Shown: positions 1 to 64,000 of the stretch, in pieces
Layout of the letters: each line of letters starts with the position of its first letter
Numbering within the stretch: the stretch's first letter is position 1
Assembly: GCA_024644875.1 (NCBI GenBank)
Contig: JAHEGY010000001.1
Span: forward strand, 62,001-126,000
Source of the DNA: Cyclobacteriaceae bacterium
Lineage (GTDB): Bacteria; Bacteroidota; Bacteroidia; Cytophagales; Cyclobacteriaceae
Direction of reading: 5' to 3'
Length of the DNA: 64,000 bases
Position numbers and translations under genes: made by a program
Notes under the pieces: generated by a model
What the model was told of the DNA's origin: nothing
Databases searched by the model: none
The model's input: only the letters and a program-made list of their open reading frames with translations

Positions 1-380
1 CCTCCACTATCTATTTCCAGGACCATTTCCGGGAGGAAGTACGGGAGGGTATCGGAAACAAATGTATATATCCCGGACCTGGTAATATCATTCTCTGATT
101 CCATGATAAACTGATGTTCATACCTGGTTTGTGGTTTCAGATCTAATAAAGTGATCCTGTGATGCGTTGTATCCACTGAGGATTTACTGAGATAATGTTG
201 ATTCTTGCCCGTCTCCCAGAATTCAATCCTTACTGAAGCAATCCTTTTGGTTGAAAATGTAAAATCAGCACGAAGTGCATTTGAAAAGTCTGATTCCAGA
301 TTAATTATTTCATTGGATGGGCCGCAACCAAAAATCAGGAGCAATAGAATAGTGGGAATATATTTTTTGATAAGATTCAT
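1..380 (-). CDS. Lipoprotein, N-terminal part (3' end outside window); possible arylsulfotransferase N-domain
   Basis: An open frame runs on the minus strand from an ATG at 378-380 to the left edge without a stop, so about 126 codons are visible. The protein starts MNLIKKYIP, has a hydrophobic stretch and a lipobox ending IFGC (Cys19), so it should be a lipidated exported protein. The rest reads like a fibronectin-type beta domain (ITLLDLKPQTRYEHQF) followed by a TLPYFLPEM segment. That order resembles the N-terminal region of Bacteroidota aryl-sulfate sulfotransferases, but the catalytic part lies outside the window, so the family is inference only. It lies downstream of the susCD operon and is separated from it by a strong terminator. 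Confidence 0.6.
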   Translation of the reverse strand, partial: MNLIKKYIPTILLLLIFGCGPSNEIINLESDFSNALRADFTFSTKRIASVRIEFWETGKNQHYLSKSSVDTTHHRITLLDLKPQTRYEHQFIMESENDITRSGIYTFVSDTLPYFLPEMVLEIDSG

Positions 381-470
381 TTCTAGTATTAATTAATAAC
401 CATTGGCAAGGATATACTGCTTATTAAATTTTGATATTAATATGGTTCAAAAAAAGTACTTATCAAAAAA

Positions 471-509
471 AATCCCGCCTTGCTGCGTTACACAGAACAA
501 GGCGGGATT
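471..509 (-). terminator. Rho-independent terminator of the susCD operon
   Basis: A perfect 12-bp inverted repeat (AATCCCGCCTTG at 471-482 and its complement at 498-509, 15-nt loop) is followed on the minus strand by a run of eight T. It lies 22 bp after the stop of the last gene of the susCD operon. Confidence 0.85.
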
Positions 510-530
510 CAAATTATAATTTCTACTTAT

Positions 531-1352
531 CTATTGTGGCGTCAGAACAGTAGTTCCGTAGTCACCATAAGTATTTTCCCATACAATGGTAATGGTTCCA
601 TCACCATTATTGGTTACGGTAGTAGTTAAAGTATCACCCCATTGATCTGTTTTTGTATCGATGGAATAATTACCACATACATCTCTGAATGTACCGGCTT
701 CTTTCTCGCCGCCCCAGAACAGGTTATAGAATTCTCCGGAAATTTCGTCGATGTCATAAACCCCTTCTACATCTGTTGCAGAAATGGTCACAACACCCAC
801 GCCATCCCAGAATCCTCCAGGGTAAGTTCCGCCAGGATAATTACCTGCACCTGTGCTAGACGCATCATAGGTGCCTGCAATATCCGAAGGACAGGAGAAT
901 GCAATATTGGTGGTACTACCAATATTCATTACCCGGCCATCTGACAGGGTCATCGCATAACTGAGTACCCAATAATCACCAGCAGTAAGGTCGTCCTCAG
1001 TAAGCACATTCCCATTTACCGGAACATCGGCAAACATCTGCTCACTTGTCTGGGTGAACTGGTCACCAGCCACATCTTGTGTCACAGCTTCCGAGTCACC
1101 ATTTGATGTGAACAACTGCTTAGTAACATTTACAGCTGAAATGGTCACACCCTCATTGGCAAAAGTATTCAGATTAACAGTAACTGATTCAGTTACCTGA
1201 AAAAGGTAAGCCACATCTGATTCCGGATACATGTTGGCACCTAATGAACCACCATTCTTGATATCGAATTGCTCAATATCTTCACATTGCGTAAATACCA
1301 TAAATATGAGTATGATACTTAACGGTAAACTGAGTATTTTATATTTCTTCAT
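531..1352 (-). CDS. SusCD-associated exported lipoprotein, function unknown
   Basis: This 273-residue protein has an N-terminal hydrophobic signal ending in a plausible lipobox (FTQC, about residue 23). It is the third gene of the susC-susD operon, 17 bp after susD and just before the terminator. The mature part is acidic and rich in Thr, Gly and Tyr, with a YPGG-YPGG-FWDG segment near residue 170 and a beta-strand-like C-terminus (DGTITIVWENTYGDYG). I recognise no catalytic motif. In Bacteroidota, lipoproteins in this position are often surface glycan-binding or accessory proteins that work with the SusCD transporter. That role is inferred from position only. Confidence 0.75.
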   Translation of the reverse strand: MKKYKILSLPLSIILIFMVFTQCEDIEQFDIKNGGSLGANMYPESDVAYLFQVTESVTVNLNTFANEGVTISAVNVTKQLFTSNGDSEAVTQDVAGDQFTQTSEQMFADVPVNGNVLTEDDLTAGDYWVLSYAMTLSDGRVMNIGSTTNIAFSCPSDIAGTYDASSTGAGNYPGGTYPGGFWDGVGVVTISATDVEGVYDIDEISGEFYNLFWGGEKEAGTFRDVCGNYSIDTKTDQWGDTLTTTVTNNGDGTITIVWENTYGDYGTTVLTPQ

Positions 1353-1369
1353 TTTCTCTCAATTTTAAG

Positions 1370-2794
1370 TTAATCAGCAAATGCCCACATGTCATCATCC
1401 AGTAATTCTCCTCCTTGTCGGGCAATAGCTGCATCGACATTGGCTGTATTGGAGAATTTCTCATCATTCGGATAGATCCATCTTCTTGGGATCACACCAC
1501 TTGGATTCACACCGTTGACACCATCCGGATTCGGTGTTAGCACAGGGTATCCGGTCCTTCGGTAATCCGTCCAGATCTCCACCATGCCTTGTCCGTAAAG
1601 GGCTACATATTTCTCTTCAATAATACGTTCCAGACGTTCTTCATTGCTTGTCAATCCTTGCAAATTACCTCTGGCAGCCACATAAGCTGCGTAATCAGCC
1701 TCTGCGATACCGATCTGGTTCATATTGGCTATAATCGCATCCTGAAGAGCCGTCTCAGCTCCGGCAACATTATTGTCTCCCATTAACAAAGCTTCAGCTT
1801 CCAGTAATTTCTGTTCGGTATATGAAATGATTGGAAGTGGCGATGTATAGGATGACCAGAACAATCCTTCCGGACTGGTATAGTAAAGCCAGTTGTTTCC
1901 GTCATAAGCCATAAAATAAGGAATTCTGGGATCCGCATTATTTTCCATCCACTCATTGAATTGAGGAAGAATGGTCAGCGTATTTGGACGCTGTGCGCCA
2001 AATTGACCATAAGGATTGGCATCATTCGCTCCCTGGCTACCAAATGAGGTAAACATGGATTCATCACCATTCCCCGTGTAAGCATTGCCCAAAACACCCA
2101 GGGCTTTTGAATAGGCCTGTCCATCACGCTTTACCAGGTGCATATAATACCTTGCTTTAAGCGCATTAGCTGTTTGAATCCAGGAAGCAGCATCACCACT
2201 GTAGATCAGGTCATCGCTACCTGGTCCACCGGCCACTGCAGCCTTATTCAACTCCACTATAGCCTCATCCAGCAATTGCTGAATCGAATTATAGCAACTT
2301 TCCTGTGTGTCAAATTCAGGTTGGAAAAATTCCTCTCCCTCAGTTCCTAAAAATGCCTGAGAATACGGAACATCTCCCCAGCTCTGGGTAGCCATACCCA
2401 GGTTGACAGCCATCAGAATCTTAGCAATTCCTAAATAATAGGGTTGCTCCTCTTCTATGGCCTGGTTGATCAGAACAAAAGACGATGACATTGCACCGGC
2501 TCCATACAAACCAAAAGACCAGAGGTTATTAAAAGTATTACTACTGAATACGTAGTTCATCATCTCCTGCTGCTGTGCTTCATTACCGAAATAATGCTGC
2601 ATGATCAGTCCGACTGACCTGGCATTACTTGCTCCGACATTAAAGACTGTTTGTCCAATCGCATTGGGTAACTGGTCTTTTAGTTGGGCAGAAGCGATGT
2701 TGTTCGGATCAACATTAATATCTCCAAATTCGCATGATGTGGTTACGAAAATCCCCGCAACGAACATCAATATAAATAATTTAACTCTTTTCAT
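1370..2794 (-). CDS. susD: SusD/RagB-family outer-membrane lipoprotein
   Basis: This 474-residue protein begins with a lipoprotein signal (lipobox TTSC, Cys21) followed by GDINVDPNN, typical of the SusD-like group 2 family. Helical TPR-like segments and the late KYVALYGQGMVEIWTDYRRTGYPVL region match the family pattern. SusD proteins sit on the cell surface as the lid of the paired SusC channel and bind an oligosaccharide or peptide before TonB-driven import. The gene follows susC by 29 bp and precedes an accessory lipoprotein by 17 bp. The substrate cannot be read from the sequence. No glycoside hydrolase is directly attached, so this may be a stand-alone SusCD pair rather than part of a full polysaccharide utilisation locus. 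Confidence 0.93.
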   Translation of the reverse strand: MKRVKLFILMFVAGIFVTTSCEFGDINVDPNNIASAQLKDQLPNAIGQTVFNVGASNARSVGLIMQHYFGNEAQQQEMMNYVFSSNTFNNLWSFGLYGAGAMSSSFVLINQAIEEEQPYYLGIAKILMAVNLGMATQSWGDVPYSQAFLGTEGEEFFQPEFDTQESCYNSIQQLLDEAIVELNKAAVAGGPGSDDLIYSGDAASWIQTANALKARYYMHLVKRDGQAYSKALGVLGNAYTGNGDESMFTSFGSQGANDANPYGQFGAQRPNTLTILPQFNEWMENNADPRIPYFMAYDGNNWLYYTSPEGLFWSSYTSPLPIISYTEQKLLEAEALLMGDNNVAGAETALQDAIIANMNQIGIAEADYAAYVAARGNLQGLTSNEERLERIIEEKYVALYGQGMVEIWTDYRRTGYPVLTPNPDGVNGVNPSGVIPRRWIYPNDEKFSNTANVDAAIARQGGELLDDDMWAFAD

Positions 2795-2823
2795 CTTTTC
2801 AAAAATTTATCGGTTCAGTTAAA

Positions 2824-5800
2824 TTAGAAGGTTAATTGAACATTCACGGCATAAGACTTCGTGTTCGGCATACCGAAATATTCCAGACCAAATCCATTGC
2901 TGGCACCTGTAAGGTTTGCTTCAGGATCTATACCTGAATATGAGGTGCTCAACCAGAGGTTCCTGCCGGTAAATCCAACATTCAGCCTCACACTCTTGGT
3001 CAGTGATTCCGGGAAGGTATAGGAAAGTCCAATTTCCCTCAATCTTACCCAGCTTGCTTCTTCGATCTCATTCTCTGAGAATCCGAATCCATATCGGACC
3101 CATTTGTAGGTTCCGAGTCCAGCCTCAGGGTTTGCAAAGTCCACTGGTGTACTGTTCTCCTCCCATACCGGGCTTTCGGCGGTTCCAGTGTTCACTACAC
3201 CTTCATAGACATAACCTTTAATATTTCTGTCTTCCGCTGTTTCTTTTGTATTACCCCAGTAATCCATCACGCCTCGAGTTCCGTTCCACATATCTCCACC
3301 TGACCGGAAGTCAAATAAGAAAGAAAGGTTGATCCCTCTCCAGTTGAACGTATTACGCATACCCAACAGAAAGTCAGGATTAGGATCACCAAGAACTCCT
3401 GCATCCGCATCGGCCAATGGCCATCCGTTTGATCCTATAATAAGCCGGCCTGCGTTAGCACCTTCTTCCACACGCTGATATCGGTTGCCATAGATCACAC
3501 CATAAGGCTGACCGGCAATAACACGTGAGGAAGTGGAAACAAATCCTGACAATCCAATACCACCTTCACCGATACTTGGATCTAGTTCATCCACTATGGT
3601 TTCATATTGGGTGAAATTCGCGTTAAGATTCCAGTTAAAGTCCCCTGCTTGAATGATATCCGCATTGAGCATTACTTCCCATCCTTTATTTGTAATTTTT
3701 CCGGCATTCTTAAGTACACTGGTAAAACCGGTTGTCGGTGCCAGGTCTACATTCAATACCTGTCCGTTGGTTTCAGCAGAATAATAAGTTACATCGAAAC
3801 CAAGTCTTCCCTGGAAGAATTTGAATTCACCGCCAAACTCAATGGTTGTGGTTAACTCAGCTTCCAGTTCCGGGTTACCCAGAGCAGATGCTCTTTCAAA
3901 TGCATTCAACCCGAATCCAGGGAAAGGAACACCATTGATAAAACCGTCACCCCCTATAAAGGCAGAACCAAATGGGGTTGTTGTAGAATAGATCGGTGCA
4001 TCGTTACCCACCTGACCCCATGAAGCTCTCAACTTACCATAAGAGAATATCGAATTGGTTGAAAGACCAAGGGTTTCAGTAAAGGTCCATGCCAGACTGG
4101 CTGCCGGGTAAAAGAATGAATTGTTTTCTTTTGGTAAGGCAGATGACCAGTCATTTCTGGCAGATAAATTCAGGAATAACATATTTCTCCAGCCCACTCG
4201 CACGTCAGCGAAGACACCATATATCTTGTATTCGTTGATGGTTTCCCCTGATGTAATGTTTGTGGCATTACTGATATGATAGAATCCTTGCGCTCCCAGG
4301 GTTGTTCCCGTGGTTGTACGTGAATTATACCTTGAATCAAAGGCGTTTCCACCAACGGTTGCGTTTAAATTGAAATCCTGTGCAAAATCTGTGTTGAACA
4401 AGAACAACAAGTCCTGGTTCAGGTTTGTATTGACAATGTTTCGATTTTGAACCTGTCCTTCCGGTACACTTGCTGAATTAATATCAAAGGCTGAATTTCT
4501 GGCATCGCCGTATGTATCCAGACCTAATTTATAGGATATCGTCATCCATGGAAGCACCTTGTAGGTCAGGTTGAGGTTTCCAATGATCCTGTTTACCTGA
4601 TCCTCGAAGGGGTTACGGACTGCTGTCCAGAATGGAGAATCGTATATACCATGTCGATAACTCCTTTGAGTTCCATCAGGCAATACAAAAACTGATTCAT
4701 CATCTGCAGCTTTTCTACCGTCAGTGTATCCATTCGCCACGTCAAAAGTGGGCGTGTTACGCATTAGTCCCAACATCACGCCAGAGATATTGGATCCTCT
4801 TTGTATCCTCATACCACCTGAATTTACATAGTTCGCCTGGAAACCCAGGTTTAACTTTTCAGTAAGATCGGCAGATATCTTACCCAGGATAGATATACGC
4901 TGCCAGTCGGCTTTCGGTACAATACCTGTCTGATACAAATAACCTGCGGATACATAATAATTTACTTCATCATTGCCACCACTGATGGACAGGTTATTAT
5001 CCGTTGATCGACCAGTAACGAAGAAATTATCGTTGTTGGCATAAGCTTGTGCAGGATTTCCATTGCCTTCTCCACTTGGGACAAGGTATCCGTTTTTGTC
5101 GTATAGGTACTCGCCTTCAGGTGAAAAATCATTTGACGACGGTGCCAGTGGACCATCAGGATCCGTGGCAAACTCCATGTCGGCAATAGCCGGTCCCCAT
5201 GAAAATCCTTCACCTGTTCCAGCTCCTCTCCAGGTAGGTACGCCACCCACCGGTCGACCCTGGGTATACAGTGTATTCATTTCAGGCAACTTATTTACCT
5301 GACTAGCTACATAATTTGTTGAGAATGTAACTTTTGGTTTACCTCGCTGACCTTTCTTAGTCGTTACGATGATTGCACCGTTTGCTGCCCTGATACCATA
5401 TAATACGGTAGCAGCTGGACCTTTCAAAACGGTCATAGATGCAATATCATTTGGGTTCAGGTCAATGGCCCGGTTTGACTGGTCAACCCCATCCACACCG
5501 TTTCCGACGTCTGAGTTGTCAATCGGTACACCATCCACTACGAATAGAGGACTGTTACCCAGAGAAACCGAGGTATTACCCCTGATCCTGATACTGGCAG
5601 AGGCACCTGGTGAACCAGCTGACTGGTAAACCACTACACCCGCTGCTTTCTGATTCAATGCTGATACGAGGTTTGGTTCCAAGCTGTTCTCGATTTCCCC
5701 TGCATCAACACTCTGAACAGAGTAACCGAGTGAAGCCACATCACTTTCCAAACCTACGGCAGTCACCACTACTTCTCCCAGTTGCCTGATATCTGCTGTC

Positions 5801-6087
5801 ATCAGCATATCAATAACTGTTTGTGATCCGATTCGTACTTCCTCGGTCGCCAGACCGATGAAAGAATAAACCATGACCCCTCCTTCCGCTGGAACATTCA
5901 ATTTGTAGTTCCCATCAATATCCGTAACAGTACCAATAGTAGTACCCTTAAGGATAACGTTCACTCCCGGTATCGGGGCGCCGGATTCTTCCGCAGTCAC
6001 CCTACCGGAAATCGTCCTTTCCTGCGCCATTACGCTGGTCGCAAGAAAAGAACAAATTACCACACTCAATAGTAAAAATCTCTTCAT
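2824..6087 (-). CDS. susC: SusC/RagA-family TonB-dependent transporter
   Basis: This 1087-residue protein has a signal peptide (to about residue 21, VMAQ). It is followed by a carboxypeptidase-regulatory-like domain (ISGRVTAEESGAPIPGVNV, about 25-100) and a TonB plug (about 115-240, with GASASIRIRGNTSV, PLFVVDGVPI, VLKGPAATVLYG and GAIIVTTKKG). A beta-barrel runs to the aromatic C-terminus (YAVNVQLTF). It is an outer-membrane active transporter working with the SusD lid, powered by TonB-ExbBD. It is the first gene of the operon, with a long upstream control region. No N-terminal anti-sigma (STN) domain is visible, so control by a cognate ECF sigma factor through this protein is unlikely. Length and domains are normal for the family. 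Confidence 0.96.
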   Translation of the reverse strand: MKRFLLLSVVICSFLATSVMAQERTISGRVTAEESGAPIPGVNVILKGTTIGTVTDIDGNYKLNVPAEGGVMVYSFIGLATEEVRIGSQTVIDMLMTADIRQLGEVVVTAVGLESDVASLGYSVQSVDAGEIENSLEPNLVSALNQKAAGVVVYQSAGSPGASASIRIRGNTSVSLGNSPLFVVDGVPIDNSDVGNGVDGVDQSNRAIDLNPNDIASMTVLKGPAATVLYGIRAANGAIIVTTKKGQRGKPKVTFSTNYVASQVNKLPEMNTLYTQGRPVGGVPTWRGAGTGEGFSWGPAIADMEFATDPDGPLAPSSNDFSPEGEYLYDKNGYLVPSGEGNGNPAQAYANNDNFFVTGRSTDNNLSISGGNDEVNYYVSAGYLYQTGIVPKADWQRISILGKISADLTEKLNLGFQANYVNSGGMRIQRGSNISGVMLGLMRNTPTFDVANGYTDGRKAADDESVFVLPDGTQRSYRHGIYDSPFWTAVRNPFEDQVNRIIGNLNLTYKVLPWMTISYKLGLDTYGDARNSAFDINSASVPEGQVQNRNIVNTNLNQDLLFLFNTDFAQDFNLNATVGGNAFDSRYNSRTTTGTTLGAQGFYHISNATNITSGETINEYKIYGVFADVRVGWRNMLFLNLSARNDWSSALPKENNSFFYPAASLAWTFTETLGLSTNSIFSYGKLRASWGQVGNDAPIYSTTTPFGSAFIGGDGFINGVPFPGFGLNAFERASALGNPELEAELTTTIEFGGEFKFFQGRLGFDVTYYSAETNGQVLNVDLAPTTGFTSVLKNAGKITNKGWEVMLNADIIQAGDFNWNLNANFTQYETIVDELDPSIGEGGIGLSGFVSTSSRVIAGQPYGVIYGNRYQRVEEGANAGRLIIGSNGWPLADADAGVLGDPNPDFLLGMRNTFNWRGINLSFLFDFRSGGDMWNGTRGVMDYWGNTKETAEDRNIKGYVYEGVVNTGTAESPVWEENSTPVDFANPEAGLGTYKWVRYGFGFSENEIEEASWVRLREIGLSYTFPESLTKSVRLNVGFTGRNLWLSTSYSGIDPEANLTGASNGFGLEYFGMPNTKSYAVNVQLTF

Positions 6088-6135
6088 AACAAAAAAGTTA
6101 AGGTTATTGAAAAAGATAATAATTTAATTTAGGCC

Positions 6136-6143
6136 CAAACTTA
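6136..6143 (-). promoter_or_regulatory. Putative -7 element TAAGTTTG for susC
   Basis: This is an exact match to the Bacteroidota -7 consensus TAnnTTTG on the minus strand, about 50 bp before the susC ATG. No TTTG -33 element lies at the usual 19-21 bp spacing, so it may need an activator or be a chance match. Confidence 0.35.
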
Positions 6144-6236
6144 GAACAAAATATCCTTAAATAAAAAATGCTAATATAAATTTTTCAATTTCTTGGGTCT
6201 GGCGGAAGATTATTAAAAATTTCATTTTAATCCCCC

Positions 6237-6405
6237 AATATAGGGGAATATCCTTTTCATTTTTACAAAAAAACAGAATATTATTTGTAAAATTTGATAT
6301 TCATATGCTGGCAATAATATAATTAAATCAATATTTTATTACATTTTACATATAATATTGTCGATTTACCCTCTTTTATTACATATTTTATTTTGAATAT
6401 AGGGG
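6237..6405. repeat. Paired direct repeats in the susC control region
   Basis: AATATAGGGG occurs at 6237-6246 and 6396-6405 (159 bp apart). Between them TTTTATTACAT occurs at 6334-6344 and 6374-6384 (40 bp apart). The copies are exact and lie only in the non-coding leader of susC. Repeated short words of this kind are compatible with binding sites, although the AT-rich context makes the second pair less significant. Confidence 0.5.
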
Positions 6406-6669
6406 TAACACCTACGGATTTTGACGGGAAATGTTGCAAATAGGACTTTTTTAAGTTGTTATTCCGATTCTCAAATATTGCTTTTCAGCAGGTCAAATTT
6501 TTATTATTTAATTATATCAAAAGGTCAAAAATTAAACTTTCACTTTAGCCAAATGATAATAACATTTTATAAATGAATTGATTATAAAATATTCTACTTG
6601 GCGATAATAGTTTCCTTCGCCGGGGAAGCTTGAAAGGTAGATGTAGCTGATAAAATTATTCAAAAGATA

Positions 6670-8607
6670 TCATTGAAGGATTTTGAATTCTATACGTCGA
6701 TTCTTACTTCGGTTTTCATCAGAATCGTTAGGAAACGCTGGCTGGGTCTGTCCATATCCCTTGAAACTGATTGTTTCTTTGGAAATCCCCTGGGAGGTGA
6801 GATAAGTATACACGGCCTCGGCCCGTTTAACTGAAAGTTCCTGATTATAACTTTCAGTACCCACATCGTCCGTATGACCGCTTATCTCGATTTTTAATCC
6901 CGGCGATCTGTCCAGGTAATCTACGACTTTGTCCAGTTCGGTAAGTGACCGTTCCTGCAGTTCGTAACTGTCAGTTTCAAAAAATATGTTATTCAATGTC
7001 GTAATGGCTCCTGTTTCTGATTTTCTCAGGAAAAAATCCATAATAACAGGTTTCTGTTCACTGCCAGGTGGAAGGTTAAAATTTCGGCTTTCAAATATAT
7101 AACCGGGCCGTTCAACATACAGGGCATATTCATAACCCTCCGTCAGGATCATAATATATTCGCCAAATACCGAATCAGAGGATACAACAGAGATCAATTC
7201 ATTGGTATTCACATCCAAAAGCTCTACCCTGGCCTTAAGAGGTAATTCTGTTTCTTTATCTCTGATGGTGCCTTTCACATAAAAGCTCCGGTTGCTTACC
7301 GAAATTTCCGATGGCATTTTAAAAGAATAAATGAAACTCAATGGCAATCCGCTACGGTCATAGGAATCCAGGGAATAGTAAGCTCTTTCACCGGAAGTAG
7401 TAACGAACAGTGATATCTGATCTTCAGGAGTATTTACAGGATAACCAAGATTTTTAGGGGCAGACCACTCACCATTTGTAAACTCGGACATAAACAGATC
7501 ATAACCACCGAATCCGGGATATCCTTTGGAGGCAAAGAACAATGCCTGCCCGTTTACATGTATAAATGGTGACACCTCATCTCTTTCCGTATTTATAGAA
7601 TTACCCAGGTTAACAGCAGGCAACCATTCGTTGTTTTGATCCCGCTGACTCAACCAGATATCACGTCCTCCGATCCCGCCAGGCCTTTCTGATACAAAAT
7701 ATAGTTTCCGGCCATCTGCCGACAGGGAAGGTTGTGAATCCCAATATTGTGAATTTACATTCGGACCCAGATTAACCGGCCTGCTCCAGTCATTTCCTTC
7801 GCGGAATGAAATATACAGGTCGCAGCTCCCCAGGCTACCCCTTCCCTGGCAGGAAGTCAGGATCAGGATCTTTCCGTCGGCCGAAATCGTACAGGTACCT
7901 TCGTTATTGGCCGTATTGATATTCGAAGATAAAGAATAAGGCGGGATCCAGTTCCCCTGATTATCTTTTTTCGACATGTATATATTCTCATCATATCTTG
8001 GATGAGCGCCCTGTCTTTTTGTGAAATAGATCTGTTCTTCATCCCCCGTGAGGACAGGAAAATATTGCAGGGGCCCTGAATTTATAATCTCAGGCAGCAT
8101 TTCCGGCTCGATATCAAGAGGATCCATAACGGCATCTTTAGCGAAATATACATTCCGCACCAGCCATTCGGCTTCAGGGATCAAACGCTGGTTGATCCCC
8201 TGGTATTTTAAAAAATCATTGAGCACTGTCAATGCCTTATCATATTCCTGGGTTAAAAAATAGGCTTCTCCCAGGGAGAAATATACATTTGTATATCTTT
8301 CCGGTGTTTCGGTGTACTTAAGGACATCTTCCAGATGGCGTTTTTGTCCATCAATGTTGTTCAGGAGCTTGTAACAGAAAGCGATCCGGAGATGAGCTTC
8401 TACAAATTTTATATCCCTTTCCAGGGCAAGATTCAGAATATTAATGACTTCTATATATTGTCTCCTGGCCATATAATGTTCAGAATCCTCGTACAATTTT
8501 ATGGCTTTCTTGGATTTAGTGGAATACACTTTCTGAGCCATAATATCATTGACGGCTATGGCACTAAAGAAAAATACCAGTAAGACAATAAGGATCCTCT
8601 GCATCAT
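6670..8607 (-). CDS. PD40 beta-propeller / OmpA-family envelope protein
   Basis: The start is placed at the ATG-ATG at 8602-8607, four bases after the queE stop and directly before the signal peptide MQRILIVLLVFFF. An upstream in-frame start would overlap queE and add 23 residues before the signal. The 645-residue protein has TPR-like helices (about 35-150), PD40/WD40-like blades (about 185-430, with ISADGKIL and SLSADGRKLYFVSERPGGIGGRDIW) and a carboxypeptidase-like beta domain (about 440-520). A C-terminal OmpA peptidoglycan-binding domain follows (about 535-645; NIFFETDSYEL, ISGHTDDVG, NRRIEFKIL). Such proteins tie the outer membrane to peptidoglycan, and some belong to gliding or type IX secretion neighbourhoods, but no por/gld partner is present here. 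It is the last gene of the lepA-folD-queE operon. Confidence 0.9.
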   Translation of the reverse strand: MMQRILIVLLVFFFSAIAVNDIMAQKVYSTKSKKAIKLYEDSEHYMARRQYIEVINILNLALERDIKFVEAHLRIAFCYKLLNNIDGQKRHLEDVLKYTETPERYTNVYFSLGEAYFLTQEYDKALTVLNDFLKYQGINQRLIPEAEWLVRNVYFAKDAVMDPLDIEPEMLPEIINSGPLQYFPVLTGDEEQIYFTKRQGAHPRYDENIYMSKKDNQGNWIPPYSLSSNINTANNEGTCTISADGKILILTSCQGRGSLGSCDLYISFREGNDWSRPVNLGPNVNSQYWDSQPSLSADGRKLYFVSERPGGIGGRDIWLSQRDQNNEWLPAVNLGNSINTERDEVSPFIHVNGQALFFASKGYPGFGGYDLFMSEFTNGEWSAPKNLGYPVNTPEDQISLFVTTSGERAYYSLDSYDRSGLPLSFIYSFKMPSEISVSNRSFYVKGTIRDKETELPLKARVELLDVNTNELISVVSSDSVFGEYIMILTEGYEYALYVERPGYIFESRNFNLPPGSEQKPVIMDFFLRKSETGAITTLNNIFFETDSYELQERSLTELDKVVDYLDRSPGLKIEISGHTDDVGTESYNQELSVKRAEAVYTYLTSQGISKETISFKGYGQTQPAFPNDSDENRSKNRRIEFKILQ

Positions 8608-8611
8608 AGAC

Positions 8612-9211
8612 TTATGGAATATCCATGAATTTATGAATTTGTAAGGATACTTCCCATTCCGGATGTTTTTTAACATAGTCGATCATTAAGGGTAATACTT
8701 TATCGGACCTTTCCCATTCAGGTTGAAGATACAATTTACATGCCGAATTTATCCGCTCTTTATGAGAATTCGCCCATTCAAGGTCACTTTTATTATATAT
8801 TATTATTTTTAATTCATCCGCCAAACGATAAATTGGCGATAATGCAGGTTTGAATTTTTTCGGTGACAAACATATCCAATCCCAATCTCCGGAAAGAGGA
8901 TGGGCTCCTGAAGTTTCTATATGTGTTTTGAAACCAGCAGTTTTCAATTCACGGGTAAGGGGGTCAAGGTCATGCATCAAAGGCTCCCCGCCAGTTACTA
9001 CGGCAATATCTGATTCATAATCCCTGACCTGCCCGACCAGATCCTTAACAGGCACTACCGGGTATCCTTTCACATCCCATGATTCCTTTACATCACACCA
9101 GTGACAACCCACATCACATCCGGCCAGCCTGATAAATACAGCCGCTTTACCCTGATGAAATCCTTCTCCCTGGAGGGTATAAAACGCCTCCATTACAGGC
9201 AAAGCATCCAT
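8612..9211 (-). CDS. queE: 7-carboxy-7-deazaguanine synthase (radical SAM)
   Basis: This 199-residue protein starts MDALPVMEAFYTLQGEGFHQGK, the QueE N-terminal signature, with the cluster-binding CDVGCHWC motif (CX3CX2C) near residues 32-39 and the VTGGEPLMH loop. QueE rearranges 6-carboxy-tetrahydropterin to 7-carboxy-7-deazaguanine in queuosine/preQ0 biosynthesis, using a 4Fe-4S cluster and S-adenosylmethionine. The ATG follows the folD stop by four bases, so the two are cotranscribed. No other queuosine gene (queC, queD, queF) is in the window. Confidence 0.93.
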   Translation of the reverse strand: MDALPVMEAFYTLQGEGFHQGKAAVFIRLAGCDVGCHWCDVKESWDVKGYPVVPVKDLVGQVRDYESDIAVVTGGEPLMHDLDPLTRELKTAGFKTHIETSGAHPLSGDWDWICLSPKKFKPALSPIYRLADELKIIIYNKSDLEWANSHKERINSACKLYLQPEWERSDKVLPLMIDYVKKHPEWEVSLQIHKFMDIP

Positions 9212-9215
9212 AGTC

Positions 9216-10100
9216 TTAACTATAAATGGCCTTTTGCGATGCCATTAAAGTATTATATAATAAGGAGGCGATGGTCATTGGCCCTACACCTCCCGGAACG
9301 GGGGTTATATAACTGGCTTTTTCCGCTACTTCATCAAACTTAACATCGCCCTTCAAGGCATAGCCTCTTTTTTTTGTGGCATCAGGCACCCGTGTGACAC
9401 CTACATCGATTACTACAGCCCCGTCTTTGACCATGTCGCCAGTTAAAAACTCCGGCATACCCAGTGCAGCAATCACAATATCTGCATTACGTGAAAGTGA
9501 TTTGATATCTTTGGTCCTGCTGTGACATAATGTAACGGTACAATTTCCCGGATAGGTCTTCCTGGAAAGAAGATTACTCATTGGTGTTCCGACAATATCA
9601 CTTCGACCGATAATGACACATTCCTTACCTTCAGTATCAATCTTATACCGCTCCAGCAGTTTCAGGATTCCAAAAGGGGTAGCTGATATATAGGCTGGTA
9701 AACCAAGAACCATCCGGCCTACATTCACCGGATGAAAACCATCGACGTCTTTTTCAGGCTTGATTCTTTCTATTACTTTCTGCGGAGAAATATGTTTTGG
9801 CAGGGGAAGCTGAACAATGTATCCATCAATATCATCTTCATTGTTCAGCTTATCGACTACCTCGAGTAAATCCTCTTCCGGAATGTCCGAATCAAATTTC
9901 AATAAGGAAGATTTAAAACCAACATATTCACATGCTTTCACTTTGCCATTCACATAGGTTTGACTTGCGCCGTCATCTCCTACCAGTACAGCCGCCAGGT
10001 GAGGAACCTTGCCGCCATCATTCACGATTTGTTTAACTTTTTCAGCGATCTCATCCTTAATAGCCAGGGATGTTGCTTTACCGTCGATAATTTCAGCCAT
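9216..10100 (-). CDS. folD: Bifunctional methylenetetrahydrofolate dehydrogenase / methenyl-THF cyclohydrolase
   Basis: This 294-residue protein of normal FolD length carries the family blocks [20 protein letters not shown] (active-site Tyr-Lys region, about 45-65), [15 protein letters not shown] (about 90-105), [14 protein letters not shown] (NADP-binding, about 160-175) and the C-terminal [16 protein letters not shown]. It interconverts 5,10-methylene-, methenyl- and 10-formyl-tetrahydrofolate in the cytosol. It lies 18 bp after lepA and 4 bp before queE in one operon. Confidence 0.97.
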
Positions 10101-10118
10101 TTTTTTAATATTTAATAT

Positions 10119-11906
10119 TTAGTCAAGTTTTAATACCGCCATGAATGCTTCCTGAGGTATCTCTACATTACTGACATTCCGCATTCGTTTCTTTCCTTTC
10201 TTCTGTTTTTCCAATAATTTACGTTTCCTGGTAATATCCCCGCCATAACATTTGGCAGTAACATTTTTTCTTAAAGCCTTAATTGATTCTCGGGCAATAA
10301 TTTTAGTGCCGATCGCTGCCTGAATTGCAATTTCAAACATCTGCCGGGGGATCAGTTTTCTTAATTTCTCACATAATCGTTTCCCCCATTCATAGGCTTT
10401 ATCCCGGTGGACAATGGCTGAGAGCGCATCTACTTTTTCACCATTCAGCATAATATCCAACCTTACCATCGGCGAAACCTGATAACCGTGAAGCTCATAA
10501 TCCAGGGAAGCATATCCTCTTGAAATGGTTTTTAATTTATCATAAAAGTCAAAAACAATTTCTGCCAGAGGCAATTCAAAGGTGAGTTCGACCCGGTCGC
10601 TGGTAATATATACCTGGTTTTTGATAACGCCCCTTTTATCTATGCAGAGTGAGAGGATGTTTCCAATAAATTCCGCCTTTGTGATGATCTGGGCTTTGAT
10701 AAACGGTTCCTCAATATGGCTTAGGGTTGTTGGATCCGGCATATCGGCAGGTGCATGAATTTCTGAGGATTCTCCATTGGTCAGTATAGCCCTATAGGAT
10801 ACCGATGGAACGGTAGTGATCACGGTCATATCAAATTCCCGTTCAAGACGTTCCTGTACGATCTCCATATGCAACATACCAAGGAAACCACATCTGAACC
10901 CAAATCCCAGTGCTGCCGAAGTCTCAGGTTCCCATACCAGTGAAGCATCATTTAATTGCAACTTCTCCATGGAGGCCCTTAGTTCTTCAAATTCTGAGGT
11001 TTCGACAGGATAGATCCCCGCAAAGACCATGGGTTTGACATCTTCGAATCCTTTGATCGCTCCTTCAGCCGGGTTGTCGGTATGTGTAATGGTATCCCCG
11101 ACTTTTACTTCGCTTGCAATTTTAATTCCAGATACCAGGTAACCTACATTTCCTGTGGAAATTTCTTGCTGAGGTATATTCTTTAACCTGAGTATTCCCA
11201 CTTCATCCGCATCGTATGTCTTTCCGGTATTGATGAATTTAACCATATCACCTTTTTTAATGGTACCGTTAAAGACCCTGAAAATAACTTCAACACCCCG
11301 GTATGAATTATAGACTGAATCAAATATCATTGCCTGCAAAGGACCATCAGGATCCCCTTCAGGAGGAGCGACACGGGTAATAATAGCCTCAAGTATTTCA
11401 TCAATGCCTAAACCTTCCTTGGCAGAAGCATAGATGATCTCTTCCCGGTCGATTGCCAGCAGGTCAACTATCTCGTCGGCTACTTCTTCAGGCATAGCCC
11501 CGGGTAAGTCAATCTTGTTTACCACGGGAATAATGTGCAGGTCATGTTCCATGGCCAGGTACAAATTGGAAATAGTCTGTGCCTCAATGCCCTGGGAAGC
11601 ATCAACGATCAACAAAGCGCCTTCACAGGCTGCAATCGATCGTGACACTTCATAAGAAAAATCCACATGGCCCGGAGTATCTATCAGGTTAAGTGTAAAG
11701 TTCTTCCCTTCATATTCATACTCCATCTGAATAGCATGACTTTTAATGGTTATACCTCTTTCACGTTCCAGGTCCATACTGTCAAGTAATTGTTCCTGCA
11801 TCTCCCTGTCGCTTACGGTATTTGTAACCTGCAACAACCTGTCAGCCAATGTGCTCTTGCCATGATCAATATGGGCTATTATGCAAAAATTCCTGAATTG
11901 TTCCAT
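10119..11906 (-). CDS. lepA: Elongation factor 4 (LepA), ribosome back-translocating GTPase
   Basis: This 595-residue protein has the G1 motif AHIDHGKST (about 10-18), G2/G3 (ERGITIKSH and [12 protein letters not shown]) and G4 NKID. It also has the elongation-factor domains II and III and the LepA-specific C-terminal domain ([35 protein letters not shown]). LepA remodels stalled or mis-translocated ribosomes and helps initiation. It is the first gene of the minus-strand operon with folD, queE and the PD40/OmpA gene. A TAATTTTG -7-like element lies about 55 bp upstream. Confidence 0.98.
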
Positions 11907-11960
11907 TCCCGCTATTTATTGAGGTAGTTGTTATTGCCTGGAAATTTTATAATTTTCCCA

Positions 11961-11968
11961 CAAAATTA
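11961..11968 (-). promoter_or_regulatory. Putative -7 element TAATTTTG for lepA
   Basis: This is an exact TAnnTTTG match on the minus strand, about 55 bp before the lepA start. No -33 TTTG lies at standard spacing. Confidence 0.4.
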
Positions 11969-12035
11969 GTTAAATCTCTTTTCTAAGTCTCTGAATCTTA
12001 TTTTTTTATTCTTCAAAATATTCACCGATAGGTTT

Positions 12036-12063
12036 TTTGATCAAATGATATCTCTTATTTTTG
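12036..12063 (+). promoter_or_regulatory. Putative promoter (TTTG, TATTTTTG) for the VPS10-like gene
   Basis: TTTG at 12036-12039 and TATTTTTG at 12056-12063 are separated by 16 bp, a little short of the usual 19-21 bp. The resulting leader would be about 150 nt. Confidence 0.3.
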
Positions 12064-12218
12064 GCTCTTTAAAATTTATCCGGAGTAAAATAAATTGATT
12101 TGCTTTAAAGATAAAATTAATTTGCCGGTATGGAGCTTAAGGAGTGGGATCAATTTTTGAACTGTACTCATTTATAGTATTCAGTACCAGGGCAAAGAAA
12201 AAATAAAAGAATTCATTT

Positions 12219-15200
12219 ATGAAAAAGTCATTATTTGCCCCGTTGGTCATCCTGTTATGCACATCGAGTTTTCTTTTTGCACAGAAGCGAGTGAGTAAAT
12301 CCAAAAACACGACTTCAAGAACCAACATAATCACTTACGATTCAGCCATTTACAATGGTTTGGAATGGCGTTGCATAGGACCTTTCAGGGGTGGTCGTTC
12401 GGCAGCGGTAACCGGTGTTCCGGGTAAGCCAAACCTGTATTATTTCGGTTCCACCGGAGGTGGTGTATGGAAAACCGGTAACGGGGGTCAGACCTGGGAA
12501 AACATATCGGATGGATATTTCGGAGGGTCCATCGGTGCGGTGGCTGTAAGCCAATCAGATCCAAATGTAATTTACGTTGGAGGTGGAGAGAAAACACTGC
12601 GTGGTAATGTCTCTTATGGATACGGGATCTGGAAATCTGTGGATGGAGGGGAATCGTGGGTAAATATTGGCTTGAACAATTCACGTCATATTTCCCGGAT
12701 CAGGATCCACCCTGAAAATCCGGACTTAGCCTATGCCGCGGTTATTGGCGACATTTTCAAACCTACACCTGAAAGAGGTGTATACCGTACCAGGAATGGT
12801 GGAAAATCCTGGGAGCGGGTATTATTTGCCAATGATCAGGCAGGTGCTGTCGACCTCATTCTGGACCCAAATAATCCAAGGATCATGTATGCCAGCACAT
12901 GGCGGGTAAAAAGGACGCCATATAGTCTGGAAAGCGGTGGTGAAGGATCTGCATTATGGAAAAGCACCGATAGCGGGGAATCCTGGACCAATATTTCGTC
13001 TTCAAAAGGACTGCCTGAGGGCACTATAGGAATTATAGGCGTAACTGTATCCCCGGTGAATTCGAAAAGGGTATTTGCAATTATCGAGGCAAAAGAAGGA
13101 GGTGTATTCCGTTCAGATGATGGAGGAAAGAACTGGATCAAAGTAAACGACAGCAGGAGTCTGCGTCAGCGGGCCTGGTATTATTCACGCATATATGCCG
13201 ACACCAGGGATGAGGACATTGTTTATGTCGTTAATGTGGCCTACCACAGATCAAAGGATGGCGGAAAATCTTTCGAAGCATTTTCTGCTCCGCATGGGGA
13301 TCATCATGATCTATGGATCGCTCCTGAAAATAACCAGCGCATGATAATTGGTGATGATGGTGGTGCGCAGGTCTCGCTGGATGGTGGTAAGAACTGGAGC
13401 ACCTATTATAACCAGCCTACTGCACAGTTTTACAGGGTGACCACAGACAACCATTTCCCATATAGAATATATGGCGCGCAACAGGACAATTCTACGGTAC
13501 GGATCCTGCACAGAACTGAAGGCGGATCGATAGGCCAGGATAATTGGGAACCCACAGCCGGCGGGGAAAGCGCCCACATTGCTGTGGACCCTACAAATAA
13601 CGATATTGTATATGGTGGTAGTTATGGCGGATTTCTTACAAGAGTCGACCATTCAAAAGAGCAGGTACGGGCTGTAAATGTATGGCCAGATAACCCGATG
13701 GGATATGGAGCAGAAGGCATGAGATTCCGTTTCCAGTGGAATTTCCCGATTTTCTTTTCCCCGCACAATTCAAAAAAATTATATGCCGCTTCAAATCACC
13801 TTCATACGTCTACGAATGGTGGCCAGAGCTGGGAAGTGATCAGCCCGGACCTCACACGGAACGACTCCTCAAAACTAGTCTCTTCAGGAGGGCCGATAAC
13901 TAAGGATAATACCGGCGTGGAATACTATTGTACGATCTTCGCAGCCGTTGAATCCCATCATGAGGAGGGGGTGATCTGGACCGGATCCGATGACGGCCTG
14001 GTATATGTCACAAAAGATGGCGGAAAGAACTGGACTAATGTTACACCCTCCGGAATACCTGAATGGATCATGATCAACAGCCTTGAAATAGATCCTTTTA
14101 ACAAGGGGGGACTTTACCTTGCGGCTACCATGTACAAATCAGGTGATTACAGGCCATACCTTTACCGGACCCTGGATTATGGCAAAACGTGGATGAAGAT
14201 CACTAATGGTATCGATGAAGGACATTTCACCCGGGTTGTTCGTGCTGATCCGCAAAGAAAAGGATTACTTTATTGCGGGACGGAAAGCGGCATGTACATC
14301 TCCTATGATGACGGGCTTTCCTGGCAGGCCTGGCAATTGAACTTACCGGTAGTTCCTGTTACGGACCTGATCATCAAGAATAATAACCTAATCACAGCTA
14401 CCCAGGGCAGAAGCTTCTGGATAATCGATGATCTGACACCTCTTCATGAGTATACCCCGGATATAAATAACAAAGAAAGTTATCTTTTCACTCCGATGGC
14501 CAGTTACAGGATTGGCGGTTATCAGAACAAGAACATCAGAGATGCAGGCACTAATCATCCCGGGGGAGTTCTGGTTAATTTTTATATCAGGGAAGAACCG
14601 GATACAGCTGTAAACATAGCATTGAAGTTTATAGACAGTAAAGGAGAACTGATCCGGGAATTTTCGAATGATGCCACGGAGAATAATAATAAACTAGTAG
14701 TAAAACAAGGATTCAACCAGTTCGCCTGGGACATGAGGTACCCGGAAGCCGAAAAATTTGATGATATGATCATGTGGGCAGTAAACCTTCAGGGTCCAGT
14801 GGCTCTGCCAGGTGATTATACCGTAAGAGTGGTTTACAACAGAGATTCGATGGAATCCAAATTCACGATCCTTAAAGATCCCAGGTCTGACACCTCAGAT
14901 GAAGCCCTCAAATCCCAGTTTGATTTTCTTGTGGAAACCGGGGCCAAGTTCACAGAGACAAGCCGGGTGATCAGAAAGATCAGGGAGAGTCGAAAGCAAC
15001 TTGATTTTCTGAGATCCAAACTGGTCGAAGAAGAACATAAAGCACTGATCACTTTTACCGATTCGATTGGCCATGATCTTTCCAAAGTTGAGGAAGCTTT
15101 ATATCAGACAAAAAACCAGAGCCGGCAGGATCCCCTGAATTATCCGATCAAATTGAATAATAAACTTGGTCATTTGATGACACTTACGAGCATTGGCGAC

Positions 15201-15356
15201 TATGAGCCTACAGAACAGGCCATTACCTTCAAGGAAGAAGTGTTTGAACAGATAGATGCAGCAATTGATGAATTTGACAGGATACGGGAACAAATGATCC
15301 CGGAATTGAATCAAATGGTAAAAGAGGCTGATATAAAAGCTGTTACCCTGGATTGA
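12219..15356 (+). CDS. Exported sortilin/VPS10-like Asp-box beta-propeller protein
   Basis: This 1045-residue protein has a signal peptide (LLCTSSFLFAQ, to about residue 22). It is followed by two propeller-like regions with many Asp-box repeats (S/N/D-GG-x-S/T-W), for example NGGQTWENI, DGGESWVNI, NGGKSWERV, DGGKNWIKV, NGGQSWEVI and DGGKNWTNV, across about residues 40-720. The C-terminal 300 residues hold a beta domain and then charged helices. Databases call these VPS10-domain or glycosyl-hydrolase-like proteins. I see no glycosidase catalytic residues, so a binding or peptidase-accessory role is equally possible. It is monocistronic, divergent from lepA, with a bidirectional terminator after it. 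Confidence 0.88.
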   Translation: MKKSLFAPLVILLCTSSFLFAQKRVSKSKNTTSRTNIITYDSAIYNGLEWRCIGPFRGGRSAAVTGVPGKPNLYYFGSTGGGVWKTGNGGQTWENISDGYFGGSIGAVAVSQSDPNVIYVGGGEKTLRGNVSYGYGIWKSVDGGESWVNIGLNNSRHISRIRIHPENPDLAYAAVIGDIFKPTPERGVYRTRNGGKSWERVLFANDQAGAVDLILDPNNPRIMYASTWRVKRTPYSLESGGEGSALWKSTDSGESWTNISSSKGLPEGTIGIIGVTVSPVNSKRVFAIIEAKEGGVFRSDDGGKNWIKVNDSRSLRQRAWYYSRIYADTRDEDIVYVVNVAYHRSKDGGKSFEAFSAPHGDHHDLWIAPENNQRMIIGDDGGAQVSLDGGKNWSTYYNQPTAQFYRVTTDNHFPYRIYGAQQDNSTVRILHRTEGGSIGQDNWEPTAGGESAHIAVDPTNNDIVYGGSYGGFLTRVDHSKEQVRAVNVWPDNPMGYGAEGMRFRFQWNFPIFFSPHNSKKLYAASNHLHTSTNGGQSWEVISPDLTRNDSSKLVSSGGPITKDNTGVEYYCTIFAAVESHHEEGVIWTGSDDGLVYVTKDGGKNWTNVTPSGIPEWIMINSLEIDPFNKGGLYLAATMYKSGDYRPYLYRTLDYGKTWMKITNGIDEGHFTRVVRADPQRKGLLYCGTESGMYISYDDGLSWQAWQLNLPVVPVTDLIIKNNNLITATQGRSFWIIDDLTPLHEYTPDINNKESYLFTPMASYRIGGYQNKNIRDAGTNHPGGVLVNFYIREEPDTAVNIALKFIDSKGELIREFSNDATENNNKLVVKQGFNQFAWDMRYPEAEKFDDMIMWAVNLQGPVALPGDYTVRVVYNRDSMESKFTILKDPRSDTSDEALKSQFDFLVETGAKFTETSRVIRKIRESRKQLDFLRSKLVEEEHKALITFTDSIGHDLSKVEEALYQTKNQSRQDPLNYPIKLNNKLGHLMTLTSIGDYEPTEQAITFKEEVFEQIDAAIDEFDRIREQMIPELNQMVKEADIKAVTLD

Positions 15357-15487
15357 CCTGAAAATGCCGCACCTTATTCGTGCAGAAAATGAAATCTGAC
15401 ACTCTTTGTAAGAATTAAAAAACTGTCAGATCAGTTAATGATTACTTCACATGAAGAGGGAAGTTGGAAGCGATTGATATAAAGAAA

Positions 15488-15530
15488 AAACCCGGCCAGT
15501 TTAAAACATACTGAACGGGTTTCTTTTTTC
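15488..15530. terminator. Bidirectional terminator between the VPS10-like gene and acyl-CoA dehydrogenase
   Basis: AAACCCG / CGGGTTT arms at 15488-15494 and 15517-15523, with an inner CAGT / ACTG pair, are flanked by T-rich runs on both strands. It sits between two convergent genes. Confidence 0.75.
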
Positions 15531-15549
15531 AGAATACCTGAGGATGCTG

Positions 15550-17262
15550 TTATCCCTCAGACTTGATAATTCCCAGGTCCCTTTGTTCCGTATTTTTAAT
15601 ATAATACATCTTCTCTACGTTACTTGCCTCGGCTTTCTTAATAAAGATCTCAGCTGCATTCCTGTACTCATCATCCCGCATGGCATCATTGATCAATAAA
15701 TAGCCCATAATTATATTTCCGGCCATTTCAACCAGTCTTCTGGCATGAAAATCCAGATACTCCTCATCTTTCTCATCAATAATGCGCGTAGCCACTTTTT
15801 CATATTGCCTGGTCATATGAATTAGCCTTTTCTTCATGAACTCAAGTTCAGGTTTATAATCACGTTGTTCATATTCCCTGATCTGGTTCACATATCCGCC
15901 TGTTGTAACGCCCCTGATAGCTGCAACCACCTGCAATTGTGATGTACCCTCATAAATAGAAGTGATCCTGGCATCCCTGTATATCCTTTCAACCGGAAAA
16001 TCTTTCATAAATCCGGTACCACCATGTATTTGAATGGCATCATAGGCAATTTCATTACAATATTCACTTGAAACTAGTTTCAGAAGTGGTGTATAAATAT
16101 CAGCAAGCCGCTGATATTTTTTCATTTCTTTCCTCTCCTCAGGTTCAAGTGCTCTTTCAGTCATAATATGCCCGTATGTTTTATATATGTCCACGAACCG
16201 AGCTGTTTCATATAAAAGAGAGCGGATCACAAATAATTTCGTCTTTGCTTTGGAAAGCATTTCATATACTGCCGGGAATTGAATGATTGGCTTGCCAAAC
16301 TGACTTCTTTCCAATGCATACTTATAGGCTTCACGGTAAGCTGCTTCAGCAATACCAACAGATTGGGCTCCTATACCCAGTCTGGCGGCATTCATCAGAC
16401 TCATCACATACTTAATAAGTCCCATTTTCCTGTCGCCCACCAATTTAGCAGGAGCATTCTTAAAGACCAGTTCGCATGTGGGGGAACCCTTAATCCCCAG
16501 TTTGTTTTCAAGCCTTCTGATTGTTACGGCCTTATGTGTACGATCGTAAACAAAGAGGGATAATCCTCTTGCATCTTGAGTGTCTTCTTCCGACCTTGCC
16601 AGAACCAGTGAAATATCAGCATCACCATTCGTTATGAACCTTTTCACACCATTAAGAAACCAGGTATCTTTTTCCGAATCATATGTAGCTTTGAATTGAA
16701 CAGATTGGAGGTCTGATCCGGCATCGGGTTCTGTCAGGTCCATAGCACCTGTTGCTCCATTCAAGGCAAACTGCGGCAAAAACTCTTCCTTAAGCTCAGT
16801 TGAGCCAAATTCATTGATGGTTTCTGCACAATCCTGGAGCCCCCAGATATTTGCAAATCCGGCATCTGCTCTGGATACGATCTCGGCTGCCATAACATAG
16901 GGTATGGTAGAAAAATTAAGCCCTCCAAATTTCCTGGGCAGAGACATGCCAACCAATCCTGCCTGCTTGAGTGCCTCATAGTTTTCCTGAGTACCCCTGG
17001 CATACTGTACTTCATTATCTACTATTTTGGGCCCTTCCCTGTCAACATCCTCAGCATTCGGAGCGACGATATTCCCGGAAATGTCCCCAACGATTTCAAG
17101 AACTTTTTCATAACCATCTATGGCATCCTCAAAATCAATGGGTGCATAATCATATGTATCTTTTTCCGTAAAGTCTTTCTCTTTCAGTCGAATGATCTTT
17201 TGCATATCCGGATGTGAAAGATGGAATTTGAGATGCTTATTGTCAGTAAAAAAGTTTGCCAT
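15550..17262 (-). CDS. Acyl-CoA dehydrogenase with extended C-terminus
   Basis: This 570-residue protein has the acyl-CoA dehydrogenase core: GLVGMSLPRKFGG (about 90), MDLTEPDAGSDLQ (about 175), the RLGIGAQSVGIAEAAYREA helix, YRDARITSIYEGTSQLQ (the catalytic-Glu region of this family, about 425) and the AIQIHGGTGF loop. About 150 residues follow the core, forming helices of the type found in longer bacterial family members. The enzyme oxidises an acyl-CoA to an enoyl-CoA and passes electrons to ETF. It is the third gene after etfB and etfA (21-bp gap), so this dehydrogenase is probably their direct electron donor. The acyl chain-length specificity is not readable. Confidence 0.93.
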   Translation of the reverse strand: MANFFTDNKHLKFHLSHPDMQKIIRLKEKDFTEKDTYDYAPIDFEDAIDGYEKVLEIVGDISGNIVAPNAEDVDREGPKIVDNEVQYARGTQENYEALKQAGLVGMSLPRKFGGLNFSTIPYVMAAEIVSRADAGFANIWGLQDCAETINEFGSTELKEEFLPQFALNGATGAMDLTEPDAGSDLQSVQFKATYDSEKDTWFLNGVKRFITNGDADISLVLARSEEDTQDARGLSLFVYDRTHKAVTIRRLENKLGIKGSPTCELVFKNAPAKLVGDRKMGLIKYVMSLMNAARLGIGAQSVGIAEAAYREAYKYALERSQFGKPIIQFPAVYEMLSKAKTKLFVIRSLLYETARFVDIYKTYGHIMTERALEPEERKEMKKYQRLADIYTPLLKLVSSEYCNEIAYDAIQIHGGTGFMKDFPVERIYRDARITSIYEGTSQLQVVAAIRGVTTGGYVNQIREYEQRDYKPELEFMKKRLIHMTRQYEKVATRIIDEKDEEYLDFHARRLVEMAGNIIMGYLLINDAMRDDEYRNAAEIFIKKAEASNVEKMYYIKNTEQRDLGIIKSEG

Positions 17263-17283
17263 TACAATAATCTTTTAGAAATT

Positions 17284-18303
17284 TTATTTCGTGTTTTTCT
17301 TATAGTATTTGATCATTTTAGGGAGTACGGTGCCGATGTCGCCAATGATGGCATAATCTGCGATCTGGTTGATCGGTGCTTCCGGATCCTTATTAATGGA
17401 TATGATCATAGCGGATTGATCCATCCCGGCCCTATGCTGTACGGCTCCTGATATGCCACAGGCGATATATAATTTTGGTCTTACCGTAATTCCGGTTTGT
17501 CCGATCTGTCTTTCATGTGTGATATACCCAGCATCCACGGCAGCCCGTGAACCGCCTACTTCACCGCCCAGAACATCGGCCAACTCGAAGAGCAGGTCAA
17601 AATTCTCTTTCGATCCAACCCCATATCCTCCTGATATAATTATCTGTGAGTTCTTAATATTGATTTTACTTTTCTCAATGTGCCGGTCTATTATCCTGAC
17701 TACAAAATCCTCTCCCCTGACATACTTCTCAACTTCCAGATTAATGCGCTTACCCTTGTAGGACATTGACTTGATTTCCTTCTTCATAACCCCTTCCCTG
17801 ACAGTAGCCATTTGTGGCCGGGTTTCAGGATTTATAATAGTAGCGATGATATTCCCTCCGAAAGCAGGCCTGATCTGGAACAGAAGGTCTTTGTAGATCT
17901 TCTTTTTCTTCTTATCCTCATGTTCCCCGATCTCAAGGCTTGTACAATCGGCGGTCAGACCACATTTCAAGGCTGATGCGATCCTGGGGGCAAGGTCACG
18001 TCCGATTGATGTGGCGCCAAAGAGGGCAATTTCTGGTTTGATTTCTTCAAACAACTTGCTAACTATGGAAGCATGAGGCAAGGTCTGGTAGGGATAGAGG
18101 CGTGGATCGTCAGCAACATACAGGTTATCCACGCCAAAGGGGTAAAGCTGTTGCTCAATTCCTTTCAGCTCTTTCCCAATAATCACAGCATCCAGCTGTA
18201 CTTTCAGAAGATCGGCCAACGATCTGCCTTTTGTCAGCAGTTCCAGACTTACGTCAACAATGTTACCATCTTCAATTTCGCAATATACTATTACATTATT
18301 CAC
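17284..18303 (-). CDS. etfA: Electron transfer flavoprotein, alpha subunit
   Basis: This 339-residue protein has the ETF N-terminal domain and the C-terminal FAD-binding domain typical of EtfA: IIISGGYGVGSKENF, GGSRAAVDAGYI, RQIGQTGITVRPKLYIACGISGAVQH and the final AIINxD-like INKDPEAPINQIADYAIIGD. It binds FAD and forms a heterodimer with EtfB. It carries electrons from acyl-CoA dehydrogenase to ETF-quinone oxidoreductase or another acceptor. It follows etfB by 29 bp and precedes the dehydrogenase by 21 bp. Confidence 0.97.
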   Translation of the reverse strand: MNNVIVYCEIEDGNIVDVSLELLTKGRSLADLLKVQLDAVIIGKELKGIEQQLYPFGVDNLYVADDPRLYPYQTLPHASIVSKLFEEIKPEIALFGATSIGRDLAPRIASALKCGLTADCTSLEIGEHEDKKKKKIYKDLLFQIRPAFGGNIIATIINPETRPQMATVREGVMKKEIKSMSYKGKRINLEVEKYVRGEDFVVRIIDRHIEKSKINIKNSQIIISGGYGVGSKENFDLLFELADVLGGEVGGSRAAVDAGYITHERQIGQTGITVRPKLYIACGISGAVQHRAGMDQSAMIISINKDPEAPINQIADYAIIGDIGTVLPKMIKYYKKNTK

Positions 18304-18332
18304 TTTTAAATAATTTATCTCAATATTAAAAA

Positions 18333-19208
18333 TTAACCTATATTATGGTTTTCAATGAGCTCTTTCATAAGATCATCCATTTCAGCATCTGTATCACCCA
18401 ATACTTTTGCTTCTTTTGCTGTAAACACAACATTAAAAACTTTCTTCACTTTTGTGGGTGATCCTGACAGGCCCAGAAAAGTTTCATCGGCGCTTAGGTC
18501 ATCAACCGACCACTCCCGGATGTCCAGGTAGGGTCTGTCTTCACGAAGCCAAAGATAATCTTCTGTATCCTGCTGCATCTCCGTCCAGGTTTTGGCATGC
18601 TTATATCTCAATAGGTATTTCGCGTTTCTTGCCCTGCAATCCGGAGCTGAACCATGCACAGTTATGAGTAAGGGCATCGGGCATTCGACGGTTTCCACAC
18701 CTCTTTCAAGTCTTCTTTTGATCGTTATTTTACCCTTTTCAATTTTTTCGATTTCTTCCGCATAGGTTATCTGTGGTATATCGATCTTCTCCGCTACCTG
18801 TGGACCCACCTGTGCCGTGTCTCCGTCAATAGCCTGGCGGCCGCACATGATAAGATCGAAGGGCATAAGTTTTTTAGCTGCGAGGGAGATGGCATAGGAT
18901 GTTGCTAAAGTATCCGACCCGGCAAATTTCCTGTCGGTGATCAGGTATCCGTCGTCAGCACCCCGGAAGAGACCTTCCCGTATAATATCGGCCGCCCTTC
19001 CCGGACCCATTGTAAGCAAGGTTACGGTCGTTCCAGGATACCGGTCTTTCAGGCGTAAGGCCTGTTCGAGAGCATTCAGGTCCTCCGGGTTAAAGATGGC
19101 AGGTAATGCTGCCCTGTTAACAGTACCATTTGCCTTCATAGCATCCTTCCCAACATTACGGGTGTCTGGTACCTGTTTAGCCAGCACAATGATTTTATAT
19201 CCTTTCAT
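18333..19208 (-). CDS. etfB: Electron transfer flavoprotein, beta subunit
   Basis: This 291-residue protein begins MKGYKIIVLAKQVPDTRNV and carries FNPEDLNALEQALRLKD, TLLTMGPGRAADIIREGLFRG and the EtfB signature LIMCGRQAIDGDTAQVGPQVAE. It is slightly longer than the roughly 250-residue classic EtfB because of an insertion and C-terminal extension (EDYLWLREDRPYLDIREW). Similar longer forms occur in electron-bifurcating ETFs, but I cannot prove bifurcation from this sequence. It is the first gene of the etfB-etfA-acyl-CoA dehydrogenase operon and has a TATTTTTG element about 70 bp upstream. Confidence 0.97.
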   Translation of the reverse strand: MKGYKIIVLAKQVPDTRNVGKDAMKANGTVNRAALPAIFNPEDLNALEQALRLKDRYPGTTVTLLTMGPGRAADIIREGLFRGADDGYLITDRKFAGSDTLATSYAISLAAKKLMPFDLIMCGRQAIDGDTAQVGPQVAEKIDIPQITYAEEIEKIEKGKITIKRRLERGVETVECPMPLLITVHGSAPDCRARNAKYLLRYKHAKTWTEMQQDTEDYLWLREDRPYLDIREWSVDDLSADETFLGLSGSPTKVKKVFNVVFTAKEAKVLGDTDAEMDDLMKELIENHNIG

Positions 19209-19278
19209 TAGATAAAATTTTAATTATGATTATCTCATGTAATTGTCATATATGATTTCAATTCTCGCTAAGATCGAG

Positions 19279-19286
19279 CAAAAATA
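19279..19286 (-). promoter_or_regulatory. Putative -7 element TATTTTTG for the etf operon
   Basis: This is an exact TAnnTTTG match on the minus strand, about 70 bp upstream of etfB. A TTG lies about 28 bp further upstream, which is wider than the usual spacing. Confidence 0.35.
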
Positions 19287-19392
19287 CTATTTTAAATACA
19301 TCATATTGAGAAATCAAAAATGAATTGTATATAGAAATTTTAAAAATGCTAACAAAGAAAGTTGTTAAAGACCGGATAAAAAATGATAAATA

Positions 19393-21324
19393 TCAGGTGT
19401 TGTTTTCTCCGGCAGGATGAAGAAATCCATGCTCGTCATAATACAATTCCTCCGTATCAAGCATAAGCCGTATAACCATAATCCAATCCTCCTGCTCCAA
19501 TTCAGGGACATCATGAAGCAGATTTTGAAGGGTTTTACTTTCCTGCCGTATCATTTCAAAGATCCTATTCCGGATTTTGGTATCGTATTCCATTCTATTG
19601 GAGGGTTTGGATTTTTCAATACAGTAATCACATATCCCACAGTCGTGTGCTGACAATTCTCCAAAATAATGCTGGATCATTACTGACCGGCATGTCCTTT
19701 CCCTTGTAATATATTCAATGACAGACTCCGCCCTTTCCAAATCGATCCGCCTCCGTTCCTGCAGGTATTTCGTATTCAGGGGCAATTTACTAGCATCATA
19801 CCGGGAGGTCGTAAATGTGATCTGGGGAGAATCTTTTCTTTTATCATAATAGATAACGTTCTGTTTATGAAGACCATTCAGTTTTCTTTCAACTTCCGCC
19901 AGGCTGCTCCTGAGGTATATTGCAATTTTCTTTTCAGAAACAATATGGAAATTACTGTATAATTCACCTCCATAAATTCTTAGGAGGGCCTTGATCACAG
20001 GTTCATAGGATTCATTGGCAACCTCGTATTTATACAATTCCATGTGGTCGAGCAACAATTTTACTTTTGAAGGATGGTAAAAACTTTCTGCCAGTTGAAT
20101 AAATCCCTGTTCCTCCAACTTTTTAAGTGCATGGAATGTCTCCAGATAATCGAGTTTGTAGGCATTGACAAATTCAGAGATATCAAAATCATAACTAATT
20201 AACAAGCTGCTTCCAACCGCGATCTTATAAAAATTGGCGAGGGATTGATAAACTTTCTTAAGAGTTTCAGGTGTTGGTGAGGATATCTTTACCCGGTTTA
20301 TCAGTTCATCCTTATCCTGGTTATGATACAATTGAACAGCATAGGATTTAATACCATCCCGTCCGGCCCGTCCGGCTTCCTGATAATACGATTCCAGGTT
20401 AGGGGACAGGTCAAGATGAACGACAACCCTAACGTCCGGCTTATTTATTCCCATTCCAAATGCATTTGTTGCCACGATGACCCGGTATGTATTATTCATC
20501 CAGGCTTCCTGTTTCAGGTTCCTTTCATTGTGGGATAGTCCTGCATGGTAAAAATCGGCACTAACCCCATATCTTATGAGAAATTCAGCGATTTGTTTTG
20601 CACTTTTCCTTGTCCTCACATAGACAATACCCTGTCCCCTGACCTTTTCAAGGATCTCGATAAGCTTGGCTTCTCTATCTTCCACTTCCCTTACAAAATA
20701 TGAGAGATTGGGCCTTGAAAAAGACTGAACAAAAACTTTATAACCTGCTTTTAGTTCAAGTTTGGCAATAATGTCATTTGTCACTTCTTTGGTAGCCGTG
20801 GCTGTAAGTGCAATTACAGGGACATTCTGAGCATACTTTTTAAATTCATTAATTTCCAGGTAAGAAGGTCGGAAATCATATCCCCATTGAGAAATGCAAT
20901 GGGCTTCATCAACAGCGAGCAATGAAATGTTCATTTTCTTTGTCCTTTCCAGGAAAAGTTCGGACTTCAGCCTTTCCGGCGAGACATAAAGGAATTGCAA
21001 TTGACCATGTGCGGCATTGTCAAGTGTAACATCAATTTCCTGGTTTGACATACCTGAATAAACGGCTGCCGCTCTTACCCCTTTCTGTTTGAGCTGTTCC
21101 ACCTGGTCTTTCATTAGAGCAATTATGGGTGTAACGACAATACATACCCCATCCATACAAAGCGCCGGAACCTGAAAACATAGTGATTTGCCTCCACCGG
21201 TAGGCATAATGGCAAGGGTATCCTTGTTCTTGAGAACATTGGATATTATTTCAGCCTGCAGGGGCCGGAAATCAGTATAACCCCAAATACTGGAAAGTGC
21301 TTCATATGGACTCGTAAATTTCAA
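19393..21324 (-). CDS. recQ: RecQ-family ATP-dependent DNA helicase without HRDC domain
   Basis: The start is a TTG at 21324. An in-frame stop lies four codons upstream and no earlier Met exists before the Walker motif. The 643-residue protein has the Q-motif region [13 protein letters not shown], Walker [17 protein letters not shown], the DEAH box [17 protein letters not shown], motif [10 protein letters not shown], motif [11 protein letters not shown] and the RecQ zinc cluster ([11 protein letters not shown]...CGICDYC). RecQ unwinds forked or recombination DNA 3' to 5'. After the zinc cluster only about 75 residues remain, so the HRDC domain of long RecQ proteins is absent. It is monocistronic and divergent from the next gene. 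Confidence 0.95.
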
Positions 21325-21407
21325 TGGATGTTACTTTGAATTGTAAGATAAAATATTGAATTGATAAATACAATTTGGCAAAATTTTCGCTTCTCATAAA
21401 TAGAAAG

Positions 21408-21415
21408 TACTTTTG
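21408..21415 (+). promoter_or_regulatory. Putative -7 element TACTTTTG immediately before the 21422 gene
   Basis: This is an exact TAnnTTTG match ending six bases before the ATG at 21422, in the only 97 bp available between divergent genes. If used, transcription would begin at or within a few bases of the ATG, giving a nearly leaderless mRNA. A TTTG at 21374-21377 is 30 bp away, longer than the usual 19-21. Confidence 0.4.
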
Positions 21416-21421
21416 TAGCGT

Positions 21422-22654
21422 ATGAAGAGGGTTTTATTCAGTATATTCATTATTCTGTTCAATGTTTATCTTGGTGTTGCGCAGGAATCGATCACGCTGC
21501 GGGGTGAGATCATTAACTCAGATAATCAAACCGCTGTGAGTTTCGCCCATGTTGGATTATGTGAAAAAGCTATTGGAACTGTTTCCAATGAAGATGGGGT
21601 ATTTGAGTTTAAAGTCGCGCCCTACCTGATCAATGACAGCCTTTGCATCTCAGCGATAGGGTTTATTACATACAAGGTACTGATTAGCAATCTGATGAAT
21701 AGTGACTTCATGAATATAAAACTGGAGCCCGAGACAAGTGTTCTGCAGGAAGTCATCATCTCTGATAATAAGATAACAGGTCGCCGGGTGGTGGAAAAAG
21801 CGATCTCCAGAATATATAAGAACTATCCTTTAAAGCCATTTATTCTTGAAGGTTATTATCGGGATTATATGAAGAGGAATAATAACTATGAAGCTTTTCT
21901 GGAAGGCGCTATCACTGTACAGGACATGGGCTACAGGAAAACCGATGAGAGAACCCGGGTACGTGTAAACCAGCTCAGATTCCAGGAAAATTATCAGGAA
22001 AACTATGAGAAATATCTTCATAAAGATGAAAATGATACCCTGAAAGAGGTAATGGCTGGTGTCTCAACCGAGTTTTTTGCCAATGAATTCTACAATATGA
22101 GATATCATAATCCGGTGCGGAACCAATATGAGATTTTGCCTTTCGTGGGGGTTTTTCATAATTTCCATGAAAGCAATTATGAATTTGATATCGCCTATTA
22201 TACATATGTGGATAAGGAAGAAGTTTATGTGGTTCGATTTAAACCCAAGTCGGAATATAACTACCTGCATATCAATGTGAAAGGCGAGATCTTTATCAGG
22301 GTCAGGGACCATGGTATATTAAAGTTTCATTATTCTTTCTACGTGCGGGATTTAACAAAGGAAAGGAAGGTATATGAGCTAAATATGGAATACAGGGATT
22401 ACGAGGATAAATTGTTTCTGAAATATATTTCGTATGTCAACTTCTTTAAAATATATCTTGGTTATGAAATCGGCGAAATCAGTAAATACAGGGAATTTTT
22501 TGTAACAGACATTCATTATCCTGATTTTGAAGCTATTTCGAAAGAGGAAAGCATCGATAATACCATCCCATTACATCAGTTGAGCATAGATGAAGATCCG
22601 GATTTCTGGAACAATTATAATTTAATACTTCAACGAGAGCCTGTGATAGATTAA
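21422..22654 (+). CDS. Exported protein with carboxypeptidase-regulatory-like domain, function unknown
   Basis: This 410-residue protein has a signal peptide (FIILFNVYLGVAQ, to about residue 20). It is followed by a carboxypeptidase-regulatory-like beta domain (LRGEIINSDNQTAVSFAHVGL, NEDGVFEFKV, LCISAIGFITYKV; about 25-105) and the LQEVIISDNKITGRRVVEKAISRIYKNYPLKPFILEGYYRDYMKRN transition. The remaining 270 residues are beta-rich and full of Tyr, Phe, Asp and Lys. Similar proteins are common in the Bacteroidota envelope. They share the N-terminal domain of SusC proteins but lack plug and barrel. The likely location is the periplasm or outer-membrane inner face. Function unknown. Confidence 0.82.
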   Translation: MKRVLFSIFIILFNVYLGVAQESITLRGEIINSDNQTAVSFAHVGLCEKAIGTVSNEDGVFEFKVAPYLINDSLCISAIGFITYKVLISNLMNSDFMNIKLEPETSVLQEVIISDNKITGRRVVEKAISRIYKNYPLKPFILEGYYRDYMKRNNNYEAFLEGAITVQDMGYRKTDERTRVRVNQLRFQENYQENYEKYLHKDENDTLKEVMAGVSTEFFANEFYNMRYHNPVRNQYEILPFVGVFHNFHESNYEFDIAYYTYVDKEEVYVVRFKPKSEYNYLHINVKGEIFIRVRDHGILKFHYSFYVRDLTKERKVYELNMEYRDYEDKLFLKYISYVNFFKIYLGYEIGEISKYREFFVTDIHYPDFEAISKEESIDNTIPLHQLSIDEDPDFWNNYNLILQREPVID

Positions 22655-22780
22655 ATTTACAGGATTTTAGTTTACCATAACATATTACCGCTGGCTAAGT
22701 TTATATATTTCTGCGGCAATACAACCTATATAGAGTGATTAAGAATCATAAAAGCAGCATTAAACTGCAAGTCCGAAAAA

Positions 22781-24835
22781 ATGAGCAGTGATATACATCC
22801 CGGCAAAAGTTATCCCTTGGGTGCCACAGCTTATGATCATGGTGTAAATTTCACGGTTTTTTCCAGAAATGCAGAGTATATTGAATTATTGCTTTTTGAT
22901 CATGTTGATCAGGCCAAACCAGCCAGGGTCATCAAATTAGATCCGGATCAGCACAGAACATTTTATTACTGGCACGTTTTTATAGAAGGACTTTCTCCAG
23001 GGCAGATATATGCGTTCCGTGTATATTCTTCAAAATCGACAGAAATATGGAATCAGTTCGATTCGAAAAAGATATTGTCTGACCCGTATGCCAAGGCAAT
23101 TCTAAGCCCAAAAAATTATTCCAGGCAGGCTGCCATCGATCCGGGTGACAATTGCGAACAGGCATTGAAAGGTGTAGTAACCTCACAGGATAATTACGAC
23201 TGGGAAGGTGATGAACCTCTAAATATCCCCTATTCGGAATCCATTATCTATGAACTGCATGTTAAAGGATTTACGCAACATGAGTCTTCCGGAGTAACTC
23301 CCGAAAAGAGGGGAACATATGCCGGGCTTGTTGAGAAAATCCCATATCTGAAACAACTTGGAATTACGGCTGTCGAATTAATGCCGGTTTACCAGTTCGA
23401 TGAGCAGGATGCCCAGGGAGATCTGACCAACTACTGGGGATATTCCCCGGTTAATTTCTTTTCTGTGCATAATAGATACGGATATGAAAAAGATCCCCTC
23501 AAATTAATCCATGAATTCAAGGACATGGTTAAGGCCTTCCACAAGGCCGGAATAGAGGTCATACTGGATGTCGTATTTAACCATACCGCAGAAGCTGGAA
23601 AGAATGGACCTGTATTTAACCTTAAGGGTTTTGGAAATGATTCATATTACCTAATAAAGTCGAAGGGAGAATACAGGGATTATACCGGATGCGGTAATAC
23701 CCTCAATGCAAACCACTCCATCCTGAGGCGGATGATCAGGCATAGCCTACGCTACTGGGCGGAAGAGATGCATATCGATGGCTTCAGGTTTGATCTTGCC
23801 TCGGTATTATCCCGGGATGAATACGGTATGCCGCTAAAAAATCCTCCGGTTCTATGGGAAATCGAGTCAGTGCCCTCACTGGCTCATGTTAAGCTGATAG
23901 CGGAAGCATGGGATGCCGGGGGATTGTATCAGGTAGGGTCTTTTATAGGAGAAAAATGGGCAGAATGGAACGGGCATTACCGTGACGATGTACGAAAATT
24001 TGTAAAAGGGGAAAAAGGGATTGTGAAAAACCTGGCATCCCGGATCCTTGGCAGTCCTGATATCTATCCTGATCCTGACAGGGAACCCAACAGAAGTATT
24101 AATTTTATCACCTGCCATGATGGATTTACAATGAATGACCTCGTTTCATACAATGAAAAGCATAACGATGCCAACCTCGAGCAAGGCAAGGACGGTTCTT
24201 CATTTAATGATAGCTGGAATTGCGGGATTGAAGGTGCTACAGAAAATCAGGATATTGAATCCTTGCGCTTAAAGCAGATTAAAAATTTTTTCACGATACT
24301 TTTCATATCTCAGGGAACTCCGATGTTGTCCATGGGCGATGAGATCAGACGGACGCAATTAGGGAACAACAATGCTTATTGCCAGGACAATGAGATCAGC
24401 TGGATGAACTGGAACCTGCTGGTGCCTAACAGTGACCTCCATGCCTTTGTAAGGAACCTGATCTCGTTTATTAAAGAAAAGGAGATTTTCAAACTTGAAA
24501 AAATACTGACTACCAAGAAGATTATTGGTGAACCTCATATGATGTGGCATGGTACGAAGCCGTATCATCCTGACTGGCAGGATTATTCCAGGAGTCTGGC
24601 TTTCAGCCTGACGTATCCCGACCATAATGAATTTCTATATGTAATTATGAACTCCTACTGGGATGATCTTACTTTTGAATTGCCAAAGCTCAAGGATTCA
24701 AGGAAATGGTTTCCAATCATCGACACACAAAAATCCTATCCTCTGGATTTCGCAGACCTGAAAAATTCACAGGGATTAAAGACTAACCTCTACAAGGCAG
24801 CTCCAAGATCAGTAGTCGTTTTCTGGGGAAAATAA
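22781..24835 (+). CDS. glgX: Glycogen debranching enzyme, isoamylase type (GH13)
   Basis: This 684-residue protein has an N-terminal CBM48-like domain (GKSYPLGATAYDHGVNFTVFSRNAEYIELLLFD). A GH13 barrel follows with the conserved regions VILDVVFNHTAEA, GFRFDLASVL (nucleophile Asp338), AEAWDAGG (acid/base Glu375) and TCHDGFT (Asp447). The pattern is that of GlgX/isoamylase enzymes that cut alpha-1,6 branches in glycogen. There is no signal peptide, so it is cytosolic. The next gene on the same strand is a trehalose synthase fusion, so together they point to storage alpha-glucan and trehalose metabolism. The 249-bp gap between them suggests separate promoters. Confidence 0.95.
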   Translation: MSSDIHPGKSYPLGATAYDHGVNFTVFSRNAEYIELLLFDHVDQAKPARVIKLDPDQHRTFYYWHVFIEGLSPGQIYAFRVYSSKSTEIWNQFDSKKILSDPYAKAILSPKNYSRQAAIDPGDNCEQALKGVVTSQDNYDWEGDEPLNIPYSESIIYELHVKGFTQHESSGVTPEKRGTYAGLVEKIPYLKQLGITAVELMPVYQFDEQDAQGDLTNYWGYSPVNFFSVHNRYGYEKDPLKLIHEFKDMVKAFHKAGIEVILDVVFNHTAEAGKNGPVFNLKGFGNDSYYLIKSKGEYRDYTGCGNTLNANHSILRRMIRHSLRYWAEEMHIDGFRFDLASVLSRDEYGMPLKNPPVLWEIESVPSLAHVKLIAEAWDAGGLYQVGSFIGEKWAEWNGHYRDDVRKFVKGEKGIVKNLASRILGSPDIYPDPDREPNRSINFITCHDGFTMNDLVSYNEKHNDANLEQGKDGSSFNDSWNCGIEGATENQDIESLRLKQIKNFFTILFISQGTPMLSMGDEIRRTQLGNNNAYCQDNEISWMNWNLLVPNSDLHAFVRNLISFIKEKEIFKLEKILTTKKIIGEPHMMWHGTKPYHPDWQDYSRSLAFSLTYPDHNEFLYVIMNSYWDDLTFELPKLKDSRKWFPIIDTQKSYPLDFADLKNSQGLKTNLYKAAPRSVVVFWGK

Positions 24836-24838
24836 TAA

Positions 24839-24901
24839 GCATTATTTGATTACTATTTAATTCTTAGCCTTATAAAAATGTATTTATCGCATTATTTGAT
24901 T
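24839..24901. repeat. 13-bp direct repeat between glgX and treS
   Basis: GCATTATTTGATT occurs exactly at 24839-24851 and 24889-24901, 50 bp apart, in the AT-rich glgX-treS gap. The word AATTGCGA also occurs twice further on. It could be a pair of binding sites or chance in AT-rich DNA. Confidence 0.45.
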
Positions 24902-25084
24902 TAGATAAATTTAATCTTGACAAATTGGCATAAAATTATTATAAATTTTACAATTGCTTAAATTGCGATTAAAAGAATTTATTCGGATAATTGCGAATTA
25001 CATTTTTAAGCTTGAGGTATTAATTTAGGAATATAAATATTTTTTGATTATTTTGCACTATAATTAGAACTGGATTCATTGGTA

Positions 25085-28000
25085 ATGAATAAAGAGCAGA
25101 TTGGTCAGAATGAGAATGTCACATGGTACAAAGATGCCATCATATATGAATTGCATATAAAGGCATTCAGTGACAGCAACCATGACGGGATCGGAGATTT
25201 CCAGGGCTTAATTGACAAACTTGATTACCTCGAGGAACTGGGTGTTACCTTGATATGGCTTCTTCCGTTTTATCCTTCCCCGCTTCGCGATGATGGATAT
25301 GATATTGCGGATTATTATAATATCAATCCTTCATATGGTACTATTAAAGATTTTAAAAGACTTCTAAAGGAAGTACATAAGCGGGGGATGAAACTCCTTA
25401 CGGAACTTGTATTGAACCATACTTCAGATGAACATGAATGGTTCAAAAGGGCGAAGAGATCTAAACCTGGATCAGTATACAGAGATTATTATGTCTGGTC
25501 GGATACGCCGGATAAATATAATGATACACGTATCATATTTACCGATTATGAAGTTTCCAACTGGACCTGGGATAAGGAGGCCAAGGCTTATTTCTGGCAT
25601 CGTTTTTTCTCTCATCAGCCGGATCTGAATTTTGATAATCCTAAAGTTCAACAGGAAGTCTTTAAGATCCTGGACTTCTGGCTCAAAATGGGTGTGGATG
25701 GATTCAGGTTGGATGCAATACCTTATCTTTTCGAAGAAGAGGGAACAAACAACGAGAACCTACCAAAAACACATGAATTCCTTAAAAGACTACGAAAGTT
25801 CGTAGATGAAAAATATGAGAATAGGCTCTTCCTGGCTGAAGCAAATATGTGGCCTGAAGATTCAGCTTCCTATTTTGGCGATGGTGATGAATGCCACATG
25901 AATTACCATTTCCCTTTGATGCCCAGGATGTTCATGGCAGTAAACATGGAGGATAGGTACCCGATCATAGAGATTATGGATCAGACTCCAAAGATCCCTG
26001 AAAATTGCCAGTGGGCTACCTTTCTGCGAAATCATGATGAATTGACCCTGGAAATGGTGACTGACGAAGAGCGGGATTTCATGTATAAGGTATACACCAA
26101 AGACCCACTTGCCAGGATAAACCTCGGGATACGCAAACGGCTTGCCACTCTGGTCGAAAATGACCGCAATAAGATTGAATTACTGAACATTCTGCTATTT
26201 TCTCTTCCCGGTACGCCGGTGATATATTATGGCGACGAGATCGGTATGGGAGACAACCACTATCTCGGAGACAGGGACGGTGTAAGAACCCCAATGCAAT
26301 GGGATCCCGGTCGAAATGCCGGATTTTCAGATGCCAACCCACAGCAGCTTTACCTCCCGGTGATCATAGATCCGGAATACAAATACGAAAATATCAATGT
26401 AGAGAACCAGCAGAAAAACGCCAATTCTCTCCTTTGGTGGATGAAGAATGTTATCCGAATGCGCAAAAGGTATAAAGCATTCGGACGTGGTGATACCAAA
26501 TTCCTGGAACCCCTGAACAGGAAAGTCCTGGCCTTTTCACGCAGGTATGAAGATGAAAAGATCCTGGTGATAGTGAATTTATCCAGGTTTTCTCAGGCTG
26601 TAGAACTGGATCTTTCTGAATGTGAGGGATATTCACCAATAGAATTATTCAGCAGAAATAAATTCCCGGTCATTAAGAAGCAACCTTATCTTATCACGCT
26701 GGGGCCCCATGGTTACTATTGGCTTGAGATATCAAAAGAACAGGAGATTCCATTTGATGAAGCACCTATCGACCTTTCCATTCTGCTGGAGGTAAAAAAA
26801 TGGGATGACCTCTTTGTGAATAAGAAAAGAGATGTTTTGGAAAACAGTATATTCCCCTCCTATATAACAAAACGAAGGTGGTTCAGCGGAAACAAAAAGG
26901 GTATTGAATCCATTAAAATTCACCAGAATATAACCATATCCAATTCCAGGAAGTATAATTTGTTGTTGCTGGAAGTGAAATATTTTCAGGGAATTCCGGA
27001 GCTATATTTATTGCCCGTAGGATTTGCCTCTGATAAAACAGAACAGGAGATCCTTGAAGAATCTCCTAAAAGTATCATCTGTCGGGTTAAAATTGGAGAG
27101 AAATCAGGTATTCTTTTCGACTCAGTATACAGTAGCGAATTCCGTAAATACTTGTTAGGGAACCTGATAAAAGGAAAAAAAATAGCCGTAAATGGTTCCA
27201 AAATTGAAACTTTTCCAACATCGAGATTGAAAACCCTCGGCAAAGATCCGGAAGTGATCAATAACTCGAAAATGATCGATTCGGATGAAAGTCATTCTGT
27301 AATAGTATATGGTAATAAAGTCGTTTTAAAGATATACAGGCATATCCATTATAGTTCAATCCGGGATGTAGAAATATCGAGATTCTTGTCTGAGACTATA
27401 AAATTCAAGAATGTACCTGAATATTATGGAGATATAGAGTTTAAGAGGCCAAGAGCCTTCCCGGCTACACTGGGAATCTGCCAGGAGTATATTGGAATGG
27501 CCGTCACAGGTAAGGAATACCTTGCGGATGGTTTTAAAATGTATTATGAAAAGATGACTGCTTTTGGGCCAAAAGGCAGGCTGCCAAAACTCAAAGGATC
27601 CTTATCAAATCCGGCCTCCTTTTATGACCTGACCCTGGAAGGGCAGAAATTATTGGGTGGGGCTTACCTTGAGCATGTAATTCTTCTGGGCCAGCGTACT
27701 GCCGATATGCATATTGCTCTTGCTTCTGCTCAGGATAAGGAGGATTTCAAATATGAAGATTTCACGCTACATTATCAAAAGAGTCTTTATTCTGGATTTA
27801 AAACGCTTATCCGAACCACATCCAAGCTGCTGAATTCCAGTATGGACAAACTTTCAGATGAAAATAAAAAATATGCCCGGGAGTATTTTAAATATACCGA
27901 TCTGTTAGAAAAAAGCTTCAGCAAAATAACAAATGAAAGAATGGACCTGAAAAAGATCAGGATCCACGGCCATTATCACTTGTCAAGAGTATTATTTACC

Positions 28001-28393
28001 GGGAATGATTTTGAGATCATTGGATTTGAAGGAGACCTCTCCTTTTCTTTCCATGAGAAAAAGGTGAAAAAATCACCCCTCCGGGACCTTGCCACGATGA
28101 TCTATTCGATTCACAGAGTGGCGCAACTAACCAGTATCAACAATGAATATGATTTAAAATATCCTATTCGCTGGTTCCATTACATCAGTGGATTCCTGGT
28201 TAATTCCTATATAGGACATGCTAAAGGTGAACCATTTATGCCCACGAACAGAGAAGAATTCAACATATTACTTGAGACATATCTTCTTGAAAGGTGCTTG
28301 ACCGAGTTAAGATATGAACTCGAAAGGAAGCCGTCCAACATCCGGATTCCTATAAGATTGATCCGATATGTATGCGATCAATACACAAAATAG
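25085..28393 (+). CDS. treS: Trehalose synthase fused to a degenerate maltokinase domain
   Basis: The ATG at 25085 (MNKEQIGQNENVTWYKDAIIYEL) is preferred over a TTG two codons earlier. The 1102-residue protein has a TreS GH13_16 barrel (about 10-550) with GVDGFRLDAIPYL (Asp210), LFLAEANMWPED (Glu252) and FLRNHDELTLE (Asp318), so the maltose-trehalose isomerase should be active. The rest (about 570-1102) is a maltokinase (Mak/Pep2)-like domain. Its catalytic loop, normally HGDxHLGQVL...IDFEGE, reads HGHYHLSRVLF...IIGFEGD: the catalytic Asp is His963 and the metal-binding Asp is Gly980. The kinase half is therefore probably unable to make maltose-1-phosphate. No glgE is in the window. Confidence 0.93.
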   Translation: MNKEQIGQNENVTWYKDAIIYELHIKAFSDSNHDGIGDFQGLIDKLDYLEELGVTLIWLLPFYPSPLRDDGYDIADYYNINPSYGTIKDFKRLLKEVHKRGMKLLTELVLNHTSDEHEWFKRAKRSKPGSVYRDYYVWSDTPDKYNDTRIIFTDYEVSNWTWDKEAKAYFWHRFFSHQPDLNFDNPKVQQEVFKILDFWLKMGVDGFRLDAIPYLFEEEGTNNENLPKTHEFLKRLRKFVDEKYENRLFLAEANMWPEDSASYFGDGDECHMNYHFPLMPRMFMAVNMEDRYPIIEIMDQTPKIPENCQWATFLRNHDELTLEMVTDEERDFMYKVYTKDPLARINLGIRKRLATLVENDRNKIELLNILLFSLPGTPVIYYGDEIGMGDNHYLGDRDGVRTPMQWDPGRNAGFSDANPQQLYLPVIIDPEYKYENINVENQQKNANSLLWWMKNVIRMRKRYKAFGRGDTKFLEPLNRKVLAFSRRYEDEKILVIVNLSRFSQAVELDLSECEGYSPIELFSRNKFPVIKKQPYLITLGPHGYYWLEISKEQEIPFDEAPIDLSILLEVKKWDDLFVNKKRDVLENSIFPSYITKRRWFSGNKKGIESIKIHQNITISNSRKYNLLLLEVKYFQGIPELYLLPVGFASDKTEQEILEESPKSIICRVKIGEKSGILFDSVYSSEFRKYLLGNLIKGKKIAVNGSKIETFPTSRLKTLGKDPEVINNSKMIDSDESHSVIVYGNKVVLKIYRHIHYSSIRDVEISRFLSETIKFKNVPEYYGDIEFKRPRAFPATLGICQEYIGMAVTGKEYLADGFKMYYEKMTAFGPKGRLPKLKGSLSNPASFYDLTLEGQKLLGGAYLEHVILLGQRTADMHIALASAQDKEDFKYEDFTLHYQKSLYSGFKTLIRTTSKLLNSSMDKLSDENKKYAREYFKYTDLLEKSFSKITNERMDLKKIRIHGHYHLSRVLFTGNDFEIIGFEGDLSFSFHEKKVKKSPLRDLATMIYSIHRVAQLTSINNEYDLKYPIRWFHYISGFLVNSYIGHAKGEPFMPTNREEFNILLETYLLERCLTELRYELERKPSNIRIPIRLIRYVCDQYTK

Positions 28394-28543
28394 GTGATCT
28401 TACTTTGAAAAGATCATCCTGCGCCTTAATCTGAAAAGTGATCTAATATACACTCCCAGGGATCATATTGATTAAAATTTTCAAAATTATATCCGGACCA
28501 GATGAAGAATTACAAAAAATATGGAAGGTAAAAAGGACAAAAA

Positions 28544-28565
28544 AAATCCCGCCGAAGCGGGATTT
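28544..28565 (-). terminator. Terminator of the small helical-protein gene
   Basis: A perfect 9-bp stem (AAATCCCGC / GCGGGATTT) closes a loop that reads TTCG on the minus strand, and an eight-T run follows on that strand. It lies 53 bp after the stop of the 73-residue minus-strand gene, and this supports that gene being expressed. Confidence 0.8.
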
Positions 28566-28617
28566 ATAGAATTAATCTAAAAAATGTATTTTAATCTAAA
28601 AGAAGCCAAAAAAATAT

Positions 28618-28839
28618 CTAGCAGATCTTCGCCATCAATTCATCACGTTCCTTCTGAAGCTTCTCCATATCATCGAAATGGTGAAGCTGTTTTGCTTCCT
28701 CGATCTTGTGTTCCAGCTCGACGATCTCTAATGCTCTTTTTGCACTCTCAACATCCACTGCATTTTTATAAGGCGATTCAATCTCACATTTTTCTAGATA
28801 CTTCATCGCCTTAGCCAGGTATTCCATTGATTTTTTCAT
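28618..28839 (-). CDS. Small charged helical protein (73 aa), function unknown
   Basis: This 73-residue protein starts MKKSMEYLAKAMKYLEKCE and is almost entirely predicted amphipathic helix. Its C-terminal half (KIEEAKQLHHFDDMEKLQKERDELMAKI in two parts) looks like a helical hairpin of the kind seen in UVR-like or primase-tail helices. It has no signal peptide or membrane segment. It has its own strong terminator on the same strand, and neighbouring genes on both sides run the other way. The plus-strand frame over the same DNA has no such support. No function is proposed. Confidence 0.65.
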   Translation of the reverse strand: MKKSMEYLAKAMKYLEKCEIESPYKNAVDVESAKRALEIVELEHKIEEAKQLHHFDDMEKLQKERDELMAKIC

Positions 28840-29032
28840 TGTAAAATCTTTTAATCTAAAAATCAGGATAAAGAAATAAAAAATCTAAATGATAATTTAT
28901 GACTTTTATCAGGTTTAAAATAGGATTGTGAAATATCATGTGATAATTTGATGAAGAACATAAAAAATATCAGAATTTCCTCAGATTCGCTCATTATTTT
29001 TACAATTATTATTGTATGCCGGACCTTTAATT

Positions 29033-29716
29033 ATGAAATTATTACTTGTTGAAGATAATCAGGAACTTGCTAAAAACATTATTACCTATCTGAAAACGGA
29101 AGGGAATATATGCGAGCATGCTTCAACATACTATGAAGCGACAGATAAAGTTGTGATCTATAATTATGATGTGATTATGCTGGACATTATGCTTCCCGAC
29201 GGAAATGGTCTGAATGTACTGAGGGAACTGAGGGAGCATCAATCGGATGCAGGTGTACTTATCATTTCCGCAAGAGATTCCCTGGAGGATAAAATTGAAG
29301 GGCTGGACCTGGGGGCAGATGATTATATCACAAAGCCATTTGACCTTTCTGAATTAAATGCACGGATCAAGGCCATTTACCGACGTAAAAATTTCAGCAG
29401 CAATAAGGAAATATCTTTTAATGAGATTAAGATAAACATCGATTCAACAGACGTATCTATAAATGAAGATCTAATAAACCTGACCCAGAAAGAATATGAA
29501 CTGCTGATCTATTTTCTTTCCAACAAAAACCGGGTGATTACAAAACAGTCGATTGCCGAACATTTATGGGGTGACCAGGCCGACATGTTCGATTCCTTTG
29601 ATTTCGTCTATCAACATATTAAGAATCTTAGGAAGAAGATGATACAGGCAGGATCAAGGGATTACCTGGATACGGTATATGGATTAGGATACAAGTTCAA
29701 TACAAAGAAATCATGA
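29033..29716 (+). CDS. OmpR/PhoB-family response regulator
   Basis: The start is the ATG at 29033 (MKLLLVEDNQELAKN), the usual first residues of a receiver domain. A TTG seven codons upstream is less likely. The 227-residue protein has a receiver (about 1-115: EDN acidic pocket, MLDIMLPDGNG with phospho-acceptor Asp51, Lys in ADDYITKPF). A winged-helix DNA-binding domain follows (about 130-227: LTQKEYELLIYFLSNKNRVITKQSI, DFVYQHIKNLRKKM, TVYGLGYKF). Its stop overlaps the start of the histidine kinase gene (ATGA), so the two form a translationally coupled two-component pair. The target genes are unknown. Confidence 0.95.
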   Translation: MKLLLVEDNQELAKNIITYLKTEGNICEHASTYYEATDKVVIYNYDVIMLDIMLPDGNGLNVLRELREHQSDAGVLIISARDSLEDKIEGLDLGADDYITKPFDLSELNARIKAIYRRKNFSSNKEISFNEIKINIDSTDVSINEDLINLTQKEYELLIYFLSNKNRVITKQSIAEHLWGDQADMFDSFDFVYQHIKNLRKKMIQAGSRDYLDTVYGLGYKFNTKKS

Positions 29717-30981
29717 AGTTTTTACTGAGAGCAACCCTCATCTATCTTATGATCACCCTGATCGTTTTTGGTGCCGGGGGGATCATTACGTACAATATAT
29801 TCATTGATGCCATTCAGCTTGAAACAGACAGATATCTGATTGAACGTTACCGGGATATCAGTAACTATATTAAAGAGGATCCTGGATTTTCCTCGATAAG
29901 TGACAGTAAAATCATGATAACCCCGGTTAAAGCTTTACCCGAGAGACGGGAAGGTAGACGGAACAGGTTTCAATTCTCAGACACCCTTGTCTGGCATCAG
30001 GGATTAAAAAGGATGGAAAATAACCGGAAACTGACATCCTTTATTAAAACAGAAGATGGAAATTACAAGATCGAGATCCACGATGTGATCGTGGAAAGGG
30101 ATGACATCTTCCAGAGTGTCTTTGACTCACAAACCTGGCTGTTTGTAATTCTCGGTGTCGTAATGGTGTTCAGCAGTTTCTTAATATCAACATGGATGTT
30201 CCGGCCGTTTAACCTCACACTGGATAAAATTAAAAATTTCAACATAAAGTCCATGAAACCTACATCACTCGGAAAATCTGGGATTAAGGAATTTGATATA
30301 TTGAATGGTTTTATAAACCAGATGACTGAAAAAGTCAGCACAGATTATAAAAATCTTAAAGAGTTTACCGAAAACGCCTCACATGAGTTACAGACACCAC
30401 TTGCGATCACAAAAGGTAAACTGGAGTTATTACTTCAACAGGAGAACCTAACACAGGAACAGATTGACCTGATTGAATCTTCATATGCCTCGATAACCCA
30501 TATGTCTAAGTTAAATAAGTCATTGACACTTCTATCCAGGATTGAAAATGAAGAATACTCTAATAAAGAATCCATTAATATATCCTCAGAACTCAATAAA
30601 GCACTTGATGATTTCAGTGATCTTACTAAACTGAAGAATCTGAGCCTGGATAGTAATATACAGGAAGAGGTGATCACTAAAAATGACAAAACCCTGATAA
30701 AAGTTCTAATAAACAACCTGCTTCAGAACGCTATAAGGCATAATAAAGAAGGTGGAAAAATAATTGTATCGCTTTCTGAAAACACATTGACCATTAAAAA
30801 CACCGGTGCAACCCTGGATATCCCCAGCGAGCAATTGTTTGAAAGATTTAAAAAGGGCGTACACTCGGAGAAGAATTCAGGCCTTGGCCTTTCGATAATC
30901 CATAAGATCTGTGAGCTAAGCCATTACAAAATATCTTATGATAATGAGGGTGAATGGCATACGATTACCATTACATTTTAA
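29713..30981 (+). CDS. Membrane sensor histidine kinase
   Basis: This 422-residue protein has a first membrane segment (about 6-30) and a periplasmic sensor loop (about 31-140) with no recognised fold. A second membrane segment follows (about 142-165; WLFVILGVVMVFSSFLISTWMF). The HisKA dimerisation domain has the phospho-acceptor in NASHELQTPLA (His224), and the HATPase domain contains NLLQNAIRHNKEGG and SGLGLSIIHKI. It autophosphorylates and passes phosphate to the OmpR-type regulator encoded just upstream with a 4-bp overlap. The signal is unknown. A strong bidirectional terminator follows. Confidence 0.95.
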   Translation: MKFLLRATLIYLMITLIVFGAGGIITYNIFIDAIQLETDRYLIERYRDISNYIKEDPGFSSISDSKIMITPVKALPERREGRRNRFQFSDTLVWHQGLKRMENNRKLTSFIKTEDGNYKIEIHDVIVERDDIFQSVFDSQTWLFVILGVVMVFSSFLISTWMFRPFNLTLDKIKNFNIKSMKPTSLGKSGIKEFDILNGFINQMTEKVSTDYKNLKEFTENASHELQTPLAITKGKLELLLQQENLTQEQIDLIESSYASITHMSKLNKSLTLLSRIENEEYSNKESINISSELNKALDDFSDLTKLKNLSLDSNIQEEVITKNDKTLIKVLINNLLQNAIRHNKEGGKIIVSLSENTLTIKNTGATLDIPSEQLFERFKKGVHSEKNSGLGLSIIHKICELSHYKISYDNEGEWHTITITF

Positions 30982-30985
30982 AAAT

Positions 30986-31054
30986 AAAAGCTAAAAGGCA
31001 TATTCTCCAAATTAATTGAATTATACTCAATGGAATATACCTTTTAGCTTTTTT
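30986..31054. terminator. Bidirectional terminator between histidine kinase and pgk
   Basis: Long near-perfect arms (AAAAGCTAAAAGG / CCTTTTAGCTTTT plus an adjoining ATATTC / GAATAT pair) start right after the kinase stop and end 19 bp before the pgk stop. T-rich tails are available on both strands. Confidence 0.8.
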
Positions 31055-31072
31055 CAGGAATTTACAATTCGG

Positions 31073-32260
31073 TTATTCCTCTAATGCAGCAACTCCCGGC
31101 AAAGTTTTACCTTCCATATACTCGAGTAGTGCACCTCCCCCGGTAGCCACATGAGATACTTTATCACCATAACCCAGGTTATTGATAGCAGAAGCTGAAT
31201 CACCACCACCAATCAGTGAAAAGCCTCCATTTTCAGTAGCCTTCACAACGGCTTCTGCAACCTGTATGGTACCATTGGCAAAATTCGGGAATTCGAATAC
31301 GCCCATTGGGCCATTCCACAGAATGGCTTTTGAGTTCTCTATAACTTCTGAAAACAATTTGATTGTATCGGGTCCTATGTCCAACCCCATCCATCCGTCG
31401 GGAATACTTCCGGCCTCAACAGTTTTTTTGTTCGCATCATTGTTGAAATCATCGGCGATTACAGTATCAACAGGTAGGATTAGCTTAACGCCTTTGGCTT
31501 CAGCCTTTTTAAGGAGGTCTTTACATAGATCCACCTTGTCGGCTTCCAGGAGAGAGTTGCCCACACTTCCTCCCTTGGCTACAGTAAAAGTATAGGACAT
31601 TCCACCACCAATAATTAGGTTGTCTACCTTTTCAAGCATTTGCTCAATTAACAGTATTTTATCAGATACTTTTGCACCACCCATTATTGCTGTAAAGGGC
31701 CTCTCCGGATTCTTTAAGACTTTATCGGCATTCACCAGTTCGGCCTGGATCAGATATCCACAGATCTTGTCTTCAAAAAGTTCAGCAACAATTGCAGTTG
31801 AGGCATGTGCCCTGTGTGCGGTTCCAAAAGCATCATTCACGTAAACATCACCATGCCTGGATAATTTCTCGGAGAAGTCCCGGTCTCCCTTGGTCTCCTC
31901 CTTATAGAATCTTAAATTCTCCAGTAATAAGATCTCACCGGAATCCAGATTTGAAGACAATGCGAAAGCTTCATCTCCTATACAATCGTCTGCAAATTTC
32001 ACCTCCCTGCCAAATTTCTCCGAAAGGTTTTTGACCAAATGTTTCAGCGAGAATTTTTCCTCAGGCCCTTCTTTTGGTCTTCCAAGATGGGACATCAGAA
32101 CGACAGATCCACCATCTTTCAGAATTTTGGAAATTGTAGGTACCGCTGCTTTTATCCTGGTATCATCGGTTATCTCAAATTTCTCGTTCAGGGGAACATT
32201 AAAATCTACACGGATCAATGCACGTTTACCCGAAAAATCATACGTATCAACTGTTTTCAT
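31073..32260 (-). CDS. pgk: Phosphoglycerate kinase
   Basis: This 395-residue protein of normal length has the N-terminal [14 protein letters not shown] substrate-binding signature, [39 protein letters not shown], the hinge and [12 protein letters not shown], and the C-terminal nucleotide-binding [12 protein letters not shown] and [20 protein letters not shown]. It converts 1,3-bisphosphoglycerate and ADP to 3-phosphoglycerate and ATP in glycolysis. It is monocistronic on the minus strand and has the clearest promoter in the window, a TTTG / TACCTTTG pair with 20-bp spacing. Confidence 0.98.
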
Positions 32261-32312
32261 AGGATTTTTATTGGTATAAAATTAAAAATAGATTAGACAA
32301 TACTACAGGTCG

Positions 32313-32344
32313 CAAAGGTAGCCAATATGCCGTCTTTTAACAAA
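32313..32344 (-). promoter_or_regulatory. Consensus Bacteroidota promoter for pgk (TTTG-20 bp-TACCTTTG)
   Basis: On the minus strand TTTG (32344-32341) is followed after exactly 20 bp by TACCTTTG (32320-32313), matching both the -33 and -7 consensus and their usual spacing. Transcription should start near 32306, leaving a leader of about 45 nt. Confidence 0.65.
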
Positions 32345-32470
32345 GATTAAAAACAATTTGAAAGGTGGGAATAGATTATATTTATAGTCTCAAACGGGGC
32401 TATAAAAAGACATAAGAAAAGTCGGATTCCTGTGCTCAAGAATGGTATTGATAATTGGATATTGCCCGGA

Positions 32471-33439
32471 TCAATATCTTCTGTTAACAGCAGCAGCCCG
32501 GCGCAAACGGTCATTGATTGCACGACCTAATCCTTTTTCCGGTAAAGATTCGGCAACAACGTACTTTATATCCATTTCATCCATTTTCCTTAAGGCTGAG
32601 AAAAGGTTTTTTGCCGCCTCGGTAAGATCGCCATTCCTGGATAAAATGATCTGGTTCGTTTCTGGTACTGCAGGATCCATCTCCCTAAATCGTATCAACC
32701 CGATCTCCCCGGGATCGGCAGCAGCTTCCAGAACAGAATTATCTTTAAGTTTGACTTTTTTCAGTGGTGCATAGTGACTCTCCAGCAGACCCGGGGCCTC
32801 CGGACGTGATGAGGAATGAAGTTTTACATGTACCTTTCCAACAATAGTTTCGATATCTTCTACCGGTATTCCTCCCAGTCTGAATATTTCAGGTTCCTTA
32901 TCAATAAATCCAATAATGGTAGATTCTATGCCAACATCACAATCCCCGCCATCAAGAATATAGGGGATTTTATCTCCTAACTGATCATTCACATGTTTTA
33001 CACTCGTGGGGCTGACATATCCGAAGGGGTTGGCACTTGGAGCAGCCAATGGGAAACCGAGGGCATGGAGCAAATCCAGAGTTAGCGGATGATCCGGTAT
33101 CCGTATGGCAACGGTACTAAGCCCGGAAGTTACCATGTCCGGAATAATTGCTTTCTTCTTCAATAGAATGGTCAGTGGTCCGGGCCAGAACCTGGCCGCC
33201 AGTTCTTTTGCTTTTTCAGGAACATTCTCAACCATATCTTTTGCCTGTTCTATTGAGTCAACATGAACGATCAGGGGATCGAAGGAGGGCCTGTTCTTGA
33301 CTTCGAATATTTTAACAACAGCTTCCTCACTGAAAGCATTGGCTGCAAGGCCATATACGGTTTCTGTCGGGATGGCTACCAATCCATCCTGCTTAAGAAT
33401 GCTTTTCGCCTTTTCTATGTCCTTTCCAGATTCAGCCAT
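32471..33439 (-). CDS. tsaC: L-threonylcarbamoyladenylate synthase, Sua5 type
   Basis: The start is the ATG at 33439 (MAESGKDIEK). The longer frame begins with a TTG four codons earlier. The 322-residue protein has the YrdC/TsaC domain (about 5-190: LVAIPTETVYGLAANAF, KNRPSFDPLIVH, FWPGPLTILL, APSANPFGYVSPT). A linker with APGLLESHYAPL and a C-terminal Sua5 domain (about 205-322) follow. It makes threonylcarbamoyl-AMP for the t6A37 modification of ANN-decoding tRNAs. A TAGTTTTG element just upstream suggests a short leader. Confidence 0.95.
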   Translation of the reverse strand: MAESGKDIEKAKSILKQDGLVAIPTETVYGLAANAFSEEAVVKIFEVKNRPSFDPLIVHVDSIEQAKDMVENVPEKAKELAARFWPGPLTILLKKKAIIPDMVTSGLSTVAIRIPDHPLTLDLLHALGFPLAAPSANPFGYVSPTSVKHVNDQLGDKIPYILDGGDCDVGIESTIIGFIDKEPEIFRLGGIPVEDIETIVGKVHVKLHSSSRPEAPGLLESHYAPLKKVKLKDNSVLEAAADPGEIGLIRFREMDPAVPETNQIILSRNGDLTEAAKNLFSALRKMDEMDIKYVVAESLPEKGLGRAINDRLRRAAAVNRRY

Positions 33440-33462
33440 GTTAATTCCCAATTATCAGCATG

Positions 33463-33470
33463 CAAAACTA
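33463..33470 (-). promoter_or_regulatory. Putative -7 element TAGTTTTG for tsaC
   Basis: This is an exact TAnnTTTG match on the minus strand, about 24 bp before the ATG at 33439. No standard -33 TTTG is present. Confidence 0.4.
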
Positions 33471-33584
33471 ATCATAGATATTTTTATATGCTTTTAAAGT
33501 ACAGTCATAAATGAAATTATTCATAAATTAGCAATCAAAGCCAGCGAGAGGCTATATTGCGGAACTACAAAAACATTAAATCAG

Positions 33585-33755
33585 ATGGATAGTAAAACCA
33601 GAAAAATCCTCAGGGCAGTATCTATTATTATAGTTCTAGTTGCCGTTTTCATTCAACTGGATTTCATAAAATTGAATATCCCTGTTATTACAGAAAATAT
33701 AGTCTGGCTTATGATCATAGCCTATGGATTATTGCTTATTACATCCAAGGGCTAA
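33585..33755 (+). CDS. Small two-helix membrane protein (56 aa)
   Basis: A complete frame of 56 codons runs from an ATG at 33585 (MDSKTRKILRAVSIII) to a TAA at 33753-33755. It encodes a basic N-terminus, a first hydrophobic helix (about 11-24), a short loop (LDFIKLNIPVITENI) and a second helix (about 40-53) ending in SKG. The topology is a typical small inner-membrane hairpin. It lies 31 bp before rmuC on the same strand, so the two are probably cotranscribed. The function is unknown. Confidence 0.6.
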   Translation: MDSKTRKILRAVSIIIVLVAVFIQLDFIKLNIPVITENIVWLMIIAYGLLLITSKG

Positions 33756-33786
33756 GTGTATAATATCAGAATAAAGACTTTCTAAT

Positions 33787-35127
33787 ATGCATGACTGGAT
33801 GTTTCTTCTTGCCGGGCTGATCATTGGATCATTGTCCGCTTTCCTCATTACAAGGTTATATATGCAAACAAGAAGGGTGCTTACCATTGATGAAAAAAAC
33901 ACCCTGGATCAGGAACTGAAAAACATGGAAGTTGAGCATCGTGTTCAGGTTGATAAATATGAGGCCCTTTTTGTAGAATATCTGGAGATTAAGAAAGGTC
34001 TGGAAGAGGAAAGGAGTAAAACGCTGGAATTGAGCAATACCCTGGCCCGAAGTGAAGGGGATTATAAAAACCTTCAGGAAAAACTCATTAGCCAGAAAGA
34101 GGATATCCAGAAACTACAGGAGAAATTTTCAATAGAATTTAAAAACCTCGCCAATGAGATCCTGGAGGAAAAAAGTAAAAAATTTACGGATCAGAATAAA
34201 ATAAACATTGGGGAAATACTTAATCCCCTCAAGGAGAAGATCTCAGAATTCGAGAAGAAAGTGGAGGATACCAATAAGGAAAGTATCAACAGAAATGCTG
34301 CACTGAAGCAGGAACTGAAAACACTGAGTGATCTTAATCAGAAAATCACCAGGGATGCTGAAAACCTTACAAAAGCCTTAAAGGGTGAATCCAAAACCCA
34401 GGGAAATTGGGGTGAATTCATTCTTGAGAGTATTCTAGAAAAGTCAGGACTGGTAAAAGGCCGGGAATATCAGGTTCAGGAATCTTTTAATTCAGCGGAT
34501 GGAAGGCTTCAGCCTGATGTGATCATTAATTTACCGGAGGATAAAAATGTAATTATAGATGCCAAGCTTTCACTGGTGGCCTATGAAAGATATATGTCGG
34601 CTGAAGATGAAACAGAAAAACAAAAGTATCTTAAAGAACACATTGTATCAGTCAGAAAACATGTGAAGGATCTTAACTCAAAGAACTATCAACAGCTCTA
34701 TAATGTCTCAGGTCTTGATTTTGTGTTATTATTTATGCCGGTGGAACCAGCTTTCGGCCTGGCCATTCAATATGACGACCAATTGTTTATGGAAGCCTAT
34801 GAAAAGAATATAGTCATCGTAAGCCCGTCTACCCTGATTGCCACCCTCAGGACCATTGCAAGTATCTGGCGGCAGGAATACCAGAATAGAAATGCCATTG
34901 AAATAGCCAGGCAGAGCGGATCGCTGTATGATAAATTCACGTCATTCACGGATGATCTGATCAAAGTCGGGGATGGCATCAAAACCACCCGGAAAAATTA
35001 TGAACTGGCAATGAATAAACTTACCGAAGGGAAGGACAACCTTATCAGGAAAACAGAAAGGCTGAAGGAGTTAGGGGCAAAAGCCTCCAAAGCGATCGAC
35101 CAGCGATTACTCGACAGGTCGGAGTAA
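33787..35127 (+). CDS. rmuC: RmuC-family protein (putative nuclease/recombination-limiting)
   Basis: This 446-residue protein has an N-terminal membrane anchor (about 3-24; WMFLLAGLIIGSLSAFLI) and a long charged coiled coil (about 35-195). The RmuC core follows (about 205-400) with GNWGEFILESILEKSGLVKGREY and DGRLQPDVIINLPEDKNVIIDAKLSL. This last part resembles a restriction-endonuclease-like D...D-x-K active site. RmuC limits inversion at short inverted repeats in E. coli, and the biochemical activity of the family is not firmly known. It is probably cotranscribed with the upstream 56-residue membrane protein and perhaps with the SRPBCC gene 56 bp downstream. Confidence 0.94.
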   Translation: MHDWMFLLAGLIIGSLSAFLITRLYMQTRRVLTIDEKNTLDQELKNMEVEHRVQVDKYEALFVEYLEIKKGLEEERSKTLELSNTLARSEGDYKNLQEKLISQKEDIQKLQEKFSIEFKNLANEILEEKSKKFTDQNKINIGEILNPLKEKISEFEKKVEDTNKESINRNAALKQELKTLSDLNQKITRDAENLTKALKGESKTQGNWGEFILESILEKSGLVKGREYQVQESFNSADGRLQPDVIINLPEDKNVIIDAKLSLVAYERYMSAEDETEKQKYLKEHIVSVRKHVKDLNSKNYQQLYNVSGLDFVLLFMPVEPAFGLAIQYDDQLFMEAYEKNIVIVSPSTLIATLRTIASIWRQEYQNRNAIEIARQSGSLYDKFTSFTDDLIKVGDGIKTTRKNYELAMNKLTEGKDNLIRKTERLKELGAKASKAIDQRLLDRSE

Positions 35128-35183
35128 TTGATCTATGTTTTTAGCATTCTTTTTTTTAAATTGCAAAAAATATTTTTTAATTC

Positions 35184-35603
35184 ATGGGCCAATTTCATAT
35201 CGATAAAGATATCCCTGCAGAACCAGATAAGATCTGGAGTATCCTCACAGATTTCGAACAAAGAGACGACGAAAATACTGTTATTGAGATCATAGAACCC
35301 GGAGATCCTGAAAAACATCATCAGGGTATGGTAAGAAGAGTCATTACAGGCAAGGATTCTGTTACTGAGAAAATACTGTTAGTTAAGCCCAAAGAGTCTA
35401 TCGAATATCAATTACTGTCCGGTGCACCTGTTCATGACTATTATGGGACCATATTCCTGTATCCCGGAAGAAAGGACACAACGGTTCGGTGGGTAGTAAC
35501 ATTTCGACCAAATTTCCCATGGCCGGAATGGATGATCAGGAAGGCGGCTATGAATAAGATCCATAAGGTGCTGGATCATATTGCTGAAAAAGCTGTCAGT
35601 TAA
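35184..35603 (+). CDS. SRPBCC-fold (START/polyketide cyclase-like) protein
   Basis: This 139-residue protein begins MGQFHIDKDIPAEPDKIWSILTDFEQ, the standard first strand and helix of the SRPBCC fold. It continues with the beta sheet (MVRRVITGKDSVTEKILL, SIEYQLLSGAPVHDYYGTI, TVRWVVTFRP) and the long C-terminal helix (MNKIHKVLDHIAEKAV). Such proteins bind hydrophobic ligands in a central cavity. The specific ligand is not predictable here. There is no signal peptide, so it is cytosolic. It follows rmuC on the same strand. Confidence 0.82.
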   Translation: MGQFHIDKDIPAEPDKIWSILTDFEQRDDENTVIEIIEPGDPEKHHQGMVRRVITGKDSVTEKILLVKPKESIEYQLLSGAPVHDYYGTIFLYPGRKDTTVRWVVTFRPNFPWPEWMIRKAAMNKIHKVLDHIAEKAVS

Positions 35604-35801
35604 CAAAGATCTAAACTAAGATCATACATCTGACTCCAGCTGATATCTGATGGTTAATGGATCTACCACCATTGATCATTAAATCCTGTCTCACAAAATA
35701 ATAAATTAACCTGCAGGCTTCTATTACCCAAAACAAATTCACTTATCCAGTCTGATTCAAAGTCCCTGCTAAATTTATAGTTAAACCCATTTTGTCATGC
35801 A

Positions 35802-38210
35802 TTATTCATATCTCAATGTTTTGGCAGGATTAATCCTTGCGGCCTTGAAGGACTGGTAACTTACCGTTAAAACAGCTACCATGAGGGCGAAAAAACCACT
35901 CAATAAGACCGTCCATATGCTGATATCTACCCGGTAAACAAAATTCTCCAGCCATTTGGACATGAAATAATAGGCAGGGAAGACGGCGACAAGAAAGGCT
36001 ATGCCAATATACTTGATAAACTCAAATGACAATACCCGCATAACACCCATGATCGAGGCTCCCATGACCTTTCTGATGCCTATTTCCTTGGTACGCTGCT
36101 CTGCAGTGAAAGCTGCCAGTCCAAACAGACCAAGACTTGCAATAAATAAGGCCAGAACGGTAAAAATGGTGAACAATAAACCCAATCGCTGTTCCGCCCT
36201 GTACAATTCATCAAACCGCTCATCCAGAAAAGTATATTCGAATGGAGCATCTGTAGCAAACTCCTTCCATGTAGATTCTACAAATTGAACAGCCTCTCTT
36301 GGATCTTTAAATTGTACCCGTACGGTCATATCGTTGCCAAAATCCCCAAGTCGAATCATCAAGGGCCGTACTTCGTCACGTAAAGATTCGAAGTTAAAAT
36401 CCTTTAAGACACCCACCACAGTTAATTCCAGTGGTTCCTGTCCATTAAAGCTGATCAGTTTTTCTCCGATCGCATCCTCCCATTCCATTTGATCCACAAT
36501 GGCCTGGTTCACCAGCATCGCTGTTGAATCAGAAAGAAAATCCCTGGAGAAATCACGCCCTTCCTTCAACTCAAAACCCATGGTCTCCATATGTTCGTGG
36601 TCTGCAAAATAAACTCCAATGATATGGTCTTCCTCCAGGCCTGGTTTTCTAAAAATGGTCGTATTATTAACCCCCGGAATAACACTATTGGAATAACTGG
36701 CGGCCGGTATAGAGTTATGGCTCATGAGTGCATCTTTAAAGGCCTTCCGGTTGTTTTCGAGACGGCTTACGTTTGCGATGATCATTACGTTTTCCTTTTT
36801 AAAACCAAGATTCTTCTTTTGAGTATATTGAAGCTGATTATAAACAATTCCAGTACATATAATCAGTAAGATTGATATGGAGAATTGAAGTATTACCAGC
36901 ACACTTCTGATCCTGCCACTTTTCATGCCTTTGGAGGCCTGCCCCTTTAACACTTCGGTTATTTTAAAACTGGTCAGGTAAAATGCGGGATAGGAACCGG
37001 CAAGAAAGCCTACCACTATGACAAGTGTTAGCAGACCAGTGATCATCATCGGTGACAGCAATATACGGGAACTCAGAATTTTACCTGAAATCGAGTTAAA
37101 CTGGGGCAGCAGGAGTATCGTAATTATTGAAGCAAGAACAACTGATACAAAACTGTAAATTATGGATTCAATGAGAAATTGTCCCACTAGCTGACGTTTC
37201 AGGGATCCAAATGTCTTCCGCATCCCTACCTCCCGGGCCCTGCCGGCCGATTTAGCCGTGGAAAGGTTCATGAAATTAATAGAAGCTATAATCAGGATAA
37301 ACAATCCAATAGCTATGAAAATATAGATATAGGATATGTTCCCCGGGGGTTCCAACTCTCCCTGCACATCCGAATACAGATGTATATCCCTTACAGGATT
37401 AATAAAATATCCATAAGCACCATCCTGCTCAATAAACTGATCCAGGGAAATCCCAAGGAATTGCTGAATTTGAGGCCCTACATATTTAGGGATAATATCA
37501 TTGTTCAACTTAGCATCAATATCCTCAATGTTGGCTTCATCGTGTTTTATAAAATAAGTATTCAGGCTATTACTCAACCATTGATCCGAGATCCCGAAAT
37601 CATTGGAAGAGAAAGACACAAGGTAATTGAATTTTATATGAGAATTGGATGGTGGATCCTCAACGATCCCGGTGACTTTCATGGCCTTCTTTTCGTTGCT
37701 GAAGATAAGGATCTTACCCAGTCCACTTTCTTTCCCGAAGAATTTGTTTGCTGAACTTTTCGTCAGAACAATACTATTAGGTTCTGTCAAAGCTGTTTTC
37801 GAATCGCCTTCCAGCAGTTTAAAACTGAAGAAATCGAAAAAAGTAGAATCAGTATGGAATATTTTGTCTTCGGTGAATACCAGATCTTCATAACTGATGA
37901 TCACATCACCCCATTCCCAGAGCCTGACAGCATCCTTAATCCCCGGGACATCACTCTTCAAGGCAGGCATTAATGGAGGTGGTGTAGACGTTACCTTAAC
38001 ATCCTGTCCACCAAGTCTACCATGGAGACCGACCCGGTACATATTGTCAATATTGGCATGGAAGCGGTCGTAACTAAGCTCATCGGCAACATACAGGATA
38101 ATAAATAGTGTGGCAGTTATACCAATGGTAAGACCAAGAATATTTATGAAAGCATAGAATTTCTGTTTGATAATGTTGCGAAGCGCAACAAGAAAATAGT
38201 TTTTTAGCAT
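35802..38210 (-). CDS. MacB/FtsX-family ABC transporter permease
   Basis: This 802-residue protein has the classic Bacteroidota form: MLKNYFLVALRNIIKQKFYAFINILGLTIGI (first membrane helix about 20-42), then a MacB periplasmic core (about 45-255). An FtsX core (about 285-410; NLSTAKSAGRAREVGMRKTFGS) and a second periplasmic domain follow, and a final FtsX core (about 685-795; FTAEQRTKEIGIRKVMGAS). Such permeases work as mechanotransmission ABC complexes for export of peptides, lipoproteins or antimicrobials. No ATPase gene is adjacent, so the partner is elsewhere. It is monocistronic on the minus strand. Confidence 0.92.
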   Translation of the reverse strand: MLKNYFLVALRNIIKQKFYAFINILGLTIGITATLFIILYVADELSYDRFHANIDNMYRVGLHGRLGGQDVKVTSTPPPLMPALKSDVPGIKDAVRLWEWGDVIISYEDLVFTEDKIFHTDSTFFDFFSFKLLEGDSKTALTEPNSIVLTKSSANKFFGKESGLGKILIFSNEKKAMKVTGIVEDPPSNSHIKFNYLVSFSSNDFGISDQWLSNSLNTYFIKHDEANIEDIDAKLNNDIIPKYVGPQIQQFLGISLDQFIEQDGAYGYFINPVRDIHLYSDVQGELEPPGNISYIYIFIAIGLFILIIASINFMNLSTAKSAGRAREVGMRKTFGSLKRQLVGQFLIESIIYSFVSVVLASIITILLLPQFNSISGKILSSRILLSPMMITGLLTLVIVVGFLAGSYPAFYLTSFKITEVLKGQASKGMKSGRIRSVLVILQFSISILLIICTGIVYNQLQYTQKKNLGFKKENVMIIANVSRLENNRKAFKDALMSHNSIPAASYSNSVIPGVNNTTIFRKPGLEEDHIIGVYFADHEHMETMGFELKEGRDFSRDFLSDSTAMLVNQAIVDQMEWEDAIGEKLISFNGQEPLELTVVGVLKDFNFESLRDEVRPLMIRLGDFGNDMTVRVQFKDPREAVQFVESTWKEFATDAPFEYTFLDERFDELYRAEQRLGLLFTIFTVLALFIASLGLFGLAAFTAEQRTKEIGIRKVMGASIMGVMRVLSFEFIKYIGIAFLVAVFPAYYFMSKWLENFVYRVDISIWTVLLSGFFALMVAVLTVSYQSFKAARINPAKTLRYE

Positions 38211-38375
38211 GGGATTTCGAATTTAAATTCACTTATAAGATGAGTTTATTGACGTGAAGGTTACAGTGAATGCATGAGAAATGATCTATCTTCTATAAAC
38301 GGTATAATATTCTGATGAGCGGAATTGATAAATTCACTAAATTAGTATCATATAAACTCAGTTTTATTATTCCCC

Positions 38376-38762
38376 ATGGTCCTGAATCGATTTATAATTT
38401 ACTTTTCCGGGTTTACAGGATTCCTTTTTCTTGCAATCTATTTCATCGGATTGACAGCAGACAGGGGTTATAATCAGATTTTATTGATCTCAGGCCTTAT
38501 ACTTCTTTTGTTGATCTGCATACCCATGATCTATCTTGAAAGGTTAAGGCAAAAAAAGAAGATCGATGAGATCATTCATGGGCATAAAAAATCTACAAAG
38601 GATAAAATCATGCATTCCAGTGAATCCGGAAAAAAAGTAAAAGGATGGTCGATGAATAATTCACCATTCCGGGAGAGGAGTTCAGGCACATCATGGAGCG
38701 GGGGGAATATACATGGTTCCCTGCCCAAGAGGCAAGGCAGAAAGGGGCTTTTCAGGAATTGA
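38376..38762 (+). CDS. Small membrane protein with basic cytosolic tail
   Basis: This 128-residue protein has two hydrophobic helices (about 8-26 and 35-53) followed by a strongly basic hydrophilic tail (RLRQKKKIDEI...RQGRKGLFRN). The amino-acid make-up is coding-like and a plausible start lies after a TATCATATAAAC leader. It ends two bases before the stop of the convergent sulfatase gene. I recognise no family. It could be a small accessory membrane protein. Confidence 0.6.
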   Translation: MVLNRFIIYFSGFTGFLFLAIYFIGLTADRGYNQILLISGLILLLLICIPMIYLERLRQKKKIDEIIHGHKKSTKDKIMHSSESGKKVKGWSMNNSPFRERSSGTSWSGGNIHGSLPKRQGRKGLFRN

Positions 38763-38764
38763 TC

Positions 38765-40279
38765 CTAATCCTCAAGAACCTCAAATTTAAACCGTTCAAT
38801 TTCGGAAGGCTCATGCTCCTCATTCATTATCCGCTCAATTTTCTGGATGATCTCAGGGTTTTCAGCAGCTACATTCCGTGTCTCTCTGATATCAGAATTC
38901 AGGTCATATAGTTCAATGTCCAGGTTTCCTTTAAACATATTCCGACGTATACCTTTCCAGTTATCCATTCTTACTGCCTGTTGCCCGCCGGATGCCGGAT
39001 ATTCCCAATACAAAAACTCATGCGGGGAAGGATGTTCTGATCCCCTGATAACAGGCAATAAACTCAATCCATCGGTTTCTACCTCAGTTTCAATGCCGGC
39101 CAACTCACATATTGTCGGGAAAAGATCATAAAATACCGCAGGATGATCTGAAGTACTACCTGGCAAAACCGCACCAGGCCATTGCACGATCAAAGGAACA
39201 CGAATGCCGCCTTCATATACAGATCCCTTCCCCCTGCCGCGTATACTACTGAATGGGGCGGCACTATCGAAAAACCTTGAATCCGCTCCTCCTGCATAGG
39301 TAGGTCCGTTATCGGAAGTAAAAATGATGATGGTGTTTTCAAATACGCCCAGATCTTTTAATTTCTGAACAACCCTGCCCACCTGGTTATCAAGATAAGA
39401 AACCATCGCGGCATAAGTAGCCCTTGGGTACCTGGTTGGGAAATAACCCATTTCTCCCAGATATGGGTTTTCATCCCCGAACTTTTCCGTATAGTATTTT
39501 ACCAGTGAATCCGGTGCCTGGAGTGGCACATGCGGAATTGGGGTGGCAAAATACAGAAAAAAAGGTTTATCTCCTTGCTCATCCATAAACCGAAGGGTTT
39601 CATCGAACATTAGGTCAGGAGCAAATTCTGTCAGTGTATAATCTACGTAGCTTGCTTCATCAAGTGGGTCTGATCCCTCTGTCAATTTGGTCCCCGGCAC
39701 TATGAGCTTATTTTCCAGCCAGATCTTTTCTTCGTTTTTCCACAGATGCTTTGGATAGTAGGTATGAGCCTGCCGCTGGCAGTTATATCCATAAAACAGA
39801 TCAAATCCCTGGTTGTTGGGTGCTCCTTCAGTAAAGGGTGCCCCCAGGCCCCACTTCCCAACACATGCAGTAGTATAGCCAGCCCCTTGTAATACTTCGG
39901 CAACCGTTACTACAGAATCGGGGATAGGTCTCTGCCCTTCGAGACCAGGATCCTCAACGGCCTTTGCGAAGTCCCATACATCTCCTCTTGCGGCCCATTC
40001 ATCATTTCCACGGATAAAAGCGTGGCCAGCATGTTTTCCGGTAAGCAGCACACAACGGGCAGGTGCACAGACGGGGGCCCCGGAGTAAAACTGGCTGAAG
40101 CTCATGCCTTTTCTGCTTAGTTCATCAATATTCGGTGTCTCGATCATTTTCTGGCCGTAGCTGCCCAATTCCGCGTAGCCCAGGTCGTCGGCCATGATCA
40201 ATACGATATTTGGCGGTGATGCTTTTTTACATCCGGCCAGTAAAACAGCGAAAAACAAAACAAAATATATTTTTTTCAT
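38765..40279 (-). CDS. Sulfatase lipoprotein, FGly type (arylsulfatase-like)
   Basis: This 504-residue protein has a lipoprotein signal (LLAGC, Cys17), metal-binding IVLIMADDLGY and the formylglycine site VCAPARCVLLTGKHAGH (CxPxR, modified Cys71). Other sulfatase blocks include FLYFATPIPHVPLQAP, FTSDNGPTY and the C-terminal ELYDLNSDIRETRNVA. It removes sulfate esters from a polysaccharide or small substrate at the outer-membrane or periplasmic face after Cys is converted to formylglycine by a maturase, which is not encoded in this window. It lies downstream of a GH172 gene on the same strand, with a tandem-repeat spacer between them. The Cys-type site is compatible with either FGE or anSME maturation. 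Confidence 0.93.
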   Translation of the reverse strand: MKKIYFVLFFAVLLAGCKKASPPNIVLIMADDLGYAELGSYGQKMIETPNIDELSRKGMSFSQFYSGAPVCAPARCVLLTGKHAGHAFIRGNDEWAARGDVWDFAKAVEDPGLEGQRPIPDSVVTVAEVLQGAGYTTACVGKWGLGAPFTEGAPNNQGFDLFYGYNCQRQAHTYYPKHLWKNEEKIWLENKLIVPGTKLTEGSDPLDEASYVDYTLTEFAPDLMFDETLRFMDEQGDKPFFLYFATPIPHVPLQAPDSLVKYYTEKFGDENPYLGEMGYFPTRYPRATYAAMVSYLDNQVGRVVQKLKDLGVFENTIIIFTSDNGPTYAGGADSRFFDSAAPFSSIRGRGKGSVYEGGIRVPLIVQWPGAVLPGSTSDHPAVFYDLFPTICELAGIETEVETDGLSLLPVIRGSEHPSPHEFLYWEYPASGGQQAVRMDNWKGIRRNMFKGNLDIELYDLNSDIRETRNVAAENPEIIQKIERIMNEEHEPSEIERFKFEVLED

Positions 40280-40309
40280 AATCCTTTATCCTAGTTATCT
40301 ATAGTGTTA

Positions 40310-40533
40310 TAAGATCACCTGAATCGGCTGCAATTGAAATCCTTCACCAATGTAGCCGCATATACAATCCTTCACCTATATAATCCCAAATATAATCCTT
40401 TACCAATGGGGCTGTATATATAATGCCTTGCCATTGTAGCGGCATGTATAATACCTCACCAAGGTAGCCGTTTTCAAATTCCTTAATTAATCTGACCGCA
40501 TTTAAAATACTTCAATAATGCTTCCGCTCATTC
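40310..40533 (-). repeat. Degenerate 28-bp tandem repeat array between GH172 and sulfatase genes
   Basis: On the plus strand seven consecutive units start at 40338, 40366, 40394, 40422, 40450, 40478 and 40506, every one exactly 28 bp long, and a weaker unit may precede at 40310. Each begins with AATCCTTCACC or a close variant and has a centre like AATGTAGCC followed by GCATATA. Units diverge but the period never changes. 28 is not a multiple of three and stops occur in the frames checked, so it is not a peptide repeat. The array fills almost all of the 263-bp gap. Confidence 0.85.
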
Positions 40534-40542
40534 CCCGGGTTA

Positions 40543-41685
40543 TCAGTTCACTTCCAGTTCATCTTTTTCTGGTAGTGTTGGAAACGTATTGTGTGGTTCT
40601 GCCTGATACCAGAAGGCTACAGAGGCTATATCATCCTTTAAAGGAAGGTATCTGCCCCCGCTTCGCCAGCCAAGTGCCTGAATGGTTACCCTGAGGTCCT
40701 TTTTAAACCGGATCGGATCGGTGATATGCCACCGGTATAATCCAAACCGTTGTTGAGCCTGATAGGATCCATCCGGCCGTATGATCTGTGGTAATCCGGC
40801 ATAGGCCGTGGAATATTCCTTGTACTGGCCACCGACATCAAAATTATAAGATCCGCAGAAATAATCTTCTGTGCCCGTCCCGCAAATGGTCGGGAATTCC
40901 TTATCCCCATCCATATAGAACTTAATCTCACCTTCTCCCCACCAGCCATTGTTATTTACACCCCAGCAAAGATATGTGCCTACATAATGACCTTCCCCTT
41001 TTACTCCATCGATAATGGTATACACTTCTTTGTACTTTAAGGGATTCACCCTCCTGAACTGAGCATGTAAATAGGCTGCATTATCCGGAACCTCGGTAAG
41101 GGTATAATCTATCTGGTAATATAACCGCATAGGTTTTTCATCTATATTCGTCATTGTAATTTTACACTTTTTTCGAAAAGGCATAGTCCAGTAGCAGTTA
41201 TAGGCGCTACCCGGGTTTACTGTGACAGCCAGAGAGTTGACATGCGCGAACCCACCCCATCCATTGGCAAAGAAATCTCCGACAGGCACTTCCACAGAAG
41301 GATATTCTTCTTCATCCCAGTATACCCTGAAAATACTGAATCTCCTGTTTCCAGTAGGGGTCATCCATATATGTTGAATCGCACCGGGGCCGTCAATAAT
41401 CGCCATTGTAAATGTCTCCCCGGGTTCGATGACCACGAAAGGATTTACTTTCCATCCCTGGCCGAGGTCCCTGGCTGCATGAGCAGCAGATCCTTCATCC
41501 AGTGTTGCCATTCCCCCTTTTCCTTTTTCACCTGTAAAGTTCTCCGGGCTTATTGACCGTGTTTCTGCATCAGACAACATATGAAGGTTATCCATATTTA
41601 CACTCAGGCCATCGAATGTGTTATCCTGAGCATAAATCACTTGAAGTAAAAGAAGATTTAATAGTAAAACAAATGTCTTTTTCAT
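40543..41685 (-). CDS. GH172 (DUF2961) glycoside hydrolase family protein
   Basis: This 380-residue protein has a signal peptide (LLLLQVIYAQ, to about residue 20). It carries the DUF2961 core: GPGAIQHIWMTP (about 99-110), EVPVGDFFA, NCYWTMPFRK, then NGWWGEGEIKFYMDGD and GTGTEDYFCGSY. The Glu251/Glu253 and Glu273 in the last two motifs match the spacing of the two catalytic Glu residues reported for GH172. Known members act on D-arabinofuranosyl or fructofuranosyl linkages. It is exported. A sulfatase gene follows on the same strand after the 28-bp repeat array, and uronate genes lie upstream, so it is probably part of a polysaccharide-degrading set. Confidence 0.88.
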   Translation of the reverse strand: MKKTFVLLLNLLLLQVIYAQDNTFDGLSVNMDNLHMLSDAETRSISPENFTGEKGKGGMATLDEGSAAHAARDLGQGWKVNPFVVIEPGETFTMAIIDGPGAIQHIWMTPTGNRRFSIFRVYWDEEEYPSVEVPVGDFFANGWGGFAHVNSLAVTVNPGSAYNCYWTMPFRKKCKITMTNIDEKPMRLYYQIDYTLTEVPDNAAYLHAQFRRVNPLKYKEVYTIIDGVKGEGHYVGTYLCWGVNNNGWWGEGEIKFYMDGDKEFPTICGTGTEDYFCGSYNFDVGGQYKEYSTAYAGLPQIIRPDGSYQAQQRFGLYRWHITDPIRFKKDLRVTIQALGWRSGGRYLPLKDDIASVAFWYQAEPHNTFPTLPEKDELEVN

Positions 41686-41906
41686 GATTTGAGGCGTTAA
41701 AAAATTTGATTATTACAAAAATTCAATTTAAGACAATTAAGAAAATAATCACTGGAGGTTCAGGTTTTTTTGTCTTCAGCAATAACTATATAACTCCCGT
41801 CAGTTTAGGTTCCTGAACAGATGTCAGTAAAAAAAGCTCCCAACCAGGAATGGAATAATATATGCCCGCAAGATTGTAAAGATTATCCGGCATCAAACTA
41901 TTAAAA

Positions 41907-42668
41907 TCAATCCATTAGTTGTCCTCCATTGATCTCTATGGTTTCCCCAACGATATAGGCAGCATATTCTGAGCAAAGAAAGAGAATTGGCCAGGCCACT
42001 TCTTCGGCTGTACCCGCACGTTTGAGTACCACGGATTCACGGAATTTATTAAAAACTTCAGGTGATGTAAACCTTTCATGAAATCGCGTATCGATAATAC
42101 CAGGAGAAATGGCATTGACAATTATGCCATAAGGGGCAAGTTCCTTGGCCATATTCTTCGATAAAGTAAGAATTCCTCCTTTTGAGGCTGAATAGTGACC
42201 TGCTCCGACACCCCCTCCCACTCTGGCGGCTATGGAGGTCAGGTTTATTATTTTTCCATACTTTTTTTCCTTCATAATGGGTATAACGGCCTGGGAAACC
42301 AGGAATATACTTTTCAGGTTCACATCCATAACCTCATCCCAAAGTGCTTCTTCCATATTTTCCAGGGTTTCCCTTTTTATCAGGGCCCCGGCATTATTGA
42401 TCAAAATATCAATGGTTCCAAATCTATTGATTGTTTCCTTTACAAGGGTATCAACTTCCTCTTTTTTGGATACATCAGCCTGCAGGGCTATCGCTTCCCC
42501 TCCTTCCTTTCTGATGGTGTCCACCACAGCTTCTGCATCATCTTTGCTGACATTATAATGAACCACAACCTTAGCATCTGCCCTGGCAAATTCCCGGGCT
42601 GTAGCTCTGCCTATTCCTGAACTTGCTCCTGTGACAAGAACTACTTTATTATCAAATCTGATCTCCAT
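41907..42668 (-). CDS. Short-chain dehydrogenase/reductase, probable uronate-pathway (DEH) reductase
   Basis: This 253-residue classic SDR has the cofactor motif LVTGASSGIGRA (about 11-22), DILINNAGAL (about 88-97), the catalytic Ser-Tyr-Lys set (INLTSIAA, GHYSASKGG) and GEIIEINGGQLMD at the C-terminus. On sequence alone it is FabG-like. It lies 23 bp after a KdgF-like cupin gene. Such a pair occurs in alginate and pectin catabolic loci, where KdgF opens unsaturated uronates and an SDR reduces the product (DEH or DKI) toward KDG. The specific substrate is inferred from that context. Confidence 0.85.
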   Translation of the reverse strand: MEIRFDNKVVLVTGASSGIGRATAREFARADAKVVVHYNVSKDDAEAVVDTIRKEGGEAIALQADVSKKEEVDTLVKETINRFGTIDILINNAGALIKRETLENMEEALWDEVMDVNLKSIFLVSQAVIPIMKEKKYGKIINLTSIAARVGGGVGAGHYSASKGGILTLSKNMAKELAPYGIIVNAISPGIIDTRFHERFTSPEVFNKFRESVVLKRAGTAEEVAWPILFLCSEYAAYIVGETIEINGGQLMD

Positions 42669-42691
42669 TTCGTATTTTTTTTTATGTTATG

Positions 42692-43033
42692 CTATTCTAA
42701 AAAATCTTCCCTGTGCGGACTGAAGGCATCGATTATTACACCTGCTTCCCGGGCTGTAACACTGTGTATAATACCTGAAGGTACATTAAAACCATCGCCA
42801 GATTCAAGTGTTAAAGTCTCATCACCTATTGTTACCTCAAAAATACCGGATTCTATATATGAACACTGACTATGAGGATGATCATGCGCCGGAGCTTCAG
42901 TCCCCTTCAAAAACCGGACTTTAACCAGCATCAGCCTGTCATCATATCCCAAAATCTTTCTCGTGATTCCGGGCCAGACTTCTTCCCAATCAGAACCCGA
43001 ATCCGTATAAAAACGTTTACTTACAAGAGCCAT
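42692..43033 (-). CDS. kdgF: KdgF-like cupin, unsaturated uronate linearisation
   Basis: The start is the ATG at 43033 (MALVSKRF); a TTG two codons earlier is less likely. The 113-residue single-domain cupin carries APAHDHPHSQCSYIESGIFEV, DGFNVPSGIIHSVTA and the C-terminal AGVIIDAFSPHREDFL, all close to the KdgF pattern with its metal-binding His residues. KdgF converts 4,5-unsaturated uronate monomers from alginate or pectin lysis to linear keto-uronates in the cytosol. It is followed within 23 bp by an SDR that fits the next reduction step. It is divergent from the plug-domain gene at 43188. Confidence 0.82.
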   Translation of the reverse strand: MALVSKRFYTDSGSDWEEVWPGITRKILGYDDRLMLVKVRFLKGTEAPAHDHPHSQCSYIESGIFEVTIGDETLTLESGDGFNVPSGIIHSVTAREAGVIIDAFSPHREDFLE

Positions 43034-43187
43034 ATTCAAACTTATTTATTCAAGTTAATAAAATCAAACTATACATCTAATAGATGATCGGGTAAATATT
43101 AAATATTGGATAATTGAGCACCTTCACCATAGATGGACTGATTAATATTTCGTAGTTTTATGTAATTCAATTTTTTTAGCTAAAATA

Positions 43188-46100
43188 ATGAAGAAACTTT
43201 TATTTCTGCTTATCTGTATTTCCCTTGTGTCCAATGTGGCTGCTGCTCAATCATACAGAATATTAGGGAAAGTAATAGATGATTCAACCAAAAGTGTAAT
43301 CCCATTTGCCAGTGTTGCCATATCCGGCCTTAACCTTGGCACATCTACAAATATAGAGGGTGAATTCCAGATCAGAGTTGATTCATTGCCTGTAGGTTTG
43401 ATTTTCTCTCATGTGAGTTATGATAAAAAGGAAATATTAGTACAAGCTCCGGATTTTATTACCATTTCACTAACACCCAGAAAGGTAATTCTTAAAGAAT
43501 TGGTTATAAACGAAAGTGATAGAACAGATTTTCCCTACAGACTCCTCATACAGGCATACAACAAGTCCGTAAATAGATCACGTGATTGGAAATACGGCCT
43601 GGCCTATTATCGGCAAACCTCAAAGAACGCAGAGGATTTCTCAGAATTATATGAAATATTTTATGATACCCGTTATTCCAGTAAAGGGATCCTTGAATGG
43701 GATATTCAGGAAGGCCGTTATGCCATGAAGTCTGATAAGGCGGTCGAAGACTATGTGTTTAACAAAAACTTTACTCTCTTATCTCGTTTGGTGACTATGT
43801 ACCAACCCGATACGGATAAATTTTTAATGCCTGTCAATGAGAACGTCCGGGATTATTATAATCTGTATATCAGTGAACTCCTTGATTTTGAAGGGGAGAA
43901 AGTAGCCGTAGTAAATTTTGCCCCTAAGGAAGACATTTATACACCGGCAATGTCAGGAAGATTATTTATAGATATTAACAGCCATGATATATTAAAACTG
44001 GAAGGACAGATAAGAAACGATGATCTGGATATTATCGCGCTTACAAATCCTAAAGGATCCTGGAAGGATTACGTACTGAATATTGATGCGGCCTACAAAA
44101 TATCCGAGGATGAAATATTCCTGGATTATATCTCTATGAGCCAATCCTTTGATTATTATGTTGAAGAGCAACCGGTTCGGTCTGTAGAGACAAACTCTTT
44201 TCTGACATATTATGAATACTATACACCGGAAAAGCACAAGCGTTTGGGTGGCCGGTTAATGCGACTTAAGAAAAGCGATCGCGAACTGCTGGACCGGATA
44301 GGGTATAATAAAAGATTCTGGGAAGAGAATCCCATTGTAAAACGCACACCCATTGAAGATGAGATTATTTCCTCTTTCGAAACTGCAAATGCATTCGGTA
44401 CTATTTATCTGAATGACAGGGAACAAATACAACTTGAAAAAGATGAACTGGCCCGGGACCCATTCGTCCAGCAACTGGTTATAGACCTCCAGAAGGCTAA
44501 AATTGGGAGATTTGGCGAAAAAGTATATTTACACCTTGATAAGCCATATTATGCCAGCGGTGAAACGATATGGTTTAACGCCTATCTGCTGAATATCGGA
44601 TCACTCATCAGGACAGATCAAAGCGGTGTATTGTATGTTGATCTTATATCTCCCGATGGAGAAATCTTAATGCACAGAAGACTATTGATAGGTAATGGCA
44701 TTTGTGAAGGGAGTATGGACATCCCACCTCGTCTGGGTAGCGGAAATTACAGGATCCGGGCATATACAAACTGGATGAAGAATTATGATAATGAATTCTT
44801 CTATGATAAAAGTATTGAGATATTCAATGTAAATGATGATCATTATGCCAAGCTTTCCGGCAAAAAAAAGGATATTGAGTTTGATGTTCAGTTTTTCCCG
44901 GAGGGTGGGAATATGGTTCATAATATAACGACCCAGGTGGCCTTCAAGGCCTTAGACCAGTATGGTAAGGGTGTCGACATTGAGGGAAAGATCCTTAATT
45001 CAGAGGGAAAAACAGTAGTTGATCTTAAAACCCGGCATGATGGCATGGGTAGTTTTTTTATTAATCCGCAAATCAACCAGGGGTACAGGGCCATTGCTAA
45101 ATATGGGAAGTTGGAAAAGGAATTTGAGTTCCCCGAGATCCGGACTTCAGGCTATGTTATAACTGTCAATAATCTGAAAGACAGAAACATACAGGTAATG
45201 ATCAAAAATTCGCCTCCTGTTGAAGAAACGGAGGCATACCTGATAGCCCAGGCAAGGGGGATTATATACCACAGGGAAAAAGCAGAATTAAAACGTGGAG
45301 CGGGCGTTTTATCGATACCAAAGTCAAAATTTCCGGATGGAATTGCTCAATTAACCCTGTTCAATATGCAGGGAATGCCTGTTTGTGAAAGACTGGTTTT
45401 TATAAACAGTTATCAAAGCATAACAGCCAGCGTAAAAACGGAAAATGAAGTGATAGATTACCGGGAAAAGATCTCGTTGAAGATACAGGTAAAAGACCAA
45501 TATGGTAAGGGAGTCAGGAATACCCCGTTTTCGATGGCCGTTACCGACGCCGGACATCTCTTAAAAAAAGAGACCTCGGAAGATATTAAAAGTAATCTGT
45601 TGTTGACTTCAGATCTTAAGGGATATATATCAGATCCCGGCTATTATTTCATGAATGATGACCGTGATACAAAAATTGCGGCAGACCTGCTCATGCTTAC
45701 ACATGGATGGCGAAGATTCACCTGGCAACAAATCAGGGAAGGGGCCATAGGAAATGTAAAATATTTTCATGAAAGCGGCATCAATATAAGTGGTATTGCA
45801 TTGAATAAGTCAAACAAACCGTTTCCCAACACTTTTCTACGATTTGTCCCATTTAATAGTGAATTCTTTGGCCTCTGGGAAACTACGACAGGTCAATTTG
45901 GAAAATTTGAAATGAATGGCCTGATCATTCCGGATTCTATTCGTGTAATCGCAAAATCCGTGAATGACAGGGGAAAAGATGAAGATGCGGTACTCATCCT
46001 TGACCCCTATGATGAGGTACTCCCAGAGGTGATAAATCCGGCCCAGCCTTCCTCCCTGTTTGCAGATGAAGAAAAGCTCAATTATCTGGATCTTAATGCC

Positions 46101-46886
46101 GACAGGCAGAAAATATATGAAATTACTAATGTAAAGGACCGTATTGTACTAAAAGAGGTGATTGTCAGAGATACTGAGATCAGTGCTGACCGGCTTCACG
46201 GCGAAGCGGACAATGTGCTGGTTCTGGATGAATCAATGTGGAATAACGATAATATATTTCAGGTTATACAAGGGAGGATCCCGGGTGTTATGGTAACAGG
46301 TACCGGCATGAACGCATCGGTCAGGATCAGGGGCATAAGCACTTTTTCGGGCAGTAATGCACCACTGTTCCTGGTGGACGGTGTACCATTAAATTCACCG
46401 GGTGGTTCTTTTGCCAATGATTCCACGATGGTTGATAATTCAGATGTATTTGTTAATGCTGCCCTGATGTCGATTTTACCCAGGGATGTTGATAAAATTG
46501 AGGTTATAAAGAATGCAGGTGCGGCAATGTACGGAGTGCGTGGCGCAAACGGAGTAATAGCCATATATACCAGGAGAGGTCCCAGGGTTACCAATGAAAA
46601 CATTATGGGAATAGCTGATGATATTCTTTACCTTCCCGGTTTCCATGCGGTAAAAGAGTTTTATTCACCCAAATATGATAATCCTGAAGAAGACCAGTCA
46701 AAACCAGACATAAGGACCACCATATATTGGAATCCTTCTGTAAAGACAAATAATCTTGGGAACACTGAGGTTGAGTTCTTTAATTCTGACAAGGGAAAAA
46801 GGCTGCAAATTGACCTGCAAGGCATTACAGATTATGGTGATCCTGTGAATATGACCACCTTTATCGGTGAGGAGGTAATAAAATAG
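43188..46886 (+). CDS. Large exported protein: CarboxypepD_reg, macroglobulin-like and barrel-less TonB plug
   Basis: This 1232-residue protein has a signal peptide (VSNVAAAQ, to about residue 20) and a carboxypeptidase-regulatory domain (YRILGKVIDDSTKSVIPFASV, about 23-110). A Tyr/Asp-rich region follows, then an MG2-like macroglobulin segment (KVYLHLDKPYYASGETIWFNAYLL, about 445-540) with further beta domains. A TonB plug sits near the end (about 1018-1135; VIQGRIPGVMV, ASVRIRGISTFSG, APLFLVDGVPL, AMYGVRGANGVIAIYTRRG). Only about 95 residues follow the plug, so no beta-barrel exists. The architecture recurs in Bacteroidota surface proteins of unknown function. It may dock to the envelope or interact with TonB. 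It is probably monocistronic. Confidence 0.88.
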   Translation: MKKLLFLLICISLVSNVAAAQSYRILGKVIDDSTKSVIPFASVAISGLNLGTSTNIEGEFQIRVDSLPVGLIFSHVSYDKKEILVQAPDFITISLTPRKVILKELVINESDRTDFPYRLLIQAYNKSVNRSRDWKYGLAYYRQTSKNAEDFSELYEIFYDTRYSSKGILEWDIQEGRYAMKSDKAVEDYVFNKNFTLLSRLVTMYQPDTDKFLMPVNENVRDYYNLYISELLDFEGEKVAVVNFAPKEDIYTPAMSGRLFIDINSHDILKLEGQIRNDDLDIIALTNPKGSWKDYVLNIDAAYKISEDEIFLDYISMSQSFDYYVEEQPVRSVETNSFLTYYEYYTPEKHKRLGGRLMRLKKSDRELLDRIGYNKRFWEENPIVKRTPIEDEIISSFETANAFGTIYLNDREQIQLEKDELARDPFVQQLVIDLQKAKIGRFGEKVYLHLDKPYYASGETIWFNAYLLNIGSLIRTDQSGVLYVDLISPDGEILMHRRLLIGNGICEGSMDIPPRLGSGNYRIRAYTNWMKNYDNEFFYDKSIEIFNVNDDHYAKLSGKKKDIEFDVQFFPEGGNMVHNITTQVAFKALDQYGKGVDIEGKILNSEGKTVVDLKTRHDGMGSFFINPQINQGYRAIAKYGKLEKEFEFPEIRTSGYVITVNNLKDRNIQVMIKNSPPVEETEAYLIAQARGIIYHREKAELKRGAGVLSIPKSKFPDGIAQLTLFNMQGMPVCERLVFINSYQSITASVKTENEVIDYREKISLKIQVKDQYGKGVRNTPFSMAVTDAGHLLKKETSEDIKSNLLLTSDLKGYISDPGYYFMNDDRDTKIAADLLMLTHGWRRFTWQQIREGAIGNVKYFHESGINISGIALNKSNKPFPNTFLRFVPFNSEFFGLWETTTGQFGKFEMNGLIIPDSIRVIAKSVNDRGKDEDAVLILDPYDEVLPEVINPAQPSSLFADEEKLNYLDLNADRQKIYEITNVKDRIVLKEVIVRDTEISADRLHGEADNVLVLDESMWNNDNIFQVIQGRIPGVMVTGTGMNASVRIRGISTFSGSNAPLFLVDGVPLNSPGGSFANDSTMVDNSDVFVNAALMSILPRDVDKIEVIKNAGAAMYGVRGANGVIAIYTRRGPRVTNENIMGIADDILYLPGFHAVKEFYSPKYDNPEEDQSKPDIRTTIYWNPSVKTNNLGNTEVEFFNSDKGKRLQIDLQGITDYGDPVNMTTFIGEEVIK

Positions 46887-46911
46887 GCTGTCTTTTAAAT
46901 AAAAAACAGCC
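46886..46911. terminator. Weak hairpin between the plug-domain gene and the barrel gene
   Basis: A GGCTGT / ACAGCC hairpin lies immediately after the stop of the plus-strand gene. The T-run lies in the loop rather than after the stem, so termination is uncertain. Confidence 0.4.
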
Positions 46912-46937
46912 CATAATATCATTTATTTAAAGTATAT

Positions 46938-47519
46938 CTAATACCAGAGGAATCCTACATTAAAGGTCATCCAGGAATAATTCCCAACGTCATCCGATCC
47001 GTTGAGCCCATAATTATATTTCACATTGACATAGAAATTAGAATACAGGTTGACCGGGAATATTACACCTAGCTCGGGTGCAATGCCAAAATTCCAGGTG
47101 CTGTATGTCTCGGAGAACAAACCCATCTGTGTTCTTTGTTCTACCCAGTAGGTTCCGATCCCCGCACCCAGGTAAGGTTGTGTCCCCCCGTCTGTGCCGA
47201 ATAAATAATTAAAGGTTGCCAGCATTGGCCATACATTCAACCAGGTATATTTTGTACCGGCTCGGGTCTGGGTTCCCTCGGTAAAAGTACCGCTTTCACC
47301 TTGATACATGGTATTCCAGCCAGACTGCCAGCCCAGTGTGACCTGGTCTCCAACAAAGTATTTACCTTCTACTCCAAACCCCCTCCACTGATATTTGCTG
47401 ATAAGGTCGCCTGTTTCACCCAGGGGAAGGGCCATACTGTAGTTCAGTCCGTGCATATTTTGACTGTATGAATGATATCCCAATACTAATAAGGATACTA
47501 TGATGATATATTTTTTCAT
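46938..47519 (-). CDS. Outer-membrane beta-barrel protein
   Basis: This 193-residue protein has a signal peptide (IVSLLVLGYHSYSQ, to about residue 20). Alternating aromatic beta strands (WRGFGVEGKYFVGDQVTLGWQSGW, TQPYLGAGIGTYWV, NFYVNVKYNYGLNG) and the C-terminal NVGFLWY ending in an aromatic residue are typical of small outer-membrane barrels. A pore or structural role is likely; the ligand is unknown. It follows a DUF4136 lipoprotein gene by 19 bp, so the two probably form an operon. Confidence 0.85.
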   Translation of the reverse strand: MKKYIIIVSLLVLGYHSYSQNMHGLNYSMALPLGETGDLISKYQWRGFGVEGKYFVGDQVTLGWQSGWNTMYQGESGTFTEGTQTRAGTKYTWLNVWPMLATFNYLFGTDGGTQPYLGAGIGTYWVEQRTQMGLFSETYSTWNFGIAPELGVIFPVNLYSNFYVNVKYNYGLNGSDDVGNYSWMTFNVGFLWY

Positions 47520-47538
47520 TATAATTCAGATTTTCGGG

Positions 47539-48174
47539 TTATTGATTGGATTCGAGATAGGTGGACTGCTCAAAGGCTTGATTGATGCCGTTGGTTACTC
47601 CCTGAATATTATTATTCACACTGCTGGATAAAAGACCATCCAGACCGGCAATCCAGGCCGGGGAGGCTTCCACTCCATCATCAATAATATTTTCGACGGG
47701 ATCACCTAACTGGATAAGTATGGTTCCTGTGTTGTAAGAATAGTAAACAGGGTACCATCCTCCACCATACCACCAGCACCAGTAGCTCCAACAGGGGCTT
47801 GGAACCCATCCAACACCAGTATTGTCAAGATAAAGTGCCGAAACACTCAAAACCATATCAGGCGTTTGAGCATCTGCTGTATCGATGCGTGTGTAATTAC
47901 GGTCATTCATATTGGACTGTATCAAGTCGAGTACCAGATCCTGGAATTCCAAGACTTTTTCAAGGTCCGGATCTGTCACATTAGATTCAAGAAACACAGT
48001 ATCCGGCATGAAATACGTCTTTTGCGTTCCAAAATCATAATCCGGATCGAAATCCGTAACGACCAGTGCATAATCAGATGTATATTCAGGACCCTTCGGG
48101 TAACAGCTGAATAACAAAATAGCTGTCATAGCCATAAGGCTCAGACTTCGAATTCTTTTTAAGATGTTATTCAT
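47539..48174 (-). CDS. DUF4136-family lipoprotein
   Basis: This 211-residue protein has a lipobox (LLFSC, Cys24) followed by the DUF4136 pattern: DYALVVTDFDPDYDFGTQKTYFMPD, DLVLDLIQSNMNDRNYTRID, PDMVLSVSALYLDN, the Trp/Tyr-rich SYWCWWYGGGWYPVYY and GTILIQLGDPV. The family is common in Bacteroidota envelopes and its function is not established. It is cotranscribed with the barrel protein 19 bp downstream. A TACTTTTG -7-like element lies just upstream. Confidence 0.88.
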   Translation of the reverse strand: MNNILKRIRSLSLMAMTAILLFSCYPKGPEYTSDYALVVTDFDPDYDFGTQKTYFMPDTVFLESNVTDPDLEKVLEFQDLVLDLIQSNMNDRNYTRIDTADAQTPDMVLSVSALYLDNTGVGWVPSPCWSYWCWWYGGGWYPVYYSYNTGTILIQLGDPVENIIDDGVEASPAWIAGLDGLLSSSVNNNIQGVTNGINQAFEQSTYLESNQ

Positions 48175-48200
48175 TCTTATAATAGATTTATTTTAATTCA

Positions 48201-48208
48201 CAAAAGTA
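48201..48208 (-). promoter_or_regulatory. Putative -7 element TACTTTTG for the DUF4136-barrel operon
   Basis: This is an exact TAnnTTTG match on the minus strand, 27 bp before the ATG, giving a short leader of about 20 nt. No standard -33 is seen. Confidence 0.4.
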
Positions 48209-48286
48209 AGTAATTCCGATTAAAATATGGCCTTTTCAGTTTAATTCTGCGCATACTGTATGTCAATGCCCGTATGAAGACACAAA

Positions 48287-48319
48287 AAAGGGGATACCCG
48301 TTGGAAAGCAAACCCCTTT
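48287..48319 (-). terminator. Terminator of pckA
   Basis: An AAAGGGG / CCCCTTT stem spans 48287-48319 and is followed on the minus strand by TTT. It lies 43 bp after the pckA stop. Confidence 0.6.
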
Positions 48320-48361
48320 ACAAAACATCTTTTATTTATAAATCATACTATTGGCTTCTGC

Positions 48362-49966
48362 TCAGGCCCCGGGAGCTGATTTTCTCACAGCTTCGGATAC
48401 TTGCTCTTCAAACTGCTTAAAGTTCTCATTAAACATCGTAGCCAGTTTTTTAGCCTGATCGTCGTACGCGGCCTTGTCTTTCCATGTGTTTTTGGGGTTC
48501 AACACCTCCTCCGGAACATTAGGGCAGGTCTGTGGTACTTCAAGACCAAAGATCGGATCTGTTTCATATGAAACATTTTCCAGGTCACCGTCTAAGGCAG
48601 CATTGACCATTGCCCTGGTGTAGGCGATCTTCATCCTGTGACCTACACCATACGGACCTCCAGTCCATCCTGTATTTACCAACCAGCATTTCACTTCATG
48701 CCTGGCAATTTTCTCACCCAGCAGTTCTGCATAAACATTAGGGTGTTGGGTCATAAAAGGCGCTCCAAAACAGGTACTGAAGGTAGCCTGTGGTTCCGTA
48801 ACGCCCCGCTCAGTTCCGGCAACTTTTGCAGTATACCCTGACAGAAAATGATACATAGCCTGCTCAGGTGTTAATCTGGACACCGGGGGCAATACGCCAA
48901 AAGCATCAGCAGTCAAGAAAATAATATTTTCCGGATGACCACCTTTTCCATCTCTGGAGGCATTCGGAATATGTGAAATCGGATAGGCTGCCCTGGTATT
49001 TTCCGTTAGGGATCCATCATCCAGATCTACGCGGCGGGTGGTCATGTCTATGCCCACGTTTTCAAGTATTGTTCCGAATCTTCTTGTTGTATCATAAATC
49101 TCGGGCTCTGCTTCTGGAGATAACTTGATAACCTTTGCATAGCATCCTCCCTCAAAGTTAAATACGCCATTATTACTCCATCCGTGCTCGTCATCACCAA
49201 TTAAAGTTCTGCTTGCATCTGCCGACAAGGTGGTCTTACCCGTTCCGCTCAAACCAAAGAAAATAGCAGTGTCTCCTTTAGGTCCTATATTGGCCGAACA
49301 GTGCATAGGCATCACGTTCTTCAGCGGCAGGAAGAAGTTCATGGCGCTGAATACGGATTTCTTCATTTCACCCGCGTATTCGGTTCCACCAATCAGAACC
49401 TTTTTCTTCTCAAAGTTCACAAGAATGAAAATATCTGAATTCGTCTCATCAACTTCCTGATTAGCATGGAAACCCGGACAATCAATAACAACGAATTCCG
49501 GCTCAAAATTTTCCAATTCTTCAGGGTTTGCCTGGATAAACATATTTCTGATGAAAAGATTGTGCCAGGCATACTGGGTAATTATACGGACCGGCATCCT
49601 GTACTCAGGATCAGCACCACACCAGCAATCCTGTACAAAAACATCTTTTCCCTGAAGATAAGATGACATTCTTCTTTCCAGTTCCTCAAATTTATCTTCT
49701 TTATAAGGCCTGTTAACTTTGCCCCACCATATTTTATCCTTGTTTGTTTTTTCTTCAACTACAAATTTGTCGTTAGGAGAGCGGCCCGTAAACTGACCGG
49801 TACGTACTACCAGGGGACCCAGGTGAGAGACAACACCTTCATTTCTCTTTAAAGCTTCCTCGTACAATGCCGGAGTCGATAGATTCCAGAATTCACTCTT
49901 TAGGTTTTTTAATCCAACGGTGTCCAAACCTATGGAACTCTTTGGGATAGAATTAACTTCTGCCAT
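48362..49966 (-). CDS. pckA: Phosphoenolpyruvate carboxykinase (ATP)
   Basis: This 534-residue protein of normal length has the oxaloacetate region (TGRSPNDKF), [20 protein letters not shown] and the kinase P-loop [15 protein letters not shown] (about 238-252). The metal/ATP block [24 protein letters not shown] and the adenine-binding C-terminal part ([27 protein letters not shown]) follow. It interconverts oxaloacetate plus ATP and PEP plus CO2 plus ADP, in gluconeogenesis or, in fermenting Bacteroidota, in CO2 fixation toward succinate. It is monocistronic with its own terminator. Confidence 0.98.
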
Positions 49967-50486
49967 AATTTTTTGAGTATTATTTAAATTAGGTTATTAA
50001 AAATTTGCTTTGACCATAATGCAAAGCATTTAAATAAATATTAAATGATCATAAATCAAAACGAGGATCTGAAACATAACAGAAACATAATTTTGGTCCC
50101 CATTTTTATCTATCACCCGTGATTTACATTCGGTTTGATTAAATATATATTAATTCAAACTTAATCGATAGATCCTTTTGCCTTTTCACTAAATTTTTTA
50201 CAAAGAAAATTCGCTTTTTTAAATTCCTGAAGCAAATTTACGTTATATAAATCTAATTATATGTTATTTATATAACTTTTTATTATTTTTTTCAAGCAAT
50301 AATATGATCCATAAATATAATATACAATGATAAACCTCCCGCTTTCTATGAGATGTAGAATCACAGGATTTGCACTGAGAAATGAGGCAAAGAAATAAAA
50401 AATCCGAGAATAATAAATAATTGAGGCTCGGTTTAAACCCTTTGAGACTATAGTGTGTCTATCTATTATATAACTGGCAAAAATCA
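49967..50486. other. 520-bp AT-rich divergent region between pckA and the orphan membrane protein
   Basis: No supported gene is seen. The region contains a minus-strand TAAGTTTG at 50156-50163 (about 190 bp before pckA) and a perfect 11-bp AT-only inverted repeat at 50242-50276. A 76-codon minus-strand frame here looks like chance in AT-rich DNA. Confidence 0.6.
50242..50276. promoter_or_regulatory. Perfect 11-bp inverted repeat in the pckA/membrane-protein intergenic region
   Basis: GTTATATAAAT (50242-50252) and ATTTATATAAC (50266-50276) are exact inverted copies around a 13-nt AT-rich spacer, followed by T-rich DNA on the plus strand. Because genes point away on both sides, an operator is more natural than a terminator. 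A further TATATAAC occurs near 50468. AT-rich chance matches cannot be excluded. Confidence 0.4.
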
Positions 50487-51551
50487 ATGATTGACAAGCT
50501 ATTGCTATTTACTAATCAGGAAATTCTCATTTCTGCGACATATATCTTTATATTGTTTGCCAGCATGTATATCAGCCTCAAAAATAATGTACAGCCTATT
50601 ATTACGCTTTTATTACTATTTACTATTTCATTGATTTATCTGGCTATTACAAGTCTTGCAGAAGCCAGCTTTAGTCATTACTTTCCTGGAATTGGATCGC
50701 CGGACGGCCTTTTAATCTTCCCCGGTGTATTCGGAATAATCATTACGATAAGAATTATGAAGGGAATATTCCGCATCCCATACGTGGTTCTTGACAAAAT
50801 ACTGGTTATACTTTTTATATTTTTTGCTTTATTTCAAACAAATGAATTTCTTTTTGACAATAATTTACTGGCCTCCCTGGGATATAAAAAGTCAATTGCT
50901 GCCGGTATTGGGATCATGCAATTCAGCCCTTTACAGTATTCGGCTTCCGTATTTCCCGAGTTGATGTTAAAAGATCCCATTACCTATCTTCTGCTAATAA
51001 CCTTTTCCGTATCGATACCATTCATATATATTTCATCAAAAATAAAATATCCCGGGAATAACCTATTGTTTGCAATGATTACCCTAATGGTCGTTTTATT
51101 TATTATCCTGTTCAAAACGTTTCCCTTTGAATCACCGGTTCTTTACGACAGGATGATGGGGCTTAATGTAATTCAGTGGGGATTAATTTTAACGATGGTA
51201 TTAATGACAGCTTTTTTGTTAGCCAGGGAAAACAACAATGGCCGTCACAAAAGGGAAATCATATTCAAGCCCCCCGGAGATTACAGGATGCTTGTAATTT
51301 ATTTCATTGTATCTTTAATATCGCTTCAGACCGCTTCCCTTCTAAACGGTTTGTATATTAAATTACTATTTACAGGATACTTTATCTTAACCAGTTATAT
51401 CATATTCTATTTTATGAAGAAAATAGAGCGGCATTATATTAAATATGGAACAGTGTCTATCATTATTCTAATTTTTGTATTTTTCCTTATGGCTCAAATT
51501 CCTTCAAATGAGCAAACAGAAGTTGATACTACGGAAATTGCCCTGAAATAA
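50487..51551 (+). CDS. Polytopic membrane protein of unknown function
   Basis: This 354-residue protein has about ten hydrophobic helices spread over its whole length (for example 15-33, 37-57, 75-92, 103-118, 163-182, 193-211, 227-246, 269-288, 292-310, 321-337) with short basic loops. It has a small acidic C-terminal tail (SNEQTEVDTTEIALK). No transporter signature, enzyme motif or conserved charged residue inside a helix was recognised. The AT-rich coding sequence resembles its surroundings, and no gene on the same strand is close, so context gives no hint. It could be a permease-like or lipid-related protein. Confidence 0.75.
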   Translation: MIDKLLLFTNQEILISATYIFILFASMYISLKNNVQPIITLLLLFTISLIYLAITSLAEASFSHYFPGIGSPDGLLIFPGVFGIIITIRIMKGIFRIPYVVLDKILVILFIFFALFQTNEFLFDNNLLASLGYKKSIAAGIGIMQFSPLQYSASVFPELMLKDPITYLLLITFSVSIPFIYISSKIKYPGNNLLFAMITLMVVLFIILFKTFPFESPVLYDRMMGLNVIQWGLILTMVLMTAFLLARENNNGRHKREIIFKPPGDYRMLVIYFIVSLISLQTASLLNGLYIKLLFTGYFILTSYIIFYFMKKIERHYIKYGTVSIIILIFVFFLMAQIPSNEQTEVDTTEIALK

Positions 51552-51775
51552 GTATATACTTTAAAAAAATACCTGGCCAGGCCATTTCTCTCTACCGATC
51601 GATTAAAAATCCTCTTAAAAATTATTTCCCGGTTTTACAGTATGGACGATATTTCAACACCTACCAGAATCAACTTAAATAATTTATACCTGAGAGATAT
51701 TTTATCTTAGGCTCACGCCTAGGCTTTTAAAATTATTTTACCTATTTTATGGCTTCATTATTGATTTTTGGAACC

Positions 51776-52612
51776 ATGAATAAAACACATCGTAGAAATT
51801 TTATTAAGATTGCCGGATTAGCTGTTTCCGGTACTTTCATGCCCAGGTTCTCAACCGGGACACCCCGACTAAAGGGCAGTGAAAAAATCAGGCTTGGAAT
51901 TGCATCCTATACGTTCAGGGAATTCTCACTGGAAGAAACAATCAGGATGACCAATATAGTAGGTATTGAGTATATTGCTTTAAAAAGCATGCATCTTCCC
52001 CTCGACAAAACCGATAACGAAATCAGAGAGGTCAAAAATAAAATAGAAAAAGCAGGCATAAAACTATATGGTGCCGGTGTAGTTTACATGAATAATGAAG
52101 ATGAGGTTGAAAATGCATTCCGGTATGCGAAAGCAGCTGGAATGAAAACGATAATTGGAGTACCTAACCACGATCTGCTGGATCTTGTTGAAAAGAAGGT
52201 GAAAGAAACAGACATCCAGGTGGCTATTCATAATCATGGCCCTGGTGACGATCTATACCCCAGCCCAGAAAGTATCATCGAAAAAATCGGGAACAGAGAT
52301 AAAAGAATTGGTATGTGCATGGATATAGGGCATACACAACGCATAGGATTAGATCCTGCATCTGAGGCGCTAAAGTACTTTGATAGATTACTTGATGTGC
52401 ACTTAAAAGACGTAGATAAATCATCCCCGGAAGGTGATACTGTGGAAATAGGCAGAGGCATAATAGATATAAAGGCCTTTCTACAGGTTTTATTAGAGAA
52501 TCAATATTCCGGAATTGCCAGTTTTGAATATGAAAAAGACGGTAATGATCCTCTGGCTGGTCTGGCTGAATCTATTGGTTATGTTAAAGGCGTTCTATCA
52601 TTATTAAAATAA
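51776..52612 (+). CDS. Tat-exported xylose-isomerase-like TIM-barrel protein
   Basis: The start at 51776 (MNKTHRRNFIKIAGLAVSG) is preferred because the twin-arginine motif THRRNFIK then lies at the N-terminus. A further ATG nine codons upstream would place it internally. The 278-residue protein has the AP-endonuclease-2/sugar isomerase barrel: IRLGIASYTFREFSLEETI, VGIEYIALKS, MKTIIGVPNH, VAIHNHGPGDDLYPSPE, MCMDIGHTQRIG, LDVHLKDVD and FASFEYE, with His and Glu/Asp metal ligands in the usual order. It probably acts as a periplasmic sugar epimerase, isomerase or related enzyme. It is seven bases before a PD40 gene, so the two form an operon. Confidence 0.86.
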   Translation: MNKTHRRNFIKIAGLAVSGTFMPRFSTGTPRLKGSEKIRLGIASYTFREFSLEETIRMTNIVGIEYIALKSMHLPLDKTDNEIREVKNKIEKAGIKLYGAGVVYMNNEDEVENAFRYAKAAGMKTIIGVPNHDLLDLVEKKVKETDIQVAIHNHGPGDDLYPSPESIIEKIGNRDKRIGMCMDIGHTQRIGLDPASEALKYFDRLLDVHLKDVDKSSPEGDTVEIGRGIIDIKAFLQVLLENQYSGIASFEYEKDGNDPLAGLAESIGYVKGVLSLLK

Positions 52613-52619
52613 ATTTACC

Positions 52620-54116
52620 ATGAGGCGAATATTATTATTCATTAGTTTTATTACCATCATTATAACAAGTGATAGCATGGCACAATTATCTGTTTATGGC
52701 ATCTTTGATGGGCAATCTGATATTGGCGACGTGAAAATTGATGGTTCTGTGGCTTACGATAAAGATACCGACGAATATCTTGTCGGAGGATCAGGAGAAA
52801 ATATCTGGTTTAATATTGATGAATTTCACTATCTATGGAAGATTATGGAAGGGGATTTTATCTTATATGCTAAAATGGAATTTGTTGGTGATAATCCTGA
52901 ACCCCATCGCAAAGGGGGCTGGATGATCCGCCAGGGCCTCGATCCTAATGCACCTCATGTATCGGTTACTGTTCATGGTGATGGATTGACGGCTCTTCAA
53001 TATCGTGAAAAGATCAATGGGGAAATGGCTGAGATCCGGGCTTCGGTTAATGGGCCGAACATCATTCAGTTGGAAAGAAAAGGAGATACTTTTACCATGA
53101 AAGTTGCCAATGATGGAGGCCTATTGGAAAAAGTCGGGGAATTTTCCATGGACATGAGTGGAAGTGTTTACGCGGGATTATTTGTCTGTTCACATAATGA
53201 ATATAATTTCCAGCAAATCGTTTTCAACAATGTCAGGATATCAGTACCTGCAGAAGCAGGAAAAGGAAATTCCCGCGAGGGTGTTAGCAGCAGACTGGAA
53301 ATCCTTAATATTGAAACTTTAAACCGGCGTGAAATTTATGCCAAGGATGGCCTATTCGAAGCCCCGAACTGGTCATTTACAGAGCAAAAGTTGTTATTCA
53401 ACGAAGAGGGTAAGCTATATAAAATACCGGTGGCCGGTGGGGAGCCGCAAATGATTGAATCCGGTGAACTCAATAATCTCAATAATGATCATGGGATCTC
53501 TCCTGATGGTAAATGGATTGCTGCCAGCAATGGTGACGAGGGTATTGGGAGCCGCATATACATAATTCCATACGAGGGAGGCAAACCCAAATTGGTCACG
53601 GAACAAGGTCCATCTTACTGGCATGGATGGTCAGCGGACAGCAAGAAACTTGCTTTTGTTGCAGGCAGGGAAATCAGTGATCATTACGACATATACGAGA
53701 TAAAAAGAAATGGAGGTAAGGAAAAGCGACTGACCAGTTCCTACTGCCTGGATGATGGGCCGGATTATAGCCTGGATGGAAAATATATATATTATAACTC
53801 ATGTCAATCCGGGACAATGGAGATTTGGAGGATGAATACAGATGGAGCCGAACAGGTACAACTTACCTCGGATGAGTACCAGAACTGGTTCCCGCATCCC
53901 TCTCCTGATGGCAAATGGATAGCATTTATTTCCTATGTGGATCCTGTGGCCCCCGGTGATCATCCGCCCAACAAAAACGTAATGCTCAGGCTTATGCCCG
54001 TTGATGGAGGAGATATAAAGGTAGTAGCACATCTATATGGTGGTCAGGGAACAATAAATGTACCTTCCTGGTCTCCTGACAGTAAGGAAATCGCTTTTGT
54101 GAGTTACACCTACTAA
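52620..54116 (+). CDS. Exported PD40/TolB-like propeller protein with N-terminal jelly-roll domain
   Basis: This 498-residue protein has a signal peptide (ITSDSMAQ, to about residue 21). A concanavalin-like domain of the DUF1349 type follows (about 22-205; IWFNIDEFHYLWKIMEGDFIL, KGGWMIRQGLDPNAPHV). The TolB-type beta-propeller (about 225-498) has repeats such as HGISPDGKWIAAS, WSADSKKLAFVAG, YSLDGKYIYYNSC and PSPDGKWIAFISY. It is probably a periplasmic binding or scaffold protein, and carbohydrate binding is plausible because the partner gene encodes a sugar-isomerase-like barrel. Its stop overlaps the ancestral stop of the convergent LytTR regulator by a few bases. Confidence 0.86.
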   Translation: MRRILLFISFITIIITSDSMAQLSVYGIFDGQSDIGDVKIDGSVAYDKDTDEYLVGGSGENIWFNIDEFHYLWKIMEGDFILYAKMEFVGDNPEPHRKGGWMIRQGLDPNAPHVSVTVHGDGLTALQYREKINGEMAEIRASVNGPNIIQLERKGDTFTMKVANDGGLLEKVGEFSMDMSGSVYAGLFVCSHNEYNFQQIVFNNVRISVPAEAGKGNSREGVSSRLEILNIETLNRREIYAKDGLFEAPNWSFTEQKLLFNEEGKLYKIPVAGGEPQMIESGELNNLNNDHGISPDGKWIAASNGDEGIGSRIYIIPYEGGKPKLVTEQGPSYWHGWSADSKKLAFVAGREISDHYDIYEIKRNGGKEKRLTSSYCLDDGPDYSLDGKYIYYNSCQSGTMEIWRMNTDGAEQVQLTSDEYQNWFPHPSPDGKWIAFISYVDPVAPGDHPPNKNVMLRLMPVDGGDIKVVAHLYGGQGTINVPSWSPDSKEIAFVSYTY

Positions 54117-54810
54117 ACGGAAAAAACTTTGAATACTTTATCCCGGTAGCTTCTGCCTATCGGGATTTTTTTTATCCCCAGATCAACCGTATTTCCCTCG
54201 ACAGCTTTAACTTTTGCACAGGAATTATATAGGATTTATGGATCCTCATAAACATGCTATCAGGGAGGGATTCCTCGAGATTCTTTAATGAGGCCAGTGT
54301 GATTATTCTTTTTTTGCTTGTATAATAAGATACGTATTCCCTTAATCCTTCAATGTACAGAATATCATCAAGACGGATCCTGTAGATTTTATGATCTGCA
54401 TGAATGGAAATATATTCCTGACCTGAAACGGGGTTTTCAGAATTTTGCTTCAATTTGAACAGTTCAACTGCCTTATTTATGGACTTCATGAATCGTTCAA
54501 ATGAAAATGGCTTAACCAGATAATCAAGGGCATCCAGTTCATAACTTTCTATAGCATATTCAGAATAGGCCGTTGTAAATATCACAATCGGCCTGGAACT
54601 CATAGTTTTCAAAAGATCTATGCCATTAAGATCAGGCATTTGAATATCCGGTAAGATTATATCCAAAGTATCCTTTTCCATATACTCAACTACTTCCAAA
54701 GGATTTTTGACCAGCCCCTTTAATTCCAGAAAAGGAACTTTCGAGATATATTGTTCGAGCAATTCCGTCACCAACTGCTCATCATCTACAACCAGGCAAG
54801 TCAATTTCAT
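54113..54810 (-). pseudogene. LytTR response regulator, frameshifted near the C-terminus
   Basis: The uninterrupted frame (54172-54810, 212 residues) has a receiver (acidic VVDDEQ, phospho-acceptor Asp55 in LPDIQMPD, Lys in DYLVKPFSFERF). A LytTR DNA-binding domain starts near residue 130 (YISIHADHKIYRI, ILYIEGLREYV, SLKNLEESLP, FMRIHKSYIIPVQ). After VQK the frame ends abruptly in KLSREIRLIWG and a stop. In the -1 frame from the A-run at 54212-54215, the DNA reads KVKAVEGNTVDLGIKK then IPIGRSYRDKVF, the canonical LytTR end, to a stop at 54113. Adding one A makes an exact 232-residue protein. No histidine kinase is adjacent. It could be a real loss, a programmed shift or a sequencing error. 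Confidence 0.88.
54140..54173 (+). terminator. Terminator-like hairpin after the PD40 gene, overlapping the LytTR 3' coding region
   Basis: ATCCCGGTAG (54140-54149) pairs with CTATCGGGAT (54157-54166), with one G-U, and is followed by seven T on the plus strand, 24 bp after the PD40 stop. On the minus strand the same bases encode the conserved KIPIGRSYRD end of the LytTR domain, so part of the symmetry may be coding constraint. Confidence 0.65.
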
Positions 54811-54897
54811 ATCAGAATAGTGAATTGGATAATCCTTACAGGAAAGCTTATGAAGGCATTGATGGCTTAAGTGGGCATACTGAAGATCAATTTACAA

Positions 54898-55635
54898 TCA
54901 AGCAGTCTTCATGCCACTATTGATAACATTTCTTGTCTTTTCAATCAGTTGAGGCATGGTTTCCCTGGAATAATCTTTTATGTCAATGGCCGGATGTATT
55001 ATGATCTCAGCCTTACCTGGCAACAAGTTCATGGTGCCGGAAGGAAGAATTTTCCTTGTTCCATTAATGGTTACAGGTAGGATTGGCAGATTCAGGTCAA
55101 ATGCAAACCAGAATGCCCCTTTTTTAAAAGGCAGCATTTCATGGGTCCTGCTTCGGGTCCCTTCCGGAAAAATAACTACAGATGTCCCGTCTTTTATCTT
55201 TAATTTTGCTGAATTTATAGTATCAATGGCGGCCTTGGTACTTGACCGGTCAATATAAATATGCCCACATGCCTGACTGCCAAAACCAACGCCCGGGATC
55301 TTCTTGATCTCTTTTTTCATAATCCATTTAAAATCAATACCCAGGCTGGCATATAACACAATTATATCGTAAGCACTTTGATGGTTTACAACAATTACAT
55401 ATGGTTGTTTAGGATTGATATTTTCTCTCCCTTTTACTTTTACAATAACCGGAGTTAAAATGCAATTCAGTTTAGCCCACATCACCCCTGCCAAAAAATG
55501 ACTGATTTTCTGTGTAGTTAACAGAGAAATAACGACTGCGAGTACCCCAAAAAAAATCGAGTTGACGAGGAAAAAAGGCAGGAGGAGTATCCATTTATAT
55601 AATTGATAGAGGATAATGAATATCTTTTTCATCAA
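54898..55635 (-). CDS. plsC: 1-acyl-sn-glycerol-3-phosphate acyltransferase
   Basis: This 245-residue protein has an N-terminal membrane segment (about 8-40) and the acyltransferase motifs NHQSAYD (His85-x4-Asp90), GSQACGHIYIDR, VVIFPEGTRS (about 153-162) and ILPVTINGTRKI. It acylates lysophosphatidic acid to phosphatidic acid at the inner membrane in phospholipid synthesis. It lies upstream of the LytTR gene on the same strand with an 87-bp gap. Confidence 0.94.
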   Translation of the reverse strand: MMKKIFIILYQLYKWILLLPFFLVNSIFFGVLAVVISLLTTQKISHFLAGVMWAKLNCILTPVIVKVKGRENINPKQPYVIVVNHQSAYDIIVLYASLGIDFKWIMKKEIKKIPGVGFGSQACGHIYIDRSSTKAAIDTINSAKLKIKDGTSVVIFPEGTRSRTHEMLPFKKGAFWFAFDLNLPILPVTINGTRKILPSGTMNLLPGKAEIIIHPAIDIKDYSRETMPQLIEKTRNVINSGMKTA

Positions 55636-55780
55636 AGTGGTTACTTTTATCCTTTCAATTTTTCGTTGCGTAATATATAAAATCCGGTTTTCATTTCAAT
55701 GCCATAATTCTGATAAAGATAGTCATTTAAATATGTGCCTGAGTAAAGGATTTATTCAATACAGGGAAATACTATCATAA

Positions 55781-58084
55781 TCAGTTGGCATTCAAGCCCT
55801 GCTTAATGTGATTGTCCAGTTCAATAATATTTGGTTCATCGGGAAAGCTGGATTTCAATAGTGGCATATAGGCACCGGCTTTTGCAAATGCCCCTTGCTG
55901 TACATATAGAATCACAAGGGCATAGGTAATGTCAATATTCCGTTCATCTATTGCCAGCCCTTTTATAAAAATGTTTTCTGCCTGTTCAATATCTCCTGAC
56001 TGCTGATAAGCCAGACCCAGGTTATAGTATGCCCTCAGGTTATTCGGGTTGATATTTATAGTCCGCTGGAGGTATTCGATCGCTGATTCAATATTGCCGG
56101 TCTCAGCATACAATAATCCCAGAGAATAATAAGCAGGATCATATTGTGGTTCCATCTTTATCACCAGCTTAAACAAATCGATCGCTTCCTGGGTTTTACC
56201 CTGATTATGATACAGATGGGCCAGGTTAATTCGGCCGACATTGAACAGGGTATCAAACCTGATGGCTTTTTTCAAAGCGGTCTCTGCAGCCTCTGGCCTT
56301 CCCTGGCGTTCATTATACCTGGCGATCATAGCCTGGCCACCCGTAAAATCAGCACGCATATCAAGCATAGCCTTATATTCCGGCAAGACTTTTAAATAAT
56401 CTTTCCGGTATTCCTCGCTGAACTGGCTCATGGGAATATCTGTTAAAGCATCCAGAGCCATGGTCCTGACCGATCGATAAGGGTCTCTGAGCAGGGGTGC
56501 AAGATACTGGTAGCGTATTTCTGTAGGAAATGATTGCATTACTTCGGCTACGACATACCTTACTTGCGGAGCGGGATCACCTGCAGCATTAAAGATGGTT
56601 CGGTTGGACAGTTCGGTATCAATAAATCCAAGATACCATACGGCTGTTGCCCTGGCAATCGCCGGTTGCGTTTTGTCGTTGATCAATCTGACCAGATCCG
56701 GGACCGCTTCCTCCGTCCGTGTGCTTCCCAGGCATAAGACATCCGCATAGTTTTTTACCCTTTCCGGACCGTACCATTCCACCACCCAGTCACTGGCCCA
56801 TTGATCCGTGCTGTCAGTATGGCAACTAATACATGCGTTCGGGACACCATATTCAACAGACAGGTCAGGCCTGGGAACCCTGAAACTGTGATCCCTGCGA
56901 TAATCGTTTACCATATAATACCGGCCATCCATATGACAGTTAATACACAGAGCAGCATCCGTGTTCATTTCATGAAAATGGTGTTCGTATATATCATATT
57001 TTTCAGCCTCGTGACATTGAAGGCATAACTTATTCCCTTCATATTTTAATTTGGTCGTATGTGGATTATGACAATTGGTACATTTTACATCCTGGTGATA
57101 CATTTTTGTCTGTATAAAGGAACTGTAAACATAATCCTCCTCCAGGATCTGACCGTCCGGGAAATAAAGGTGATCCGCGAGGATCTCACCCATGTAATGA
57201 TCTTCAAACAATCCATCGTGATTGTAAGCTTCCGTAAACTGAACCCTTCTCGAATGACACCGGGCACATTGGTCCACCTGCTGCTCCGATGAATCTCTTC
57301 GGGTCAAAAACAAATGTTGATATGCATCATATGCATCCGATTCATCATACAGGTCTGAATTTATAAAATCGTTATGCGCTTTGGATGGCCCATGACATGC
57401 CTCGCAGCTAACATTGATTATGGTAAACAAAGTATTGAAAGAATCAGATTCATTGATATAATTCTTTCGGAGATTGGTGGAATGACAATCTGCACATGCT
57501 GTATTCCAATTCATACCGCCGCCTGTCCAGTGTATCCACTCCTTGTTTGAGATCACAAAATCAGGATACAGGTCAAACCACATACTCGAGTCAGTATCCC
57601 AGGCTATTCTCAGGCACTGATACCTTCCCCGTGGAAATTCAACAATATACTGCTGCAATGGCTCCGTTCCGAAGGTATAGAGTATCTCATAATCATGATA
57701 TTCTCCATCATCGCCTTCGGTATTTACCATGAATTTTTTCCCCTGTTTAAAAAATCTGGTATAAACACCATTTTTGAAAAAAGTAACATTATTGAAATCC
57801 CCTTTAATACTGCTGTCAGTGGCAACCATCATAGATTCATCGTGATGGGATCCCAGCCATTCATAATACTCTTTCTCATGGCATTCAATACAGGATTCAG
57901 TTCCAGCATACTGGTTGTCCAGCAAAGCCTTTGCTACTTCAGGTTGAAACGGATCTTCCTCAACTGCCTCAACAGTCTCTGTTCGTTTTTCACAGTGCTG
58001 GAAAAACAAAAATGACTGGATGGAGATCAATAATAGTATGATCAATGTATACGATCTCTTGTTCAACCCAAAAAAATAGCCCAT
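55781..58084 (-). CDS. Octahaem c-type cytochrome fused to HEAT-like and TPR repeats
   Basis: This 767-residue exported protein has a hydrophobic N-terminal signal or anchor (LIILLLISIQSFLFF). It has eight CxxCH haem sites: CIECH (near 65), CADCH, CEACH, CARCH, CTNCH, CLQCH, CINCH and CISCH (near 405). The middle (about 430-560) has HEAT-like helices (VPDLVRLINDKTQPAIARATAVWYLG). At least four TPRs follow (about 600-750; PAYYSLGLLYAETGNIESAI, RAYYNLGLAYQQSGDIEQAE). It should sit in the periplasm or outer membrane and move electrons; the partner or substrate is unknown. Similar cytochrome-TPR fusions occur in environmental Bacteroidota and Planctomycetota. No reductase gene is adjacent. Confidence 0.9.
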   Translation of the reverse strand: MGYFFGLNKRSYTLIILLLISIQSFLFFQHCEKRTETVEAVEEDPFQPEVAKALLDNQYAGTESCIECHEKEYYEWLGSHHDESMMVATDSSIKGDFNNVTFFKNGVYTRFFKQGKKFMVNTEGDDGEYHDYEILYTFGTEPLQQYIVEFPRGRYQCLRIAWDTDSSMWFDLYPDFVISNKEWIHWTGGGMNWNTACADCHSTNLRKNYINESDSFNTLFTIINVSCEACHGPSKAHNDFINSDLYDESDAYDAYQHLFLTRRDSSEQQVDQCARCHSRRVQFTEAYNHDGLFEDHYMGEILADHLYFPDGQILEEDYVYSSFIQTKMYHQDVKCTNCHNPHTTKLKYEGNKLCLQCHEAEKYDIYEHHFHEMNTDAALCINCHMDGRYYMVNDYRRDHSFRVPRPDLSVEYGVPNACISCHTDSTDQWASDWVVEWYGPERVKNYADVLCLGSTRTEEAVPDLVRLINDKTQPAIARATAVWYLGFIDTELSNRTIFNAAGDPAPQVRYVVAEVMQSFPTEIRYQYLAPLLRDPYRSVRTMALDALTDIPMSQFSEEYRKDYLKVLPEYKAMLDMRADFTGGQAMIARYNERQGRPEAAETALKKAIRFDTLFNVGRINLAHLYHNQGKTQEAIDLFKLVIKMEPQYDPAYYSLGLLYAETGNIESAIEYLQRTININPNNLRAYYNLGLAYQQSGDIEQAENIFIKGLAIDERNIDITYALVILYVQQGAFAKAGAYMPLLKSSFPDEPNIIELDNHIKQGLNAN

Positions 58085-58148
58085 CAGTACAAATTGATAA
58101 AAAATTAATGAATAAGCAAGGTAATTATAATGTCAGGGAATAAAAAGG

Positions 58149-59042
58149 TTACACAATACGGCCCGGATATATTCCTTTATCTACCAGGTCAGCAATTCCA
58201 CCAGTGACAATAGGCTTGTCCTCCCTGTAAGTAACACCGAGCCATTGCTCATCCGTACTTAACACTTTTACTTTCGACTTTCCGGCTTTTAACATAATAT
58301 CCACAAAAGTGGGTATATAAAATTCCGCTTTTGGATTACTATGATTTTCATGAATAAATTTCTTAAAAGCTTCATCCAGGTCATCAAAAATATTTGGCAT
58401 AAAACCCCAGAAATTCATGGAGACCAGATCATCCGGTCTGAGAGGAAAGAGCTGGTCCCCCTCCTCGTAGAAGATCCCTCCTTCTTTTCTGGCTATTTTA
58501 GTAAGTTCCTTAACATCCACCAGGTAATTGTCTGCATCCACATGACAAAGGCCCCTGGAAACTGTTCCATGGTCTGATAAGGTATTATTCAGTTTGTATC
58601 CCAGGAGGAACAACTGATCCGCATCCTGATTTCCGGTCAAGGCTTCTGCCACAGAGAAAAATGCACTTCTACCATAAAAATCATCCGCATTAATAATAGC
58701 AAAGGGTTTGTTAACTACATCCTTTACGGATAGCATGGCATGGCCGGTACCCCATGGTTTGGATCTGTTTATATTAAAATTGTTTTCATATTTCTTGAAC
58801 TCATCCTGATACACATACTCGAACTTGATCTTTCCTTTGAAGCGTTCTTTATAGTGATTATTAAAAGCCTCCTGAAGTTCCTTACGTATAATAAATACTA
58901 CCTTGGTATATCCGGCATCAATCGCATCGTAAATGGAGTAATCCATGATGGTTTCTCCGGAAGGCCCAATCCCGTCGAGCTGCTTGACACCTCCATATCT
59001 GCTGCCGATTCCTGCAGCCATAATTACTAAAGTTAAATCCAT
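58149..59042 (-). CDS. Sugar-1-phosphate nucleotidyltransferase-like protein
   Basis: The ATG at 59042 (MDLTLVIMAAGIGSRYGG) is chosen. An upstream Met at 59078 would add a short hydrophobic piece and place the symporter terminator inside the gene. The 297-residue protein has the NTP-transferase signature AAGIGSRYGGVKQLDGIGPSGETIMDYS in its first 35 residues. It also has the metal-binding INADDFYGR (about 120), PWGTGHAMLS and a late YIPTFVDIMLKAGKSKVKVLSTDEQWLGVTYREDKP region. It probably activates a sugar phosphate with a nucleotide for cell-envelope or storage synthesis. The sugar cannot be read. It follows the symporter gene but is separated from it by a terminator. Confidence 0.85.
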   Translation of the reverse strand: MDLTLVIMAAGIGSRYGGVKQLDGIGPSGETIMDYSIYDAIDAGYTKVVFIIRKELQEAFNNHYKERFKGKIKFEYVYQDEFKKYENNFNINRSKPWGTGHAMLSVKDVVNKPFAIINADDFYGRSAFFSVAEALTGNQDADQLFLLGYKLNNTLSDHGTVSRGLCHVDADNYLVDVKELTKIARKEGGIFYEEGDQLFPLRPDDLVSMNFWGFMPNIFDDLDEAFKKFIHENHSNPKAEFYIPTFVDIMLKAGKSKVKVLSTDEQWLGVTYREDKPIVTGGIADLVDKGIYPGRIV

Positions 59043-59067
59043 AGATAAATAAGTTTTTAGCGAAAAT

Positions 59068-59098
59068 AAAAAAACCACCCCTCAAATCTGAGAGGTGG
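59068..59098 (-). terminator. Terminator of the SSS symporter gene
   Basis: CCACCCCTC (59075-59083) pairs with GAGAGGTGG (59090-59098) around a six-base loop, with one G-T pair on the minus strand, followed there by a seven-T run. It lies 22 bp after the symporter stop. Confidence 0.8.
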
Positions 59099-59120
59099 CC
59101 TGAATTTATTTTAATTATAA

Positions 59121-60986
59121 TTAATTAGCTCTAAGCTTATGCAGTGATTTAAACAGAAAATAAGTGCCGGCAATGGCGACAAGAGATAAGATAACTGCCA
59201 TCATTTCGTTCCCATACAATAAATTACCAATGGCAAACAGGCTTGAATAGATCACGATACAGCCTATAAATACCATCAGAATCTGGACTGGCATCTCCCA
59301 GGGTTGACCATGAACTTTTTCATCGATCATATCACCATCAGCGCGTGCTTCTTCCACGACTTTTTTCCAGCCAGGGCCACCAGGGAGTGTTAATCTGTAA
59401 AAATCTCTCAAGGTTTGTGCCTTCTCCGGCTTGGTGAGATAGGTGGTCAATATCCAGGCAATGGTTGTAGCAACAATGGCTATAATCAACTTAATAGGAA
59501 ATACTGTTCCGGATAATGCCTTTTCTCCCAAGGTTGCATAATCGGCAGGCAGAGGATAAATACTGCTGAAGGTATCAGCCAGCCAGAGGTCATTAATCCA
59601 GAATACCAGGATCACCGCATTTACCGTAGCTACCACCATGGCCACCAGTTCTGTCCATGCATTGATTCGCCACCAGAACCATCTCAACAGATATATCAAA
59701 CCTGATCCGGCTCCGGATAATAGCAGGATATTGAAGGCCTGGGTTGCATCCTCCAGGAAGAACAAGGAGAGCAGGCCAGCAAGTATCATAAGGAGCACGG
59801 TAGAGATCCTACCCACCATCACCATATTTTTCTCAGTTCCCTCGGGGTTTACAAATCTTTTATAGAAATCATTCACCAGGTATGAAGATCCCCAGTTCAG
59901 GTGTGTTCCGATCGTTGACATATAGGCCGCAATGATTGAAGCTACGACCAGTCCAAGCCATCCCGGGCTTAGTTTTGACAGCATCACAGGATATGCAACA
60001 TCATCTTTCAGATATTCATTTGTAATGGCCGGGAATTCAGCTTTTATGGTAGCAAGGTCCGGATAGAGAACAATTGAAGCCAGAGCTACAATGATCCATG
60101 GCCAGGGCCTTAGGGCATAATGAGCAAAATTGAATAATAAAGTGGCTCCGATAGCATTTTTCTCATTTTTTGCAGCAAGCATCCTCTGCGCTATATATCC
60201 TCCGCCTCCTGGCTCAGCTCCCGGATACCAAACCGCCCACCATTGGACAGCTACAGGTATAATGAGTAAGGGTACATAGACCGATGCATCGGTAAAATCA
60301 GGAACAAATGATATCTTTTCTTGTAGTGCCGGGTGGGTTAACAGATTACCAAGACTCCCAATTTCTGGCTGTTGTATGGCTACCACTGCAGCCAGCACCG
60401 CGCCAAACATAGCTATTGAGTACTGAAAAAAGTCAGCCCATATAACCCCTTTTAGCCCACCGAGGGAGGAGTAAATTACAACAACGATAGATGCGCCTAC
60501 CACCGTTTGCCAGGGCTGGAGATTCAGCATAACAGCTCCAATCTTAATAGCGGCCAGAGTTACGGTTCCCATTATAAGAATATTGAAGAATAATCCAAGA
60601 TAAACTGATCTAAACCCCCTGAGAAAAGCTGCCGCCTTTCCACTATATCTTTTCTCATAAAATTCCAGGTCTGTCATTACATTCGATCTTCGCCATAGCT
60701 TGGCATATATGAATACAGTAACCATACCAGTTATTAAAAAGGCCCACCAGGCCCAGTTTTTGGCTACTCCATTTTCACGGACCATCCCCGTAACGAGGTT
60801 GGGTGTATCAGCAGAAAATGTGCAGGCTACCATCGATATACCCAATAACCACCATGGCATTCCGCGGCCACCTAAAAAGAACTCCGATGTATCTTTCCCT
60901 GCAGTTCTCGAGGCTATCCATCCTATGGATAGAACTATTATAAAAAATATAAAGACAATAGACCAATCTAAAGTATTAAGTGCCAT
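59121..60986 (-). CDS. Sodium:solute symporter (SSS family)
   Basis: This 621-residue protein has about fourteen membrane helices. It starts with WSIVFIFFIIVLSIGWIASRTAGKDTSEFFLGGRGMPWWLLGISMVACTFSADTPN (in the SSS N-terminal order) and carries the family region VVVIYSSLGGLKGVIWADFFQ near 190-215. It couples inward Na+ flow to uptake of a sugar, amino acid or organic acid. The subgroup is often near sulfatase and polysaccharide genes, and a sulfatase gene is divergent from it here. It is monocistronic with its own terminator. Substrate unknown. Confidence 0.93.
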   Translation of the reverse strand: MALNTLDWSIVFIFFIIVLSIGWIASRTAGKDTSEFFLGGRGMPWWLLGISMVACTFSADTPNLVTGMVRENGVAKNWAWWAFLITGMVTVFIYAKLWRRSNVMTDLEFYEKRYSGKAAAFLRGFRSVYLGLFFNILIMGTVTLAAIKIGAVMLNLQPWQTVVGASIVVVIYSSLGGLKGVIWADFFQYSIAMFGAVLAAVVAIQQPEIGSLGNLLTHPALQEKISFVPDFTDASVYVPLLIIPVAVQWWAVWYPGAEPGGGGYIAQRMLAAKNEKNAIGATLLFNFAHYALRPWPWIIVALASIVLYPDLATIKAEFPAITNEYLKDDVAYPVMLSKLSPGWLGLVVASIIAAYMSTIGTHLNWGSSYLVNDFYKRFVNPEGTEKNMVMVGRISTVLLMILAGLLSLFFLEDATQAFNILLLSGAGSGLIYLLRWFWWRINAWTELVAMVVATVNAVILVFWINDLWLADTFSSIYPLPADYATLGEKALSGTVFPIKLIIAIVATTIAWILTTYLTKPEKAQTLRDFYRLTLPGGPGWKKVVEEARADGDMIDEKVHGQPWEMPVQILMVFIGCIVIYSSLFAIGNLLYGNEMMAVILSLVAIAGTYFLFKSLHKLRAN

Positions 60987-61290
60987 CGTATTATGTTGTT
61001 AAATTAAAAATTTCGAAAAGATAGTATAAAATTTTTAAACTTCATTAATAAAGAGAAACTGAAATGTCTAAATTTTATGTTATTTTATTTTATCTAGATT
61101 AAAAAAACCAGATGGCTGAAAAACCTATACATAAAAAAATAGAATGGCTGGAAGAAGGAGAATCCTCGAACGAATGGAGTTAAGTTTAGCAGCTTAAGTG
61201 ATTTTCCTATTATTGTATAATTTAACCGTCTGGCAATAGGAACTTCTGAAATCAATCAGTAAATTTCATCATTCATGAACCTGATTATTT
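60987..61290. other. 304-bp divergent intergenic region between symporter and sulfatase
   Basis: This is AT-rich with no TAnnTTTG on either strand. It contains a complete 23-codon frame at 61112-61183 (see that entry). Nothing else was recognised. Confidence 0.5.
61112..61183 (+). CDS. Possible 23-residue micro-ORF
   Basis: ATG GCT GAA to TAA encodes a charged peptide (MAEKPIHKKIEWLEE then GESSNEWS). It lies alone in the symporter-sulfatase gap with no visible ribosome site or promoter. It may be a real microprotein, a remnant of a longer gene or chance. Confidence 0.2.
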   Translation: MAEKPIHKKIEWLEEGESSNEWS

Positions 61291-62733
61291 ATGGTAATGG
61301 TACGCTTTTTCCCTTATATCCTGATATTTTTTTCAGTAGTCTTTACTACCTGTAATCAAAAACCGGACAAGACAGCCCCCAACATCCTGTTTATAGCCGT
61401 CGATGACCTAAGGCCTGAGTTGAATTGTTATGGAGCCGGTCACATCATATCACCTAATATTGATGAAGTCGCCGGAGATGGCATAATCTTCAGGCAGGCC
61501 TATTGCCAGGTACCTGTATGTGGAGCCTCCAGGGCTAGCTTACTGACCGGAATAAGGCCGAATATATCGAGGTTTATCGATTATGATACCTGGGCAGATA
61601 TAGATGCACCCGGGATACTCAGCCTTCCTGCTCACTTCAGAGCCAATGGATATCATACCATATCAAATGGAAAGATATTCCATCATAAGACGGATAAAAT
61701 AGACAGCTGGAGTGTTCCACCTTGGGTACCAGCGGATGACCTGGCAGACAAAAAGTTTTGGAGGGATTACCAGAAGAAAGAGAATATTGAAATAATGGAG
61801 ATGAACGATGGTTCAGGCCCACCCTATGAAAATGCCGATGTGGATGATAATGCATATTATGATGGCAAAGTTGCTGTTCACAGCATCCAGGATCTAAGAA
61901 AGCTCAAGGATATGGGTAAGCCGTTTTTCCTTGCCATTGGATTTTACAAACCACACCTCCCATTCAATGCTCCTAAAAAATACTGGGAGCTATATGATTC
62001 TGAAAAGATTAACCTTCCCGGCAATCCCTATACCCCGGAAAATGCACCAAGAGCTTCAATGCATAATTTTGGAGAATTAAGGGCCTATCATGATATTCCT
62101 CCTCAGGGTCCCATTCCTGATTCTATGGCCCTTAAACTAATACACGGGTATAATGCCTGTGTAAGTTATACAGATGCCCAGATTGGGAAGGTCTTAAAGG
62201 AATTGAAAGTGCTTGATCTGGACAAGAATACCATTGTGATTATCTGGGGGGATCATGGGTGGAATCTTGGAGAGCATGGATTGTGGTGCAAACACTGCCA
62301 TTATCAGACCTCCCTGAGAGCACCCCTAATCCTTAAAGTCCCATGGAAAACAGGTGGAATAAAAACTGATGCACTGGTAGAATTCATAGATATTTATCCT
62401 ACCCTCTGTGACCTGGCCGGAATAAGTATTCCTAACCATGTTCAGGGTGAAAGTCTAACGAAGTATTATGATAATCCCATGCTTAAGGGAAAACCCCATG
62501 TATTCAGTCGGTTTTTTATGGGGGAGTCAGTCAAGAATCAGGATTTTCGTTACACAGAATGGCTTGACAGTGCTGGAACCCGTTATGCTGAAATGTTATA
62601 TGATCATAATACCGATCCTGATGAAAATTTCAATATATCAGGAGAGAACCCTAACGTAATACTTAATGCTTTAAGAAAAGTAAATCTGGAGAACAGAATC
62701 GAATCTGAAAAATCAATAGAGATAAATAAATAA
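61291..62733 (+). CDS. Sulfatase lipoprotein, FGly type (iduronate-2-sulfatase-like)
   Basis: This 480-residue protein has a lipobox (VFTTC, Cys21), ILFIAVDDLRPELNCYG and the formylglycine site VPVCGASRASLLTG (CxAxR form, Cys77). It also has NGYHTISNGKIFHHK, FFLAIGFYKPHLPFNAP, VIIWGDHGWNLGEHGLWCKH and LYDHNTDPDENFN. The long spacing and the PHLPFNAP and GDHGW blocks match the iduronate-2-sulfatase/choline-sulfatase-like group rather than the arylsulfatase group of the first sulfatase in this window. It desulfates a carbohydrate at the cell envelope after Cys maturation. Confidence 0.93.
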   Translation: MVMVRFFPYILIFFSVVFTTCNQKPDKTAPNILFIAVDDLRPELNCYGAGHIISPNIDEVAGDGIIFRQAYCQVPVCGASRASLLTGIRPNISRFIDYDTWADIDAPGILSLPAHFRANGYHTISNGKIFHHKTDKIDSWSVPPWVPADDLADKKFWRDYQKKENIEIMEMNDGSGPPYENADVDDNAYYDGKVAVHSIQDLRKLKDMGKPFFLAIGFYKPHLPFNAPKKYWELYDSEKINLPGNPYTPENAPRASMHNFGELRAYHDIPPQGPIPDSMALKLIHGYNACVSYTDAQIGKVLKELKVLDLDKNTIVIIWGDHGWNLGEHGLWCKHCHYQTSLRAPLILKVPWKTGGIKTDALVEFIDIYPTLCDLAGISIPNHVQGESLTKYYDNPMLKGKPHVFSRFFMGESVKNQDFRYTEWLDSAGTRYAEMLYDHNTDPDENFNISGENPNVILNALRKVNLENRIESEKSIEINK

Positions 62734-62794
62734 ACAGGCACAGCCTGATAATTCAGTGGTTGTATGTGATTGGGAGGTTCCCGGATACCCCGCT

Positions 62795-63505
62795 CTATTT
62801 GAAGATCACTTCTTTGATCTCAGGGTTTATGGCTTTGATCAGTCTTTCCAACTCTCTCTGATCATATCCGGAAAAAGTATTATATGTTTTGTCAAAGGCA
62901 ATATCTGCATCGAATTCCTGCAAGCAATATCGTTTACAACCCACTATCGTATTGCATATATCGAGGATATCATGGAAGGAATGCTTTTGCTTGATCAGGG
63001 TTGTGCGGACCTCATATTCAACATTTGAACGCGTCAATATCCTTATAGACTTATTGATCTTACCCAATTGAGATGTGCTAATACTTACACCCGCAATATC
63101 CTTGTACTTATCGGTTTCCAGGGGAGCCTTGATATCCATGGCAACATAATCTACCAATCCCTCTCCGACTATCTGGGATAAAATTTTAGGATTCGTCCCA
63201 TTGGTTTCAAGTCTTACCTGCAGACCGAAGGATTTAATTTTTTTGATCACCTCCGGAAGGTCCTTATGCATGGTTGGTTCACCACCAGAGATCACAACGG
63301 CACCGTATTTCTTCTTATTTACCTCAAGGAATGATAGTATATCATCAATTTTTGTATCGGATACTTCCTCGTTATCAAAAATTCTGGCTGATGGGGAATT
63401 ATAACAGTAATGACATTTAAAGTTACACCCCTGGGTCAGGATAACATATGCCAATGCCCCTGGATGATGATTTTTACTTTCCTCTATGATTCCCGCAACC
63501 TTCAT
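62795..63505 (-). CDS. nrdG: Radical SAM activase, NrdG type (anaerobic ribonucleotide reductase activating)
   Basis: This 236-residue protein begins MKVAGIIEESKNHHPGALAYVI and has the cluster motif CNFKCHYC (Cys27, Cys31, Cys34; CX3CX2C). It also has VISGGEPTMHKDL, RLETNGTNPKIL, VDYVAMDIKAPL and a late YCLQEFDAD. Length and motifs fit the NrdG2 subfamily that generates the glycyl radical on class III ribonucleotide reductase, implying anaerobic growth. NrdD is not in the window. It lacks the SPASM domain of sulfatase maturases despite the neighbouring sulfatase gene. Confidence 0.88.
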   Translation of the reverse strand: MKVAGIIEESKNHHPGALAYVILTQGCNFKCHYCYNSPSARIFDNEEVSDTKIDDILSFLEVNKKKYGAVVISGGEPTMHKDLPEVIKKIKSFGLQVRLETNGTNPKILSQIVGEGLVDYVAMDIKAPLETDKYKDIAGVSISTSQLGKINKSIRILTRSNVEYEVRTTLIKQKHSFHDILDICNTIVGCKRYCLQEFDADIAFDKTYNTFSGYDQRELERLIKAINPEIKEVIFK

Positions 63506-63634
63506 ATTAAATAGCTAATGTCCTAGTGAATATACTACATTATATCACGAAATACTACACCCATATTCATTAAAAATGCACCTAATTTCTATAAGATGTA
63601 CAAATCCGCAAAAAATAATTCAATTATCTAGGGT

Positions 63635-64000
63635 TTAATATGCCCATTTGAAATAAACTGAACCCCAGGTAAATCCACCGCCAAAGGCGGCCAGTATTAT
63701 GTTATCTCCTTTTTTAAATTTTTTCTCCCACTCCCATAAGCATAATGGTATGGTAGCGGCAGTTGTATTCCCGTATTTTGAAATATTCACGGTAACTTTA
63801 TCCATTTCTACTTCCATGCGTTTAGCCGTGGCTTCAATAATCCTGAGATTCGCCTGATGAGGTACCAGATAGGCAACATCTTTACCCTGCAGGTTATTCC
63901 TTTCCATGATCTCTGCCGCAACATCAGCCATGCTGGTCACAGCATATTTGAATACTGATCGGCCATCCTGATAAAAAGTATGATACCCTTTATCCAGTGT
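63635..64000 (-). CDS. fabH: 3-oxoacyl-ACP synthase III, C-terminal part (start outside window)
   Basis: The frame is open to the right edge; the visible 121 residues begin [20 protein letters not shown]. They include the catalytic His of VPHQANLRI and the catalytic Asn region [12 protein letters not shown], then [15 protein letters not shown] at the end. FabH condenses acetyl-CoA with malonyl-ACP to start fatty-acid synthesis, and the nucleophilic Cys lies upstream outside the window. A GTG at 63940 is an ordinary internal Val codon. Confidence 0.93.

Follow-up and report, generated by a model that had tools for sequence, protein, structure and literature searches.

Results

A LytTR Response Regulator Gene With Its End Out of Frame

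The window, a 64 kb stretch of a Cyclobacteriaceae genome, carries a minus-strand response regulator gene between an acyltransferase gene and a PD40 gene. The features of the locus are:

52620-54116, plus strand: downstream neighbour encoding a PD40 beta-propeller protein, tail to tail with the regulator gene (Pfam; colinear in the same-genus genome G001)
54113-54211, minus strand: -1-frame tail encoding the family-typical LytTR end (translation, Pfam, tblastn)
54172-54810, minus strand: frame-0 ORF of 212 aa, with a receiver domain (residues 6-111) and a truncated LytTR domain (residues 141-202; profile positions 2-63 of 98)
54205-54215, minus strand: frame break, within or adjacent to the A-run 54212-54215 (frame switch in tblastn, orthologue alignment)
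54646-54651, minus strand: Pro54-Asp55, with Pro for the conserved Leu directly before the phosphoacceptor Asp55 (homologue alignment)
54811-54897, no strand: gap of 87 nt to the upstream acyltransferase gene, without a LytS-type kinase gene (ORF list, neighbour comparison)
54898-55635, minus strand: upstream neighbour of the acyltransferase family, PF01553 (Pfam; colinear in G001)

Frame 0 runs on the minus strand from an ATG at 54810 to a TAA at 54174-54172, and its product ends in ...IIPVQKLKLSREIRLIWG* with the stop at 54172. A PF00072 receiver is found in this protein with 75.1 bits (Pfam); the acidic pair, Asp55, the Thr-Thr-Ala block and the Lys-Pro motif are all present in the alignment, though Leu54 is replaced by Pro. 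The LytTR domain (PF04397) is incomplete in the translated frame, where frame 0 alone scores 56.7 bits. Joining both frames with an X at the junction raises the score to 68.4 bits and extends the match to profile positions 2-96 of 98. The -1 frame yields VKAVEGNTVDLGIKKIPIGRSYRDKVFKVFSV* and ends with a stop codon at 54113-54115, which is overlapped by the stop of the PD40 gene.

The entire 64 kb window was searched with orthologous proteins using tblastn. Residues 1-203 of the orthologue L040 match frame -2 at 54810-54205, and its residues 201-229 match frame -1 at 54214-54128 with 58.6% identity (E = 1.3e-6). The orthologue L039 gives an equivalent two-frame match, with E = 3.2e-5 for the tail. 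The family resemblance of the out-of-frame tail is thus greater than chance would give.

A preliminary description of this DNA had proposed that one A is missing from a homopolymer and that the LytTR end continues in the -1 frame to a stop at 54113. The stretch 54113-54810 is 698 nt long, leaving a remainder of 2 modulo 3 that one added A would fill, and positions 54212-54215 read TTTT on the plus strand and AAAA on the minus strand. The course of the -1 frame is borne out by translation, tblastn and the gain in Pfam score, and when aligned in both frames, the LytTR proteins L040 and L039 each match across the two.

The base change has to fall between the -1-frame stop near 54236 and the frame-0 stop at 54172. 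Homology in tblastn confines the break to about 54205-54214, and we place it in or beside the A-run because the orthologue match changes frame there. Slipped mispairing in this four-base run would be a simple origin.

All Complete Homologues Are Read in One Frame

We collected 127 homologues, of which 126 are complete; the remaining one, truncated at a contig end, lacks the end block. Every complete homologue is encoded in a single reading frame. The truncation had also been offered as a possible natural form of the protein; this is ruled out, as none of the 126 complete homologues stops there and the sole apparent case is the contig-end cut. Judged by the two-frame match and the absence of truncated complete homologues, the window gene carries a disabling indel relative to its intact orthologues.

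The proteins L039, L040, L041 and L010, from LytS/LytTR pairs of Cyclobacteriaceae and other Bacteroidota, share the receiver and LytTR architecture and are 54-58% identical to the window protein over residues 1-203. Their pairs are complete and the regulators lie beside a PF06580 kinase, whereas the window regulator is frameshifted and alone. In the tree it clusters with L010, L011, L039 and L040, with SH-aLRT support of 87, which is not strong.

Predicted State of the Protein

In the model predicted for L040 (pLDDT 89.9), the strands at residues 202-206, 209-212 and 215-218 and the helix at 221-231 all come after the break. On this model, the translated product of the window gene is predicted to keep the receiver and to end before the three closing strands and the C-terminal helix of LytTR. 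With these elements missing, proper folding and DNA binding are not expected of the truncated product. Going by the family in general, the lost end would be the counterpart of the region of AgrA that holds the Arg233 loop. In Staphylococcus aureus AgrA, Arg233 lies in a C-terminal loop and is needed for DNA binding (PMC11424843). A PDB sequence search gave receiver-domain matches, and no LytTR structure for mapping of DNA contacts was among the matches listed.

The receiver itself carries two unusual residues. At position 54, which falls at the end of strand 3 in the predicted fold, none of the 127 homologues has Pro and 114 have Leu (90% Leu). Val14 is likewise unseen in the 127 homologues, in a column that is 94% Ala. 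A unique radical change at a conserved column is found in only 4 of the 128 sequences. The proline before the phosphoacceptor suggests that selection may have weakened on the receiver too. We take this as only a hint, since the rare-residue count of the window protein is 3 and the median is 2, and on the same ground a general relaxation of selection is not supported.

The Partner Kinase Is Absent From the Locus

In all 11 of the closest orthologous loci, the regulator is directly preceded by an ORF of ~320-400 aa. Pfam searches with ten of these ORFs (all but the one at L044) identified every one as a PF06580 (LytS-type) kinase. No adjacent PF06580 kinase gene is found at the window locus. Eight PF06580 kinases are encoded in the window genome, all of them away from this contig and each adjoining other LytTR genes, and a protein search of this genome with the orthologous kinase as query matched only those eight. 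A kinase remnant at the locus was considered, and none was found by this search. Some response regulators function without an adjacent kinase. Two more LytTR genes of the window genome are located at contig ends (G000:C154:681-968 and G000:C134:1-177); the C134 gene is truncated at the contig end and has its kinase.

Two further observations concern the neighbouring genes. A 10-pair hairpin followed by a T-tract at 54140-54166 on the plus strand resembles an intrinsic terminator for the PD40 gene (52620-54116), with 0.8 such sites expected by chance in the scanned region against the one seen. It sits within the antisense of the tail codons of the broken regulator and, if real, could help to keep the tail bases. 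At 55781-58084 on the minus strand, a 767-aa protein combines multihaem CXXCH cytochrome, HEAT and TPR regions, and G001 has a different gene there.

Comparison With a Genome of the Same Genus

In G001, the one same-genus genome compared, the acyltransferase and PD40 genes are adjacent within a colinear stretch, with about 66 nt between their stops. The regulator is absent between them; this genome is 87% complete, and the site itself is covered. A regulator remnant in the G001 spacer was looked for, and the search hit nothing but the homologous end of the PD40 gene. The LytTR genes of G001 are placed elsewhere in the tree from the window regulator. The difference may reflect either a loss in G001 or a gain in the lineage of the window.

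Elsewhere along the colinear stretch, a membrane protein without a Pfam match (50487-51551 in the window, L155:6498-7679 in G001) has kept its place beside colinear genes. It is only ~23% identical to its counterpart, against 45-82% for the neighbours, pointing to a fast-evolving gene. G001 also has a metallo-beta-lactamase-fold gene (L155:5226-6278) between the isomerase-like gene and the membrane-protein gene, which the window lacks.

Assembly Quality

If the gene were intact in the organism, the consensus could have dropped a base or the assembly could have followed a minority strain. The genome is fragmented into 254 contigs and possibly derives from a metagenome assembly, and the tail is otherwise intact, both of which fit such an error. 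A coding-model scan for frameshifts covered 450 kb of the window genome. When single-base deletions were planted, the scan recovered 55% of those in mid-gene and 14% of those near gene ends. The scan gave six flags. Five of them show the old stop within 29 nt followed by a long ORF, which is the ordinary pattern of overlapping genes with non-ATG starts, and the sixth has no following ORF. An error-ridden assembly was rejected, as no convincing mid-gene frameshift was found in these 450 kb at ~55% sensitivity. The scan did not flag the short tail of the regulator gene, and because its sensitivity near gene ends is only 14%, a second lesion just like this one would usually be missed. The scan bounds the overall error rate but does not limit how many such lesions there may be.

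Eight genes that are colinear between the window and G001 each match in one frame (tblastn), which also argues against frequent errors. A/T runs of at least four bases number 1035 in the window, and those of at least seven number 37; within the regulator gene itself, the runs of 7 and 8 bases sit in the family-like frame. A four-base run is thus not especially error-prone here. The missing kinase and Pro54 are moreover independent signs of decay. A wrong read, which the preliminary description had listed among its explanations, is possible but less likely than damage since the assembly shows no excess of indels; we consider an error of reading or assembly unlikely, though it is the main rival to decay.

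Ribosomal Frameshifting and Phase Variation

Some full-length regulator could be made by leaky or programmed -1 ribosomal frameshifting at the A_AAG of CAA_AAG. A -1 slip at this site would enter exactly the family-like frame. The tetramer A_AAG is documented as a -1 shift site and has also been seen to compensate for a nearby -1 mutation (PMC5009743). The window site resembles these compensatory cases in having A_AAG in phase leading to the tail frame. It is unlike them in lacking conservation and a stimulator structure. The motif NNA_AAG is present in 14% of 21-codon stretches of the window genome. Downstream of the site no stimulatory RNA structure was found, the RNA being not unusually stable (z = -0.61; 52 of 200 shuffles fold as well). 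Among relatives, neither a conserved shift site nor a two-frame layout is seen; all complete homologues are single-frame, and therefore there is no conserved programme. The earlier suggestion of a programmed frameshift thus finds no comparative support, and we regard frameshifting at this site as improbable. Still more improbable is a stable role built on it, in which the break would be tolerated through -1 slips at CAA_AAG that provide a low, roughly constant level of full-length regulator acting as a kinase-free, dosage-limited orphan.

Reversible phase variation, in which slippage of the A-run would toggle the regulator on and off, has a precedent in the reversible poly(A) changes of S. aureus agrA, also a LytTR regulator (PMC6686034), but it is very doubtful here, as a run of only four bases, one among 1035 A/T runs of this length or more, is unlikely to be a phase switch and the kinase is absent.

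Discussion

We conclude that this is probably a LytTR response regulator gene that stands without a partner and is in decay. An ordinary decaying gene is most likely, rather than a new mechanism, because the partner sensor gene is missing as well. A point against this is that, with the exception of two residues, conservation of the protein seems normal.

In the orthologues, the regulator gene comes second in a pair with a LytS-type kinase gene. At this locus the kinase is missing, and the gene is one base short, the simplest cause being slipped mispairing in the short A-run, so that its final ~32 codons stand in the wrong frame. The sequence shows the frame break, the absence of the kinase from the locus, the absence of the gene from G001 and the odd residue; the slippage, the loss of function and the order of events are inferred, and the base is probably truly missing in the DNA of the organism. 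Since the out-of-frame tail is still family-like, the lesion is either young or the base call is wrong. The decay has probably proceeded in more than one step, because the kinase is absent from the locus and a proline precedes the phosphoacceptor. The gene had been described as freshly damaged; damage is the best supported reading, and the word freshly needs to be qualified in view of these same two features.

This type of lesion is already known from agrA. A frameshift in the A-tract at the 3' end of agrA (8A in RN4220; p.Ile238fs) is the most frequent agr frameshift, found in 561 genomes (PMC8768832, PMC10900901). In both genes, an indel of a single base in an A-tract alters the C-terminal end of a LytTR response regulator. 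In agrA the tract is longer, lies at the very end of the gene and has gained a base, whereas the window gene shows a net loss in a four-base run ~32 codons from the end. In addition, the agrA lesion has a reported delayed-activation phenotype, and the window regulator has no kinase beside it.

We recommend annotating the gene as a probable frameshifted pseudogene and not as a natural short form. If our reading is right, the locus would provide a clean example of the decay of a two-component pair, in which the sensor is absent and the regulator is left with an odd receiver residue and its DNA-binding end out of frame.
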